Shown here: positions 1-64,000 of the stretch, one piece after another
How the letters are laid out: each line of letters starts with the position of its first letter
How positions within the stretch are numbered: the stretch's first letter is position 1
The notes under the pieces: model-generated
What the model was told of the DNA's origin: nothing
The model's input: the letters and a program-made list of their open reading frames with translations, nothing else
Databases searched by the model: none
Program-made: the position numbers and the translations under genes
Source of the DNA: a bacterium
GTDB taxonomy: Bacteria; JAMCPX01
Direction: 5' to 3'
Length of the DNA stretch: 64,000 bases
Assembly (NCBI GenBank): GCA_021787665.1
Contig: JAJYLN010000002.1
Coordinates: forward strand, 189,580-253,579

Positions 1-1009
1 TGAGCAGCCTGACATGCTCCTCGGTGAAGGCCTGGACCTCGAGGCTGTCAGCGCAGATGATCCCGATGATGGCTTCGTCTTTTACCGCCGGCACGGCCAT
101 AAACGATTTGATGCCCTCGTTGCGCGTATAGTATGGTATGCCCTTGATTTCGCCGTTTATCTCGTTCAGCAGCAGGCTCTTCTTGTTCTTCAGGACCCAG
201 CCGATGTACGGATCGTCATGGCCCACGGACTTGTCCATGACGATCCATTCGCTGTTCGAAAGTATCTCCCTTCCCTTCAGGCGTGCGTCAGTGTCGTTCA
301 GATACAAAACGACCGTAAAGGGGTGTATCGCGGACCGGATGGTGCTGATGGTAGCGTAGAGCCGCTCGTTCAGCACCGCGGCCAGTCGGGCCCGCTCTTT
401 CCTGAGCCCGTCTTCGGAGATGATGTCCGAGTATATCAGCGGCTCGGTCCTATTTTCAGCCTTTATGCTGAGTTCAACCGGTGGTTCCTCAAGGGCCGAG
501 ATCTTACTTTCCAGGCGCCTCACGGTCCTCTTCTCGTAGGACAGGAAAAGGCCCACCGCTATCACCGAGAGTACCGAGGTAAGTGCGGAGACAGTATAGC
601 GTGACAGGGGTACCGAGAGCAGGACCGCCCTTGCAACGAGAAGAGAGAAGCCGTACAGGAACGCGATCAGACCGCCCGCCATGCCGAAAATAAGGGTGAG
701 GAAAACGAACACCAGGTACAGGGAGGAGAGGGCACTGAACCCGAGCATGCCCTTCAGATAGTCGAGCATGACCGCGTATGCGGACACGGTTGCCAGCGAG
801 AGCAGTATGTTTTTCGTATGCTGGAGTGTCCGGTGCAGCACGTAGACGATGACGGACGCTATGAGCAAGAGGGCGACACATGCAAGAAACACGATACTCG
901 TATAGCCGTGGCCCTCGTCGATCCCCATAACGTAACCGGCTGAGACGATCCCGAGCAGAGCAAGCAACGGAGCTATTGCGGCTTTCTGCTTGAGACTCTG
1001 CTTCGTCAT
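1..1009 (-). CDS. Membrane protein with C-terminal GAF domain, truncated by window start
   Basis: Reverse-strand translation from ATG at 1009 (MTKQSLKQKAAIAPLLALLG...) gives TM segments, then GAF-like ...GHDDPYIGWVLKNKKSLLLNEINGEIKGIPYYTRNEGIKSFMAVPAVKDEAIIGIICADSLEVQAFTEEHVRLL; no stop before position 1. Confidence 0.75.
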   Translation of the reverse strand, partial: MTKQSLKQKAAIAPLLALLGIVSAGYVMGIDEGHGYTSIVFLACVALLLIASVIVYVLHRTLQHTKNILLSLATVSAYAVMLDYLKGMLGFSALSSLYLVFVFLTLIFGMAGGLIAFLYGFSLLVARAVLLSVPLSRYTVSALTSVLSVIAVGLFLSYEKRTVRRLESKISALEEPPVELSIKAENRTEPLIYSDIISEDGLRKERARLAAVLNERLYATISTIRSAIHPFTVVLYLNDTDARLKGREILSNSEWIVMDKSVGHDDPYIGWVLKNKKSLLLNEINGEIKGIPYYTRNEGIKSFMAVPAVKDEAIIGIICADSLEVQAFTEEHVRLL

Positions 1010-1025
1010 CAGGGGGCACTATGGA

Positions 1026-1346
1026 TTATTTGTCACCGGGAGGGATCGTTGTGCCGGAAGGGGTCCGGCCGGCGTTGTTCTTGAAGTAAACGACGATCTC
1101 GTTGCTCCTTGCCATACCGAGCTCCCCCCGTGCTATTTTCTCTATATAGAAGTTGTCATTCTTCAGCAGGTTTATCTGCTCTGCAAGGCCGTCCTTCTCC
1201 CGCTGCAGCGTACTGTTCTTCGTTGCGATCTGCCTGCACCTCTTCTTTACCTGCCAGAGGTCGTACAGTCCGCCGTGCGAGAACATCGCATAGGCCGTGA
1301 ATCCCAGTATCAGGAACAGGAGTGACCTGTATGACCACTTCATCAT
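1026..1346 (-). CDS. FtsB/DivIC-like septum formation initiator
   Basis: 106 aa: N-terminal TM followed by short coiled coil (LQREKDGLAEQINLLKNDNFYIEKIARGELGMARSNEIVVYF). Confidence 0.8.
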   Translation of the reverse strand: MMKWSYRSLLFLILGFTAYAMFSHGGLYDLWQVKKRCRQIATKNSTLQREKDGLAEQINLLKNDNFYIEKIARGELGMARSNEIVVYFKNNAGRTPSGTTIPPGDK

Positions 1347-2665
1347 TTTGCGCCCGTCATGCCTCCGCCTGCGTTTGCGTAGAAGTGTATGCCTTTCAGG
1401 ATATTAAGGGCCCTTACTATCTCGGTGTCTTTCAAGATCTTTTCCGCTTCCGCACTCTCCTTGGTGTTCTTGGTACCGACTTTGTTCTGGGCAGGGAAGT
1501 GTCCGGAGAGGTCCTTCTCTTTCAGTCCGAAGATGTTGCTCGGCTCCTCCACGAACTTCTCCTCGTGCATGGTAATCGTTGGCTGTATGCCCTCGGCCTG
1601 TATGGATTTGCCGTTGGGCGTGTAATAGAGCGCGGTCGTCAGCCTCAGTGCGGAACCGTCGTCCAAGGGAATGATCGTCTGCACAGATCCTTTCCCGAAG
1701 CTCGGTGTCCCGACGATGATCGCCCTCTTATGATCCTGCAGGGCCCCGGCCACGATCTCCGAAGCGCTCGCGGTACCTCCGTTGATAAGGACCACCATCG
1801 GGTAGTCCGGCTCCACGTCCCTTCCGTCCGCATTGAACTTCAACTGCTGGTCCGGCAGCCGCCCCTTGGTATATACGATCAGACCGCTCTTAATGAAGGA
1901 GGATGCGACATCAACGGCCTGGTTCAGCAGGCCTCCAGGGTTGTTCCTCAAGTCGAGGATCAGCCCTTCGATGTTGTTGCCTGTCTCCCGGTGCAGCACG
2001 CGGAGGGCTTTCTTCAGTTCACTGCTCGTCGTTTCCTGGAACTGTATCAACCGAATATAGGCGTAGTGTCCGTCCAGCACGGCGTACCTGACGCTCTTGA
2101 TCTTGATGACCTCTCTTGTCAGAACAAAGACCTTCGGCTCTTTCAGGCCTTTTCGCAGGATAGTTATCTTCACCTGTGTCCCGCTCGGTCCCCGTATCAT
2201 GTTCAGGTCCTGCTCAAGGGTCATATCTCTGGTCGGTTTGTTGTCTATCAAGATGATCTTGTCTCCGGATTTTATTCCTGCCTTGGCTGCGGGAGTGCCC
2301 TCTATGGGCGCTATCACCGTCAGGATACCTTCTTTGAGAGTTATGGTCATACCCACGCCGCCAAACTCTCCCTGGGTGCTGACCTGCAGGTCCTTGTATT
2401 CGTCGGGCGTCATGAAGCCGGAGTGGGGGTCCAGGGAACTGATCATGCCCTTCAGCGCATCGTACACGAGCTTTTTAGTGTTGACCGGCTCGACGTAGTC
2501 TTTCTCCACGGTGTTGAGAACGGACGTGAACAGCCTCAGCTCCTCATAGCTGTTGTCGTTTTTCTGGATGCGCTTCTGCGTTGTTACGACGGTGGCGGCA
2601 AAAGCCGATGTCACGGCGAGTATCACGAGAACTATCCACCAGCTTTTCAATATCTTCGATTTCAT
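1343..2665 (-). CDS. S41 family C-terminal processing peptidase (CtpA-like) with PDZ domain
   Basis: PDZ (GEFGGVGMTITLKEGILTVIAPIEGTPAAKAGIKSGDKI) and S41 core (DLRNNPGGLLNQAVDVAS, GGTASASEIVAGALQDHKRAIIVGTPSFGKGSVQ). Confidence 0.95.
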   Translation of the reverse strand: MKSKILKSWWIVLVILAVTSAFAATVVTTQKRIQKNDNSYEELRLFTSVLNTVEKDYVEPVNTKKLVYDALKGMISSLDPHSGFMTPDEYKDLQVSTQGEFGGVGMTITLKEGILTVIAPIEGTPAAKAGIKSGDKIILIDNKPTRDMTLEQDLNMIRGPSGTQVKITILRKGLKEPKVFVLTREVIKIKSVRYAVLDGHYAYIRLIQFQETTSSELKKALRVLHRETGNNIEGLILDLRNNPGGLLNQAVDVASSFIKSGLIVYTKGRLPDQQLKFNADGRDVEPDYPMVVLINGGTASASEIVAGALQDHKRAIIVGTPSFGKGSVQTIIPLDDGSALRLTTALYYTPNGKSIQAEGIQPTITMHEEKFVEEPSNIFGLKEKDLSGHFPAQNKVGTKNTKESAEAEKILKDTEIVRALNILKGIHFYANAGGGMTGAK

Positions 2666-2932
2666 TTTCTCCTCCGTATCTGTTTTGTCTATGCGATATC
2701 ATAACGCTTGTTCTCTCAAAATACAAGAGGTCATGAATGGGGCCAGAAAGTTATTGTCAAACTGTGCCGTAGATTATAGGGTAGGGGCAGCATGCGAAGG
2801 GTCAAGCCGTTCCGCCACTGGACGGAAGATCAGCCCCAGGCCGAAAACAGCGTGGTTCTTCGTCGGCAGAGCATAGTATATCGTGTAGCCCGCCTTGACG
2901 GCGAGCCCCGGTTGGATGATAGAAACAATGGT

Positions 2933-3655
2933 ATGAAAAAGGATCACTCTGGTATTGACGGATCAACTTTGTGCCCCCACGGTGTCGCCGTGATCTTCCT
3001 GTGGGCGTTGGTAACGGCTGTGGCCCTGCCCGTGTTTTTTGCGGCCGGACCGTCCCGCGCTTTCGCGGGGCCCGTCGTCGTCGACAAAGTCGCTGCATCC
3101 ATTCAGGGTATTGGGATCATAACGAGCTTGCAGTTGGTGCGCTATACCGCGGTGGACACGGTATCCAGAAACGGCTACGACAGGGCGGCACTCGGCAGCT
3201 CGATGGGAAACTACCAGCATATGAGAGCGTCCCTCGACAGGCTCATTGACAGGATGCTGATTCTGAATGACGCCAGGTTACTATCGATCCAGTCCCCGAA
3301 ACAGAGTGCTGTACACGCTTTGGTCGTACAGTTCGGAAAGAGGTTCAGTTCGACGACCGAGTACGACGATTTTATGAGACGGTACGCTATAACGCCTGCA
3401 TATATCCATACGTTCATGTCCGAACAGCTCGTGGTACGACGGTATACCGAGGACGAGATCAAGATGCTCGTGAAGGTCAGCGATGTGGACGTCAGGGATT
3501 ACTATGAGAACAATAAGCGGGAGTTCAATGGCCAGGGGACAGGTGAGGCTTACCGACGCATACGAAAGACGCTGGAAAAAAAGGAGTATGATAAGCAGTT
3601 GAGCTCGTGGATAAAGACGTTGTCACTGCATAGAGAGATTATCATAATGTACTGA
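2933..3655 (+). CDS. Exported SurA-N-like protein lacking a PPIase domain
   Basis: ATG 2933 in the frame of ORF 2792..3655; signal peptide; LIDRMLILNDARLLSI...TPAYIHTFMSEQLVVRRYTEDEIKMLVKVSDVDVRDYYENNKREF resembles the SurA N-domain. Confidence 0.6.
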   Translation: MKKDHSGIDGSTLCPHGVAVIFLWALVTAVALPVFFAAGPSRAFAGPVVVDKVAASIQGIGIITSLQLVRYTAVDTVSRNGYDRAALGSSMGNYQHMRASLDRLIDRMLILNDARLLSIQSPKQSAVHALVVQFGKRFSSTTEYDDFMRRYAITPAYIHTFMSEQLVVRRYTEDEIKMLVKVSDVDVRDYYENNKREFNGQGTGEAYRRIRKTLEKKEYDKQLSSWIKTLSLHREIIIMY

Positions 3656-4536
3656 TGCGCATACTCATTCTATCCAAGAATATCGGCATATATTCGACCG
3701 GAAGGCTTGCTGAGGCGGCAAGAAGCAGGGGACATGCTGTGAAGGTCATGGACCCCTTGAAGTTCACTATCGCGACGGTGGAAGGGAGATTCACCATTGA
3801 GCACAAGGGTAACGCGGTCAAGCTCCCGAACGTCGTAATACCGCGCATATCCGGCACCGTAAACAGCTTCGGCATGGCAGTCGTCAAGCAATTCGAGCTG
3901 CTCGATACGGCGGTTGTCAACACTGCGTCCGCGATAGCACTTGCCAGGGACAAGTTCATGAGCGCCCAGCGCCTCGCCGCCGCGGGTATCGTCGTGCCGG
4001 CGACCGCAATGATACGTAACCCGGAAGACATCGATACGGCCCTGAGACTGACGGGCGGCCCGCCCGTAATACTGAAGCTGATAGAGGGCGCACAGGGCGT
4101 CGGCGTTATCCTGGCCCAGTCCCGCGATGCAATAGAGTCCACCATCAACGCTTTTTTCAGCCTGGGGCAGAACATCATCATTCAGCAGTTTGTCTCCGAG
4201 TCGAAGGGCACGGACATCCGGGTACTCGTGGTCGGGGGCAGGGTAGTCGCATCGATGCGCAGGGTGGCGAGAGCCGGAGAGTTCAGGGCGAATATCCACC
4301 GTGGCGGGCAGGGCGAGACGATAGACCTGCCGGAATCCTATGCGTCCATAGCAAGGCGGGCTGCCGGTATAATCGGATTGGATATCGCGGGCGTCGACAT
4401 CATAGAGGGTGAGGGTGGTCCGAAGGTGCTCGAGATAAACCCTTCCCCGGGCATAGAAGCACTGGAAAAGGTCAACGACAGGGACATCGCGACCGAAATC
4501 GTAAAATACGTGGAAGAAAGGGCCGTAGCCGTTTAA
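3655..4536 (+). CDS. rimK: RimK-family ATP-grasp ligase
   Basis: ATP-grasp motifs (GGPPVILKLIEGAQGVGVILAQS, DIRVLVVGGRVVASMRRVA, DIAGVDIIEGEGGPKVLEINPSPGIEALEK). Confidence 0.85.
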   Translation: MRILILSKNIGIYSTGRLAEAARSRGHAVKVMDPLKFTIATVEGRFTIEHKGNAVKLPNVVIPRISGTVNSFGMAVVKQFELLDTAVVNTASAIALARDKFMSAQRLAAAGIVVPATAMIRNPEDIDTALRLTGGPPVILKLIEGAQGVGVILAQSRDAIESTINAFFSLGQNIIIQQFVSESKGTDIRVLVVGGRVVASMRRVARAGEFRANIHRGGQGETIDLPESYASIARRAAGIIGLDIAGVDIIEGEGGPKVLEINPSPGIEALEKVNDRDIATEIVKYVEERAVAV

Positions 4537-4611
4537 GATGCCGGTCAGGGGAATTGTTTTCGGGTTGAATGCGTTGCAATATTCGTGAAATGATGATCTA
4601 ATAGAAACGTT

Positions 4612-6174
4612 ATGAAGGTTGCGACGACCGAGATTATGAAGTCCCTCGATAAGAAAGCCGCTGAGTCTTTCGGCATCCCGGGCATCGTGCTTATGGAGAA
4701 CGCAGGCAGGTCTGTTGCCGCCGCAGTCATGAGGGAGTTCCCGACACAGGCGAGAAAGGGGGTCCTCGTGCTGTGCGGCAAGGGTAACAACGGGGGAGAC
4801 GGCTTTGTCGCTGCTCGGCACCTTATCAACAGCGGTTACCGTGTCGCTGTGGTGCTGTTAGGGGAAAAAGAGGAGCTTACGGGCGATGCGGCTGCCAATT
4901 ACAGCGCGCTCTTCCATAGTACCGATGCTGTCCGTGAGTTGAAAGACGTAAACGGGCTGCTGAAGACCGGCATAGACCTGAGCAGCATGGGCCTCATCAT
5001 AGACGCCATGCTCGGTACCGGTATTCAGGGAACCGTTAAAGAGCCCTATGCAGGGGCCATAAGCCTTATCAATGGGTCCGGCTTGCCCGTGGTATCCATA
5101 GATATACCATCAGGCATCAATGCTGATACAGGCGCCGTGGCGGGCAGTGCCGTAAGAGCGGTAAAGACCATTAGCTTCGGCCTTACAAAGATAGGGCTGG
5201 TTGTTTTCCCGGGTGCTGAGTTTGCCGGTGGTGTAGAGATTGCAGATATATCTCTTCCAGAGAACCTTGTTAAAGAGACAAATATTCTATACAACCTATC
5301 CGATACAGATATTATAAAAACTATCGTAAAGCCTCGTAACTATTCTACAAATAAGGGAGATTATGGACATGCTCTTATAGTTGGAGGATCGAAAGGCAAG
5401 AGCGGTGCACCAATCCTTGCTGCAAGGGCAGCACTCAGGGCCGGCAGTGGGCTCGTTACCCTGTGCGGCCCGGAAGGGCTCATGCCTGTCTTCGAGTCAA
5501 CGGTCATAGAGGCATTGAAAGAGCCGCTGACCGAGACACCCGATGGCTTTATAGGCACTACGGCCATTGCTCAGGCCGAGAAGCTCATGCAACATAAGGA
5601 CGTTGTGGCTATAGGTCCGGGCATGGGTACATCGAAGCAGACGTCGGAATTCCTCTTCGAATTTATAAAGCTGTGCAAGCTTCCCATGGTCATCGATGCG
5701 GACGCTATAAACATAATCGCCGGCAGGCCGAACATACTCATGGAGTGTTGCAACGGAAACATCGTCCTGACACCGCACCCGGGCGAGTTCGGCAGGCTTA
5801 TCGGCATGGATCCGAAAGAGGTGAACAGTGATAGGGTGGGTCTTGCAGCTGATTTTGCGAAGAAGTACCGTTGTACGCTTCTCCTGAAGGGTGCGAGGAC
5901 CATCGTGGCAAACAGGGACGGCGAGGTATGGATAAACCCTACCGGGAACCCGGGCATGGCAACCGGCGGCATGGGGGACGCGCTTACCGGTATTATAGCG
6001 GGCCTGATAGCGACCGGGATCGACGTACAGGACGCGGCCGTAGCCGGTGCCTATATCCATGGTATGGCAGGGGACATCGTCTATGCCTATCATCCGAATG
6101 CCGCAGTCCTCGCCTCCGACGTCATCGAGCGGGTCCCGTACGTACTATCCAGCCTGTTGGAGACAGAGAAATAG
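4612..6174 (+). CDS. nnr: Bifunctional NAD(P)H-hydrate epimerase / ADP-dependent NAD(P)H-hydrate dehydratase
   Basis: N-terminal YjeF epimerase (CGKGNNGGDGFVAARHL) and C-terminal dehydratase (NPTGNPGMATGGMGDALTGIIAGLIATG). Confidence 0.93.
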   Translation: MKVATTEIMKSLDKKAAESFGIPGIVLMENAGRSVAAAVMREFPTQARKGVLVLCGKGNNGGDGFVAARHLINSGYRVAVVLLGEKEELTGDAAANYSALFHSTDAVRELKDVNGLLKTGIDLSSMGLIIDAMLGTGIQGTVKEPYAGAISLINGSGLPVVSIDIPSGINADTGAVAGSAVRAVKTISFGLTKIGLVVFPGAEFAGGVEIADISLPENLVKETNILYNLSDTDIIKTIVKPRNYSTNKGDYGHALIVGGSKGKSGAPILAARAALRAGSGLVTLCGPEGLMPVFESTVIEALKEPLTETPDGFIGTTAIAQAEKLMQHKDVVAIGPGMGTSKQTSEFLFEFIKLCKLPMVIDADAINIIAGRPNILMECCNGNIVLTPHPGEFGRLIGMDPKEVNSDRVGLAADFAKKYRCTLLLKGARTIVANRDGEVWINPTGNPGMATGGMGDALTGIIAGLIATGIDVQDAAVAGAYIHGMAGDIVYAYHPNAAVLASDVIERVPYVLSSLLETEK

Positions 6175-6187
6175 TGCTCACGCATGC

Positions 6188-6227
6188 AACACGACCTGTA
6201 CAGACAAGAGGCTGTATAAGTCGTGTT
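6188..6227. terminator. Hairpin between convergent genes
   Basis: Perfect 8-bp inverted repeat AACACGAC...GTCGTGTT with inner ACAG/CTGT, between the nnr stop and the GT2 stop. Confidence 0.4.
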
Positions 6228-6281
6228 ATCGAAGAATCGATACTCGGGCAGATCGGGTGAGCGGGACGATCGGCATGAGGG

Positions 6282-7040
6282 TCACTGCTTCCGGTTGATG
6301 TTCCTGACGTACCTCCATGTTAAGGCGCTGAAATACCATTTCAGATATTTCGGTATCCAAGCCTTCATGTGGAACCTCGACTTTTCTGGTGTCCTGCTCC
6401 TCCATGCGGAAGGGACTTCCGCTATCCTATAGCCTCTGAAATATGCCTTCACTGCCAGCTCCATACCTATCTCGAACCCGCCGGTGCTTTCCACCGGGAT
6501 GGCCTCCAGTGCCCTGCGGGAATACAACTTGAAGCTGTTGGTGACGTCCCTGGTGGGTATCCCGATGAGATAATGCATGGACAGGCCGGCCATGCGTGAG
6601 AGGATGCCCTTGACCAGGGGTCCCCCTGTATGTTTCCCGCCTTTCATGTACCGGGAGCCGCACACGATGTCCACGCCACTGACTGCCTGCTCGAGCATTG
6701 CCGGGACGGCCGAGAGGTCGTCGGACAGGTCGCCCATGACCACCAATACCCAGTCCGACGAACTGAGCTTAAAGCCCGTCTTGATCGCGTTGAGTGCGCC
6801 GTGCCCGTAGATGTTCTTTACGGGCCTGAGCCTTGTCGTCCAGAGCGGGTCGTTAAGGGCCCTCTCCAGGAATGGGAGCGTCGTATCGCCATCGAAGTCA
6901 TAAACTACCACTACTGCTTCAGTGGCAGGGGCGTATCGTTGTATCTCGCCCAGGGTGGTAATAATATTCTCGCCCTCGTTATAGACCGGGATTACTATGG
7001 TAAGGGCAATATCGTGCCTTTGCACCATAGTAACTCTCAA
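6282..7040 (-). CDS. GT2 family glycosyltransferase (dolichyl-phosphate mannose synthase-like)
   Basis: VIPVYNEGENIITTLGEI, DFDGDTTLPFLERAL, VVMGDLSDDLSAVPAM; the annotated start is TTG overlapping the upstream TGA, ATG available at 7028. Confidence 0.85.
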   Translation of the reverse strand: MRVTMVQRHDIALTIVIPVYNEGENIITTLGEIQRYAPATEAVVVVYDFDGDTTLPFLERALNDPLWTTRLRPVKNIYGHGALNAIKTGFKLSSSDWVLVVMGDLSDDLSAVPAMLEQAVSGVDIVCGSRYMKGGKHTGGPLVKGILSRMAGLSMHYLIGIPTRDVTNSFKLYSRRALEAIPVESTGGFEIGMELAVKAYFRGYRIAEVPSAWRSRTPEKSRFHMKAWIPKYLKWYFSALTWRYVRNINRKQ

Positions 7041-7208
7041 CCCTTATTCACAAACTGTCTTACATACCCCAGGTACCGCGCCTTCTCGTCCCTCGTCAGC
7101 CCGAACAGGTAATAAAGGCCCCAATAGAAAAAACCGATTATCGCGCTCTCGAACACGAAGACGAAGAGCGGTAATCTTAAATAATAGTTATTTCGTAACT
7201 CGTTATCC
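7037..7208 (-). pseudogene. C-terminal remnant of a Wzx/MATE-type flippase (scar 1)
   Basis: Reverse-strand reading ...LPLFVFVFESAIIGFFYWGLYYLFGLTRDEKARYLGYVRQFVNKG*, no upstream body; its stop overlaps the GT2 start. Confidence 0.65.
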
Positions 7209-7298
7209 AAATATCAATCTGTTTAAATCTTTCCTTCAAAACTTCTTTATATTGTTTGAAAAAATCTTCATGGTTTTTCTCGATAGAGACATCGACAA

Positions 7299-7451
7299 TT
7301 ATTCTGACACCAATTTATCTTCGAATAGCTGATTTTGATAAAGCCACCTCCCCACTATTCTTGTGGCATCTGTAGTTGTCGCGCCGAATTTATTAAGGAG
7401 TTCTTCGTTTGTTGTGAGGAACTTTTCTTTTTCTATTTTTTGTTCCATCAT
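7299..7451 (-). CDS. Small hypothetical protein, possibly frameshifted
   Basis: MMEQKIEKEKFLTTNEELLNKFGATTTDATRIVGRWLYQNQLFEDKLVSE*; another frame continues IIVDVSIEKNHEDFFKQYKEVLKERFKQIDIWITSYEITII* to ~7177. Confidence 0.4.
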   Translation of the reverse strand: MMEQKIEKEKFLTTNEELLNKFGATTTDATRIVGRWLYQNQLFEDKLVSE

Positions 7452-7669
7452 TGTACAACAATGGCAGGAGAATTTCGTATCTCCTCAGTTTCATTAAGAA
7501 CAGTCCTTTTCATTATTTCAAATCTGATATTCTCTTTTTTAAGGAACTCTACCATATAATCATTGACTTCAAAGAGACCATCTGGTAAACTCCACACTGT
7601 TCCTTTAAGAGCAAGTAGATAATATCCATTAACCTTATCTTCCTGTGTCTTGAATTTTAAAAGCACCAT
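7448..7669 (-). CDS. Small hypothetical protein
   Basis: 73 aa ORF overlapping the next minus-strand small ORF at its stop. Confidence 0.45.
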   Translation of the reverse strand: MVLLKFKTQEDKVNGYYLLALKGTVWSLPDGLFEVNDYMVEFLKKENIRFEIMKRTVLNETEEIRNSPAIVVQ

Positions 7670-7724
7670 TTTTATGCCTCCATGCCATATCTCGGTTTTA
7701 ATATAACACCAGATTATTTAATTG

Positions 7725-7897
7725 TCAAAATACTCGTCCCTTCCCCGCGAACTGCCTCACATACCCCTGGTACCGGGCCTTCTCGTCCTTCGTCAGCCCG
7801 AACAGGCAGCACAGCACCCCGTAGAAGAAGCCGATGACCGCGCTCTCGAGCACGAAGACAATGAGCAGGTGCGGCTCCTCGTAGCGCTTAATGACCC
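7725..7897 (-). pseudogene. C-terminal remnant of a Wzx/MATE-type flippase (scar 2)
   Basis: Reverse-strand reading GVIKRYEEPHLLIVFVLESAVIGFFYGVLCCLFGLTKDEKARYQGYVRQFAGKGRVF*, near-identical to scar 1 at protein and DNA level; bounded upstream by TAG. Confidence 0.65.
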
Positions 7898-8001
7898 CCT
7901 ACGCCGGACCTATTACTCTGCCGCCTCTCAGGTAGGCTATCTCTTGACATACTTATAGTGTAGCATTATCCTACACACATAGGATATGTGATAAGGAGGC
8001 T

Positions 8002-8268
8002 ATGATTATGGTGAGGATAAATGCGATATTGTCCGAGGATATGATTGAGAAAATCGACACGATTACTCAGAATGAGCATAAAAGCAGGAGCATGATATTG
8101 AGAGAGGCGACTCAGAAATTTATCGAAGAATACCAGCAAAAGCTGGAGGAAGTCAGAAGAAAAGAGCGGATAAAGCATGCGATCGAAACGCAGGAACGGT
8201 TGAGAAAGAAGTCGGGTGCATGGGATGGCATTGGGGAACTCAGAAAATGGAGAAAAACCTCACAGTGA
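8002..8268 (+). CDS. Ribbon-helix-helix (CopG-type) antitoxin
   Basis: MVRINAILSEDMIEKIDTITQNEHKSRSMILREATQKFIEEY; overlaps the downstream PIN gene. Confidence 0.8.
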   Translation: MIMVRINAILSEDMIEKIDTITQNEHKSRSMILREATQKFIEEYQQKLEEVRRKERIKHAIETQERLRKKSGAWDGIGELRKWRKTSQ

Positions 8269-8693
8269 ATACCTATATTCTGGACACCTCAGTCGTGGTC
8301 AAATGGTTTAGCAGCCATAGCGAGGATGATCGTGTGGCATCGCTTCGTTTAAGACAGGACATCCTGAATGGGGAGTGTGCGGTCGTTGCTCCAACCCTTC
8401 TATTCTATGAGCTTGCCAATGCATTAAGGTATAACCCGCGATTTAATGCAAAGGATGTCAATGACGCTGTCAACAGCGTTATGGAGATGGGATTTGAAGT
8501 TTATGGCGTCGAGGTAGATACCATGGCACAGGCCGTTGAGATGGCTTTCAGATTCCATGTTGCCGTCTATGATACTTACTTCCTTGCAGTGTCACAGACA
8601 AAAAAGAAGCCGCTGCTGACGGCGGATTACAGGTTTGCCGATCGTATGAAGGGGTTTAAGAATATAATAAAGCTCTCGGATTTCGTGCCCTGA
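8247..8693 (+). CDS. vapC: VapC-like PIN domain toxin
   Basis: YILDTSVVVKWF, LLFYELANALRYNP, HVAVYDTYFLAVSQTKKKPLLTADYRFADRM give the PIN acidic residues. Confidence 0.88.
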   Translation: MEKNLTVNTYILDTSVVVKWFSSHSEDDRVASLRLRQDILNGECAVVAPTLLFYELANALRYNPRFNAKDVNDAVNSVMEMGFEVYGVEVDTMAQAVEMAFRFHVAVYDTYFLAVSQTKKKPLLTADYRFADRMKGFKNIIKLSDFVP

Positions 8694-8699
8694 TCAAAT

Positions 8700-8775
8700 C
8701 CTTCAATCTTTACCGTCAATCCTCTACTCCTAACTCACTAAACTCTCAACTCCCCAACTCTTTAACTCCCAACTC
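8700..8775. repeat. Degenerate AACTC-rich microsatellite-like tract
   Basis: ctcctaactcactaaactctcaactccccaactctttaactcccaactctaaac: repeated (C)AACTC units. Confidence 0.6.
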
Positions 8776-8815
8776 TAAACTGTTTCAGATACCCCAGGTA
8801 CCGTTTCTTCTTGCA
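8763..8815 (-). pseudogene. Short C-terminal remnant of a flippase gene (scar 3)
   Basis: Reverse-strand cggtacctggggtatctgaaacagttt encodes RYLGYLKQF, almost identical to scar 1 cggtacctggggtatgtaagacagttt (RYLGYVRQF). Confidence 0.5.
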
Positions 8816-8839
8816 TATCAGGGTCTTTTTGATATGCAA
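8811..8839. promoter_or_regulatory. Perfect 10-bp inverted repeat upstream of the flippase start
   Basis: TTGCATATCA-N9-TGATATGCAA, 11 bp before ATG 8850. Confidence 0.45.
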
Positions 8840-8849
8840 TAAAGGCTAT

Positions 8850-10415
8850 ATGGAAGACAATCAGTATCAGGGCCCTCAATTGCAGCCAGACATGCCTTCC
8901 CAGTACGGTAAAAAGATCGTAAAGAATGCCGTATCGAATTACGTCGGTATGGCCGTGGCTATTATAGTCACTTTTTTCCTTTCTCCTTTCATAATACACC
9001 ACCTGGGGAATGCTGCTTATGGTTTATGGGCGTTGTTTCAATCTTTGTTCGGTTACTTTGGGCTGCTTGACTTAGGGTTGAGCACGGCCTCTGTCAAATA
9101 TATAGCACAGTATAAGGCACTTAATGATAAGAAGAGCATAGATACAATTGTTTCAACCTTATTCACCACGTATTTGGTGATAGGCACGCTCTCATTGGCT
9201 ATTGCCTTAATCTTATCACTCTTTATAACCAGGCTCTTTAACATTCCTCCAGAATTGAGCCTTATAGCGAGAGAGGCAATTATAATCGGCGGTTTTAATT
9301 CATTGATAACTTTTTCTTATGGCATAATGAATGGGACATTGGCTGGGTATCAAAGGTACGATATCATCAATATCATAGGGGTCGCGCGCTACGTCCTTTA
9401 TGTGCCTGCGGTGATACTGTTATTGGAAGCAGGACAAGGCGTGCTTTTCTTGTTTTATTTGAATCTGTTCCTGGCAATAATAGTTCTGATATTTGTTTAT
9501 TATCTTATCGTTTATAGATTGCAATACGCAACGATAAAATTTCATCTTTTCAGTCTTACCTCTCTTAAAACAGCGTTCGGCTACAGTGTAATAGTTTTTC
9601 TTAATGATATTGCCGGACAAATAGCCAGTACTGTTGGGAATGTAGTTACAGGTATAATGCTCACCATGGCGGATGTTGCCTTTTCTTCGCTTGCCAACAG
9701 GCTGGTCAATTATATGGCTATGCTGGCTACCAATTTTTTAGGCATTACACTGCCAGTTTATTCTGAAATGGATGCTCAGGGAGACAAGGAGAGGATTAAA
9801 AAGTTTTATCTTGAGTTTGTCGTATTGAGTGTGAGTGTGTTTACCCCGGCTATGATGTTTCTCGTTGTATTCCATAAAGATTTTTTTCTTTTGTGGATAG
9901 GCAAAGGTTACGATAAGGCTGCTGTGTTAGCCCTGCTGTTGGGAATAGGAGTGTACATACATATACCGTTGGGATACGTAACAGGTATGGTATTGTTCGG
10001 ACTTGCGAAACATTTGTACTTATCCATTACAAATTTTATTACCATGGTGGCAAATATACTTATCACCGTAATATGTATAAAGCGTTTTGGTGTTATCGGG
10101 ATTGGATATAGCTGGATAATTACGAGTGTAACAGCTAATCTTCTTATCACAAGGTATACCAATAAATTGTTACATGTTGGATTATATGAATATTTGAAGA
10201 CCATTATACCTCCAGCTTTTTTTGGCATTTTTGCTCTATTGTTTTATTACCTTGCCAGTCATTATTCTCCTCCACACCATTTTGTCATACTCGCTATTGA
10301 CGGAACAATAGGGTTTGTTATATACATGATTATGTTTTTCTTTTTTGGTTTATCAAAATTACAGAAAGAAAGGTATATATACATTCTTAAATCGTTTGGT
10401 AATAAGTTTATATAA
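8850..10415 (+). CDS. Polysaccharide flippase (MATE/Wzx-like)
   Basis: Many TM segments; NAVSNYVGMAVAIIVTFFLSPFIIHHLGNAAYGLWALFQSLFGYFGLLDLGLSTASVKYIAQY; C-terminus GLSKLQKERYIYILKSF. Confidence 0.88.
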   Translation: MEDNQYQGPQLQPDMPSQYGKKIVKNAVSNYVGMAVAIIVTFFLSPFIIHHLGNAAYGLWALFQSLFGYFGLLDLGLSTASVKYIAQYKALNDKKSIDTIVSTLFTTYLVIGTLSLAIALILSLFITRLFNIPPELSLIAREAIIIGGFNSLITFSYGIMNGTLAGYQRYDIINIIGVARYVLYVPAVILLLEAGQGVLFLFYLNLFLAIIVLIFVYYLIVYRLQYATIKFHLFSLTSLKTAFGYSVIVFLNDIAGQIASTVGNVVTGIMLTMADVAFSSLANRLVNYMAMLATNFLGITLPVYSEMDAQGDKERIKKFYLEFVVLSVSVFTPAMMFLVVFHKDFFLLWIGKGYDKAAVLALLLGIGVYIHIPLGYVTGMVLFGLAKHLYLSITNFITMVANILITVICIKRFGVIGIGYSWIITSVTANLLITRYTNKLLHVGLYEYLKTIIPPAFFGIFALLFYYLASHYSPPHHFVILAIDGTIGFVIYMIMFFFFGLSKLQKERYIYILKSFGNKFI

Positions 10416-10447
10416 AAACAAACAAAACTTAGTTAGTCCGATTAAAA

Positions 10448-10972
10448 ATGTCTTATAAAAGCGGAGTAACAAGAGAGTTTATGGATATACGAAAGAAAGA
10501 AAAATTTATTCACTCGCATGCCATTGTGGAAAAAGGTGCAAAAATAGGTGAAGGAACGGAGGTTTGGGCATTCGTACATATTCTTGGAGGTGCAAAAATA
10601 GGAGCTGGTTGTAACATTTGCGATCATGTATTTATAGAAAATGATGTAATAATTGGGAATAGAGTGACTATAAAATCTGGTGTACAACTGTGGGATGGAG
10701 TGAGAATAAAGGATGATGTGTTTATAGGTCCGAATGTAACGTTTACCAATGATAAATTTCCACGTAGTAAGCAGTATCCATCTCGATTTTTGGAAACTAT
10801 TGTTAAAAATGGGGCCAGCATAGGTGCTAACGCTACCATATTACCTAATATTACTATAGGGGAAAAAGCCATGATTGGTGCTGGCTCTGTTGTTACGCAT
10901 AATGTGCCTGATTATGCTATGGTTGTAGGTAATCCATCACGCCTTATTAGGATATTAAAAAAGAAAAAATGA
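10448..10972 (+). CDS. Left-handed beta-helix acetyltransferase (FdtC/WbbJ-like)
   Basis: Hexapeptide repeats ([50 protein letters not shown]). Confidence 0.85.
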
Positions 10973-11376
10973 AAATACAGGATTGTAGGATAATTGAACT
11001 GCCGAAGGTTGTAGATCCACGAGGTAATTTAACACCTATCGAAAGCAGGAAAGATATTCCGTTTGAAATCAAACGTGTTTATTATCTTTATGACGTACCC
11101 GGTGGCGAAGCGCGTGGAGGTCATGCACATAAAAATTTACTGCAGTTTATTATAGCCATTTCTGGCAGCTTTGATGTTGTTTTGGATGATGGCACAAACA
11201 AGAAAAGGTTCCATTTGAACCGCGCCTATTATGGACTGTATATCCCGTCGATGATCTGGAGAGAACTGGATAATTTTTCTTCCGCGTCCGTATGTTTGGT
11301 CTTGGCTTCTGAGCCATATTCAGCAAACGATTATATAAGGGATTATGACGAATTTCTTAAAGCTGTAAGAACTTGA
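10969..11376 (+). CDS. WxcM-like cupin, dTDP-sugar 3,4-ketoisomerase (FdtA/QdtA-like)
   Basis: [61 protein letters not shown]. Confidence 0.85.
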
Positions 11377-11379
11377 ACT

Positions 11380-12486
11380 ATGGGAATTCCTTTCTTGGAT
11401 CTTAAAGACCAGTACGTAGAATTAAAAGAAGAATTGGATAATGCCTACGATAGAGTCATGAAAAGCGGCTGGTTTATCATGGGCAGAGAGCTTGAAGCAT
11501 TTGAACGGGAATTTGCTGATTATTGTGAAGCCAGATACTGCATCGGGGTCGGGAATGGGCTGGATGCACTCCATTTGATACTGAGGGCCTATGGCATAAG
11601 CGCAGGTGAGGAGGTCATAGTACCTGCTAATACCTACATTGCTACGTGGCTCGCAATATCTTATGCAGGTGCCAAACCGGTGCCGGTGGAACCGGATGAA
11701 AGGACTTACAATATCAATCCGCTGCTTATTGAAGCCGCTGTTACAAAAAAAACGAAAGCGATTATACCCGTGCATTTGTACGGCCAGCCTGCTGATATGG
11801 ATCCGATTCTCAAGATTGCAGATAAATACAAATTGAAAGTGATAGAGGATGCGGCGCAGGCCCACGGCGCAAAATATAGGGGTAAAAGGGTCGGCAGTAT
11901 TGGCGATGCAGCAGGTTTTAGCTTTTACCCCGCAAAAAATCTTGGAGCCTTTGGGGACGGTGGGGCTGTGGTAACCGATGATAAAGAACTTGCAGGAAAG
12001 ATTCGGGTGATGAGGAACTATGGATCTAAAGTCAAATATTACAACGAGGTCAAGGGCTTTAATTCGAGACTGGATGAATTGCAGGCAGCGTTTTTACGAG
12101 TCAAGCTTTCCATGTTGGATGGGTGGAATACAAGGCGTTCGAAAATAGCCCGGCAATACTTGTCAGAGCTAAAGGATGTATCGAAATTGATTTTACCTTT
12201 CGTTCCCGCTTGGGCAGAGCCTGTCTGGCACCTTTTTGTCATCAGGCATCCTAAAAGGGACATGCTCCGGAAGCGTTTGAAAAAAAAGGGCATAGATACG
12301 CTCATTCATTATCCAGTCCCTCCACATTTATCTGAAGCATACTCTGCGGATTCCAGGTTCGGTAAAATGAAATTACCGGTTACGGAATCAATTGCGAGTG
12401 ATGTGTTGAGTTTACCGATGAGCCCATATATGGATAATGAAGCAGTACATCTGATTAAACAGGCATTATCCGGGATAGGATTGTGA
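11380..12486 (+). CDS. DegT/DnrJ/EryC1/StrS sugar aminotransferase (FdtB-like)
   Basis: [64 protein letters not shown] (PLP lysine). Confidence 0.92.
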
Positions 12487-12499
12487 CAAAAGACTTTGC

Positions 12500-13423
12500 A
12501 TGGAAATGAGAGGTAGAAAATCATTGGACGTATCGATTGCGACGGTAAACTGGAATACCACATCCATGCTCGATAGATGTATCGATTCCGTAAGGAACAG
12601 CATAGAAGCTATAAGTTATGAAATGTTCGTAATAGACAATGATTCCCATGACATGGATTTTAAGGAAATCGTCGAAAAATACTCCCCCTACAAGAATATT
12701 TTCTTTATAAAGAACAACACGAACGAAGGTGCAGCGGCCCTTAACAGGATAATCGGCCTTTTTAGAGGACGGTATCTTTTGGTTCTGGGCCCGGATACCA
12801 TAGTAAAGAGAGCAGCGTTGGACAGGATGGTCAGGTTTATGGATACACGAAAAGATGCCGGTTGTACTTCGGCGAAACTGCTTAACCCTGACGGCTCTGT
12901 CCAATTTTACAGTTACAGATTATGGAGTCTCATCATGGTATTTTATTTAAATACATACCTTGGAAGCTTGATAGATTGTCATGCATTTAACCACAGAAAA
13001 CGCAAATATTATTTGGGACAGGATATCCATATCACTGCTGATGGTGTTGAGGTAGAACAGCCTTCAGGGGCCTGTATAATAGTGAGGCCGGAATTACTTG
13101 TCGATGATGGTTATATAATAGATCCGAGGTTCCCATTTTATTATAACGATGTGGATTTAAGCATGCGGATCGCAAAAAAAGGATACAAAATCTATTTACT
13201 GTCGTCTGCCGAGGTCGTTCACTTCATATCTTCTTCTTTTAAGCAGCGAGATGATTTATGGAACGATAAGGAATGTAAGGCAGGTCAGATCAAATACTTC
13301 GAAAAATATTATCCTGCGCAGGTACCCCTCTTAAAGGGGATGTATGCTTTCGATGGTGTGGTAAGAAAATTGCGGAATTTATCTATTTCTGAAAAAATTG
13401 TAAAGCTGATCAAAAAGACATAG
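12500..13423 (+). CDS. GT2 family glycosyltransferase
   Basis: VSIATVNWNTTSMLDRCIDSVR, VIDNDSHD, VLGPDTIVKRAALDRMV. Confidence 0.85.
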   Translation: MEMRGRKSLDVSIATVNWNTTSMLDRCIDSVRNSIEAISYEMFVIDNDSHDMDFKEIVEKYSPYKNIFFIKNNTNEGAAALNRIIGLFRGRYLLVLGPDTIVKRAALDRMVRFMDTRKDAGCTSAKLLNPDGSVQFYSYRLWSLIMVFYLNTYLGSLIDCHAFNHRKRKYYLGQDIHITADGVEVEQPSGACIIVRPELLVDDGYIIDPRFPFYYNDVDLSMRIAKKGYKIYLLSSAEVVHFISSSFKQRDDLWNDKECKAGQIKYFEKYYPAQVPLLKGMYAFDGVVRKLRNLSISEKIVKLIKKT

Positions 13424-13451
13424 ATCCATGTATCGATAATACGGGTGATCC

Positions 13452-14534
13452 TTAGTGCAGATTTCCTTTCTTTGCCAGCACTGCCTGCAGCTCTTCGCCT
13501 GCATTTCTGCCAATGCCTATAAGCACGCTCTCATGGGCATCGATAAGATTTGCTTTAAGATTTTGTATTAAGGTGTATCTTTCTTTTATACCGAAATCGC
13601 CTGTGCCCTTTGCAGCTTTTTCTTCATATTCCAATGACCAATACAACCGTACTTTCTCATGTACTGTTATCAATTTTCTTATTTGCAGCCCGGCTAAATC
13701 GGATAGTGCAGATAGGGATTTATAGGAATACAGAATTAGATGTCTTGGCGTCTCAAGCGGTCCCCAGTTCTTCCCGAATCTTTTGTAGCCCAAGCTGCCC
13801 ATGTTAGGTGTCCTGATGATTAATTCGCCATCAGGATGTAAAATTCGTTTTACCTCTTTCATAGTTTCAACGGGATTGTGTATATGCTCGAGCACATGGG
13901 TCATAGTAATAAAATGGAAGTAATTGTCAGGGAATTTATGATCGAAGAGGGTGCCTGTCCGTATGTCAAGGCCGAATTTCTCTCTGCCTTTATTAGCCGC
14001 GTTCTCCGACGGCTCTACACCGTAGACTTCCCAACCCAAATTTCTCAATATCCAGATATAATAGCCGGACCCGCACCCTATGTCCAATGCTTTACCCCGG
14101 CTTACATACTTTGGGAAATTGATCTTCGGCAAGCTGTAATATGATCGTTTCCACAAAGGAAACAAAAGATAAGCGATAGGTCTTGCAATGAGGCTGGGCC
14201 TTATTCTTGGCTCGTTCCCAAAATCTTTGTAACGATAAACCTCGTAAAGTATGGTGTTCCTCAAAAAATTTCTCGACCGCCTCATTGCTTCTGATTGTAC
14301 GCATGCCTGTTCATTAATTTGATAAGCAACGTAGTCGTCGGGATAGTAATGAGGTAAGGCCTTAAGTGTTGGCCTTGGTGAGAGATAAAATGCAGAGCAG
14401 CTCATACATTGGTTCAATCCGAATTCCCCGGGAATCCCGTGCAGCCTGTCGGTGTTCTCGAATAAAAACTTCTTTTCTTTTTTCCCGCAAACAGGGCAGA
14501 CGGCAAGTGTCTCGGTCTCTTTTTTTGTCTTCAT
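13452..14534 (-). CDS. Class I SAM-dependent methyltransferase with N-terminal zinc ribbon
   Basis: CPVCGKKEKKFLFE...CMSCSAFYLSPRP; ALDIGCGSGYYIWILRNLGWEVYGVEPS; TMTHVLEHIHNPVETMKEVKRIL. Confidence 0.9.
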   Translation of the reverse strand: MKTKKETETLAVCPVCGKKEKKFLFENTDRLHGIPGEFGLNQCMSCSAFYLSPRPTLKALPHYYPDDYVAYQINEQACVQSEAMRRSRNFLRNTILYEVYRYKDFGNEPRIRPSLIARPIAYLLFPLWKRSYYSLPKINFPKYVSRGKALDIGCGSGYYIWILRNLGWEVYGVEPSENAANKGREKFGLDIRTGTLFDHKFPDNYFHFITMTHVLEHIHNPVETMKEVKRILHPDGELIIRTPNMGSLGYKRFGKNWGPLETPRHLILYSYKSLSALSDLAGLQIRKLITVHEKVRLYWSLEYEEKAAKGTGDFGIKERYTLIQNLKANLIDAHESVLIGIGRNAGEELQAVLAKKGNLH

Positions 14535-14645
14535 TTGTTGCTTAAAGTAACAAAGCGATCAAATACTGTCAATGCGAATGAAAATTCGGTTGAATCGTCT
14601 CCTATTATCCCATACTTGGAAACGCTGTCAGGCTTTGAAGATGGA

Positions 14646-17063
14646 TTATAAAAAAATGGGGACGATAACCATTAAAATACCTATAGCAGAAATGATTAAT
14701 CCGAGTTTGAAAAGGGAAGGTTTATAATTGAACACGACGTTATGTAACCCGGGGTCAAGGATAATACCTCTGAACAGATAATTCGCATGTAAAATTGGCT
14801 GTCTTTGTCCGTCCACCCGCACTTTCCATCCGTCGTCATAGGTATCCGATAATACAAGCACGTCCCTGCACTTATTTAGTACCGTGAGTTTTAAAGTATC
14901 AGGCTGATACGAATCAACGGTTATGTACTCGCCTTTTTTATTAGGGCATGTAGGCATTGTAATATTTTTTCTATTTTCTATTACGACACTGTCGTCGAGC
15001 AGGGCGTCTATATCTGTTCTTACCAATTGTAATGCCTCATCAGGAGAACCAGCTGTTATTACACTATGCGCTAAATAAGCACGGGGTTTATAATTCTTGT
15101 TCTGAAGGAAAATGGATTTTCCTTTCAGGACGTATTTAGAGCTTATCATTTTGTTTGAGGGATAACTGATGTATTTTACATTTATAAGCTCTAAATATTT
15201 TTTTATGTGTTCCATATCAATCCTATATTTTTCTGAATCAACTTGTGTGCTATTCTCTAAAAAAACATAAAATATATTATGAACTGGTTTTCCCTTCAGT
15301 ATCGTTTTAAAAAATCTATCGTATCGTTGGTTCACGGGGAATTCATATCCTCTGATATCACTTATATGGTAGATCATCATCGAATTGGGCAAAAATGTGT
15401 ATCCAAATGCTGTAAAACGGAACAATGATTTGTCTTTTTGCATATAGACTATGGATGGCGGCGCTTGAGGATAAATCCAGTCTTTTTTTACCTGGGGATT
15501 ATAATTGTGTCCGAATAAAAATAGGTCGAAAAACTGGACCGCTACTATCATACCTAATACAAGGTATTCCCACACGGGTGTTCTGATTCTAAAATTCAGC
15601 AAAAGAATGAGTATACCAGCAAAGCATGCTGCCCTGATTATTTCCCTGTAGATCCCGAAATAATTCGACAATGTCCACAAATGATTTATCTCATGCTTAT
15701 GATATAGAATTATTATCATTGTGGATAGTACTAAAATGAGAAAAAGTAAGAGTAAGAGACTTATTTTTAAAGCTAACGTTTTTAGGTATCCGGTAGAAGT
15801 ATTTGTGTTCTTTGTTTGATTTAAAGAATTGCTATGTGCAGTATCTATTATATTTATGCCAAACCCTGCAAGTACAATCATGCCAAATTGATAAATGAAT
15901 ATCAACCTCTGGTTTTGCATATGGGAAAATGCGGGCAGTTTGGTAAATATCTGGAAGAACGGCGGTATGCCGAATGCAATAAGTGATGAGAATAAGGCTA
16001 TGAAGGCAAAGAATAAAACATGTCTGTCTTTGTGTCTTACAGTGATAGCAATGATTGCAAGTATTAACGCTATAACGCCGACATATCCGGATATATCATT
16101 ATAAGTGTAAGGCCCCCACCAATTGTCAGTAGCAGGTGAGCCATAGAATCCGGGTATCAAAAATACCGGCAATGCTCTCAGGGGCAGAAAAAATTTGTTT
16201 GTCCCTGACCTATAGATCCATGTAGCGCTTTTGTACAGCTCCGATAAAAACGGCAGTAGCATTGGGGATGCAATCATAAAGCCCACGATAACGGCGGTAA
16301 GGATATAGCCTGATTTCTTTATGGCGGGTGCTAACACTTTTTTTTCTTTGTATTGCCAGTACAGCAGTACCAATGTATAAATGGCTGCAGCCAGCAGGAT
16401 ATAGGCTGATGTCTCAGGATGCCCCCCGAGGAATTGTATGCCTATAACAAGGGCAAGCCCGGCTATATATTTTAGTCTGTCCGACTGAATGAATTTGTAT
16501 AAAAGGAAAAATAGCCATGGCAGGAATACGGATACATTTGTAGTAGAGTAACCAAGCCATACTATATTGAATGCACAGAACATGAATGTGATAGCTGAAA
16601 ACAGACTTCCTGATAATCCTATATCCAAAGCGCTTATGAAAAGATACATACCGAGACCGGCAAGGAACAGCCGGATAAAGGCACTTATCGCAAATGCAAT
16701 TTTGAAAGGTAATACATAAAAAACAGTATTAACGGGATAGAGTACTGCTGATTGCGCATCAGAAAGAAAAGGTGCACCCATCATGATATAGGGGTTCCAC
16801 AGCGGCAGATGACCATGCCGTATGCTTTCTCTTGCATAATAAAGGGAGGGATAAAAATAAAGAGTCTGATCGCCAAGCAACCAATTCGATGCATGCTCAA
16901 AACCAGGAGGTGCATAATTGCTGTAAGGCGGATAATTAAATAGAGAATCTGTTCCTGAGAGCGCCATACCGGAGAACACTACCCTGTGAAAATAAACAGC
17001 TATACATAGTATTAATATCAGCGAGGCGATTATTGTTTTAGTTCTTGTTTTATTTTTTATCAT
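14646..17063 (-). CDS. YfhO-family large membrane protein
   Basis: 805 aa multi-TM protein; LPLWNPYIMMGAPFLSDAQSAVLYP..., C-terminal SDTYDDGWKVRVDGQRQPILHANYLFRGIILDPGLHNVVFNY. Confidence 0.8.
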   Translation of the reverse strand: MIKNKTRTKTIIASLILILCIAVYFHRVVFSGMALSGTDSLFNYPPYSNYAPPGFEHASNWLLGDQTLYFYPSLYYARESIRHGHLPLWNPYIMMGAPFLSDAQSAVLYPVNTVFYVLPFKIAFAISAFIRLFLAGLGMYLFISALDIGLSGSLFSAITFMFCAFNIVWLGYSTTNVSVFLPWLFFLLYKFIQSDRLKYIAGLALVIGIQFLGGHPETSAYILLAAAIYTLVLLYWQYKEKKVLAPAIKKSGYILTAVIVGFMIASPMLLPFLSELYKSATWIYRSGTNKFFLPLRALPVFLIPGFYGSPATDNWWGPYTYNDISGYVGVIALILAIIAITVRHKDRHVLFFAFIALFSSLIAFGIPPFFQIFTKLPAFSHMQNQRLIFIYQFGMIVLAGFGINIIDTAHSNSLNQTKNTNTSTGYLKTLALKISLLLLLFLILVLSTMIIILYHKHEINHLWTLSNYFGIYREIIRAACFAGILILLLNFRIRTPVWEYLVLGMIVAVQFFDLFLFGHNYNPQVKKDWIYPQAPPSIVYMQKDKSLFRFTAFGYTFLPNSMMIYHISDIRGYEFPVNQRYDRFFKTILKGKPVHNIFYVFLENSTQVDSEKYRIDMEHIKKYLELINVKYISYPSNKMISSKYVLKGKSIFLQNKNYKPRAYLAHSVITAGSPDEALQLVRTDIDALLDDSVVIENRKNITMPTCPNKKGEYITVDSYQPDTLKLTVLNKCRDVLVLSDTYDDGWKVRVDGQRQPILHANYLFRGIILDPGLHNVVFNYKPSLFKLGLIISAIGILMVIVPIFL

Positions 17064-17119
17064 AGATAATGCAGGCAGGTTAATACGTCTAAAAAAAACA
17101 ACTCATTTGGCATAGTGGT

Positions 17120-18019
17120 TCACCTGTAAAAGAGCTTATGGATTTTTCTCAAGCTATGAGGAAAAACTTTGCTTATGATCTTGTTGTAGGTGTTTCGGAG
17201 TTTCCAGAATAGGCCGCTATAAGTGTACATTTCCTCTCTTCGCTGCAGCTCAGCAGAGATTGAGTTAATAAGCTTATTTTTCTCCTCTAAGCGGTCACAT
17301 AGTTGCCGGGTAAAATCAATCGCTGTGTTCCAGCTTCCACCTGGTGTATAAATCCACTGAATATGATCTTTGTGTTTTTCTATTATTTTTTTTACAGTTT
17401 GATAATATTCAGACGACGAGAAGCCTGTTGATTTGTGATATACATACATAGGTATTACATAGGCAGATAGGTTTATTCTTTTAATAGAAAGGCAATAATC
17501 AACAGCATAAAGGTGCCAGTCTGAACATACTTCCTCATCAAACCTTAGCTTCTGAAATACGGATTTCGGTATTATTGTTAAGCATTCGTCCAAGGCCTGC
17601 ACCGGCTCTGGGGCATTGATGCTTTTGGCTGATCCCCATACGTGATAATCGGGACCGTGTCTGATGACATTTCTCGCTCTCTTTTCGTTTGTATTACCAG
17701 TTTCAGACACACCTGCTACACCGGCTATGCCAAGATATTGTATTGAATCAAGATGTTTTTCTGCATCTTGCAGCCATAATGCAGAGGCAAGTTCTATGTC
17801 CTGATGGACAAACATTATGTATTTTTGATTTGTCTTTTCTCCTCCAAAGTTGAGTGCTTGAGCTGCTGATTTAAATTTGTGGTTTGTATTGTCTATGGTT
17901 ATAAGTTCAAACTTAGTGGTCTGAGCTTGCAAGCTTTTGAGTAAGTAATTCCCTAAAATGTCTTTGTTATTATATACACAAACTATGGAAAACATTTGTG
18001 ATCCTTCTCCCATTTGCAA
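17120..18019 (-). CDS. GT2-like glycosyltransferase
   Basis: FSIVCVYNNKDILGNYLLKSLQAQTTKFELITIDNTNHKFKSAAQALNFGGEKTNQKYIMFVHQDIEL. Confidence 0.75.
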   Translation of the reverse strand: MQMGEGSQMFSIVCVYNNKDILGNYLLKSLQAQTTKFELITIDNTNHKFKSAAQALNFGGEKTNQKYIMFVHQDIELASALWLQDAEKHLDSIQYLGIAGVAGVSETGNTNEKRARNVIRHGPDYHVWGSAKSINAPEPVQALDECLTIIPKSVFQKLRFDEEVCSDWHLYAVDYCLSIKRINLSAYVIPMYVYHKSTGFSSSEYYQTVKKIIEKHKDHIQWIYTPGGSWNTAIDFTRQLCDRLEEKNKLINSISAELQRREEMYTYSGLFWKLRNTYNKIISKVFPHSLRKIHKLFYR

Positions 18020-18054
18020 TTATATCGACAGTGGGAGAATACCACAACCATGAA

Positions 18055-18135
18055 AAACTGCAACTGCATACTAATGATCGGGTCGCAAAGTCCCGGTACT
18101 ATCGGTTGCTGGGGTAGCATAGAGTAGTCCGAGTA
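18055..18135 (+). ncRNA. Possible cyclic-di-GMP-I (GEMM-I) riboswitch-like element
   Basis: ggGTCGCAAAGTCccggtactatcggttGCTGGGgTAGC resembles the GEMM-I CGCAAAG core and downstream GCYGGG-UnGC hairpin; the 5' GCAAACC element is degenerate (GCAACTGC). Confidence 0.3.
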
Positions 18136-18205
18136 TCTGAGGTAAATACAGTTGCCGAAACAAAAATGTTTTGCTTTCTTTAATAACTATGGTATCAGTA
18201 TAAGT

Positions 18206-19015
18206 ATGAAGTACAAGCCGAAACATACAAAACGGGCCAAGCGTCTTGAGTCGAAAGAGCCGGAAGGTGGCTATTCAGCCTTGAAGGGCAAGGACGTGGA
18301 CGAGCTCGCGACGAGCATTTTAAAGCTGATCGGCGATGACAGGAAGAAGCGTGCAACGCTTGTGGGCTTGCTGGTGAGCGATGTTGCGACCAGGCAGGAA
18401 TTCGCCACCCTGCTGCATGAGTTCGAGGCCTCGCGGGAGGACTCTAACCGGAAGTTCGAGGCCTCGCGGGAAGACTCCGACCGGAAGTTCGAGGCAATAA
18501 ACAAACGGTTCGAGGAGGTGGACAAGCGGTTCGAGGCCATTGACAAAAAATTTGAAGAGCTGAGGATAGATCTGGACAAACGGTTCGAGACCCTCGATAA
18601 GTCCCTGACAAGGAAGATGGACATGCTTGGCTCTCGCTGGGGCGTAATGGCCGAGGACTCGTTTAGGGAAGGCTATGATCAGGTATTGAAAGAGACCGGC
18701 TATAGTGTTGTGAAATGGAAAAAGGTCGACTCCGGCGGTATGGTGTTCCGCCGTCCCAGGGAGGTGGAGATAGATATCCTGATTACGGACGGAAGGGCGA
18801 TAGCAATAGAAGTGAAGTCGTCCGTCACCAAGGGGGAGGTGGAGGCATTCGATAGGACAATAGAATTTTACGAGAAGACCGAGGGGAAAAAGATCGACGC
18901 AAGGTTCATCGTGGGAGTATACCCGTATCCCGGCGTGGTCGAATATGCAAAACAATACGGCATAAAGGTCGTAGGGGACATGGACGATGTTATCGGGGAT
19001 CAAGGCGGTGATTAG
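18206..19015 (+). CDS. DUF3782-like protein: coiled coil plus PD-(D/E)XK-like nuclease fold
   Basis: ATG 18206 within ORF 18152..19015; coiled-coil repeats, then EVEIDILITDGRAIAIEVKSSVTKGEVEAFDRTIEFYEKTEGKKIDARFIVGV. Confidence 0.7.
   Translation: MKYKPKHTKRAKRLESKEPEGGYSALKGKDVDELATSILKLIGDDRKKRATLVGLLVSDVATRQEFATLLHEFEASREDSNRKFEASREDSDRKFEAINKRFEEVDKRFEAIDKKFEELRIDLDKRFETLDKSLTRKMDMLGSRWGVMAEDSFREGYDQVLKETGYSVVKWKKVDSGGMVFRRPREVEIDILITDGRAIAIEVKSSVTKGEVEAFDRTIEFYEKTEGKKIDARFIVGVYPYPGVVEYAKQYGIKVVGDMDDVIGDQGGD
18421..18490 (+). repeat. Tandem 33-bp in-frame repeat in the coiled-coil region
   Basis: ttcgaggcctcgcgggaggactctaaccggaag followed by ttcgaggcctcgcgggaagactccgaccggaag (FEASREDSNRK / FEASREDSDRK). 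Confidence 0.85.
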
Positions 19016-19045
19016 ATACAACGCCGTGGATGGCAGATAGAGCTC

Positions 19046-19186
19046 ATGGAGGGAAGGAGGAAAATGACTGTTTCGTTTGTAGATTTTACATCTTTCATAG
19101 TCATGAAGGAATACCATCTCAATGAAGTCCTGACGGCGGACAGGCATTTTACAGAAATCGGATTGGGGTTCGAAAAGCTGTTTTAG
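19046..19186 (+). pseudogene. C-terminal remnant of a PIN-domain toxin
   Basis: MEGRRKMTVSFVDFTSFIVMKEYHLNEVLTADRHFTEIGLGFEKLF*: VSFVD.TSF.VM...L.EVLTADRHF matches PIN C-termini; no N-terminal half. Confidence 0.65.
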
Positions 19187-19202
19187 GTTAACTAGTAAAG
19201 CG

Positions 19203-19310
19203 ATGAACGTCAAAACCAACACATTCAAAGTGAGACGGTTTGTTTACGGTAGCGGTGATTTATTGGCCATTAAAGAGCAGAATTACAGAAAAGACGACAG
19301 AGGGGATTGA
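19203..19310 (+). pseudogene. Deletion-fusion remnant of the two-gene module seen at 19915-20560
   Basis: MNVKTNTFKVRRFVYGSGDLLAIKEQNYRKDDRGD*: first half matches MNIATKTFKGRRFVYGSG (19915), second half matches DLLAIKEHFYRKDD (about 20486). Confidence 0.75.
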
Positions 19311-19382
19311 GTAAGGCACGTTAACTTCTTTGCTTGCTTATTCGTAGATTTTTGGTTAGATTGCTATCAATGGTACTACTCG

Positions 19383-19802
19383 ATGGATAAGAAGACGGTA
19401 AAACGTTTAAAGAGTTATTTTGCCAAAAGGTACGATATAGCTTTTGCGCTCCTTTTCGGCTCATCCGTCAGGAACAAAATTCGTAAAGACGGGGTCGTCG
19501 ATATCGCCGCACACTTTGTCCCGCAAAGAGACATAGAGTGGGAAGCGTTCGGGAAAAGATATAAAGATGAAAACCGTATTGCTCTTGACCTTGAGATAAT
19601 AGTGAAAAAAGATATAGACCTTGTCGTCCTTAACAGGGCAAGCTCGCTCGTTGCCGATGAGATTCTAAGGACCGGTCTGCCTATCCTTATCAGAGATTCA
19701 AAATTGTTCATGAGTTTCCTGTGCATTGTTAGCGATGAGGCGGAATATGTCCGGACCAATCTGATTGAATCCTACGAGGAGAAAGCAATTGAAGCAGTCT
19801 GA
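19383..19802 (+). CDS. MNT-family minimal nucleotidyltransferase (MntA-like)
   Basis: FALLFGSSVRNKIRKDGVVDIAAHFVP (GS...DxD-type), NRIALDLEIIVKKDIDLVVLNRASSLVADEILRTGLPI. Confidence 0.75.
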   Translation: MDKKTVKRLKSYFAKRYDIAFALLFGSSVRNKIRKDGVVDIAAHFVPQRDIEWEAFGKRYKDENRIALDLEIIVKKDIDLVVLNRASSLVADEILRTGLPILIRDSKLFMSFLCIVSDEAEYVRTNLIESYEEKAIEAV

Positions 19803-19914
19803 TAAGGCTAAGATTGTTCCCAACATAGGGAGTATATAGAAAGAGAGATGGCTTATGTGCCGGTCTATGAGAAGGAAGTCGATTTTCCAAGTACGTTAAG
19901 AAAGAATTAGAGCT

Positions 19915-20130
19915 ATGAATATCGCAACCAAAACATTCAAAGGGAGACGGTTTGTCTATGGCAGCGGGACGCCGGACGAGATCGAGTCGCTCGACGTAGA
20001 AAAGGATTTCGAACACGTCCTTGACAGCCTGTATGCGATTAAGCGCTCCGTGTATTATCTGTTCGATATCGAAGATAGTATGAAAGTAAACAGGAAGGTG
20101 TATGGCACGAGAAAAGCAGTACGAGAATGA
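19915..20130 (+). CDS. Small conserved-looking partner protein of the downstream nucleotidyltransferase
   Basis: 71 aa; overlaps the downstream ORF by 29 bp; its 5' end is duplicated at 19203. Confidence 0.6.
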   Translation: MNIATKTFKGRRFVYGSGTPDEIESLDVEKDFEHVLDSLYAIKRSVYYLFDIEDSMKVNRKVYGTRKAVRE

Positions 20131-20560
20131 CTATAAGGAATTTATAGAATTGCTGAATAAGCACGGCGTCGAATATTTGATCATCGGAGCCTATGCCGTC
20201 ATGTTTCATACCAACATTGCAAGGGAGACAAAAGACATCGATTTCTGGATTAACAGGACAAAAGAAAATGCCGAAAAATGTGCCAGAGCTATAAAAGAAT
20301 TTGCAGGATTGGACGTTACGAGCGATGATTTACTCGATAAAGATCAGATATTCTTCATAGGTGTCGAGCCCTATCGCATCGATCTTTTCAATGAGCAGAA
20401 CGGTTTTTCTTTTTATGACGCATACGCAAAAAGAAAAGAAGGGAAATTCAGGAATGTAAAAGCAATATTTATCTCTAAAAAAGATTTATTGGCCATCAAA
20501 GAACATTTTTACAGAAAAGACGACATGAAAGATATTAAGAGATTGAACAAGGCTGAATAA
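20102..20560 (+). CDS. Nucleotidyltransferase-fold protein (AbiEii/DUF6036-like)
   Basis: LNKHGVEYLIIGAYAVMFHTNIARETKDIDFWINRTKENAEKCARAIKEF. Confidence 0.75.
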   Translation: MAREKQYENDYKEFIELLNKHGVEYLIIGAYAVMFHTNIARETKDIDFWINRTKENAEKCARAIKEFAGLDVTSDDLLDKDQIFFIGVEPYRIDLFNEQNGFSFYDAYAKRKEGKFRNVKAIFISKKDLLAIKEHFYRKDDMKDIKRLNKAE

Positions 20561-20563
20561 GAA

Positions 20564-21574
20564 ATGTCTCACCCCCCCATCCTCTCCATCATCATCGTCA
20601 ATTACAATGTAAAGGACTACATCCTCAACTGTATCCAGTCCATACAGGGCAAGATCGATGCGAAAAGGTGCCCGTATGAGGTAATAGTATCCGACAATGA
20701 ATCTAAGGATGGCAGTGTCCCTGCAATAAAAGATCGGTTCCCATGGGTCGAGGTCATAGAAAACAACGCGAACCTCGGCTTCAGCAGGGCGAATAATATT
20801 GCGGTAAATCGAGCGAGGGGCGATGTTCTCTTCATCTTTAATCCCGACACGCTGGTTATTAAGGGCATGGAAGAGATGGTGGAGTATATAAGGGGGCATA
20901 AAGAGATTGGGATACTGGGCCCGGTAATATACGATCAGGACAATAAAATAGATCTGAGCACCTGTTTCCTGGAATACTCGCCGCTCCACCTTTTCCTGGG
21001 TACCTTTTTCGATCCTTTTTACGCAAGGAGACGTGTGCACAACCTTACTATGCACATGAAGTCCCTCGCTCCGGTAGAGGTAGACAAAATATCGGGAGCG
21101 TGCATGTTGATCAGGAAGGATTTATTCGACAAGGTGGGACGTTTCGATGAAGCCTTTTTCTTTACAGGTGAAGAGCAGGATATATGTCTGACCGTTAAAG
21201 GAAAGGGGTATGCCATAAAGCTTTTCCCTTCAGCGGAGATAGTGCATTACCGCAGCAGGTCAATACCCAAGAACCCCTCTATAATCCTGGAAAGGCGTAT
21301 CCATGACCATACGAATGAGCCGTATTTTTACCTGTACAAAAAGCATTTTCCTTCCTATGCCGTCGTGTTTTTGTACTTAATTACCATCATAGCCCACCTA
21401 CGGCAGATATTCGTGTCTTTCGTGAAAAACGCCTACTTTGCATTGGCGAACGATAAGATCGCCCTGAACCGAAGGAATGAGATTATGCACAGGAGCTGGG
21501 TCATACTGAAATATTCCCTCAGTATTAAGACGATAAAATATCTGTTTTCGTCTATAAGTCCTCCAGAAAAATAA
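20564..21574 (+). CDS. GT2 family glycosyltransferase (rhamnosyltransferase-like)
   Basis: LSIIIVNYNVKDYILNCIQSI, NANLGFSRANNIAVNRARGDVLFIFNPDTLV, VDKISGACMLIRKDLFDKVGRFDEAFFFTGEEQDIC. Confidence 0.9.
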   Translation: MSHPPILSIIIVNYNVKDYILNCIQSIQGKIDAKRCPYEVIVSDNESKDGSVPAIKDRFPWVEVIENNANLGFSRANNIAVNRARGDVLFIFNPDTLVIKGMEEMVEYIRGHKEIGILGPVIYDQDNKIDLSTCFLEYSPLHLFLGTFFDPFYARRRVHNLTMHMKSLAPVEVDKISGACMLIRKDLFDKVGRFDEAFFFTGEEQDICLTVKGKGYAIKLFPSAEIVHYRSRSIPKNPSIILERRIHDHTNEPYFYLYKKHFPSYAVVFLYLITIIAHLRQIFVSFVKNAYFALANDKIALNRRNEIMHRSWVILKYSLSIKTIKYLFSSISPPEK

Positions 21575-21575
21575 T

Positions 21576-22937
21576 ATGTTTGGACAAACATTTGCCGATA
21601 TCATTTTGGAAAAGAAGCTGATCTTTTGTTTTCATAAGGTCAGCGAAGAAGACGGCTCGCTGCATCTCCTCGAGTATGCAATAACGAGACTTTTGAAATT
21701 GGGCTATAAAATCCTGCCGCTGGATGAGGCCATGGATTATAAGGACAGTAAAGTCGCTGTCCTGACCTTTGACGATGGGTATCAAAGCTTCTATCGTAAG
21801 GCGTACGGCGTGCTGAAGAAGTATAGCATAAGGGCCACGGTCTTTTTGATAACCGATTCGATTGATAAAAACACATTTTCGGCATTAGGCTCTGACACGG
21901 TCCCTACAATAATCGATCTCGATCCCCCTTTAGCTACAACCCAGATAAAAGAATTGAAAGAGTATGGCATAGAATTTGGGGATCACATGCATACCCATAG
22001 GAGGACTACAGAGATAACAAACGACGAGATGCGAAAGGAGTTGGCATTATCTATAAAAAGGATAGAGGAGATCACCTCTGAAAGGCCGGTAAGCTTCTGT
22101 TACCCGGAGGGATTTGTGGACGAAGGGAAGATTTCGCTTTTAAAAGAATTTGGATTAAAGTATGCAGTGGTTTCTTATTCTTCTACGGGGGGAGACAGTA
22201 AGCTAAGAAATAAACTTGGCTGGGAAAACAACTATCTTCTGCCGCGAATAGGGGTTTTAAAGGGATGGAAGTTTTATCTCGCGATCTCCAAAGCCCAAAA
22301 GTTTGTTTTCAAATTCTGGCTTACCTCGGTTAACAGATTCAGAAAGTTGTTTAAAATCGGTATTTACAATGCTCTCACGGGATTATACAAAAGGTATATT
22401 TATTACAAGATAATGCAAAAGATTTTTAAATTTGCTCCATGGCACGTCGGTAATCCTTATGAGCTAAGCGATGAAAGAGATTATAAAAAGCGTATTGTGG
22501 AAGAATTGAATCAATTGAATCTTGATACGGTTGTTGAATTAGGGTGTGGATTAGGAGAAATAATCAAAAGGATCAAAGCAACAAGAAAATACGGTATAGA
22601 TATAGATGATAAGGCAATAGCTTTTGCAGCCCGTCATAATACGAAGGGCGTTATATTCAAAAATGGATCTTTTAGAGATGTGTTAACTCTTGGTATAAAA
22701 AAGATCGATTGTCTTATAATGGTCAATTGGACGTTTAGTATTGAGCCTGAAATATTAAAAAAAGAAATGGATAATTTAATAGGCAACCTCGATATAACCT
22801 ATATAGTGACGGAAAGTATTGCTTACGAATGCTACCATAATTGGGACGAATTAATTGGAGGGCATTACCAGTGTATTAAAACCATATCGGATTTGAGAAG
22901 AGGAGAAATATTAAAATTTTATAAGAAGATTTCTTAA
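21576..22937 (+). CDS. NodB-type polysaccharide deacetylase fused to a SAM methyltransferase
   Basis: N-half VAVLTFDDGYQSFYRKAYGVLKKYSIRATVFL...; C-half DTVVELGCGLGEIIKRIKATRKYGIDIDDKAIAFA. Confidence 0.8.
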   Translation: MFGQTFADIILEKKLIFCFHKVSEEDGSLHLLEYAITRLLKLGYKILPLDEAMDYKDSKVAVLTFDDGYQSFYRKAYGVLKKYSIRATVFLITDSIDKNTFSALGSDTVPTIIDLDPPLATTQIKELKEYGIEFGDHMHTHRRTTEITNDEMRKELALSIKRIEEITSERPVSFCYPEGFVDEGKISLLKEFGLKYAVVSYSSTGGDSKLRNKLGWENNYLLPRIGVLKGWKFYLAISKAQKFVFKFWLTSVNRFRKLFKIGIYNALTGLYKRYIYYKIMQKIFKFAPWHVGNPYELSDERDYKKRIVEELNQLNLDTVVELGCGLGEIIKRIKATRKYGIDIDDKAIAFAARHNTKGVIFKNGSFRDVLTLGIKKIDCLIMVNWTFSIEPEILKKEMDNLIGNLDITYIVTESIAYECYHNWDELIGGHYQCIKTISDLRRGEILKFYKKIS

Positions 22938-22951
22938 CCTAACAAAATAAC

Positions 22952-24067
22952 ATGTTCATGACAAAAATTACATATATTATTTCCGGCATTGACAAAGCAT
23001 TGGAGTTCGAATGGGTTGCTGAATATCTCGATAAAGATAAGTTTGAATTATCTTTTATTCTCCTCAATCCGGGCCGCAGCTATTTGGAAGAGTATCTCAA
23101 ACAAAAGGGTATACTTGTCATGACAATCAGATACAGGGGCAAGAGAGATTATATAGCGGCATTATTTAAGACCTATCTTTTCTTAAGAAGATATCATCCT
23201 GATATAATCCATGTACATCTCTTTCCGGCCGGCAGGGTAGGGCTTATTGCCGGGAAACTGACCGGTATTCACCGCAGAATTTATACGCGGCATTATTCGA
23301 CATATCACCATCAATATTTCCCGCACACGGTCAAATACGACAGACTGATCAACAGGCTGTCAACGGACATTGTAGCCATAAGCGATGTCGTAGAACAGGT
23401 TCTGAAACAAGAGGGTGTGGATGAGAAGAAGATTGTGAAGATACCGCATGGCTTTGATCTGAATATGTTTTATAACCCCAATTTTGGCGTAGTTCGGCAA
23501 CTCAAAGAAAAATATAAAACCGAAGGAAGATTCCCTGTTATCGGTGTTATCTCACGATATATGCGCTTCAAAGGTATTGATTATTTAATTCCCGCGTTCA
23601 AAGAGTTGTTAACAAAATATCCCAAGGCGTATTTGGTTCTTTCAAATGCCAGAGGATCCTATCAAGATACTATAAAAAAACTTTTGGCGGACCTGCCTGG
23701 TGACAGCTATGTCGAAATAACGTTTGAGTATAATCTGTCAGAGCTTTATCGGTTATTCGATGTATTTGTCCATGTTCCGATATACCCGCAATGCGAGGCG
23801 TTCGGACAGATTTATGTAGAGGCGCTTGCGGCGGGTATTCCGGCTATTTTCACCATGTCCGGCATAACCCATGAGTTTATCAAAGACAGGGAAAATGCTA
23901 TTATCGTACCGTATAAAGACAGTGAAGCGATTTACAATGCAATCGAGGAAATTTTAAATGACGAGGGATTAAGAAATAGGCTCATAGACAGGGGGAAGAA
24001 GTCTGTAGAGCGATTTTCAGTGGGCTATATGATTGAGAAACTCGAGAAGTTGTACCTGGAGAGATAA
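22952..24067 (+). CDS. GT4 family glycosyltransferase
   Basis: IIHVHLFPAGRVGLIAGKLTG; VIGVISRYMRFKGIDYLIPAFKELL; AFGQIYVEALAAGIPAIFT. Confidence 0.9.
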   Translation: MFMTKITYIISGIDKALEFEWVAEYLDKDKFELSFILLNPGRSYLEEYLKQKGILVMTIRYRGKRDYIAALFKTYLFLRRYHPDIIHVHLFPAGRVGLIAGKLTGIHRRIYTRHYSTYHHQYFPHTVKYDRLINRLSTDIVAISDVVEQVLKQEGVDEKKIVKIPHGFDLNMFYNPNFGVVRQLKEKYKTEGRFPVIGVISRYMRFKGIDYLIPAFKELLTKYPKAYLVLSNARGSYQDTIKKLLADLPGDSYVEITFEYNLSELYRLFDVFVHVPIYPQCEAFGQIYVEALAAGIPAIFTMSGITHEFIKDRENAIIVPYKDSEAIYNAIEEILNDEGLRNRLIDRGKKSVERFSVGYMIEKLEKLYLER

Positions 24068-24092
24068 AGGTCTTTGGTGGACAGGCGGGTAT

Positions 24093-24163
24093 GTCGTTCT
24101 GAAGGAAGCGGGGCGACTGAAGAACCTGAAAAAAGACAGACTCTTCATTTCATTCAGAGTGAC
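24093..24163. repeat. Imperfect palindromic dispersed-repeat-like element
   Basis: gtcgttctgaaggaagcggggcgactgaagaacctg ... cagactcttcatttcattcagagtgac: arms are imperfect inverted complements (GTCrytCTGAAkGAA...TGAAGArycTG). Confidence 0.6.
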
Positions 24164-24258
24164 AGAGGGGACAGGTCCTTCGCCTACGGCCCAGAATGAC
24201 AGAAACGGTATGTCATTCGGCATGGCAGAGAAGACAAAAATATGTATATAATCCCTAT

Positions 24259-26373
24259 ATGAGCGGTCCATTTTTTTCAGTGATTGTCCCGACATACAAC
24301 CGCGCGGACATGGTAACTGAGACCGTCGAGAGCATTCTTGCCCAGACTTTCAAGGACTTAGAATTGATCATCGTCGACGACGGCTCAACAGACAATACAA
24401 AGGAAGTCATAGCCAGATACCTTTCAGATCCCAGAGTTCAGTATATCTATCAGGAGAACAAGGAGCGCGGTGCTGCGCGCAACAGGGGGGCAGGGGGAGC
24501 AAAAGGACGGTACCTTTTATTTTTAGACTCGGACGATATCGCGCTGCCGCAACACCTTGAAAAGGCCCATGCATTAATAACGAAGCGCGGTACCGATAAA
24601 GTCTTATGGCTGCATGGTAATTATAGTGCGTATATCAATGGGCGTGTGATCGATATTAAAAGAAAGTCATTGGAAGGTTGGATCTTAAAGAAACTGCTCA
24701 AAATTAATGCAATATGGATAGGTACTGTTGTCATCAGAAAGGATTTTTTTGATCAACTATTATTCGACGAAAGCCTGAGTATCTCCGAAGATCGTGAATT
24801 TGCGGTAAGGGCTGCATTTAAAGCACCTGTGTTTTACCAGCCGGAACCCACCGTCCTTATGCGGGAGCACAATGATAGGAGTATGCGGTCTCCGCAGTTG
24901 GTTGAAAGAGACGTGCCAAGGGCTATCGATAAAATATTTTCAAACAACGAAATGAAGCCGATTACAAAAAAATACAGGCGAATAGCTTATTCTTATTGCT
25001 ATATTTTGATTTTGATTACATGGTTTTCTGCGGGTAGCCCTTTAAAGGCAGAGTATTATTTAAAAAAGGCATTTAAAGAAAATCCGGCAATTATTTTTAA
25101 TCCAAAGTTTATCAAGTGGTTTCTGAGAATATATGTCCTGCCTCTTAAAAACTTCAGTGCAAGACATAACAGAGTTCTTTATATCACCTATAACGGCCTC
25201 TGCCAGCCGCTCGGGCAGTCGCAGGTAGTCCCGTACCTGGTAGGATTATCTCAAGAAGGGTATAAGATCGCCGTGCTCTCGTTCGAGCACCGCCACGAGA
25301 GGGACTTCGAAAAAGAAATGGATACGGTAAAGACGAGGCTCGATCGGGCGGATATAAGATGGGTGGCCTTGAAGTACCATAAGCATCCCCGATTTTTCTC
25401 GTCCGTGTTCGATATTCTACACGGCCTCCTGAGGGCATTTGTCGAATTCCTCGAAGAGCCTTACGGAATCGTTCATGCACGCAGCTACGTGCCGGCGATG
25501 ATAGGGCTGGTATCGAAAAAAATGTTACGTACGAGATTTATCTTCGACATGCGAGGCATGATGGCGGACGAGAAGGTCGATGCCGGGCAATGGACGCATA
25601 GGAGCATGAGCTACAGGATTACCAAATGGGCCGAGAAGAAGATGCTTGAAAATGCCGATGCCGTAGTTGTCTTAACGGAGAAGATCAAGGCCTATCTTCG
25701 GCGGTTCGCATACATAAAGGCCCGGATAACCGTTATCCCGACATGCGTAGATACACGGCGCTTCCCTCCAATGAGCGTCCCGCAGAGGAACAACATGCGC
25801 CGTGCCTTCGGCCTGTCCGACGACAGGCTTGTGGTCGTCTATTCCGGCTCGCTCGGGACATGGTACCTGTTCGATAAGATGGTAGAGTTCTTCAAGGCAA
25901 CAAAAACTTCTCACAGTCAGGCCTTTTTCTTAATATTGAACAGAAATGAACGTGGATATGCCGAACATATACTGGGCAAATACGGTATAGAAGTGGCGGA
26001 CTATATGATAAAGTCGCTGAGTCCTGACGACGTGCACGGGTATCTATGGGCATCGGACATAGGATTATCTTTTATAAAGCCCTCATTCTCCAAGCAATCC
26101 TCGGCTCCAACCAAGCTCGCGGAGTACCTTGCCTGCGGTCTGCCGGTCATTGCCAATGCCGGGGTAGGGGATGTGGAAGAGGTACTCGGCCGGACGAATA
26201 CAGGGGCCGTTGTGCATGCGTTTAATGATACCGAATACAAGCGGGTCTTCGAGCAGGCGATGGGGCTGATCGATGACCCGGACTTCAGGCAGAGGGCGTA
26301 CGGCACGGTAAAAGATACGATGAGCGTCGAGGTGGGTGTCCAGAGATATAAAGAAATCTATGACAGTCTGTAG
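24259..26373 (+). CDS. GT2-GT4 fused glycosyltransferase
   Basis: N-term FFSVIVPTYNRADMVTETVESILAQTFKDLELIIVDDGSTDNT; C-term RVLYITYNGLCQPLGQSQVVPYLVGLSQEGYKIAVLSFEH...LAEYLACGLPVIANAGVGDVEEVL. Confidence 0.88.
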   Translation: MSGPFFSVIVPTYNRADMVTETVESILAQTFKDLELIIVDDGSTDNTKEVIARYLSDPRVQYIYQENKERGAARNRGAGGAKGRYLLFLDSDDIALPQHLEKAHALITKRGTDKVLWLHGNYSAYINGRVIDIKRKSLEGWILKKLLKINAIWIGTVVIRKDFFDQLLFDESLSISEDREFAVRAAFKAPVFYQPEPTVLMREHNDRSMRSPQLVERDVPRAIDKIFSNNEMKPITKKYRRIAYSYCYILILITWFSAGSPLKAEYYLKKAFKENPAIIFNPKFIKWFLRIYVLPLKNFSARHNRVLYITYNGLCQPLGQSQVVPYLVGLSQEGYKIAVLSFEHRHERDFEKEMDTVKTRLDRADIRWVALKYHKHPRFFSSVFDILHGLLRAFVEFLEEPYGIVHARSYVPAMIGLVSKKMLRTRFIFDMRGMMADEKVDAGQWTHRSMSYRITKWAEKKMLENADAVVVLTEKIKAYLRRFAYIKARITVIPTCVDTRRFPPMSVPQRNNMRRAFGLSDDRLVVVYSGSLGTWYLFDKMVEFFKATKTSHSQAFFLILNRNERGYAEHILGKYGIEVADYMIKSLSPDDVHGYLWASDIGLSFIKPSFSKQSSAPTKLAEYLACGLPVIANAGVGDVEEVLGRTNTGAVVHAFNDTEYKRVFEQAMGLIDDPDFRQRAYGTVKDTMSVEVGVQRYKEIYDSL

Positions 26374-26382
26374 CTCCCCATT

Positions 26383-26399
26383 CCCCTCTTACAGAGGGG
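26383..26399. repeat. Small hairpin (7-bp stem)
   Basis: CCCCTCT-TAC-AGAGGGG after the fused GT stop and at the DUF559 3' end. Confidence 0.45.
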
Positions 26400-26650
26400 T
26401 GTCCTGGAAGGACGGGGTGTTCAGAATTTCCCTGCTTAATTGTTTCATGACCGCATCTAAATCCTTCTTAATAGCTTCATCCTTGAAGTGATATACTTTT
26501 ATGCCAAGACCTTCCAAATAATGCTCCCTTTGTTTGTCATAGTCACCTTTATAATCATGGCTCTCACCGTCAATCTCTACGACAAATACTAAATCTTTAC
26601 AAAAGAAATCCACAATATAATTCCCGATAATTTTTTGTCTGTCAAAATCC
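26389..26650 (-). pseudogene. 5'-truncated DUF559 endonuclease-like gene
   Basis: Frame reads FDRQKIIGNYIVDFFCKDLVFVVEIDGESHDYKGDYDKQREHYLEGLGIKVYHFKDEAIKKDLDAVM...; conserved region extends upstream of the first ATG until a stop, with no proper start. Confidence 0.65.
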
Positions 26651-27004
26651 CAACCATCCCACGAAGATCAGGGTACTGATCAGGGCGCCGAAGAAGCCGA
26701 GCAGACCCACGGTCCATTTGATGAGCGTGAAGGTCTGGCGATACATGGTGTCGAACCGCTCGTTCATCTCGGCCCTCATGTCCGTCATCTCTGACTTGAT
26801 CTCATTGACCGAGCCTTCGAGGCTTTCGACTCTGTTTGCAAGCACTGCTACATCCTGCTTAACTGTAAAGATACCTTCCTTCACATCAAGGATATCGTCT
26901 TTTGAAGCTACTGGTTTAAACTCCTGTTCGAGCCATTTTTTAAGGCTATCAGCAGCACGTTCTCCAAATGCTTCTATAATCTCTTTCGGCGGGTCCGTAA
27001 TCAT
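26642..27004 (-). CDS. Small coiled-coil protein with C-terminal TM
   Basis: Coiled coil EGIFTVKQDVAVLANRVESLEGSVNEIKSEMTDMRAEMNERFDTMYRQ, then TM WTVGLLGFFGALISTLIFVGWLGF. Confidence 0.65.
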   Translation of the reverse strand: MITDPPKEIIEAFGERAADSLKKWLEQEFKPVASKDDILDVKEGIFTVKQDVAVLANRVESLEGSVNEIKSEMTDMRAEMNERFDTMYRQTFTLIKWTVGLLGFFGALISTLIFVGWLGF

Positions 27005-27129
27005 ACGAACAATGTATGTATAATTTTGAGAATGTCAAAGAGTTTGTGTGTCGGTTGAGCTCAATATAGTTTGATGTATCTTTTTTAATCTGCTATTTAC
27101 TTCCGGATACGGAGCATTGCGATTTACCT

Positions 27130-28209
27130 ATGAAAATATTGTTTTTAAGTCCATTCCCCAAAGAGTGCGCAGGACCAAGATACCGGATGCTGCAATACTC
27201 CCAGTATCTTAAAGAGTCCAGCATTGAATGTTCCTTTAGCTCGTTTCTGAATTCAAAGGATTATCTGTCCATTTATAACAAGAAAGACGCAGGAGTTTTG
27301 AGAAAGAGCAAGGCTATGATCCACGGCACATCCCATCAACTAAAAACGGCTTTCAATACGGACAGCTACGATGCCGTCGTGGTGTACCGGGAGGCGATGC
27401 TCTGGGGTGGGCCGTGGATAGAACGACATTTCGTAAAAAAAGGCATACCTGTTATATTCGATTTTGATGATGCGGTCTGGCTGGCGGTACGGAGCGAAAT
27501 CGGGATAAATCCTTATATAAAGAGGCTCCTCAAAACAGAAAAAAAGTATGACAAAATTATGAAGTCCTCAACCCATGTCATCGCCGGCAACGAATACCTT
27601 GCACAGCACGCGAGGAAGCTCAACAGGAAAGTGACTGTCATACCGACTGTAGTCGATACTGAATTTTATAAGCCAACGGCAGGGAAGCCGGATAAAAACA
27701 AAACAGTCATTGGCTGGATAGGGAGCGGATCTACATCAGAGTATCTCAGGCTTCTGGATAATGTTTGGAGGAGACTGCCCGGTAACTGCGAGGTCCGGTT
27801 TATCGGGGGCAGGTATGGGACCGCCGCCATGGAGGCGAGGACTATTCCGTGGAGTCTTGACACGGAGATAAAGGAGCTGGAAGCGTTCGACGTCGGCATC
27901 ATGCCGCTTCCGAACGATGAATGGTCGAAAGGGAAATGCGGGCTGAAGGCCTTGCAGTACATGGCGATGGGCATACCCTGTGTTGCCTCACCCGTCGGCG
28001 TAAATACCGAGATTATTCAAGACGGTGTAAACGGCATGCTTGCAAAAGATGAGAAGGAATGGATTGAGAAGCTATCGTTACTCTTAGAAGATCCCGCCCT
28101 GAGAGAGAGGCTCGGCAGGGCAGGGCGCAAGACCGTGGAAGAACGGTATTCGGTGAAGGCCTGGGCACCGGTGTATCTGGATACCATAAATCACGATGCT
28201 GCATCATAG
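27130..28209 (+). CDS. GT4 family glycosyltransferase
   Basis: VIGWIGSGSTSEYLRLLDNVW, KGKCGLKALQYMAMGIPCVASPVGVNTEII. Confidence 0.88.
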   Translation: MKILFLSPFPKECAGPRYRMLQYSQYLKESSIECSFSSFLNSKDYLSIYNKKDAGVLRKSKAMIHGTSHQLKTAFNTDSYDAVVVYREAMLWGGPWIERHFVKKGIPVIFDFDDAVWLAVRSEIGINPYIKRLLKTEKKYDKIMKSSTHVIAGNEYLAQHARKLNRKVTVIPTVVDTEFYKPTAGKPDKNKTVIGWIGSGSTSEYLRLLDNVWRRLPGNCEVRFIGGRYGTAAMEARTIPWSLDTEIKELEAFDVGIMPLPNDEWSKGKCGLKALQYMAMGIPCVASPVGVNTEIIQDGVNGMLAKDEKEWIEKLSLLLEDPALRERLGRAGRKTVEERYSVKAWAPVYLDTINHDAAS

Positions 28210-29071
28210 TTGTCTACTTTGTAATTCCACTCATATTAAAACATTGCCGAGCTATGGCTCTTCCAATCTGGTCAGGTGCGCTGATTGCAGATTTGTCTTT
28301 TCCCAACGTAAGCCATCCGAAATCGAATTACTCGAATACTATAAGAAATATCCCGTTACAACGGCCTGTCAATCGACTATCACTATAAAACGATATAACG
28401 AATTATTGGACACCTTCGAGAAGTTTCGCAAGCACAACAATATAATAGATATCGGCTGCGGTGAAGGCTATTTCCTGGAAGCTGCCAAGAAAAGAAACTG
28501 GAATGTCTATGGAACAGAAATCTCCGACGTTAAGGTTTCAATATGCAAAGAGAAGGGAATACGTATCCTGCAAGGTCGCTTGAATCCGGCCAGTTATCAA
28601 AAAGAATTCTTCGATGTGATTCGATCATCGGAGGTCATTGAGCATATTAACTATCCCGTAGAAGAAATAACGAATTTTCAAACCTTACTACGTCGGGGAG
28701 GTGCGTTGTATTTAACAACGCCAAATTTTGGTTCTCTGTCGAGGATGTTACTTGGCGAGAAGTGGAGTGTTATCGAGTATCCCGAGCATCTCTGTTATTA
28801 CACGCCTCAGACTATGTCCTTCCTCCTCGGAAGAGCCGGCTTAAGGCCTATCTCTATCCGCACAACAGGTCTGTCTGTTACAAGGCTAAGAACAGGTATA
28901 AAAGGTGATAATAAAATCCCGTCCAGGAAGGATTCTATAATAAATGATGAAAAATTGAGAGAGTTGTCAGAAAATAAAATATTATTGAGGATGGCCCGCT
29001 ATGCAGTAAATCTACTGCTGACTTCTTGCACGTTGGGCGATACTATAAAAATAATGGCGGTAAAAGTTTAG
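28196..29071 (+). CDS. Class I SAM-dependent methyltransferase with zinc ribbon
   Basis: CLLCNSTHIKTLPSYGSSNLVRCADCRFVFS; IIDIGCGEGYFLEAAKKRNWNVYGTEIS; IRSSEVIEHINYPVEEITNF. Confidence 0.9.
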   Translation: MLHHSCLLCNSTHIKTLPSYGSSNLVRCADCRFVFSQRKPSEIELLEYYKKYPVTTACQSTITIKRYNELLDTFEKFRKHNNIIDIGCGEGYFLEAAKKRNWNVYGTEISDVKVSICKEKGIRILQGRLNPASYQKEFFDVIRSSEVIEHINYPVEEITNFQTLLRRGGALYLTTPNFGSLSRMLLGEKWSVIEYPEHLCYYTPQTMSFLLGRAGLRPISIRTTGLSVTRLRTGIKGDNKIPSRKDSIINDEKLRELSENKILLRMARYAVNLLLTSCTLGDTIKIMAVKV

Positions 29072-29127
29072 AATGCAAAGCGTGTGTGATAGTTGGCAGC
29101 ACGTTGGATGAAAAGGCATGCGATAAC

Positions 29128-31722
29128 ATGACGATTCCAATCACCAAGCGTCCGCTGCTGTTCATTGTCGACGGCAGTACCTATATTTTCCGGGCATACC
29201 ATGCGCTGCCACCACTGACGAGCAAGAAGGGCATACCCACGAACGCGGTCTATGGTTACACGAACATGCTGGTCAAGACGGTGGAGCAGTATAGGCCGGA
29301 CTACTTCGTCGTTGTTTTCGACTCGAAGGGTCCCACGTTCCGGGACCAGATCGACGCACAGTACAAGGCGAACCGGGGCGCCGCACCGGACGATCTGTCG
29401 GCACAGTTTCCCTATATCTTCGAGATCACGGATGCCCTGGGCATCCAGCGCCTGTCCAGCGAGGGCTACGAGGCAGACGACGTCATAGCCACGCTAGCCG
29501 ACCGGGCAACGACGTCGGGCTTCGGGGTCGTTATCGTGGGTACCGACAAGGACCTTATGTCCATGATCCGGGACGACGTCGTCATGCTGGACACGATGAA
29601 GGACCAGTGGATAACGTCCCGGGAAGTCTCTGAGAAGTTCGGCGTAAGCCCTTCACAGATAACTGAGTTCCTGATGCTGACGGGCGACAGCGTCGACAAT
29701 ATTAAAGGTGTACAGGGCATCGGAAAGAAGACCGCCATGGAACTGCTTGTGAAGTATAACAATGTCGAAGGCATCTATGAGCATATCGATGACATCGCCA
29801 GCAAGCGTGTCACGACAGCTCTCATGGACGGGAAGCAACGCCTCTATGACATCACGAGGCAGCTCGTCCAGCTCAGGCATGACGTGCCTGTCGCTATCGA
29901 TCTCGGCTCGTTCAAAATGCCGGCATCGCTGTTCAGTTCTTTGAGTCCGGAGCACCGGGACAGGCTCATGAGGCTGTTTTCAGAGTTCGAATTCCGCAGG
30001 CTCATCGACAGGCTCGGCAAGGTAGAGGTGCGGTTCGACTTTCGGGAGGTCCGCTCTGTCGATGAGATCGGGGATGCATTGAGGGATGAGGCGGAAGTAT
30101 CGCTCACACTCATGGACCATGAAATGGGTATGTATGCAGGTAATGCATACTACATCGGCAATGCGGGCATCGATGCTATAAAGCGGGTGATGTTGCTCGA
30201 CCGCAGGCTTGTCGTCCATGATGCAAAGGCGTTGCACAGGCTTTGCATTAAACACGCTATAACATTAAAGACATCGTTGTTTTCAGTCGAGCTTGCAGCG
30301 TATCTCTGTAACCCGGAAGCGAAGAGCTATTCCCTGGAATCGCTCGCGCTTTCCGAGCTTGGCGAGGAACTGCCGGCTATAGCAGCAAAAGACATCGATA
30401 AGAACAACACGATGTTCGCAAAGCAACAGGGCAGGGGGGCCTATCTTGCAAAAGGCGCTGCGCTGCTGGAGAAGCTCGCCCGGTCGTATATGCAGAGACT
30501 GAGACAGGACGGTCTGGAGCCGCTGTTCGAGAAGGTGGAGATGCCGCTGTCCCGTGTGCTCGCCATGATGGAGCATACCGGCATCCGTGTGGACCAGGCC
30601 TACCTGGCCGGGCTTTCGGCAAGCTTCGACACCCAGTTAAAAGACTTGCTGTCGAAGATGCAGTCATACGTGTCGCACACGTTCAACCCGGACTCGCCGA
30701 AGCAGATAGCCTCGATCCTGTTCGAGGACATGGGGCTGCCCGGGGCAAAGAAGACAAAGACCGGCTACTCCACGGACAGCGAGGTCCTTGCTGGGCTGAG
30801 CGACAGGCATCCCTTTGTAAAATACCTCCTCGAATACCGGGGCATCGCGAAGCTCAAGAACGGCTTCGTGGATACGCTGCCCTCGTTCGTCGACCCGGGC
30901 ACCGGCAGGATACACACGAACTTCATCCAGACTGGCGCTGCGACAGGCAGACTTGCGAGCAGCGAGCCGAACCTCCAGAACATACCGGTAAGGGACGAGC
31001 GGGGCAGGATGATACGGAGGGCCTTTATCGCAGACGAGGGGTATTCGATACTCAGCGCTGACTACTCCCAAATAGAACTCAGAATCATGGCACACCTCTC
31101 GTCGGACGAGGCACTGATGGAAGCCTTTCTCCACAACCAGGACGTCCACACGACGACGGCGTCAGGCGTATTCAAGACGCCTGTCCCGGACGTCACGCCG
31201 CAGATGCGGAACCGTGCGAAGGTGATAAACTTCGGGATCCTGTACGGCATGTCGGCATACGGGCTTTCGAAGCAGCTCGGCGTGCCTCCTGAGGAGGCAC
31301 AGCTGATCATAGACGCATACTTCAGCGAGTACCGGGGCGTTAAGAATTACATCGACGACATACTCAACGGTGTGCGGCAGACAGGTTACGTCGGCACGAT
31401 ACTCGGCAGACGTCGGTACATACCCAAGACCCTGGACAACCCGGCATACCAGCGGATAGCCATCAACACGCCTGTTCAGGGTAGCGCTGCGGACCTGATC
31501 AAGGTAGCCATGCTGCGGGTGGACGATATGATACAGCGGCAAGGATACGATGCGCAGATGCTACTCCAAATCCATGACGAGCTGCTGTTCGAGGTAAGGG
31601 ACGAGCAGATAGGGCCTTTCTCGGCTGCTGTAAAGGAGCAGATGGAGGGCGCGCTAAAGCTGCTCGTGCCCCTGCGGGTGTCCATCAGTCACGGCAAGAC
31701 ATGGGCAGACACGAAGGAGTAG
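29128..31722 (+). CDS. polA: DNA polymerase I
   Basis: 5'-3' exonuclease N-domain (LFIVDGSTYIFRAYHALP, GDSVDNIKGVQGIGKKTAMELL); polymerase motifs (SADYSQIELRIMAHLS, RNRAKVINFGILYGMSAYGLS, QIHDELLFEV). Confidence 0.95.
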   Translation: MTIPITKRPLLFIVDGSTYIFRAYHALPPLTSKKGIPTNAVYGYTNMLVKTVEQYRPDYFVVVFDSKGPTFRDQIDAQYKANRGAAPDDLSAQFPYIFEITDALGIQRLSSEGYEADDVIATLADRATTSGFGVVIVGTDKDLMSMIRDDVVMLDTMKDQWITSREVSEKFGVSPSQITEFLMLTGDSVDNIKGVQGIGKKTAMELLVKYNNVEGIYEHIDDIASKRVTTALMDGKQRLYDITRQLVQLRHDVPVAIDLGSFKMPASLFSSLSPEHRDRLMRLFSEFEFRRLIDRLGKVEVRFDFREVRSVDEIGDALRDEAEVSLTLMDHEMGMYAGNAYYIGNAGIDAIKRVMLLDRRLVVHDAKALHRLCIKHAITLKTSLFSVELAAYLCNPEAKSYSLESLALSELGEELPAIAAKDIDKNNTMFAKQQGRGAYLAKGAALLEKLARSYMQRLRQDGLEPLFEKVEMPLSRVLAMMEHTGIRVDQAYLAGLSASFDTQLKDLLSKMQSYVSHTFNPDSPKQIASILFEDMGLPGAKKTKTGYSTDSEVLAGLSDRHPFVKYLLEYRGIAKLKNGFVDTLPSFVDPGTGRIHTNFIQTGAATGRLASSEPNLQNIPVRDERGRMIRRAFIADEGYSILSADYSQIELRIMAHLSSDEALMEAFLHNQDVHTTTASGVFKTPVPDVTPQMRNRAKVINFGILYGMSAYGLSKQLGVPPEEAQLIIDAYFSEYRGVKNYIDDILNGVRQTGYVGTILGRRRYIPKTLDNPAYQRIAINTPVQGSAADLIKVAMLRVDDMIQRQGYDAQMLLQIHDELLFEVRDEQIGPFSAAVKEQMEGALKLLVPLRVSISHGKTWADTKE

Positions 31723-31729
31723 ACTTACG

Positions 31730-34144
31730 TCACCAAATCGCCATGCCGATCGTTACCAGCAGCACCAGGACCGATACGCTCAGTCCGAGGTAGAATAATT
31801 TCGGGGTATAGGAGATAACGGCGGTATAGGTCCCTTTCGGCAGCTTTATTCCCTGGAAAAGGTAGTTTACGTGATACAGCCGTACTTCTCTGCCGTTTAT
31901 CGAGGCGTGCCATCCGGGATAGGAGGGCTCGTTTATGACGAGGAAGCCCTTTGTGGCGGCTTGCACCTCTACGACGTGCCGGCCCGGCACGTCGGTTGTT
32001 CTCGAGATCCTGATCCCGGCGGTATCGAGCCCTCCCTGCTCATGTATGCCGGTCACGATGGCGGTATGCAGGAGCTGTCTGCTGCGGGTTGACAGGATAG
32101 AGAGTGCCTGCCCGTCTGTTGCTACGGGTTGTACGGCCTCGGCAGGGTAGATAAGCGGCTTTGCCGATACATTCTCCCATAAGGAGATTCCGTTGTCCGA
32201 GACTATGGGCCTGTAATAGGCGCTGTACGGATCGGGCATCGGTTTCGTTGATGCCGGCGTGGAGATAGACGTTGCCTCTGCCGAGTTAAGGATAAGATAC
32301 CTTATGCCGGCAAGGCCCGCGATAACAGGGTCCGGCACGCCCGGCAAGTTGTAGTATTCCCCGCTTGCATCAGGCCTGAGGATACGGCCGGGGAACAGCA
32401 CGGACAGGAAGTCCTCGTACCTTTTTGAGACGACGATATCAAATCCCCTGAAATCCCTGAGGCCATACAGCAACCCGCTGTTTGGCCTGATGAGCTCGGT
32501 ATTTGTATAAAATGTATAGTTATCCGAGCCAACATGCTGCAAGGTATCGACTATCTTGTTTTTTGGTTTTAAGCTAATCGAAGTAAGAAGGGGGTTATAT
32601 CCCATGCCGAACATGCCGTAGAGAAAGAGGTCTGCTACACTCAATACCATAAGGCACATACCCGTCATTTTTGCCCCGGTTAGCCCGGAGTCGAGAAGCA
32701 TGAACAGGACTGCAAGCACGTAGAGTATGAGCCCAATCATGGTCATGCCGCTTATCCCTATATCGACAGGGCTGAAGCTTTTAATCCACACTATCGTATG
32801 GTTGAGCACGGACAGGGATGGGGTCATGTCGAATTTTCCGGCAACGATAAAGGCTGCAGCAATCAGAGTGAGTGCTATCGCAGTTATGGCACGGGGCTTG
32901 CTGCGCATGCGTCCATTGCGGAGATAGAGCGCGTTTAAGCCAAAGCCGGCAAGTACGGACAGGCTGAATTCCGTAACGGCCATAAATCTGAAGGCGCCAC
33001 CGAGCCGTATGATAGGTATCTTGAGGAGCCACGAGAAGGGCGGGATCACATAGCTTATGCCTGTGGTCACGATCGCGGTCATCAGAAATGGCAGAACGGC
33101 TCTCTTGTGACGTCGTACGGTAAGTATCGAGAACAGCGCGAGCATCAGGGATATTACCCCGATGTAGGTGGTAGATTGATGGAGCATCGGCATGCCTCCT
33201 TCTCTTAAGAAATAGAAGAGGGGCGTCACCCACATGGTGAGCGTCCATAGCGCCATGCTGCGCAGCACCTGCACGGACGTGGACCTGAGATAGTATGGCT
33301 CGCTCTTGAGGATAACATCGAGGAATGGAACAAGCTGGACGGATGCAAGCAGATAGCCGGCAGCCAGTCCTGCGATTATGATGAGGATTATCTTTGCCCT
33401 GCCGGTGGATGCCATCGCTGTCGAGCCGCTGGTAGCAGGCCCCTCAGCCAGCGGCGGTGTCAAGACGACCACTCTTGCCAGCATATATAGTACCAGGCCG
33501 ATACTGCCGACAATGGTGGTCTCTGCATGGCCGGACAGGAGGGACAGCCCCACCGAGATTATGAGCCCGGACAATACCCCTGCTATGCGCCTGCCGCTTT
33601 CCGCGTTCCGTGCCAGCCTTTCGGAGAAATAAAAGAACCACGGTATGAAGCTGCCGGCATCCGATGCCGTGTGATGGATATGGAACGTCATCATGAACGC
33701 CGAGAATACCCATGTTATGCTTCCCAGAAGGCATGCATTCATATTTAACGAGAGGAGATCCAGCAGCAGGAACATACCCAGGCCCGTTATGATAAGCTTG
33801 AGGAGCGAGGCAACGAGCAGGCCGCTGGAGAATGGGAAAGGCAGGGCAGCGATGTTGTAGGGGGAGAGGACGGCGCTCTGATCGTCAGCAAAGAACGGCG
33901 CCCCGCCGAATATGTAGGGGTCCCAGAACGGGAAATGGCCGCTGTGCATCTGGTCGTAATAGAGCTTTCTGAAAGGAGTATAGATCAGGTGAAGGTTGTC
34001 CTGCTGTGCGCTCCCGGCAAGGAGCGTCCGCCTGTACTCGTTCAGCAGCTTTACGGAATTATGCTGCAGGAACAGGGACGGCAGGAAAAACAGGAATATC
34101 GCCCCCAGCAATAGTGATATGCCGTACCATCGTCTCATTGGCAA
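31730..34144 (-). CDS. YfhO-family large membrane protein (paralogue of 14646..17063)
   Basis: FPFWDPYIFGGAPFFADDQSAVLSPYNI...; C-term EPSYPGWHASINGREVRLYHVNYLFQGIKLPKGTYTAVISY. Confidence 0.8.
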   Translation of the reverse strand: MPMRRWYGISLLLGAIFLFFLPSLFLQHNSVKLLNEYRRTLLAGSAQQDNLHLIYTPFRKLYYDQMHSGHFPFWDPYIFGGAPFFADDQSAVLSPYNIAALPFPFSSGLLVASLLKLIITGLGMFLLLDLLSLNMNACLLGSITWVFSAFMMTFHIHHTASDAGSFIPWFFYFSERLARNAESGRRIAGVLSGLIISVGLSLLSGHAETTIVGSIGLVLYMLARVVVLTPPLAEGPATSGSTAMASTGRAKIILIIIAGLAAGYLLASVQLVPFLDVILKSEPYYLRSTSVQVLRSMALWTLTMWVTPLFYFLREGGMPMLHQSTTYIGVISLMLALFSILTVRRHKRAVLPFLMTAIVTTGISYVIPPFSWLLKIPIIRLGGAFRFMAVTEFSLSVLAGFGLNALYLRNGRMRSKPRAITAIALTLIAAAFIVAGKFDMTPSLSVLNHTIVWIKSFSPVDIGISGMTMIGLILYVLAVLFMLLDSGLTGAKMTGMCLMVLSVADLFLYGMFGMGYNPLLTSISLKPKNKIVDTLQHVGSDNYTFYTNTELIRPNSGLLYGLRDFRGFDIVVSKRYEDFLSVLFPGRILRPDASGEYYNLPGVPDPVIAGLAGIRYLILNSAEATSISTPASTKPMPDPYSAYYRPIVSDNGISLWENVSAKPLIYPAEAVQPVATDGQALSILSTRSRQLLHTAIVTGIHEQGGLDTAGIRISRTTDVPGRHVVEVQAATKGFLVINEPSYPGWHASINGREVRLYHVNYLFQGIKLPKGTYTAVISYTPKLFYLGLSVSVLVLLVTIGMAIW

Positions 34145-34285
34145 TGCTTATTATACCAATGGCCGGCAAATTACAATGGCTTGTGGTAAAAAAAGGAGCT
34201 TTCGAGGATGCAAAGAGGGGCCAGCCGCCTCTGGCAGCGGGCCTATGTGTGGGGTAGTTCATCTGCGTGGAAGAAAATAGGCAGC

Positions 34286-34555
34286 TTACTTTCTGCTTAT
34301 CCTTGCTACGATTCCTATGTCCTTTGACGTAAAGAGTACTTCTTTTCCGCTCATTGCCTGGATCGTATCCGCGAAGATCACCGCGCGGCTCAGCCCCGGC
34401 CAGTTGGATAGATCGAGTAACATCCACCCGTACTCGTCCTTGAATATGAACTTGGACAGCAGTTTTTCGGATATCTTGTCTATCGCGCACTTGACGGTGT
34501 GGCGGTGCTTGTCAGTTATTACCGTAATGTTATTCACGATTAGCCTCCTCCTCAT
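34286..34555 (-). CDS. Hypothetical protein
   Basis: MRRRLIVNNITVITDKHRHTVKCAIDKISEKLLSKFIFKDEYGWMLLDLSNWPGLSRAVIFADTIQAM..., internal start in ORF 34286..34633. Confidence 0.45.
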   Translation of the reverse strand: MRRRLIVNNITVITDKHRHTVKCAIDKISEKLLSKFIFKDEYGWMLLDLSNWPGLSRAVIFADTIQAMSGKEVLFTSKDIGIVARISRK

Positions 34556-34565
34556 GGGTTGTGTA

Positions 34566-34838
34566 TTAGTAATGAAGTACTCCCTCAAGCAAGGTCTCAC
34601 CCACATGTTTCTCAGCATCGAGCCCATAGGCAAATTTCACCTTCTGTCCGCTGATGCTTGGTGAGATCTCTCCGTCGGTGCCCTCCATGAATTTTAATAC
34701 ACGCGAGCCTGCTTCACCTTCTTCTATCCCGAGTGGTATTGGCTCAAGCGTTACCTTTCCTCCAAATCCCGTTTCTCTTCCCACAGATGCCAGAAAATAA
34801 TACTGCCCGTCTTTCACGACCTTAACGATAAGCCACAT
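34566..34838 (-). CDS. Hypothetical protein
   Basis: 90 aa ORF preceded by a purine-rich ribosome-binding site-like stretch (minus strand aggaggtagcc). Confidence 0.5.
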   Translation of the reverse strand: MWLIVKVVKDGQYYFLASVGRETGFGGKVTLEPIPLGIEEGEAGSRVLKFMEGTDGEISPSISGQKVKFAYGLDAEKHVGETLLEGVLHY

Positions 34839-35127
34839 GGCTACCTCCTCATAAAAAATGTAAATCTTTTACACAAGCTCAACTACACTTTAATAGTAAG
34901 GCACCTTATGTGCCAGAATGATTGTCTAAATATTCCCCTTTAATATCAATGTATTTGCAGAAATGAACCGACGTTTTACCTTGACATATTCGGCCAGTAA
35001 TGACCGATAAAAATATTGAACTCATGGAAGGTGACAGCCACTGTCGTCTTCTGTCTCTGTAAAAATAAAATCCGAATGAATCGGACATTGCAGACCGCTT
35101 TATGCAGCGAAAAGCTCTACGTGGCCG

Positions 35128-36192
35128 TTATTTCTTCCTGAAAAGCTTCAGGTATTCGCCATAGCCATCTTTTTGCAGGTCTTCCTTTGGTATAAACCTC
35201 AGGGCAGCGGAGTTAATACAGTAGCGCAGGCCCGTTGGCTTTGGCCCGTCGTCAAAGACATGGCCCAGGTGCGAACCGGAGGTGCTGTCAACCTCTGTCC
35301 TGACCATGAAATGGCTCGTGTCCGTCTTTTCGACGATGTTGCCGGGCTCCAGCGGCCTTGTAAAGCTTGGCCAGCCCGTGCCGGAGTCGAACTTGTCCGT
35401 CGAGCTGAACAGCGGCTCCCCGGAGACGATGTCCACATAGATGCCTTCCCTATGGTTGTTCCAGTAGGCGTTGTCGAAGGGCTTCTCGGTACCGCACTCC
35501 TGCGTGACCCTGTACTGGAGGGGGGTGAGATCTTTTTTAAGCTCTGCCTTCGATTGCTTCTTCTCCTTCCAGTGCTTCTCGATGTACGCGTCACGCCCGG
35601 ACCCGAGCCGGTAGATCTCGTAGCGCAGTGGGTTCTTCTGGTAAAAGTCCTGTTGGTATGCCTCGGCAGGGAAGAAGTTCGTGAACGGTATGATCCTGGT
35701 GACGATCGGCTTGTCAAAGTGCCATTCCCTGGCAATCTCTTCCTTCGACTCCTCCGCTAGGCGCCTCTCTTCATCGGTCCGGTAGAAGATGGCAGTCCGA
35801 TACTGTGGCCCCCTGTCGACGAACTGACCGCCGCCGTCGGTTGGATCGATCTGCCTCCAGTAGACAGGGAGCAGGGCTTTGTACGAGACCTTTGCCGGGT
35901 CGTACGTTACCTGGATCGCCTCGTAGTAGCCCGTTGTTCCGGTCGATACCTCCTCGTACGTGGGATTTTTCGTTGTGCCGCCAGCGTAGCCTGATACGAC
36001 GCTGACAACACCGTCGAGGTGCTCGAACGGCGATACCATGCACCAGAAGCACCCGCCCGCGAACGTGGCAGTCTCCAGCTTTTTCGCAGGGGAGGCGCCC
36101 CGGTCTCCCTGGTCTTGCGTCGGTGCAAGCACCGACGCCGCGAGCATTATTACCATGCTGATTGCCGTCACGATGAGCAATGCCTTCACCAT
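35128..36192 (-). CDS. msrAB: Bifunctional methionine sulfoxide reductase MsrA-MsrB, N-terminally anchored/exported
   Basis: Msr[21 protein letters not shown]...; Msr[12 protein letters not shown]...[30 protein letters not shown]-terminal TM. Confidence 0.93.
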
Positions 36193-36354
36193 ACCATAAT
36201 CATGTGTACCACTAAGATCGGGGTCAAGGGGAGGGATTTTAAATAAGATTGAACATCATAAAAAGTACGAACAGATTTTGGTTTAAGAATTGATAATCGC
36301 CCACGTCGTGCACAATGTATCGTAGTAGAACAAATTTGGTTTGCGGATTGATTG

Positions 36355-36380
36355 AAGGAGGTAAGGGAAGGAGGTAAGGG
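36355..36380. repeat. Perfect 13-bp tandem duplication
   Basis: aaggaggtaaggg aaggaggtaaggg. Confidence 0.8.
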
Positions 36381-36463
36381 TTGACGCGGTGACGGGTTTC
36401 TGGTAGTTTTCGTACCTGACGTAAGAGGTAGTATACAGTGAAAGGAAGTAGTACTTTGGCGCG

Positions 36464-36739
36464 ATGCATATGAAGACGCTGTGGCTTGTGGGCCTGATTG
36501 TATTTATGCTGAACATCCCGTTCGGTTTCTGGCGGTCGAAGGTCAAGACCTTTTCCCGGCAGTGGTTTTTGGCTGTCCATGTACCGGTGCCTCTTGTTAT
36601 CGCGCTCCGCTTCATTGCTGGACTCGGCTGGAGGCTCGTGACCTTTCCGGTCCTGGTGGGAGCTTTTTTCTTCGGACAGCTCACCGGGGGGATGGTCCGG
36701 CGACTCTCTTCCAGCGTCGTAGACAAGCAAAAAGAGTAG
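36464..36739 (+). CDS. Small membrane protein
   Basis: 91 aa with hydrophobic segments LWLVGLIVFMLNIPFGFW, FPVLVGAFFFGQLTGG. Confidence 0.5.
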   Translation: MHMKTLWLVGLIVFMLNIPFGFWRSKVKTFSRQWFLAVHVPVPLVIALRFIAGLGWRLVTFPVLVGAFFFGQLTGGMVRRLSSSVVDKQKE

Positions 36740-36841
36740 CAGGATCCATACCTTTGCTACAATCGCGGCGGGCTTCATAGGTCCGGCCGGGGAGTAGTTG
36801 TGCGGTATGGAGCAGCGGTGTATACTATCTGACAGACGAAC

Positions 36842-37918
36842 ATGGCTGAACATAATCGCAAGAAATCCGTCGTCGTGGGGATGAGCGGCGGTGTCGACAG
36901 CTCGGTTGCCGCACTGCTGCTGAGAGAGCAAGGCTACGCCGTCATGGGTGTCGCCTTGAAGCTCTGGGCATACAAATCCGAAAACCCATGCTGCTCTACC
37001 GAGGACCTCGACGATGCTGCCAGGACTGCCCGACAGATCGGCATAGAGTTCAAGACACTGGACATGCAGAGCCAGTTCAGGGAGCTTGTCGTAGACCGCT
37101 ATGAAAGAGAGCTTGCCAGCGGAAGAACGCCGAACCCCTGCGTTGTCTGCAACGATCGGCTCAAGTTCGGGCTCCTGCTAGAGTATGCAATGGAGAGAGG
37201 GTATGATTATGTCTCCACCGGTCACTATGCCCGTGTTCGGTCGGACGGGCAGGGCTACCATCTCGAGAGGGCGCTTGATCCGAACAAGGACCAGTCATAC
37301 TTTCTGTTCATGCTCGATCAGCGAAGGCTTTCAAGGGTCCTGTTTCCCCTCGGGACCCTCGGAAAGGGCACGGTACGGGAGGTCGCGAGGAAGGCGGACC
37401 TCGTTTCCTGCTCCAAGAGGGACAGCCAGGAGCTCTGTTTCCTGCCGGAAGGTGGGCTTGAGGAGTTTGAAAGGGTATACGGACGCAGGGATATGCCGGA
37501 AGGGAGTATCGTGGACGAACATAACGAGGTGGTGGGACGGCACCGGGGACTGCCCTTCTATACGATAGGACAGAGGAGGGGTCTGGGCGTATATACAAGT
37601 GCACCCGTTTATGTTATACACAAAAACACTGCTGATAACAGTATCACGGTCGGCACCAGAGAGAGGCTGCTGTCCGCGGTATGCAATGTGCACGGCGTAC
37701 ATTGGATAGCGGGCACAGAGCCTTCACTACCAATGTACGCAGACGTGAAAATAAGATATAGACATACGGCAAAGAGGGCTGAGATCAGGAGAAAAGACGA
37801 TATGATTATCGTGGAATTTGAATTACCGCAGAAAGCTATTACTCCCGGACAAGCGGCGGTTTTTTACCGTGGCAGCGAGGTCCTTGGCGGAGGATGGATA
37901 GGAGAGGTAGTGCGATGA
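36842..37918 (+). CDS. mnmA: tRNA-specific 2-thiouridylase MnmA
   Basis: VVVGMSGGVDSSVAALLLREQGYAVMGVALKLW; NPCVVCNDRLKFG; DQSYFLFML; ELCFLPEG. Confidence 0.96.
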   Translation: MAEHNRKKSVVVGMSGGVDSSVAALLLREQGYAVMGVALKLWAYKSENPCCSTEDLDDAARTARQIGIEFKTLDMQSQFRELVVDRYERELASGRTPNPCVVCNDRLKFGLLLEYAMERGYDYVSTGHYARVRSDGQGYHLERALDPNKDQSYFLFMLDQRRLSRVLFPLGTLGKGTVREVARKADLVSCSKRDSQELCFLPEGGLEEFERVYGRRDMPEGSIVDEHNEVVGRHRGLPFYTIGQRRGLGVYTSAPVYVIHKNTADNSITVGTRERLLSAVCNVHGVHWIAGTEPSLPMYADVKIRYRHTAKRAEIRRKDDMIIVEFELPQKAITPGQAAVFYRGSEVLGGGWIGEVVR

Positions 37919-38412
37919 ATTTGAACAGGACGTGGAGGTCGGTATTCATGACGGCAGCGGGCATCTATATGGTCTCCCTCGTGCTCGGGCTCAGCGTTCA
38001 CAGCGCTACGCCGGACAAAGGGACAGCGGACAGCCTCAATGTTCCGGAAAGCTATGTGCAAGAGATTCAGGCTATGAAGACCATCAGCGTAGAGGATGCG
38101 TACAGTAACTATACCAGCAATACCGCCGTGTTTGTGGATACGCGGGACAACGCCGAGTATCGGGAGGGCCATATCAAGGGTGCTATCAATATACCGTACG
38201 ACAAGTTCCAGCAGGACTATCCGAAATTTAAGAGTCTGTTGTTGAAGAACAAGAAGATCATTACTTACTGTCACGGCACAGGCTGCGGACTGAGCGTGGA
38301 CGTGGCGAAAGACCTCGGGAAACGGGGGTTCACGGACGTCTATGTCATGACCGAGGGATGGCCGGGATGGATTAATGCCAACCTGCCGATAGCGGTTGGA
38401 AGGGAGCCCTGA
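37915..38412 (+). CDS. Rhodanese-like domain protein
   Basis: VFVDTRDNAEYREGHIKGAINIPYDKF...IITYCHGTGCGLSVDVAKDLGKRGFTDVYVMTEGWPGW. Confidence 0.88.
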   Translation: MNLNRTWRSVFMTAAGIYMVSLVLGLSVHSATPDKGTADSLNVPESYVQEIQAMKTISVEDAYSNYTSNTAVFVDTRDNAEYREGHIKGAINIPYDKFQQDYPKFKSLLLKNKKIITYCHGTGCGLSVDVAKDLGKRGFTDVYVMTEGWPGWINANLPIAVGREP

Positions 38413-38413
38413 T

Positions 38414-38896
38414 ATGGAAAGAAAATGTATCTTGAACTTTGCGATGCTGAAGCCCGCGGTTATCCTTGTATTGCGGATGGCCCTCGGCGCGGTGTTTATC
38501 ATAGCGGCGTACGGTAAGCTGCTCCACCCCGGAGCGCTCGTCTCTACCGTCATCAACTTCAATATCCTGCCCGCCGGCCTTGCGAAGCTCTTTGCTTATG
38601 TCCTACCGTGGGTCGAGATCATCGCAGGCAGTATGCTTATCGTCGGCATCGGCATACGCGGCGCTTCCCTGTCGCTCGGCCTGCTGCTCGTATCTTTCAT
38701 CGTCGCGATAGCGATAAACATGCACCGGGGTGTCTCGATGGAGTGCGGCTGTTTCGATATCTTCGGCATGAACGAAAAGATCGGCTCTGCGATACTGGTG
38801 AGGGACTCGCTGTTCCTCGTCGTGGTGATCGTATTCCTTTTCACCAGGGACTTCGTACTGAGCATAGATAGCTATCTGGAGAAGAGGGTGCGGTAA
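38414..38896 (+). CDS. MauE/DoxX-like membrane protein
   Basis: LRMALGAVFIIAAYGKLLHPGALVSTVINFNILPAGLAKLFAYVLPWVEIIAGSMLIVGIGIRGASLSLGLLL. Confidence 0.8.
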   Translation: MERKCILNFAMLKPAVILVLRMALGAVFIIAAYGKLLHPGALVSTVINFNILPAGLAKLFAYVLPWVEIIAGSMLIVGIGIRGASLSLGLLLVSFIVAIAINMHRGVSMECGCFDIFGMNEKIGSAILVRDSLFLVVVIVFLFTRDFVLSIDSYLEKRVR

Positions 38897-38900
38897 CCGC

Positions 38901-39308
38901 ATGCTTCCCGGCTACAACCACAACATCATCCACAAGGGAGTCACATTCCATGTCCAGACGGAGGACAGCGGAAAGGACAACCCATTCATCATGACCCACC
39001 TCTTCATCGGCGGCAATATTATCGCGACGAAGAAGACGAGCTACATGGACATCATCAAGGTAAACGACCTCGAGAAGGTCGTGGCCGACATCATGAAGGA
39101 GCAGCATAAGAAGATGGTTACGGAGCTACGGGACGGTACATACGACACGCATGTTCTCGTGAAGGATCTCCTCAGCGATAAGGCTGCGGTCAAACAGGAG
39201 CAGCTATCGACAAACCAGAAGGAAAAGACCTTGAACATCGATGATGAGACGAAGAACCTCGACGAGGTTATCCTCGATTACCTCGTCGAGACTACAGAGG
39301 AGAAATGA
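38901..39308 (+). CDS. Conserved-looking hypothetical protein
   Basis: 135 aa, MLPGYNHNIIHKGVTFHVQTEDSGKDNPFIMTHLFIGGNIIATKKTSY; translationally coupled to the next gene. Confidence 0.6.
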   Translation: MLPGYNHNIIHKGVTFHVQTEDSGKDNPFIMTHLFIGGNIIATKKTSYMDIIKVNDLEKVVADIMKEQHKKMVTELRDGTYDTHVLVKDLLSDKAAVKQEQLSTNQKEKTLNIDDETKNLDEVILDYLVETTEEK

Positions 39309-40183
39309 AGGCGGTGGCATTGGACGAGAGCAGGTCCCCGGACACGACCCAACAAACGCTCACGGTAGACAGGAGGCTGGAGCAGAAAGCGACTGCTATC
39401 AGGATCGATATCGTCAAGATGCTCAACTTCGCTCGGTCCGGTCATACCGGCGGCTCGCTGTCATGCGTCGAGATACTGGTGGAGCTGTTCTATGAGCAGA
39501 TGCGGCACGACCCGGGTAATCCGGCGCTGCCATCCAGGGACAGGTTTATCCTGTCCAAAGGGCATGCTGCGCCGGCGTTGTACGCCGTCCTTGCCGACGC
39601 CGGCTACTTCGACAAAAAGGAGCTACTGACGCTCCGCAAGCTCGGGACAGTCCTCCAGGGTCACCCCGACAGCAAGAAGACCAGGGGTATCGAGGTGTCG
39701 ACCGGCTCTCTCGGCCAGGGACTCTCGATGGGTGTCGGCATGGCGCTCGGCTTGAGAATAGACCGTCTGGACAGCCGGGTGTACGTGCTCCTCGGTGACG
39801 GGGAGCTCCAGGAAGGGCAGGTGTGGGAGGCTGCGATGTCGTCCGCGCACTACGGGCTCGACAACATCTGTGCCATCGTGGACAGGAACGGGCTGCAGAT
39901 AGACGGCGCCGTGGAGGACATCATGAACATAGAGCCGCTTCCGGATAAATGGAAGGGGTTCGGCTGGAACGTGATAACGGTCGACGGCCATAGCTTTCCG
40001 TCACTCCGCAGCGCGTTTCGTGTGGCGCGGTCGGTACAAGGGAAGCCGACCGTCATTATAGCGAAGTCACTGAAGGGCAAGGGTGTTTCTCTGTTCGAGA
40101 ACAAGGTGCATTACCATGGTGTCCCGCCGACCGACGAGGAGTTGAAGATAGCCCTTGAGGAGTTGACATCGTGCGGGAGATGA
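39305..40183 (+). CDS. Transketolase, N-terminal subunit
   Basis: GHTGGSLSCVEILVELFYEQM, ILSKGHAAPALYAVLADAG, VYVLLGDGELQEGQVWEAAM (TPP motif). Confidence 0.93.
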   Translation: MKAVALDESRSPDTTQQTLTVDRRLEQKATAIRIDIVKMLNFARSGHTGGSLSCVEILVELFYEQMRHDPGNPALPSRDRFILSKGHAAPALYAVLADAGYFDKKELLTLRKLGTVLQGHPDSKKTRGIEVSTGSLGQGLSMGVGMALGLRIDRLDSRVYVLLGDGELQEGQVWEAAMSSAHYGLDNICAIVDRNGLQIDGAVEDIMNIEPLPDKWKGFGWNVITVDGHSFPSLRSAFRVARSVQGKPTVIIAKSLKGKGVSLFENKVHYHGVPPTDEELKIALEELTSCGR

Positions 40184-41118
40184 TAGCTACCCGGGATGCG
40201 TACGGAAAGGCCCTTGTTGCGCTCGGAGAGCGGGAGCCGAGGGTCGTGGTGCTCGACGGCGATCTCTCATCGTCCACGAAGACCGGCATGTTTGCGAAGC
40301 GCTTCCCGGACCGGTTTTTCAATATGGGCATAGCGGAGCAGAACCTCATGGGCACTGCCGCAGGTCTCGCGGCGGCAGGCAAGATACCCTACGCGAGCAC
40401 TTTTGCAATATTCGCTTCCGGCAGAGCATGGGAGCAGGTACGACAGTCTATCGCGTACGCCGAGCTCAACGTCAAGATCGTTGCGACGCACAGCGGCGTT
40501 ACGGTGGGCGAGGACGGCGGATCGCACCAGTCCGTAGAAGACATTTCACTCATGCGCTCGATCCCCGGCATGACCGTGATAGTCCCTGCCGATGCCGTAG
40601 AGACAGAAAAGGTCATTATGGAAATAGCGCGACATAAGGGCCCGATGTTCGTGAGGCTCGGGAGGACGAAGGTGCCCGTCGTCTTCGAAAACGGCTGCGA
40701 TTTTGCCATCGGCCGGGCGTCTACGATAGCGGAGGGAACGGACGTTGCGATCATAGCGGCGGGCGTTATGACGGCAAAGGCCGTGGACGCCGGCGCGAAG
40801 CTGTCTGCGATGGGTATCCATGCGAGGATCATCAATATGTCGACCATAAAGCCCATCGATGAGGCAGCCATCGTTCATGCTGCTGAGCAGACAGGCGCGC
40901 TCGTCACGGCAGAGGAGCATTCTATAATCGGTGGTCTGGGCTCGGCCGTTGCGGAGGTCGTCGTGAAGAACTGCCCCGTGCCGGTCGAGTTTGTCGGCAT
41001 ACGGGACACCTTCGGGACATCGGGCTCCTCGGAAGAACTGTTGGAGTATTTCGGCCTCACAGCCTCTCATATCATGGCATCGGCTGAACGAGCCATCAAA
41101 AGAAAAAAGCAGGGATAA
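40171..41118 (+). CDS. Transketolase, C-terminal subunit
   Basis: FFNMGIAEQNLMGTAAGLAAAGKIPYASTFAIFASGRAWEQVRQSIAY, THSGVTVGEDGGSHQSVEDISLMRSIPGM. Confidence 0.93.
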   Translation: MREMIATRDAYGKALVALGEREPRVVVLDGDLSSSTKTGMFAKRFPDRFFNMGIAEQNLMGTAAGLAAAGKIPYASTFAIFASGRAWEQVRQSIAYAELNVKIVATHSGVTVGEDGGSHQSVEDISLMRSIPGMTVIVPADAVETEKVIMEIARHKGPMFVRLGRTKVPVVFENGCDFAIGRASTIAEGTDVAIIAAGVMTAKAVDAGAKLSAMGIHARIINMSTIKPIDEAAIVHAAEQTGALVTAEEHSIIGGLGSAVAEVVVKNCPVPVEFVGIRDTFGTSGSSEELLEYFGLTASHIMASAERAIKRKKQG

Positions 41119-41777
41119 TGATCCAGCTTTTTCATGTGTACAAGCACTATCTCAAAGGCAGTGCGGCGCTCGAAGACATAAGCTTACAGGTAGAGAAGGG
41201 CGAATTCGCCTTCATCACAGGCCCGAGCGGGGCGGGCAAGTCGACCCTTCTGAAGCTCATGTTCCTCGCAGAGATGCCTACCAAGGGACAGATCATCATC
41301 AATGGGTACAATATCACGAGGCTGAAGAGGTCAGCCGTGCCATTCCTGAGGAGGAATATCGGCGTCGTGTTTCAGGACTTCAAATTGCTCTACGATAGGA
41401 CGGTTTTCGACAACGTCGCCCTATCCCTCTCGGTGATCGGGATGCCAAAGAAGGAGATCAAAAAAAAGGTCTGGGAGATGCTGAAACTGGTCGGCCTCCA
41501 GCATAAGCTCAACTTCTCTCCCCTCCGGCTGTCTGGCGGGGAGCAGCAGCGGGTGTCTATCGCCCGTGCCCTCGTCAACGAGCCGGCGATCCTACTCGCC
41601 GATGAGCCGACCGGCAACCTTGACCAGGACCTGACCCTCGACGTCATGAAACTTTTCGAGGATGTTAATATCAAGGGTACTACCGTCGTGGTTGCCACAC
41701 ACGACAAGAGTCTTATCTCACGCTATTCCAGACGCGTGATAACCCTGGAGCACGGAAGGATCATGGAAAAGCAGTAA
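41118..41777 (+). CDS. ftsE: Cell division ATP-binding protein FtsE
   Basis: GPSGAGKSTLLKLMF, FLRRNIGVVFQDFKLLYDRTVFDNVA, LSGGEQQRVSIARALVNEPAILLADEPTGNLD. Confidence 0.94.
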   Translation: MIQLFHVYKHYLKGSAALEDISLQVEKGEFAFITGPSGAGKSTLLKLMFLAEMPTKGQIIINGYNITRLKRSAVPFLRRNIGVVFQDFKLLYDRTVFDNVALSLSVIGMPKKEIKKKVWEMLKLVGLQHKLNFSPLRLSGGEQQRVSIARALVNEPAILLADEPTGNLDQDLTLDVMKLFEDVNIKGTTVVVATHDKSLISRYSRRVITLEHGRIMEKQ

Positions 41778-41795
41778 AAGTAGCCGGAAGACAGC

Positions 41796-42704
41796 ATGCT
41801 CATAATCAAGAGGATCTCCTATTTCATGACCACGATGGCAAAGGGCATCGCGTCGAACCTGTACCTGAATGTCGTAACGATCATCACAATAGCCGTGGCC
41901 TTTCTTATCCTGAATATTTTTTTCGTGATCTACCGGAATGTCAACGCAGTCCTCGAGGGATGGCAGGGCAGGATAAAGATTATCGCATATTTGCAGGACG
42001 GGGTGAGCTCACAGCAGGTCAGTGCTATCGAGGGCCAGTTGAAGAAGTACGGCAACATTAAGGGTGTACGCTTCTACTCGAAGCAGGACGCCCTGAGCGA
42101 GTTCAGGAGAGAGCTCAAGGGCCAGGCTGCAATCCTGAGCGGCGTAAGCCAGAACATCCTGCCTGCGTACCTCGTTGTTATGGTCAGGGACAGGGTTATA
42201 AGGAACGGGACGGTGGGAAAGCTGGCCGACTCGCTGCGGGGCATACAGGGCATAGCCGATGTACAGTACGGACAGGGCGTTACCGAGAGGTTCTCGGAGA
42301 TGCTCGTCATGGTGAAGATGCTCGGTATCGGCATCGGGGGGTTCATACTGTTCGCCATACTGATCATCGTTTCGAATACCATACGGATGTCAATATTCTC
42401 GAGGAAAGACGAAATAGAGATACTGAAGCTGGTCGGTGCAACGAACATGTTCATAGAGCTACCATTTCTGCTCGAAGGCGTAACCCAGGTACTCTGCGGG
42501 ACCGGGCTCTCCATCGCGCTGCTCTACCTCGTTTACCGGTTTTTCCTCTACAGGTTGCACCATGCATTCGGCTCCCTGATCGTGAATGCCCATATCGTGT
42601 TTCTCTCCGGAGGGACGATAGGTACGATACTCGTGGCTGCAGCCATGCTCGGGTTTGTCGGCGCATTCGTCTCTGCCGGCAAGTTCATACGACACAACGA
42701 TTGA
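41796..42704 (+). CDS. ftsX: Cell division protein FtsX
   Basis: Four TM segments, VKIIAYLQDGVSSQQVSAIEGQL, NTIRMSIFSRKDEIEILKLVGATNMFIELPFLLEG. Confidence 0.92.
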   Translation: MLIIKRISYFMTTMAKGIASNLYLNVVTIITIAVAFLILNIFFVIYRNVNAVLEGWQGRIKIIAYLQDGVSSQQVSAIEGQLKKYGNIKGVRFYSKQDALSEFRRELKGQAAILSGVSQNILPAYLVVMVRDRVIRNGTVGKLADSLRGIQGIADVQYGQGVTERFSEMLVMVKMLGIGIGGFILFAILIIVSNTIRMSIFSRKDEIEILKLVGATNMFIELPFLLEGVTQVLCGTGLSIALLYLVYRFFLYRLHHAFGSLIVNAHIVFLSGGTIGTILVAAAMLGFVGAFVSAGKFIRHND

Positions 42705-42838
42705 GAAACGTTGAATCGTAAACCAGATATTCCTTCATACTCCTGAGGGGGACCGGCATCCCGTTTACCCGTCCCCGTAGCTCCTGCCTATTGATTATTG
42801 TATGCGCTTTTGTTATCTTAACCGTAAGAGGTCAATAC

Positions 42839-44134
42839 ATGAGTCATATTCTATCGGCCGTCACGGGTACGGCAACCGATGAGGTAAGGTTCGTCGCAGA
42901 GAAGGAGGGCGTGCCCATCGGTACAATGATCGAGCGGGTGGGGCGCGGGCGGATCGCCATACTCAAGAACAGGAACCATCGAATAGACCCGGTCGGAATC
43001 GGCGAGGGCCTGTCCGTGAAGATCAACTCGAACATAGGCTCTTCGGAGGACAAGCTGAGTATGGAGGATGAGCTCAAGAAGCTCATGGTGAGCATCGGGT
43101 ACAAGGCCGACGTCGTCATGGACCTCTCAACAGGGGGCAACATCGCGAGGATAAGAAAGGAAATCCTCGACCATTCGACGGTGCCGGTAGGTACCGTCCC
43201 CCTGTACCAAAGCGTGGTGAGCTCAGTCAGGAAGCACCGGTCGATGTTCAAACTCACTATCGACGAGATGTTCGATACGATAGAGGAGCAGGCAGAGCAG
43301 GGCGTGGACTTCATGACCATACACTGCGGCGTTACCATGGAATCCGTCGGGAGGCTCAGGAAGCAGGGCAGGCTGCTCGACGTGGTGAGCAGGGGTGGCG
43401 CTCTGATGATGGAGTGGATGGACTACAACGGTCGGGAGAACCCATTCTACGAGTATTATGACAGGCTCCTCAAGATACTCGCACGTTATGACGTCGTAAT
43501 AAGCCTCGGGGACGGCCTGAGGCCGGGTGCGATCGCGGACGCTACGGACAGGGGGCAAGTGCAGGAGCTGATCATACTCGGGGATCTCGCGAAACGCGCG
43601 GTGGAACAGGGCGTCGGTGTCATGATAGAGGGACCCGGCCACGTTCCCATCGACCAGATAGAGACGAACATCAAGATCGAGAAGCAGCTCTGCAACGGCG
43701 CACCGTTCTATGTGCTCGGTCCCCTGGTGACGGACATCGCGCCCGGCTATGACCATATAACTTCAGCAATAGGCGGCGCTATCGCCGGCATGGCAGGCGC
43801 GGACTTCCTGTGCTACGTTACGCCGGCCGAGCACCTGAGGCTGCCGGATATCGAGGACGTCAAGCAGGGCATCATCGCGTCGAGGATAGCCGCGCACGCC
43901 GCAGACATAGCCCGGGGCGTCAAGGGCGCCCTGGACTGGGACATGAAGATGGCAAAAGCAAGGAAGGCGATGGACTGGGAGTCCCAGTATAGGCTCGCGA
44001 TCGACCCCCAGAAGGCGAGGGAGTACAGGGAGTCCGTGTCGCTGCAGGACACGGACGTCTGCAGCATGTGCGGAGAGTTCTGCCCCATAAAACTGCAGCA
44101 CGCAGAGATCAAGCGCGTAAGAACTATGGTGTAA
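42839..44134 (+). CDS. thiC: Phosphomethylpyrimidine synthase ThiC
   Basis: GTMIERVGRGRIAILKN, DLSTGGNIARIRKEIL, DFMTIHCGVT, GVMIEGPGHVPIDQIETNIKIEKQLC, CSMCGEFCPIK. Confidence 0.94.
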   Translation: MSHILSAVTGTATDEVRFVAEKEGVPIGTMIERVGRGRIAILKNRNHRIDPVGIGEGLSVKINSNIGSSEDKLSMEDELKKLMVSIGYKADVVMDLSTGGNIARIRKEILDHSTVPVGTVPLYQSVVSSVRKHRSMFKLTIDEMFDTIEEQAEQGVDFMTIHCGVTMESVGRLRKQGRLLDVVSRGGALMMEWMDYNGRENPFYEYYDRLLKILARYDVVISLGDGLRPGAIADATDRGQVQELIILGDLAKRAVEQGVGVMIEGPGHVPIDQIETNIKIEKQLCNGAPFYVLGPLVTDIAPGYDHITSAIGGAIAGMAGADFLCYVTPAEHLRLPDIEDVKQGIIASRIAAHAADIARGVKGALDWDMKMAKARKAMDWESQYRLAIDPQKAREYRESVSLQDTDVCSMCGEFCPIKLQHAEIKRVRTMV

Positions 44135-44144
44135 AGGAGAGGAA

Positions 44145-45176
44145 ATGTCCGACCAATCGCAGGCGACAGACATACGGTACGACGTCTATATCGACAGCAT
44201 CAGGGACGAGGAATCGAAGAAAAAGATAATCATGTTCCTCGCAAGCCTCATAAAGCATATTCAACTCGAGGACATCATAGCCGGCGTGTCGATGCTGCCC
44301 TTCAAGATCGTTACTGCGGTCACGGAGCAGACGGCCGTCAAGTTGCAGGAGAGACTCGGCGTGAGGGGAGCCACGGTGAGGATTGTACAGCTTGTGCCCG
44401 GCGGCCCGACCGGTACGGGATTCCAGAACCTTTCTTCTACGGCACTTCATACCGAGAGCACGCAGACCGCATCGGATGCAGCGCAGAGCCATACGATCGG
44501 CAGCTATGGCCAGTCCGAAGCAACTGACCTCCGGCAGGAGGCCACTCCGCAGCCCGGTTTTCTGGGGAGGTTGTGGCATGACTGGGTCGATGTCATGTTC
44601 AATACCCCATCCTTTTTCAAGAGTGTAGAAGCAGATGACCATCTCCATTTCCCGGTTATCTTCGCGGTCGTATGGGGGACCATCGCACTGCTGTTGAATA
44701 TGCCCACCATCATCTACACCCGGCAGACATTCATCAAGTTCTTCGCCGGCGGCATGCAGGGGCACCTCGAGGTACCTGCAGCGGCGTATATACCGATACT
44801 CATTATTGCCCCGATCTTCCTGTTTATGGCGCTGTTCGTCATGTCAGGCGTGTATCATCTGTGTGTCCTCCTCGTGGGAGGGAAAGGTGGCTTTGCCTCT
44901 ACACTCAAGGTGCTGGCTTATGCGAGTGGGGCGATGGTGCTCGAGGTAATACCGCTCCTCGGCGTGCCGGTGTTCTGGTTCTATGCCCTGTACCTCTACA
45001 CGATAGGGTTCAGGGAATTGCACAAGATTTCGACCGCGCGGGCATTCGTTGCAGCGATTCTGCCGGTGGTCATCCTGTTTGCATTCATATTTCTTATGGT
45101 TGCGCTGGTCATACTCGGTTTCGGCGTGAATCTTATGAGGGATTTCAGACCGCAGGTGCAGGGAATACCGATATAA
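44145..45176 (+). CDS. YIP1-family membrane protein with extra N-terminal domain
   Basis: C-half multi-TM (WGTIALLLNMPTIIYTRQTF..., FMALFVMSGVYHLCVLLVGGKGGFASTLKVLAYASGAMVLEVIPLLGVPVFWFYALYLYTIGFRELHKISTARAFVAAILP). Confidence 0.8.
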   Translation: MSDQSQATDIRYDVYIDSIRDEESKKKIIMFLASLIKHIQLEDIIAGVSMLPFKIVTAVTEQTAVKLQERLGVRGATVRIVQLVPGGPTGTGFQNLSSTALHTESTQTASDAAQSHTIGSYGQSEATDLRQEATPQPGFLGRLWHDWVDVMFNTPSFFKSVEADDHLHFPVIFAVVWGTIALLLNMPTIIYTRQTFIKFFAGGMQGHLEVPAAAYIPILIIAPIFLFMALFVMSGVYHLCVLLVGGKGGFASTLKVLAYASGAMVLEVIPLLGVPVFWFYALYLYTIGFRELHKISTARAFVAAILPVVILFAFIFLMVALVILGFGVNLMRDFRPQVQGIPI

Positions 45177-45325
45177 ACCGATCGAAGACAACAAGTTATT
45201 GATATTTTTATTAGTTTATTATAAGTAATCATAATGGAGTTTAGGTTTAAAATCTGTAATGGGCATAATGGCTCCGAAAGCCAGGGCAGCAATGCTTCGT
45301 TCGCGGAGGAGGCTGGTAACGCTTG

Positions 45326-46390
45326 ATGAACAGTGACCGGAGGGCGTCTGTCGTTTACCCTGACCTGAAGCAGGTGGACAGTGGCAACAAGGGCATCGAT
45401 ATACTTCATGAGATAGGCAAGACGCTGACCTCCACCCTGGACCTCAAAGAGGTCCTTTCCATCATCATGCAGAAAATCTCGGAGCTGCTGAAGACCTCGA
45501 GCTGGTCGTTGCTGCTGATCGACGAAGAGAAGCACGAGCTCTTTTTCGAGATAGCCGTCGGAGAGAATGCGGACAAGCTGAAGAACATGCGTCTCGCCAT
45601 GGGCGAGGGCATCGCAGGATGGGTCGCTATGACTGGGGAGGCGCTGCTGATACCGGACGTGAACAAGGATCCCCGTTTCACGACGAAGATGGACGATGTA
45701 ACCAATTTCAAGACCCAATCCGTCATATGCGTGCCCCTGAGGAGCAAGGGACGCGTGCTGGGCGTCGTCGAGCTGATCAACAAGCTGGAGGACACGCAGT
45801 TCAGCTCCAATGACCTGCACATCCTCATGATCCTAACCGACTATGCCGCGATCGCCATCGAGAACGCGAAGTACTTGCAGAGGGTACAGGAGCTCACGAT
45901 CAAGGATGACCTCACGTCGCTCTATAACTCGCGCTATTTGTACCTGATGCTGGAAAGCGAGATGGGGAGATCGAAGCGATACAGCCTGCACTTCTCCATG
46001 ATCTTTCTTGACCTCGATCATTTCAAGCTCGTCAATGACCGGTATGGCCACCTGATAGGCAGCAAGGTACTCAAGGAGACGGCCGAGGTCATACGCATGG
46101 AGCTGAGAAAACCCGATGTGCCCATACGATACGGCGGGGACGAGTTCGTCGTCCTTCTCCCGGAGACCGACAAGAAGGGCGCATACAAGGTGGCATCGCG
46201 CATGAGGGAGCTGCTGAACAACCATACCTTTCTCAGGCAGGAAGGGCTCGGCATAAAACTGACGGCGAGCTTTGGCGTCTCATCGTACCCGGAGGACGCC
46301 GACAACACCCTTGATCTCGTAAGGCTGTCCGATCAGGCGATGTACCGTGTCAAAGACACGACACGGGACGGCATCGCGATGGCCGGCTAG
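45326..46390 (+). CDS. GAF-GGDEF diguanylate cyclase
   Basis: GAF domain (MGEGIAGWVAMTGEALLIPDVNKDPRF), RKPDVPIRYGGDEFVVLLP with I-site RxxD five residues before GGDEF. Confidence 0.93.
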   Translation: MNSDRRASVVYPDLKQVDSGNKGIDILHEIGKTLTSTLDLKEVLSIIMQKISELLKTSSWSLLLIDEEKHELFFEIAVGENADKLKNMRLAMGEGIAGWVAMTGEALLIPDVNKDPRFTTKMDDVTNFKTQSVICVPLRSKGRVLGVVELINKLEDTQFSSNDLHILMILTDYAAIAIENAKYLQRVQELTIKDDLTSLYNSRYLYLMLESEMGRSKRYSLHFSMIFLDLDHFKLVNDRYGHLIGSKVLKETAEVIRMELRKPDVPIRYGGDEFVVLLPETDKKGAYKVASRMRELLNNHTFLRQEGLGIKLTASFGVSSYPEDADNTLDLVRLSDQAMYRVKDTTRDGIAMAG

Positions 46391-46507
46391 GAATACAAGA
46401 GCAGCACTTCCGTGGTCAGTGCCTGGTTAGCTGCCCGCGAAGATCAAGGAGTTTTAGAGCAGAGAGAGGGCTTGGCACCTGTTCATGTCGAAATGAAAAT
46501 GACCGCA

Positions 46508-47455
46508 ATGATGTCAAAGACAATCGTTACCGGTGTGGCTGGCTTTATAGGCTCACAGCTTGCTCAAATGCTTTTGAAAAGTGGCTTCGAGGTCACCGGC
46601 ATAGATTCGTTTGAAGATTACTATCCGACGTGGATAAAAGAACGGAACCTCCTCAATCTGAAACAGGACCATAATTTTAAACTAATCCATGCCAATCTGC
46701 TTGCATTGGATTTGAAACCATTGGTACAGGATATGGATTATATCTTTCATCAGGCTGCACAGTCGGGCGTGAGGGACAGTTTTGGTCACTCTTTCGCCCT
46801 CTATGTTTCGAATAACGTTGTAGCGACCCAGAAGCTTCTCGAAGCTGTAAAGGACACACGAATTAAGAAATTTGTATTTGCATCGAGTTCCTCTGTTTAT
46901 GGGAATACCCCCTTCATGCCTGTCAAAGAGGACAGCATATTGATGCCGTACTCTCCGTACGGAGTGACAAAGATGGCAGCGGAGCAACTCGTGAAGGTCT
47001 ATCACAGGAATTTCGGCGTTCCCACGGTCAGTTTACGGTATTTCACGGTGTATGGTCCGGGACAGAGACCGGACATGGCTTTTCATAAATTTATCAAGGC
47101 CGTTTTGGAAAATAGAAAGATCGAGGTTTACGGCGACGGCAGCCAGACAAGGGATTTTACCTTCATCACTGACATCGTTAAGGCCACGATGCTCGCGATT
47201 CATGCGCCCGATGGTATGGTTTTTAATATCGGAGGCGGGACAAGGGTAGGGCTTATGGATGTTATTAAAACGATTGGTGAACAGGCAGGGAGAAAAGTTG
47301 ACGTAGTATTTGCACCGGTACAAAAGGGGGACGTGAAAGATACGTCGGCGGATGTACAGCTTGCACAGGAAGTGCTTGGGTATAGACCTGAAGTGACCCT
47401 GGAGGAGGGGCTCAAACATGAGCTCCAGTATATTAAAGGATTATATTCATTATAA
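46508..47455 (+). CDS. NAD-dependent sugar epimerase/dehydratase
   Basis: TGVAGFIGSQLAQMLLKSGFEVTGIDSFEDYYP, FASSSSVYGNTPFMPVKED, YSPYGVTKMAAE (YxxxK), SLRYFTVYGPGQRPDMAFHKFI. Confidence 0.9.
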   Translation: MMSKTIVTGVAGFIGSQLAQMLLKSGFEVTGIDSFEDYYPTWIKERNLLNLKQDHNFKLIHANLLALDLKPLVQDMDYIFHQAAQSGVRDSFGHSFALYVSNNVVATQKLLEAVKDTRIKKFVFASSSSVYGNTPFMPVKEDSILMPYSPYGVTKMAAEQLVKVYHRNFGVPTVSLRYFTVYGPGQRPDMAFHKFIKAVLENRKIEVYGDGSQTRDFTFITDIVKATMLAIHAPDGMVFNIGGGTRVGLMDVIKTIGEQAGRKVDVVFAPVQKGDVKDTSADVQLAQEVLGYRPEVTLEEGLKHELQYIKGLYSL

Positions 47456-47489
47456 ACGGTCCCGGTCGTCTCTAAGGACGGGGACCGTT
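47455..47489. terminator. Hairpin between convergent genes
   Basis: AACGGTCCC ... GGGACCGTT inverted repeat just after the epimerase stop. Confidence 0.5.
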
Positions 47490-47507
47490 ATCGAAGCACG
47501 ATAGAAG

Positions 47508-47531
47508 GGCCACGCTGTTTACAGCGTGGCC
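47508..47531. terminator. Perfect 10-bp stem, 4-nt loop hairpin
   Basis: GGCCACGCTG-TTTA-CAGCGTGGCC. Confidence 0.65.
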
Positions 47532-47541
47532 AGCAAATAGC

Positions 47542-49362
47542 TTACAGGACGTATCCCTCTTTCTCGACTATGCGCGCGGCTATTTTTTCTTTCGTCCCGG
47601 AGAGGTCCAGGCCGTAGGTGAAGGTCAGTTTCGACAGCGCTTTCTCGTATGTGGCGAACTCGTCTGCATGGTCTTCAGCCGCGTCACCGAGAACGTGCCG
47701 GGCGATAAGGGTGACTTTGTTGAGGGTCTCGTATACGAACGCCCGGGTCAGCATCAAGGGCATGGCTATGGCTGACTCGCCCTTCAGATCTTTGAGCTTC
47801 AGGGTCCTCAGGATTGTGGAGTCGATTGCATAGGTCTCCATCATCATATTCGCGAGCTGCTCGAACAGGTACTCACCCCTGCCGAAGTTGAAGGCCTTGT
47901 CTGTCAGCGATGCCATGTACTTCTGTACCACGATGCCGGCCGCGTATACCGTGATCTTTTTGGCAGTCTCCGCCGCAAGACTCTCGATGCCGAGCAGTCC
48001 CGGTGCCGGCGTCTTGTTGACCTTGTCGGTCTTGATCTCGGCGAGTATGTCGTTGAGCCTGCCCATGAAGTCGAGCTCCCCCTTCATGGACCTCTTGAGG
48101 ATGGTCGCTGGTATGAGCAGGCGGTTGATCTCGTTCGTCCCCTCGAAGATTCTGTTTATTCGCGCGTCCCGGTAGGCTCGTGCTACCGGGTAGTCCTCGA
48201 TGTAGCCGTAGCCGCCGTAGCTTTGTACCGCCTCGTCCACGACGAAGCCGAGCACTTCGGAGCCGTAGACCTTCATGATGGACGCCTCGATGTCGTAGTC
48301 CTCGAATATTTTTGCAGCCTTCTTACTGAAATCCGGTGCATTCCTGTCGAGCGCATGGATAGCCTTGTCTATCATCCCGGAAGTCCTGTATGACATGCTC
48401 TCGGTCGCGTACACCTTCATCATCATGTCCGCAAATTTTCTCCGAATCATGCCGAAGCTCGAGATCGGCTGTCCGAACTGCATCCTCTGGTTCGCGTACT
48501 GGACCGCGTACTTGATTATCTCCTTCGAGCCGCCCACCGAGGCCATGCCGAGCTTCAGCCTTCCGATATCGAGGACGCCGAGGGCCGACTGGTGTCCCTT
48601 TCCTATCTCGCCGAGCACATTCTCCACCGGCACTTTCACGTCATTCATGATAACGGATCGCGTGGACGAACCCTTGATACCCATCTTGTTCTCTTCCTTG
48701 GCCGTTGACAGACCATCGGACTTCCTCTCGACAATGAAGGCCGTGAACTTTTCTCCATCTACCTTCGCGTAGATGATGAAGAGGTCGGCGAAGCCGGAGT
48801 TCGTGATGAACTGCTTCTCGCCGTTGAGGACGTAGTACTTCTTGTCCGGGCTCAGGACAGCCTTCGTCTTGGCACCGAGTGCGTCCGAGCCGTAGCCCGT
48901 CTCCGTAAGGCCGTACGCTGCGATCATCTCGCCGGTCGCAAGCTTGGGAAGATACTTCTTCTTCTGAGCCTCGTTGCCGAAGTACACGATGGGGAGCGTA
49001 CCTATACCGCTGTGGGCGAGCATAGTCGCCGCAAAGGAGCCGGATCTTGCCATTGCCTCGGATACTTTCAGCGAGGTGGAGAGGTCCATCCCGAGTCCGC
49101 CGTACTCCTCCGGGATCTCTATCATGAGCAGCCCAATCTCTCCGGCCTTCTTCATGAGCTTGACGTTTGTCTCTATCTTGCGATCATGATCCTCCATCTT
49201 CTCGGTAAGGGGGAGGACTTCCTTTTCCATGAATTCGACGGCCGTTTCGGAGAAGCTCAATTGCTCTTCCGTAAACTGCTCGGGCGCGAACACGTCGGCG
49301 GTCTGCCCGCCGCTGAGCAGGAAACCTCCACCTACGGGCTTTGCTACAGCTTTGTCACTCAT
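47542..49362 (-). CDS. Acyl-CoA dehydrogenase family protein
   Basis: AYGLTETGYGSDALGAKTKAVLSPDKKYYVLNGEKQFITNSGFADLFIIYAKVDG; QSYGGYGYIEDYPVARAYRDARINRIFEGTNEINRLLI. Confidence 0.94.
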   Translation of the reverse strand: MSDKAVAKPVGGGFLLSGGQTADVFAPEQFTEEQLSFSETAVEFMEKEVLPLTEKMEDHDRKIETNVKLMKKAGEIGLLMIEIPEEYGGLGMDLSTSLKVSEAMARSGSFAATMLAHSGIGTLPIVYFGNEAQKKKYLPKLATGEMIAAYGLTETGYGSDALGAKTKAVLSPDKKYYVLNGEKQFITNSGFADLFIIYAKVDGEKFTAFIVERKSDGLSTAKEENKMGIKGSSTRSVIMNDVKVPVENVLGEIGKGHQSALGVLDIGRLKLGMASVGGSKEIIKYAVQYANQRMQFGQPISSFGMIRRKFADMMMKVYATESMSYRTSGMIDKAIHALDRNAPDFSKKAAKIFEDYDIEASIMKVYGSEVLGFVVDEAVQSYGGYGYIEDYPVARAYRDARINRIFEGTNEINRLLIPATILKRSMKGELDFMGRLNDILAEIKTDKVNKTPAPGLLGIESLAAETAKKITVYAAGIVVQKYMASLTDKAFNFGRGEYLFEQLANMMMETYAIDSTILRTLKLKDLKGESAIAMPLMLTRAFVYETLNKVTLIARHVLGDAAEDHADEFATYEKALSKLTFTYGLDLSGTKEKIAARIVEKEGYVL

Positions 49363-49375
49363 GTTTACTCTCCTT

Positions 49376-49393
49376 TGAATGAATATTCATTCA
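49376..49393. promoter_or_regulatory. Perfect 18-bp palindrome resembling a FadR(TetR)-type fatty acid operator
   Basis: TGAATGAATATTCATTCA, 14 bp upstream of the acyl-CoA dehydrogenase ATG. Confidence 0.7.
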
Positions 49394-49496
49394 TAATATA
49401 CCACATGCAGGTGGTGGAATGCAAGGGATTTATAAGATCCAGAAAATATATTGTATTTATTCCCCTTTTTTATTTATTCTGGGACGTAGGTGAGCC

Positions 49497-51710
49497 TTGA
49501 GTAAGGATATGGAAATAAAGGATAGGTACATAGAAGTGGTCCTGCCGGTGCCCGTAGATCATAGCTTCGTGTATACGCTTGCCGGAACAACACCGGCCGT
49601 GGGTCAGCGCGTGCTGGTGCCGTTCGGTACACGGAGGCTTGTAGGCGTTATAAAGGCCGTGGATGTGCGGAGGCCGGACTACGAGACGAGGCCGGCCATC
49701 GAGGTCATCGACCGGGAGCCCTGCCTCTCCGAGCCGCTCGTTCGCCTACTCGCATGGGCCTCCGGATACTATTGCCATCCCATCGGCGATGTCTTCAAGC
49801 AGTTTCTGCCTCACAGGGGCATACGGCTCGAAGCAGACAGATCGTATAAGCTGGTGCCGCACGTGGCCGCCCCGCAGGCGTTGGATGGCAGGGAGGCCGG
49901 CATGGTCGATTACCTCAGACACCGGAAGCCCGTGTCCAGGGTCACCCTGGTGCGCAGGTTTGGCCTCGGTACGATCAATAAGCTCGTGAAGGCAGGTGTC
50001 GTGGAGGCCGTGTTCAAGCCTATTGCGGGTCCGGGAGGGATCGGACCCGCGGATATCCCTGAGCAATACAGGCACCCCGTGATACGGCCGCACATCGTCT
50101 TGACGGATGAGCAGCGCGCGATTGTAGATCAACTCATCGCTGCGCTGGATACGAAAGTATTCGTGGCTGGTCTGGTCATGGGTGTGACCGGGAGCGGCAA
50201 AACAGAGATATATATGCACGTCATCGAGAGGGCATTGAAGCAGGGAAGGAATGCAATCGTCCTTGTCCCGGAGATAGCCCTCACGCCGCAGCTCGTGGGG
50301 AGGCTGGCCGAGAGGTTCGGCGCTGTGGTCGGTATCATGCACAGCGGCATCGAGTCGTCACTGCTTGCAAAGGTGCAGCGGTCGATACTCTCCGGCGATA
50401 TCAGGATCGTCATTGGCGTGCGATCCGCCGTATTCGCGCCCCTCAAGGACGTCGGGGTAATCGTCGTCGACGAGGAGCACGCGCAGACATACAAGCAGCA
50501 GGAGAGGTTCAAGTACAACGCCCGGGATGCTGCCATCATGAGAGGCAAGCTCGAAGGGGCGCTCGTCATACTGGGCAGCGCCACGCCATCCCTGGAGTCG
50601 TACTATAACGCAGGCATCGGGAAATACCGCTCCTTCAGACTCTACAACAGAGTCCGCAAGCTGCCCATGCCGGATATCCATACCATAGATCTGAGAAAGG
50701 AACACCCTCATAGGGTCGGGAACGAGATACTGACCGGGCCCCTTGTCGATGCTCTGACCAGAACCCTCTCTGCCGGCAAGCAGGCCATCGTCATGCTGAA
50801 CAAGAGGGGGTACTCGTCGAGCCTTATCTGCACGGACTGCGGGCATGCACCGACATGTCCGCAGTGCGACATTCACCTTGCATACCACAAGTCATCGCAG
50901 CGGCTCGTTTGCCACTATTGCGGCCATTCGGCTGCGCCGATGACCCGATGTCCGGTGTGCGGATCAGTTCATATTCAGCCCCTCGGTATCGGTACGCAGC
51001 GGCTCGAAGAAGAGATCAAGGGTCTCTTCAGGGACGTCGGGATCGTCAGGATGGACAGCGATACGACTGCGCGGAAGGGCTCCCACGAGAAGTTGATCGA
51101 CCTGTTCGGCAGCGGTGGCGCGCTGCTCCTGCTCGGTACCCAGATGGTGGCCAAGGGCCTCGACTTCCCGAATGTCGAGCTCGTGTGCCTGCCCATGCTC
51201 GATGTGGGACTGAATGTGCCGGACTTCAGGAGCGCGGAGCGCATTTTTGACGTCATCACGCAGTCTGCCGGCAGGGCGGGCCGGATAGCGAGCGGGGCAC
51301 ATGTGTACCTGCAGACCTACAACCCTGAATATTATGCCATACGATACGCCGTAGAGTACGATATCGAAGCCTTTTACCGGGAAGAGCTCAGATACAGGAA
51401 GGAGCTGCTGTACCCCCCGTTTTCGAGGTTGGCGCTCCTTATGTTCAGACACAAAAATATCGAGAGGCTCCGGGACGCGATGGAAGGGGTCGTGAAGGGA
51501 TTATCCGATATACCGGAAGGCGTGCGCGTGTCCGGTCCTGTGCCCGCACCCATACCGAAGATGAAGGGGCTGTATGTCTATCACCTGTTACTGAGGTCGC
51601 AAAATACGGCGAAGCTCTTGAGCACGGTGCACGAGCTTGACAGGCGCCTACGGCCAGCCATGAGGAACGTGAAGATGAGCATCGATATCGATCCCCAGTA
51701 TTTCGTATGA
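49497..51710 (+). CDS. priA: Primosomal protein N' (replication restart helicase PriA)
   Basis: GVTGSGKTEIYMHVIERALKQG, VVDEEHAQTYKQQERFKYNARDAA, zinc-binding CTDCGHAPTCPQCDIHLAYHKSSQRLVCHYCG. Confidence 0.96.
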   Translation: MSKDMEIKDRYIEVVLPVPVDHSFVYTLAGTTPAVGQRVLVPFGTRRLVGVIKAVDVRRPDYETRPAIEVIDREPCLSEPLVRLLAWASGYYCHPIGDVFKQFLPHRGIRLEADRSYKLVPHVAAPQALDGREAGMVDYLRHRKPVSRVTLVRRFGLGTINKLVKAGVVEAVFKPIAGPGGIGPADIPEQYRHPVIRPHIVLTDEQRAIVDQLIAALDTKVFVAGLVMGVTGSGKTEIYMHVIERALKQGRNAIVLVPEIALTPQLVGRLAERFGAVVGIMHSGIESSLLAKVQRSILSGDIRIVIGVRSAVFAPLKDVGVIVVDEEHAQTYKQQERFKYNARDAAIMRGKLEGALVILGSATPSLESYYNAGIGKYRSFRLYNRVRKLPMPDIHTIDLRKEHPHRVGNEILTGPLVDALTRTLSAGKQAIVMLNKRGYSSSLICTDCGHAPTCPQCDIHLAYHKSSQRLVCHYCGHSAAPMTRCPVCGSVHIQPLGIGTQRLEEEIKGLFRDVGIVRMDSDTTARKGSHEKLIDLFGSGGALLLLGTQMVAKGLDFPNVELVCLPMLDVGLNVPDFRSAERIFDVITQSAGRAGRIASGAHVYLQTYNPEYYAIRYAVEYDIEAFYREELRYRKELLYPPFSRLALLMFRHKNIERLRDAMEGVVKGLSDIPEGVRVSGPVPAPIPKMKGLYVYHLLLRSQNTAKLLSTVHELDRRLRPAMRNVKMSIDIDPQYFV

Positions 51711-51811
51711 TTTCGGGATCGCTCATCTAAAACAAAGTGTGATCTGAGAGCGGGCCCCGGGCAGTGTTGAGGATCTCCGATGAGGGGGAAGGCAATTGAC
51801 GATCGTATGGC

Positions 51812-52321
51812 TTACAGTATCTCCGCTATACATATAATGATCATGACGATCGAGATCGCCCCCTTGAAGATCGTTCCCTTGAGCCTGCCTATAGCGGAGA
51901 CCCATCCCTTGTAAAAGGCGTCTCCCGCCGGCTTGCTTTCCATGAGCGATACTGCGAACGCACCGAGGAAGGAGCCCAACACGGCGCCGGCAATTGCCCC
52001 GATGCCGAACAAAAATGGCGCTGCGATGATCGAGCCTATGATCGCGCCGATAAGGGACGCTACTATGCCCTTGCGCGAAAGGCCTACCTTCCGTGCGTCC
52101 TTAATTCCAAGCAGCCATTCGCCAAGCTCGGCGATAATGGTCATGAGTGCAAGGACGGCCACCGTTGTCCAGCCGATGAAGTGTGCCTTCGTTACGAGGA
52201 CGAATAGCAGGACAGCTAAAAACGATATGAGTGTCCCCGGCATGCCGAAGACAATGGAGATTGTCGCTGCGGTCATGACGATGAAGAGCAGGATTGTCAA
52301 TACTATATTCAATGCAGTCAT
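51812..52321 (-). CDS. DUF456 family membrane protein
   Basis: MTALNIVLTILLFIVMTAATISIVFGMPGTLISFLAVLLFV..., KVGLSRKGIVASLIGAIIGSIIAAPFLFGIGAIAGAVLGSFLGAF; start chosen inside ORF 51812..52414. Confidence 0.8.
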   Translation of the reverse strand: MTALNIVLTILLFIVMTAATISIVFGMPGTLISFLAVLLFVLVTKAHFIGWTTVAVLALMTIIAELGEWLLGIKDARKVGLSRKGIVASLIGAIIGSIIAAPFLFGIGAIAGAVLGSFLGAFAVSLMESKPAGDAFYKGWVSAIGRLKGTIFKGAISIVMIIICIAEIL

Positions 52322-52583
52322 GTCCCTGGTCCTCTGTAGGTATGTCCTGTCGGTCCACCGGCTGTCACAGCATGCTGCTTCAATGCCCGATGAATCATTT
52401 CTATCTCTACCCATGATTGGTCCCGCATGTCAAGGCAAGGCTGCGCCAGCTTTGAGTGCTCACAGTTTTACCATGCCTACCATCAGTCAATCGTTACAGA
52501 TGTATTGTTAACGCAAATACATATGTATTATGTCCGTGTTCGTTCTGTTGTATTTCCCTTTCGGTTATAGTATACGGTCTGCT

Positions 52584-53609
52584 ATGACGGTAATAGCGCT
52601 TGATGTGATGGGAGGAGATTACGCGCCGGACGATATCGTAAAGGGCGCTGCATGGATAAGCCTGGACACCACCATCGACGTCATCCTCGTGGGCGACGAG
52701 AAGAAGATCACCGCCAGGCTGAAGGAACTGAAGCACAACCCGGAGCACCTCTCGGTCTACCACGCGTCCCAGTTTATAAGGATGGACGAGTCTCCCAAGG
52801 AGGCCATCGAGAAGAAGCCGGATGCATCCATCCTTGCTGCCGCACGGCTCGTGAAGGAGGGCAAAGCAGAGGCGCTCGTGAGCGCCGGGAACACCGGGGC
52901 GTGTATCATGGCGTGCGCAAAGACCTTCACCAAGATCCCCGGCATCCACAAGGCAGCCCTGGCCTCGGTCTATCCCACGGAGACCAGGCGCGGAAAGAAG
53001 AACGACCCCTTCTCTCTGATACTCGACGTGGGGGCTACGATAAACGTTACCGCGAACGACCTCGTGACATTCGCTATCATGGGGAGCTCGTACGCCGCGC
53101 GTATCAGCAGGAACCCGAGGCCGCGGGTGGCGATCCTTTCCAATGGAACCGAGGAAATGAAGGGCACCGCGGAGATAGTGGATGCCTACCGGATGCTGAA
53201 AGACTATAAGAAAATAAACTTCGTGGGTAACATCGAGGGCATCGATATACCGAGGGGGATCGCGGACGTAGTCGTGTGCAGCGGCTTTACCGGGAACATC
53301 GTCCTCAAGATGCTCGAAGGCGTTTCCGATACCGTCATGGAGCTCGCGCGGTATGCGTACAAGACGAGCTACCTGTGGAAGTTCGGCCTGATGATGCTGA
53401 GAGGCGCCATATCGCAGCTCAAGGATATCACAGACTGGGAGCAGTACGGCGGCGCCCCCCTGCTCGGGTTCGAGAGCCTCTTTATAAAGGCCCATGGAAG
53501 GTCAAAGGCCAGGGCCACGGCCAATGCCATTAAGGTGGCGGCAAAGGCGGCGAGCAGCGGGCTCATCAAGGACATATCTGCTACGATCAAAGACTTCTCA
53601 TTCGTTTAA
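52584..53609 (+). CDS. plsX: Phosphate acyltransferase PlsX
   Basis: VIALDVMGGDYAPDDIVKGA, LVSAGNTGACIMA, DVVVCSGFTGNIVLKMLEG, GAPLLGFESLFIKAHGRSKARA. Confidence 0.96.
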   Translation: MTVIALDVMGGDYAPDDIVKGAAWISLDTTIDVILVGDEKKITARLKELKHNPEHLSVYHASQFIRMDESPKEAIEKKPDASILAAARLVKEGKAEALVSAGNTGACIMACAKTFTKIPGIHKAALASVYPTETRRGKKNDPFSLILDVGATINVTANDLVTFAIMGSSYAARISRNPRPRVAILSNGTEEMKGTAEIVDAYRMLKDYKKINFVGNIEGIDIPRGIADVVVCSGFTGNIVLKMLEGVSDTVMELARYAYKTSYLWKFGLMMLRGAISQLKDITDWEQYGGAPLLGFESLFIKAHGRSKARATANAIKVAAKAASSGLIKDISATIKDFSFV

Positions 53610-54644
53610 ATGGACCGCATCATCTATAGATGGGACCTCGATAAGACCTACCTGAAAACGGAATTTGAGACAGTCAAAGGACTCGTGAGGACAGCCTTCC
53701 AGTCCGCCGAGGAGAAAGAGAGCGTTCCGGGCGCACCATCGTTGCTTAAGGAGCTGCAGAAGGACGAGGGAAACAGCGTATACTTCATATCCGGCAGTCC
53801 TAAGCAGATGCGCAAGGTCCTCGAACAGAAGCTCAGGATCGACGGCATCAACTGGACGGAGCTTGTGCTGAAGCCGAATCTTCAGAACCTTTTGCACGGG
53901 AGGTTCCATGCGCTCAAAGAGCAGATCGGCTACAAGCTGCCCGTACTGCTCGAAGACAGGATGAAGTCCGGACAGAACTCCAGGGAGGTCCTCTTCGGCG
54001 ACGATGCAGAGTCCGATGCGTACATATATTCCTTGTATGCTGATACGATCGCGGGCAAGGTGAACGAAGGGACGATAGGGGAGATTATGGACCTTGCTCA
54101 TGTGCCCACGGTAAACAAAAAAAAGTCAGTACACGTCGTCAGGCACCTGGAGTTCTCCGATGCCGTCGGCAGAATATTCATCTATCTCGAGAAGAGGTCG
54201 CCCCCGAAGGGGTTCGATATATACGGGAGCAGGGTCGTCCCGATTTACAACTATTTCCAGGCCGTGCTGGTCCTGTATACGGAGGGGCTCATGAAGATGA
54301 CCTCCGTGATAAGGATCATACTCGACCTTGTTTTCGAGTACAGGACCACAGCGTCGACTTTCGCCAACTCGTTCCAGGACCTGCTGCGGAGGGGCATGAT
54401 CGACATGGCCCGGTCCGCCGAGATCATCGAAGGTGTACGGCACAGCCTGGGCCAGAAGATAATCCCTCTGCCCCAAAATTTCTATGAGGACCTGATGGCC
54501 AAGCTCGATACGCTGAAAGGCATCGAAGAAAAAGACGATACGGGCGGCACTATCCGGCCGATAGACTATATCGCCCTCTTTCAAGATCAGCACAGGAAGC
54601 AGGTGAAGCAGAAAAAGTCCCTGTTCGACAAACTTTTCGGCTGA
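53610..54644 (+). CDS. HAD/App1-like phosphatase-fold protein
   Basis: IIYRWDLDKTYLKT, VYFISGSPKQMRKVLEQKL, VLFGDDAESDAYIYSLYAD. Confidence 0.65.
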   Translation: MDRIIYRWDLDKTYLKTEFETVKGLVRTAFQSAEEKESVPGAPSLLKELQKDEGNSVYFISGSPKQMRKVLEQKLRIDGINWTELVLKPNLQNLLHGRFHALKEQIGYKLPVLLEDRMKSGQNSREVLFGDDAESDAYIYSLYADTIAGKVNEGTIGEIMDLAHVPTVNKKKSVHVVRHLEFSDAVGRIFIYLEKRSPPKGFDIYGSRVVPIYNYFQAVLVLYTEGLMKMTSVIRIILDLVFEYRTTASTFANSFQDLLRRGMIDMARSAEIIEGVRHSLGQKIIPLPQNFYEDLMAKLDTLKGIEEKDDTGGTIRPIDYIALFQDQHRKQVKQKKSLFDKLFG

Positions 54645-54658
54645 ACAGATGGGCACCC

Positions 54659-55588
54659 ATGGATGAGAAACAGGGTATCGTCATCATTGCAGGACCGACC
54701 GCTACCGGGAAAACCGGGCGCAGCATAGAGCTTGCCCTGTCTTTCAGGGGGGAGGTCGTCAACAGTGATTCCAGACAGGTGTACCGGTATATGGACATTG
54801 GTACCGCAAAGCCGGACCACGCTCAGATGAACGCTGTTCGACACCATATGATAGATATCGTGGATCCCTCCGTGCGATTCAATGCGGCACGGTATATCGA
54901 TATGGCCGATGCGTGCATCGGTGAATTGCGCGACCGGGGGTATGTTCCCTTTATCACCGGCGGGACCGGCCTTTACATAAAAGCCCTGCTGTATGGTCTT
55001 GCGCCGATCCCTCCCATCGACGATGCGGTGAGGAGCGCTATAAGGGATCAACACAGGCTGTATGGAAACGAGGCTTTGTACGAGAGGCTGAAGCAGGCCG
55101 ATCCGGACGATGCGTCCCGTATACGGGTGACGGACAGCTATAGGATCATACGGGCACTCGAGGTATTCACGGCCACCGGCACCTCCTTGCATGCCTATGC
55201 GGCACGGCATGGGTTCTCCAGGAAGAGGTACAGCTATACCTACATTGTCCTCTATGATTCCGACAGAAGCCGGTACCATGCCGCCATAGACGCGCGAACC
55301 GACAGCATGGTCGAGAAGGGACTGATAGATGAGGTTAAGTGGTTGATCGATAAGGGATACGACAGGGACCTTCCTGCAATGAGGACCGTAGGATATACGG
55401 AGATCATTGATTATCTTCATAAGAAGACAGACCTTACTACTGCAGTAGCGCTTATCAAGAAACATACGAAGGCCTATGCGAAAAGACAGGTCACGTGGTT
55501 TAAAGGCATAAAAGATGCATTATGGGTTGATATGCAGGACGGGAACGACCGATTGAACGAGCTCGTAAAGAGGGCAATTCATGCCTAA
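54659..55588 (+). CDS. miaA: tRNA dimethylallyltransferase MiaA
   Basis: [76 protein letters not shown]. Confidence 0.95.
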
Positions 55589-57170
55589 GACGCCCGACGG
55601 CTTCGTAAAACAGTTGAACAGCAAGAAAAAGCAGCTTACGGTGCTCTACGAGGTAAGCAAGCAGCTTGCGTCGACGATAGACTTCAGTGCATCCATCCAT
55701 TCGAGCCTGAAGCTGCTGGCGACGTACCTCGATATCCAGAGGATAGCCCTGTTCGTGCTCGAGCAGGAGACAAAGGAGTTCGTGATACGCTACGCATATG
55801 GCTTTACACAGGAAGAGAGGCAGAAGGGCAGGTACCGGCTGGGTGAAGGGATAACGGGCAAGGTAGCAAAGAGCGGGATACCCATCGTGCTGCCGGACGT
55901 GAAGGACGAGCCGATGTTCATGAACAAGACGGGAAAGGAGATCAAAAAGGACAGCCTGTCGTACATCGCGGTGCCCGTGAAGATAGACAAGAAGGTCGTG
56001 GGCGTTTTGAGCGTGCAGAGGCAACTCACGGACGAGAGCTCCTTCGAGGAAGACGTGAACATACTATCCATGACCGCGACGCTCATAGGCCAGGCCATGG
56101 GTCTGAACAGCGTGATAGAGAAGCAGCGCGAGGACATGGAGCAGGAAAAGTCCGTGCTGATCAGGGAATTGAAGTCCAAATACAGGCCGGAGAACATCAT
56201 CGGCATAAGCCCGGGCATCGAAGAGGTGTTCGAGATCGTCGACCGGGTAAGCCCCACCAGAGCCACGATCCTGCTCAGGGGAGAGAGCGGGACCGGCAAG
56301 GAGCTCGTGGCCAGAGCGATACACTTTCATAGTCCGAGGGCCGGAAAGCCCTTCGTCAAGATGAACTGTGCAGCGCTCCCGGACAACTTGCTCGAGAGCG
56401 AGTTGTTCGGGCACGAGAAAGGGGCGTTTACCGGGGCGTTCGAGGCAAAGAAGGGCAGGTTCGAGCTTGCAAACGAGGGTACGATATTCCTCGACGAAAT
56501 AGGCGAGATTAGCCTCTCAACGCAGGCGAAGCTCCTCAGGGTGATCCAGGAAAAGCGCTTCGAGAGGCTCGGAGGCACGAAGACGATAGAGTCCGATGTC
56601 AGGATTATAGCTGCTACGAACAGCGATCTCGAGAAAGGAATAAAGGAGAGGACGTTCCGGGAGGATCTATATTACAGGTTGAATGTTGTGCCCATATTCA
56701 TGCCCTCCCTGCGCAATCGAAAAGAAGATATTCCGCTGCTCGTGGAGCATTTCCTGCGTCGGTTCAACAAGGAGCACGGCAAGTCTCTTGTCCTGTCCGA
56801 GCGGGCCATGGAGTTTATGATAAAGTATAACTGGCCGGGCAACGTCCGGGAACTCGAGAACATGGTGGAACGTGCGGTCATCATGACGAAAGGCAGCGTC
56901 ATCAACATCAGGGACATCCCGCTGCCGGTCGTAACCGGCGAGCCTGCAAAGGACGAAACTATCGCACCGAAACAGGCTATCTTCGAGCACTACAAGCTCG
57001 ACTCGGTCGTCGAGGACATAGAGAAGAGCAGGATTATGGATGCGCTCAAGAAGACGGGAGGCGTCAAGGCGAAGGCCGCCCGACTGCTCGGCATTACGCA
57101 GAGGCAGCTCGGCTATAAGATACAGAAGTACCGGATCTCGATCGAGGTAGACGCGACAGTCGGCTCGTAA
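55581..57170 (+). CDS. Sigma-54-dependent transcriptional activator, NifA-like (GAF-AAA+-HTH)
   Basis: GAF N-domain; Walker [46 protein letters not shown]-term [32 protein letters not shown]. Confidence 0.94.
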
Positions 57171-57201
57171 CCGGGCACATGATTACATTCATGTCACATA
57201 G

Positions 57202-57237
57202 TAACAGATTTGTAATCGCGATACGACAAAATTGTGG
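57202..57237. promoter_or_regulatory. Paired ACAA-N2-TTGT boxes upstream of glnA
   Basis: TAACAGATTTGTAA (57202-57215) and CGACAAAATTGTGG (57224-57237), centres 22 bp apart. Confidence 0.55.
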
Positions 57238-57320
57238 AATCCGGAGGTGGTGGAAACAAGCAGATGTCGGCGTGAGGTTTCGATGAATGTCGCGCGATAG
57301 TTGTAGTTGACATATAGCGT

Positions 57321-57335
57321 TGGCATGCTATTTGC
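57321..57335 (+). promoter_or_regulatory. Sigma-54 (-24/-12) promoter of glnA
   Basis: TGGCATG-CTAT-TTGC matches TGGCAC-N5-TTGC spacing; 33 bp upstream of the glnA ATG. Confidence 0.8.
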
Positions 57336-57367
57336 TTTAAAATTCATTAAAAAAATGAGGAGGCTCT

Positions 57368-58780
57368 ATGACACCGAAAGAGGTATTGAAGTTTATCTCG
57401 GACAAGAAGATAAGCTATGTAGATCTGAAATTTCTCGACTTCGTGGGGACGTGGCAACATTTCACGATACCCGTGCACGAGTTACAAGAAGATGTCTTTG
57501 AGGAAGGGCTCGGGTTCGACGGCAGCAGTATCAGGGGGTGGCAGCCGATACACGCGAGCGATATGCTCGTATTGCCGGATCCAGCGACCGCGGTCATCGA
57601 CCCCTTTATCCATGAGCCGACCTTGAGCATGATATGCAATATTCAGGACCCCATCACGAAAGAGTACTACACAAGGGATCCGAGGAACATAGCGAGGAAG
57701 GCGGAGAACTATCTGAAGTCCACGGGCATCGGCGATGTGGCCTATTTCGGCCCGGAGCTCGAGTTCTTCATATTCGACGACATCCGCTACAACCAGTCGG
57801 TCAATGAAGGCTATTACTATATAGACTCCGTCGAAGGACAGTGGAACACCGGCAGGGTGGAAAACCCGAATATTGGCTACAAGCCGAGATATAAGGAAGG
57901 CTATTTCCCGGTGTCACCCACGGATTCCCAGACCGATATCAGGAGCGAGATCGTAACGACGATGGAGGCCATCGGACTCAAGATCGAGAAGCACCATCAC
58001 GAGGTTGCGACCGGCGGTCAGGCGGAGATAGACATGGTGTTCAGTCCCTTGCTGAACATGGGCGATATGGTCATGTGGTATAAGCACGTCGTCAAGAACG
58101 TTGCCATGAAGCACAACAGGACGGCCACCTTCATGCCCAAGCCCCTGTACGGCGACAATGGCTCCGGCATGCACACGCACCAGAGCATATGGAAGGCCGG
58201 CAAGCCCCTTTTTGCGGGGAACGGATACGGCGGCATGAGTGAACTCGCCATGCATTACATCGGCGGCATATTGAAACACGCATCTGCTATCTGCGCCTTT
58301 ACCAATCCCACGACCAACTCGTACAGAAGATTAGTCCCGGGCTTCGAGGCGCCGGTGAACCTTGCATATTCGAGCAGGAACAGGTCTGCTTCCATAAGAA
58401 TACCGATGTACTCGCCGAGCCCCAAGTCCAAGAGGATAGAAGTGAGGTTTCCGGACCCCGCGTCGAACAGCTACCTCGCGTTTTCGGCCATGCTCATGGC
58501 CGGACTCGACGGCATACAGAACAAGATAAAACCCGGTGACCCCCTCGATAAGGACATCTACGGCCTTTCCCCGGAGGAGCTGAAGAACGTTCCGAGTACG
58601 CCGGGTAGCCTCGAAGAGGCGCTCAATGCCCTGACGAGAGATCATGAATTCCTGCTGAAGGGTGACGTGTTCACGTCCGATGTGATCGAGACCTGGATCG
58701 ATTACAAGACCAAGGCGGAGATCAACCCTATCAAGCTCAGGCCGGTACCGATGGAGTTCAGCCTGTACTTCGACGCATAG
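57368..58780 (+). CDS. glnA: Glutamine synthetase type I
   Basis: [109 protein letters not shown]. Confidence 0.97.
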
Positions 58781-58807
58781 CTTATTTCAATGATGAGAAT
58801 GATACAA

Positions 58808-58833
58808 GGGCCATGCTGGCTACAGCATGGCCC
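58808..58833 (+). terminator. Intrinsic terminator after glnA
   Basis: GGGCCATGCTG-GCTA-CAGCATGGCCC followed by tttctgtt; 11-bp perfect stem. Confidence 0.8.
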
Positions 58834-58895
58834 TTTCTGTTCATGAGCAGTCCCACCCGTCGTCCTTCATACTGACCCTCTATTTTGTAATACAC

Positions 58896-58930
58896 CCACA
58901 AACTTGTACATTGTGTTTACAAAATTGTTA
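58896..58930. promoter_or_regulatory. Paired ACAA-N2-TTGT boxes upstream of amt1
   Basis: CCACAAACTTGTAC (58896-58909) and TTACAAAATTGTTA (58917-58930), centres 21 bp apart. Confidence 0.6.
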
Positions 58931-58963
58931 CACATTCTCGTCGCCTACAGACAGAAAAGGGGT

Positions 58964-58979
58964 TGGCATACGAAATGCT
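58964..58979 (+). promoter_or_regulatory. Sigma-54-like promoter of amt1
   Basis: TGGCATA-CGAA-ATGCT: correct GG...GC spacing, one mismatch in -12. Confidence 0.65.
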
Positions 58980-59021
58980 CATTATGATCTTGAACTAACG
59001 ATAGGCGAAGGAGAGGAAACC

Positions 59022-60335
59022 ATGAGAAGGCTTCTACCGTATTCGATAGTGTTGTTTGTTTCGTTCATGCTGCCAGCAGCAGCATTTGCCGGCACCGCAG
59101 GTGCAGTTCAGAGCATCAATACCGGCGACACCGCATTCGTTCTCGCCGCAGCCGCGCTCGTCATGCTCATGACGCCTGGACTCGCATTGTTCTATGGCGG
59201 TATGGTACGGAAAAAGAACGTCCTCGCGACCATCATGCAGAGCTTTATCCTCCTTGCAGTCATCAGTATCCAATGGGTCCTGTGGGGATATAGCCTCTCG
59301 TTCGGTCCGGACTTCCACGGGTTTATCGGGAGTCTTGCCTGGATAGGATTGAACCACGTCGGGCTTGCGCCTGACCCGGCCTATGCACCGACGATCCCCC
59401 ACGAGGCTTTCATGATATTCCAGATGATGTTCGCCGTCATAACGCCTGGTCTTATCACCGGGTCGTTTGCCGAACGGATGAAATTCAGCACCTTCTTATT
59501 GTTCGTGGTCCTGTGGTCCACACTCGTCTACGATCCCATAACCCATTGGGTATGGGGGGCCGGAGGATGGCTAAAGTCCATGGGAGTCCTCGACTTTGCC
59601 GGTGGACTGGTCGTCCATCTGAGCTCGGGTATTGCGGCACTCGCCGCTGTGTTCGTCATCGGCAAGAGACATAATTACGGAAGAGAGCCGTACATGCCGC
59701 ACAACCTCACTATGACCATGCTCGGGACAGCACTGCTGTGGTTCGGCTGGTTCGGATTCAACGCCGGCAGCGCACTCTCGGCGGGAGCGATCGCAACATC
59801 GGCGTTTGTTGCAACGAACATAGCGGGTGCGGCCGGGACGCTCGGCTGGATTACGTTCGAATGGATGAAGAAGGGCAAGCCGACCATGCTCGGCGCAGCA
59901 AGCGGCGCCGTCGCCGGTCTCGCGACTATCACACCTGCATCGGGGTTCGTTGGGCCCCTCGCGGCTATCGTCATCGGGTTTGTGGCTGGCGGGATGTGTT
60001 ACTACGCGGTGGGCATCAAGTTCAAGCTCGGGTATGACGATGCCCTCGACGTCGTTGGCGTCCACGGTGTCGGCGGCGTATTGGGCGTACTGGCAACCGG
60101 CATCTTTGCGACCCTCGCGGTCAATGCGGCCGGTGCGAATGGACTCCTGTACGGCAATGCCCGGCAGCTCCTCGTCCAATTGATCGGTGTCGTGGCCATC
60201 GCGGCATACAGTTTTGTCTTTACGATAGGGATCCTGAAGTTACTCGACGCGGTGATGGGCCTGAGGGTGACCCGCGAAGATGAGATTGCCGGACTCGATG
60301 TTGCCCAACACGGCGAAGAAGGGTACAACATGTAG
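59022..60335 (+). CDS. amt: Ammonium transporter (first copy)
   Basis: MRRLLPYS signal peptide; MLMTPGLALFYGGMVRKKNVLATIMQSF, DFAGGLVVHLSSGIAALAAVFVIGKR, GVHGVGGVLGVLATGIFA, C-term QHGEEGYNM. Confidence 0.95.
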   Translation: MRRLLPYSIVLFVSFMLPAAAFAGTAGAVQSINTGDTAFVLAAAALVMLMTPGLALFYGGMVRKKNVLATIMQSFILLAVISIQWVLWGYSLSFGPDFHGFIGSLAWIGLNHVGLAPDPAYAPTIPHEAFMIFQMMFAVITPGLITGSFAERMKFSTFLLFVVLWSTLVYDPITHWVWGAGGWLKSMGVLDFAGGLVVHLSSGIAALAAVFVIGKRHNYGREPYMPHNLTMTMLGTALLWFGWFGFNAGSALSAGAIATSAFVATNIAGAAGTLGWITFEWMKKGKPTMLGAASGAVAGLATITPASGFVGPLAAIVIGFVAGGMCYYAVGIKFKLGYDDALDVVGVHGVGGVLGVLATGIFATLAVNAAGANGLLYGNARQLLVQLIGVVAIAAYSFVFTIGILKLLDAVMGLRVTREDEIAGLDVAQHGEEGYNM

Positions 60336-60399
60336 GGTCTGACCATCCCCCAAAGGGCGATCCATCGAAGCGCCCCTGCAGCCCTATTCTGTTATACCC

Positions 60400-60433
60400 T
60401 TACAAACTTGTAACCAAAACAATACACAATTGA
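60400..60433. promoter_or_regulatory. ACAA-N2-TTGT box plus weaker second box upstream of amt2
   Basis: Perfect palindrome TTACAAACTTGTAA (60400-60413); degenerate ACACAATTGA (60424-60433) 22 bp centre-to-centre. Confidence 0.5.
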
Positions 60434-60464
60434 TGCATGCCAGCAGGGAATCCGCTGGCATGCA
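60434..60464. promoter_or_regulatory. Perfect 11-bp inverted repeat overlapping the amt2 -24 element
   Basis: TGCATGCCAGC-N9-GCTGGCATGCA. Confidence 0.6.
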
Positions 60465-60471
60465 AATTGCA
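60456..60471 (+). promoter_or_regulatory. Sigma-54 (-24/-12) promoter of amt2
   Basis: TGGCATG-CAAA-TTGCA, strong match to the -24/-12 consensus. Confidence 0.8.
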
Positions 60472-60511
60472 ATTACCTTGTATATCACAAACGATGATCA
60501 GAGGAGTATCT

Positions 60512-61828
60512 ATGAAAAAGTTCCTGTCCCCTATGATTTTGTTCTTTGCCGCTCTGCTGATGCCAGCGGTAGCACTTGCATACAGGTCAGGCAATGGGTT
60601 GAAAAACATCAGTGCGGGCGATACGGCCTGGGTGCTTGCCTCCACAGCGCTCGTTATGCTCATGACACCTGGACTCGCGCTGTTCTATGGCGGTATGGTG
60701 CGGAAAAAGAACGTCCTCGCGACCATCATGCAGAGCTTTATCCTCCTCGCGGTCATCAGCATCCAGTGGGTCCTGTGGGGATACAGCCTCTCGTTCGGTC
60801 CGGACATCCACGGCATCATCGGGAGCCTTGCATGGTTCGGGCTCAACCATGTAGGTCTCGCACCTGACCCTGACTATGCCTCCACAATACCGCACCAGGT
60901 GTTCATGATGTTCCAGATGATGTTTGCGGTCATAACCCCGGCGCTTATGACCGGCGCATTCGCAGAACGGATGAAGTTCAAGACCTTTCTCGTGTTCATC
61001 GTGCTGTGGGCGACGCTCGTCTACGACCCGATAGCACACTGGGTATGGGGGGCAGGAGGCTGGATACACCGGCTCGGTGCGCTCGATTTTGCCGGCGGCA
61101 CGGTCGTTCATATAAGCGCCGCCATATCTGCGCTCGCTGCGATCCTCATTATCGGCAAGCGGCACAATTATGGAAAAGAACATAACCCTCCCCATAACCT
61201 TACCATGACCGTACTGGGGGCGTCATTGCTGTGGTTCGGGTGGTTCGGGTTCAACGCCGGGAGTGCGCTGTCTGCTGGTGCGCTTGCGGGATCTGCATTC
61301 ATCGTTACCAATATAGCTGCCGCCGCGGCAACACTCGGATGGCTCTTCACTGAATGGGTACGCAACGGTAAACCGACCATGCTGGGTGCTGTGAGCGGCT
61401 CTGTTGCCGGGCTCGTTGCGATTACGCCGGCATCGGGGTACGTCGGCCCGGTGCCCGCCATGATCATAGGCTTTGTGGCGGGTATGCTATGCTACTATGT
61501 CGTGAGTTTAAAGTCCCGGTTCGGCTATGACGACTCACTCGACGTCATCGGCGTCCATGGCGTCGGTGGTACCTTCGGTGCGCTCGCGACCGGACTTTTC
61601 GCGAGCGTTGCGATCAATGCCGGGGGTGCGAACGGCCTGCTCTACGGTAACCCAAAGCAGCTCATCGTCCAGCTCATAGCGGTCCTCGTAACGATCACGT
61701 ATGGATTTTTGGCGACGTTCATTATCGTCAAAGCAATCGATGTTGTCATGGGACTAAGGGTAACCCAGGAAGAGGAAGTCATGGGCCTCGATATCACGCA
61801 GCACGGCGAAGAAGGCTACAATATGTGA
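60512..61828 (+). CDS. amt: Ammonium transporter (second copy)
   Basis: MKKFLSPMILFFAALLMPAVALA signal peptide; high identity to the first copy over TM core and C-term QHGEEGYNM. Confidence 0.95.
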   Translation: MKKFLSPMILFFAALLMPAVALAYRSGNGLKNISAGDTAWVLASTALVMLMTPGLALFYGGMVRKKNVLATIMQSFILLAVISIQWVLWGYSLSFGPDIHGIIGSLAWFGLNHVGLAPDPDYASTIPHQVFMMFQMMFAVITPALMTGAFAERMKFKTFLVFIVLWATLVYDPIAHWVWGAGGWIHRLGALDFAGGTVVHISAAISALAAILIIGKRHNYGKEHNPPHNLTMTVLGASLLWFGWFGFNAGSALSAGALAGSAFIVTNIAAAAATLGWLFTEWVRNGKPTMLGAVSGSVAGLVAITPASGYVGPVPAMIIGFVAGMLCYYVVSLKSRFGYDDSLDVIGVHGVGGTFGALATGLFASVAINAGGANGLLYGNPKQLIVQLIAVLVTITYGFLATFIIVKAIDVVMGLRVTQEEEVMGLDITQHGEEGYNM

Positions 61829-61860
61829 GTCGGACCCGGACCGGCCGGACTCACCTCAGA

Positions 61861-63549
61861 TCAGTAGAGTATGTTGCTGCACGTGGAGGTCGTCACACTG
61901 ATATAGTTCCCGCTGGTGCACTGGCAGAAGAGCTTTTGGACGTTGGCCGGCTGCTTGCAGTAGTCCGCTATCGCCGCGGGGGACAGCGGGTCGCCCGCAA
62001 GAATGGACGGCAGGTCCGGGAGGGGTACGCTCGTTCCGAGCGTCTGGTTCATCTGCTGGACAAAGATACTCGCGAGTATCGCATAGCCCGTGTTGGTGAG
62101 GTGCAGATCATCGAGACTGTAGAAACCGCCTAAGTGGCTCATCTTGAGGAACGTGTTGCCGACCTGGTATTCGGGGAAGCCTTCAGCATCGAAGGTTATC
62201 TTCTGGCCGTTTAAGGTGAGGTTTCCGCTTACCAGTTCATCGAACGGGACGATATGGACGTTCGGGTATTGCTTGACCACCTGCCTCAGCTCAGCGTTGA
62301 ACTGGTCTATCCTCTCATTCGTAGCGGAGAACGTGCTGCAGGCGTTTTTCTGGCATGGATCGGTTAAGACCGAGCAGTCGTAGTTGTTGGATGCACTCGC
62401 GTCCTGGTCCAGCGTCTGCAGGGACACATTGGCGAAGGTCTCATGGCACGCGGCGAGCTGGTTCAGCGCGCCCTGCTGGTCGGACGGGAACATGCTGATG
62501 TGAGGCACATTGGCAAGGAAGACCTGGGCCCCGGTAGATGCGAATGCAGCAACAGCCTGCGTAATGTAGAAGGTGAACTCACTCAGCGTCGTATTGTCGG
62601 TAACGAGGTCGTTCCCGTACAGGTCCGTGCTCATGATTATCGTCGGGTGCCTGTCTATGGCCATCTGGGTCTCGGACTCGATGTCCTTTGTCTCGAGTAT
62701 GCTGTTGTCCTGCGGTGCGAACAGGATATTACTCAGCACGATCGTGCCGAGCCCTCTGCTCGTTGTCGATGCAGGGCCGGTGACCTCGTTCTCGATGGTC
62801 GCACCGGGTACCGCGATGTTGTAAGGGAGTACGCTGATGTCTTCAAAGTTCCTCGGTATGTTCATGGTCTTTGTCTGGGGATCTACGAGGGCATTGACGA
62901 CAGCATCTGCGATATTGCTCGTGTCCAGGGAATAGGCTCCGGTCGTGTCGAGCCCGGCGAGTCCCAGGTCCGGCGGTACGCCCGGCATCTTGAAGAGAGG
63001 GATCGGGAAATACGCTCCTGCCTGCCGTGCCACCCATGCTGCCGGCCCGTTAAGCTCGGCGATCTCGTTGTAGCTATCGGACTGGAAGCCCGCCGTGTAG
63101 CTTGCGCCTACGGCAATAAAGGTCTTGAACGCGCTGCTTACCGGTGGCTCGTACGTGTAAGCGCCTGCGAGGTACGCGCAGGTACTGAGGCCGTTTGCCA
63201 TGACGAGCGGGTAGGTTCCTGCAGTCGGCGTGCCGGCCGTCGTGAAGGTGATCGTCATCGAGCCATGAGGTTGCGTGAAGGTCGTGAGCCACCGAGCCTT
63301 ATTGCCGAGATAGACTGTCGTCGGGGTGAACCCCGGGGCTGTCCCCCTGATCACCGCAGTCACCTGCTGGTCGCCGAACAACGGACCGGTCGTGGGCGAT
63401 ATGCTCATGAGCTGTATGCCGGAAGCAAGACTGGTACATACGCCGGCATACCTGCTGTCTATGGAGCTACTGCTGTTGTTACCGCACCCCTGCACGAGTA
63501 ACGTTATTGACAGGAGCAAGAGGGCTACAAGAGTGTTTGCAATTTTCAT
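61861..63549 (-). CDS. GDSL/SGNH-hydrolase-like lipoprotein with IPT/TIG-like N-terminal domain
   Basis: Lipobox LLVQGC; MSISPTTGPLFGDQQVTAVIRG...; FIAVGASYTAGFQSDS; C-term LDDLHLTNTGYAILASIFVQQMN. Confidence 0.75.
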   Translation of the reverse strand: MKIANTLVALLLLSITLLVQGCGNNSSSSIDSRYAGVCTSLASGIQLMSISPTTGPLFGDQQVTAVIRGTAPGFTPTTVYLGNKARWLTTFTQPHGSMTITFTTAGTPTAGTYPLVMANGLSTCAYLAGAYTYEPPVSSAFKTFIAVGASYTAGFQSDSYNEIAELNGPAAWVARQAGAYFPIPLFKMPGVPPDLGLAGLDTTGAYSLDTSNIADAVVNALVDPQTKTMNIPRNFEDISVLPYNIAVPGATIENEVTGPASTTSRGLGTIVLSNILFAPQDNSILETKDIESETQMAIDRHPTIIMSTDLYGNDLVTDNTTLSEFTFYITQAVAAFASTGAQVFLANVPHISMFPSDQQGALNQLAACHETFANVSLQTLDQDASASNNYDCSVLTDPCQKNACSTFSATNERIDQFNAELRQVVKQYPNVHIVPFDELVSGNLTLNGQKITFDAEGFPEYQVGNTFLKMSHLGGFYSLDDLHLTNTGYAILASIFVQQMNQTLGTSVPLPDLPSILAGDPLSPAAIADYCKQPANVQKLFCQCTSGNYISVTTSTCSNILY

Positions 63550-63619
63550 AGTGTTCCTTCCTTTACCGGATTATAGCTATACTACACGAAAGTCGCCCTC
63601 ATTTGCAACATATTTTTTC

Positions 63620-63649
63620 TTGACATCTACTCACTCTTGTGTCTATAAA
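63620..63649 (+). promoter_or_regulatory. Sigma-70-like promoter
   Basis: TTGACA-N18-TATAAA, with overlapping ACTCTT...AAGAGT inverted repeat (63633-63653). Confidence 0.5.
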
Positions 63650-63754
63650 GAGTCTAGAGTAAACCAGCACTGACTTTGCCACCTTTAAGATTGGTTGTTT
63701 AAAGACCCTTCAGTGGGTTGGACGATATAAACGATTATATAAAGGGAGGAGTTT

Positions 63755-64000
63755 ATGAAGCAGTCGAAGGTTGTGTTCAGCCTACGGACGATAAGTTTTT
63801 ACCTTTTTTCGCTCTTTCTCGTTTTGCTTATCAAACCCGGTATTACTTTTGCCGATTATATTGTAGGCTTTTGGGCACCACCGCCTGCCTGGCAGACAAC
63901 GCTTCCAGGATTTGACAGCAATTGCGGCTATTGTGAATGGGCAAACATGTGTACTTCTGGTACACCCATTACCGAATGGAACTGTTACCTCGATTGTAAC
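63755..64000 (+). CDS. Secreted Cys-rich hypothetical protein, truncated by window end
   Basis: MKQSKVVFSLRTISFYLFSLFLVLLIKPGITFADYIVGFWAPPPAWQTTLPGFDSNCGYCEWANMCTSGTPITEWNCYLDCN...; preceded by gggagga. Confidence 0.65.
   Translation, partial: MKQSKVVFSLRTISFYLFSLFLVLLIKPGITFADYIVGFWAPPPAWQTTLPGFDSNCGYCEWANMCTSGTPITEWNCYLDCN

Follow-up and report, generated by a model that had tools for sequence, protein, structure and literature searches.

Tandem ACA-N4-TGT boxes at sigma-54 promoters of a predicted nitrogen regulon next to a gene for a NifA/AnfA-type activator

The window analyzed here is a stretch of 64,000 nucleotides from a contig of an uncultured bacterial lineage, in which the gene for a sigma-54 activator is followed by glnA and by two ammonium transporter genes, amt1 and amt2 (Table 1). 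The activator sequence scored 562.3 bits against the NCBIfam NifA equivalog, above the cut-off of 528.85 bits, and 355 bits against NtrC, below the cut-off of 558.6 bits; it has a GAF domain where NtrC has a receiver domain, and no protein encoded in the window's genome reached the NtrC cut-off. These results agree with the initial annotation, which had placed a NifA-like activator with a GAFTGA motif at 55581–57170, immediately upstream of glnA. No box pair was found ahead of the activator gene. Because this gene also overlaps miaA, the window activator is probably not self-regulated. Elsewhere in the window, a thiC-family gene was located at 42791–44134; no Rfam match was obtained anywhere in the window, and no TPP riboswitch was detected at the gathering score for this gene.

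Table 1. Positions of the genes, boxes, and promoter elements described in the text (window coordinates unless a contig is given).
Feature	Position	Strand	Remark
Sigma-54 activator, GAF-AAA+-Fis helix-turn-helix, NifA/AnfA type, GAFTGA	55581–57170	+	predicted to act in trans; the gene shares sequence with the end of miaA
glnA box 1 ACATTCATGT	57185–57194	.	counterpart in 9/9 family genomes; 19 bp to box 2
glnA box 2 ACAGATTTGT	57204–57213	.	7/8 match
glnA box 3 ACAAAATTGT	57226–57235	.	8/8 match; 22 bp to box 2
glnA sigma-54 -24/-12 element TGGCATGCTATTTGCT	57321–57336	+	
glnA, type I glutamine synthetase	57368–58780	+	
amt1 box 1 ACAAACTTGT	58898–58907	.	
amt1 box 2 ACAAAATTGT	58919–58928	.	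21 bp to box 1
amt1 sigma-54 -24/-12 element TGGCATACGAAATGCT	58964–58979	+	
Degenerate remnant ATGATCTTGA of the relatives' box over the amt transcription start	58984–58993	.	5/8 match
amt1, ammonium transporter	59022–60335	+	
amt2 box 1 ACAAACTTGT	60402–60411	.	
amt2 box 2 ACACAATTGA	60424–60433	.	6/8 match; 22 bp to box 1
amt2 sigma-54 -24/-12 element TGGCATGCAAATTGCA	60456–60471	+	
amt2, ammonium transporter	60512–61828	+	
Outer-membrane-like protein gene, permease-like gene next	G000:C6:76014–76754	-	L264; orthologues L257–L263

The sequences upstream of the three genes were re-read, and the -24/-12 elements previously reported at 57321, 58964, and 60456 for glnA, amt1, and amt2 were found at those positions. 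The initial annotation had further described two boxes per promoter. This holds for amt1 and amt2, but glnA has three, the box at 57185 having been overlooked. The pair spacings of 22, 21, and 22 bp (glnA, amt1, and amt2) agreed with the coordinates, as did the weak match of the second amt2 box at 60424. The box unit had been given as ACAA-N2-TTGT; the exact form, ACAANNTTGT, indeed occurs at four sites in the 64-kb window, every one at the glnA or amt promoters, but the wider comparison below supports ACA-N4-TGT with an A/T-rich middle as the better consensus. Pairs of ACA-N4-TGT spaced 15–33 bp apart were present in the 64-kb window only at the glnA, amt1, and amt2 promoters. None of 5000 dinucleotide shuffles of these three promoters matched the six boxes or the three pairs, for which the expected numbers were 0.26 and 0.000, respectively.

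Conservation of the boxes was analyzed in a family sample consisting of the window's genome and eight relatives (nine genomes); the other genomes in the relatives search were related at the domain level only. In this sample, in which several genomes are fragmented and the relatives are not independent (G003 and G008 are nearly identical), 18 promoters contained 48 boxes and 22 pairs, compared with 2.05 and 0.01 expected from shuffles. The boxes were kept in 9/9 genomes, representing four genera, while the intergenic flanks drifted, as the proposal that relatives carrying the activator retain them had predicted. Where contigs extended far enough, glnA was immediately preceded by the activator gene or by the part of it that survived assembly. 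GSFTGA replaces GAFTGA in the activators of three relatives. Since promoters are AT-rich relative to genes, boxes of this composition might be thought to be chance AT-rich matches. However, the observed counts were reached in 0/1000 and 0/5000 shuffles, and the persistence of the boxes in four genera despite drifting flanks refutes this explanation, to which we give next to no credence.

In the aligned upstream boxes, ACA was present in 45/45 and the final T of TGT in 43/45, the middle was A/T-rich, and the flanks were weak. The invariant ACA and nearly invariant final T indicate that the proper consensus is ACA-N4-TGT. The glnA promoter has three boxes in 9/9 genomes, separated by 19 and 22 bp (23 in G004), although some glnA boxes of G006 and G008 have degenerated. 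The amt promoters have two boxes 22 bp apart (21 in the window amt1). The earlier spacing of 21–22 bp was thus seen within pairs, but overall the spacings form classes of 19 and 22 bp. Sigma-54 -24/-12 elements were present at all readable promoters of glnA, boxed amt genes, the second PII gene, and the outer-membrane protein/permease operon described below. Together with the GAFTGA motif of the activator, these conserved elements suggest that the genome encodes rpoN; a search for the RpoN-box motif in the loci retrieved gave no match and is uninformative, since the rpoN locus was not among them. A conserved TTGACA was also observed approximately 8–10 bp upstream of the glnA TGGC in most genomes read, not in G004 (57300–57320 in the window), and is perhaps an overlapping sigma-70 promoter.

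The amt boxes lie closer to the promoter than typical enhancers. Their centers are usually at -49.5 and -27.5 relative to TGGC, or at about -62 and -40; the boxes lie approximately 27–40 bp upstream of TGGC (roughly -52 to -66). In several relatives a further box is found approximately 52 bp downstream, over the expected transcription start; it was recognized in 6/9 amt promoters with 5–6 of the six core bases and is decayed in the window. In the amt promoters of G001, G003, G006, G007, and G008, this ACA-N4-TGT-like box is centered approximately 24.5 bp past the start of TGGC. A box in this position could allow repression by the activator or by a competitor. No boxes precede the amt genes that directly follow glnA (G003, G004, and G008), as would be expected if they were co-transcribed with glnA.

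Genome-wide searches were performed with exact paired patterns and with two sequence-only covariance models, R1 for the 22-bp pair and R2 for the 19-bp pair, the latter built from the glnA and second-PII pairs; the model E-values are rough. The strict paired pattern gave 31 matches in nine genomes, 30 of which were at activator-glnA-amt loci, while the reversed-pattern control gave four. The R1 matches at E < 0.01 were all at the activator-glnA-amt locus, and weak matches occurred near a second PII gene. This glnK-like gene, which is unlinked to the locus, has a sigma-54 promoter and a 19-bp box pair in 7/7 genomes, and no other spacing from 12 to 40 rivalled it. R2 led to an operon, unlinked to glnA and amt, for an outer-membrane-like protein and an amino-acid-permease-like protein. 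The orthologues of this operon were located by protein search instead of R2, and genomes outside the clear model matches were included; 7/7 readable promoters had the 19-bp pair and a sigma-54 element (shuffle probability ≤0.0025 each). The outer-membrane-like protein has no Pfam match. Its G002 orthologue shares 58% identity with the product of a gene that lies between PII and amt at a Verrucomicrobia locus (L006), which supports a link to nitrogen, and it possibly represents an undescribed nitrogen-linked outer membrane family.

Once the weak model matches had pointed to these two unlinked loci, the second PII gene and the outer-membrane protein/permease operon, the view of a strictly local regulon was dropped. 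The first PII gene had neither boxes nor a convincing sigma-54 element in the upstream regions L171, L173, L175, and L176. Twenty other strict sigma-54 sites, including those before lpxC-like, pilin-like, and cytochrome-like genes, had one single box and no exact pair among them. The boxes occurred at the sigma-54 promoters of nitrogen genes, an outcome in favor of the nitrogen regulon proposed in the initial annotation. Because two unlinked promoters carry the same boxes, we regard the genes as a regulon. Judged by motif, the predicted regulon is small and consists of glnA, amt1, amt2, the second PII gene, and the outer-membrane protein/permease operon; the boxes, their spacing and conservation, the promoter elements, and membership by motif are all read from the DNA.

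We compared the boxes with the binding sites of known activators. In Rhodobacter capsulatus, two copies of TAC-N6-GTA lie between anfA and anfH; the AnfA DNA-binding domain binds this sequence, as determined by EMSA and reporter assays, and both copies are required for full activity (PMC7294313). The window resembles this system in three respects: a gene for a GAF-AAA+-helix-turn-helix activator that closely precedes its known or predicted target, two palindromes arranged in tandem in the interval from the activator gene to the sigma-54 promoter, and the AC-N6-GT dyad common to TAC-N6-GTA and ACA-N4-TGT (PMC7294313). The boxes had been proposed to mark a candidate undescribed nitrogen regulon. 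The box is unlike the NtrC and NifA sites, but its dyad matches the published AnfA consensus (PMC7294313), and since ACA-N4-TGT contains AC-N6-GT, the geometry of the box was already known. The window boxes differ in adding A and T within the dyad, and the T/A flanks are partly kept: the full TAC-N6-GTA occurred 22 times and ACA-N4-TGT 63 times, with the AC-N6-GT core and the tandem layout both present. AnfA also differs in its target, the Fe-nitrogenase genes anfHDGK, whereas the predicted targets of the window activator are glnA, amt, and PII. No nifH-family gene scored over the cut-off in the nine family genomes (best 33 of 394 bits). Given that the search revealed no nitrogenase gene, the role of this NifA/AnfA-type activator appears to lie in ammonium assimilation; we found no published account of ACA-N4-TGT in that role.

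The window activator shares with NifA (TIGR01817) the domain plan, a score above the NifA cut-off, a similar recognition helix, and the letters of the TGT and ACA half-sites; it differs in a helix-turn-helix without GWVQ and in the absence of a nifH over the cut-off. Enteric NtrC control of glnA is similar in having a sigma-54 glnA promoter with tandem upstream palindromes, but the window activator has no receiver domain and its promoters have no GCACC-N5-GGTGC. Neither this sequence (best match 7/12 in the window promoters) nor the NifA site TGT-N10-ACA occurred in 32 promoters, and TGT-N10-ACA was found 0 times against 1.9 expected in the 18 family promoters. The earlier statement that the motif is unlike the classical NtrC and NifA sites was therefore borne out. 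Two other systems offer comparisons. DVU1949 of Desulfovibrio vulgaris is, like the window protein, a predicted one-component sigma-54 activator of a nitrogen regulon, there covering nitrogen metabolism and transport in nine operons predicted by comparative genomics (PMC4641369). In the EbpA-RpoN pathway of Leptospira, reviewed in PMC12655853, amtB is sigma-54-dependent and, like growth under nitrogen limitation, is driven by a GAF-type activator; EbpA is predicted to have two GAF domains and is FhlA-like, whereas the window activator is of the NifA/AnfA type, and the text consulted yielded no box consensus for EbpA.

Several findings count against binding of the activator to the boxes: the amt boxes are nearer to the promoter than typical enhancers, two-component sigma-54 activators are also encoded in the genome, and the recognition helix of the activator (TQRQLGYKI) is similar to that of the TGT-N10-ACA-binding proteobacterial NifA (TPRQIAYRI). 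The dimer site of the activator might instead be TGT-N9-ACA or TGT-N12-ACA, an element related to the NifA site that lies between the boxes, and ACA-N4-TGT would then result from the layout of the array. With boxes 19, 21, and 22 bp apart, the TGT/ACA gaps are 9, 11, and 12, and the same gaps separate the TGT and ACA half-sites in the three activator-motif groups of D. vulgaris (PMC4641369). However, N4 is the sole invariant interval, with between-box gaps of 9, 11, 12, 13, 19–20, and approximately 42, and at glnA, glnK, and amt the outer ACA was kept in 34/34 compared with 28/34 for the inner TGT; the outer-membrane protein/permease operon differs. The constancy of N4, and the retention of outer half-sites like inner ones at most promoters, make an element between the boxes unlikely.

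A tree of 47 NifA-like proteins separated three groups, namely the window clade, the nif-linked NifAs of proteobacteria, and a broad clade; support for its deepest forks was weak. The broad clade includes spirochaetes, Verrucomicrobiota, deltaproteobacterial groups, and Bacteroidota, and several of its activators adjoin amt, glnB, or glnD. Eight exact box pairs within 12–45 bp were found at broad-clade loci, seven of them spaced 29–30 bp. No exact pair was found in 145 kb of nif-linked NifA loci or in 504 kb of other sigma-54 activator loci, and the proteobacterial nif loci carry TGT-N10-ACA instead. The box thus accompanies this kind of activator in different phyla, but at different spacings. 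In the sequences compared, GWVQ in the helix-turn-helix is present in the nif-linked NifAs with TGT-N10-ACA and absent from those with ACA-N4-TGT pairs, a correlation confounded by ancestry. Tentatively, and with more doubt than conviction, we suggest that ACA-N4-TGT may be an old, phylum-spanning operator code of non-nif NifA-like activators of ammonium assimilation, read as tandem copies with fixed helical spacings, 19/22 bp for the window lineage and 29–30 bp for spirochaetes, Verrucomicrobiota, and deltaproteobacterial groups. On this view, the TGT-N10-ACA code of proteobacterial nitrogen fixation may be a later specialization tracking the GWVQ change. At one deltaproteobacterial locus (L030:7893–7962), three boxes 29 and 30 bp apart lie directly upstream of the gene for a NifA-like activator, which suggests autoregulation of that activator.

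The boxes could also be sites of a different protein that shares the nitrogen promoters, for example a repressor or a two-component sigma-54 activator. The 6/9 amt promoters with a box over the expected start, where a bound protein would block, and the unusual nearness of the amt boxes to the promoter would suit such a protein, and about nine other activators of the same class, two-component ones among them, are encoded in the window's genome. Yet activators with promoter-proximal or downstream sites exist, FleQ being one. Moreover, the same box pairs stand beside NifA-like activators in unrelated phyla and at none of the sampled loci of other activators, all regulon members were found with sigma-54 promoters, which need such an activator, and the dyad matches the AnfA site. 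We therefore consider a different protein quite improbable.

Taken together, we judge it highly probable that the ACA-N4-TGT boxes serve as operators for a NifA/AnfA-type activator, which has been co-opted for ammonium assimilation and activates a small regulon of nitrogen genes through sigma-54 promoters; binding by the adjacent activator, activation, and the PII/GAF signal are predicted from sequence. One activator dimer would dock on each 10-bp box through its Fis-type helix-turn-helix, a mode for which the dyad geometry and two tandem copies of the AnfA sites provide a precedent. With two or three boxes at intervals of 19 or 22 bp, close to two turns of the helix, neighboring dimers may be brought together and initiate the AAA+ ring, and under nitrogen shortage this ring would open the sigma-54 promoter. 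Nitrogen status would probably be sensed through the GAF domain and PII, and a feedback loop would arise from the membership of the second PII gene in the regulon. The activator contains a single cysteine, at position 263, and no counterpart of the cysteine motif in the GAF domain of AnfA; this single cysteine speaks against iron-sulfur oxygen sensing as in AnfA and many NifAs.

Automatic annotation gives proteins of this class the name NifA, the activator of nitrogen fixation, even where the lineage has no nitrogenase. A defined box, a spacing rule, and a target list would allow prediction of the regulon in uncultured phyla and correction of the NifA annotation. It would then be testable how one helix-turn-helix family reads TGT-N10-ACA in one clade and ACA-N4-TGT elsewhere.

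A separate observation concerns lpxC. The two genomes of the genus each have an lpxC-like gene with the strict sigma-54 consensus TGGCAYGATGATTGCT approximately 30 bp ahead of it (L268 in G000:C19 and L271 in G001:C10), and a sigma-54 lpxC promoter has been proposed in Leptospira (PMC12655853).
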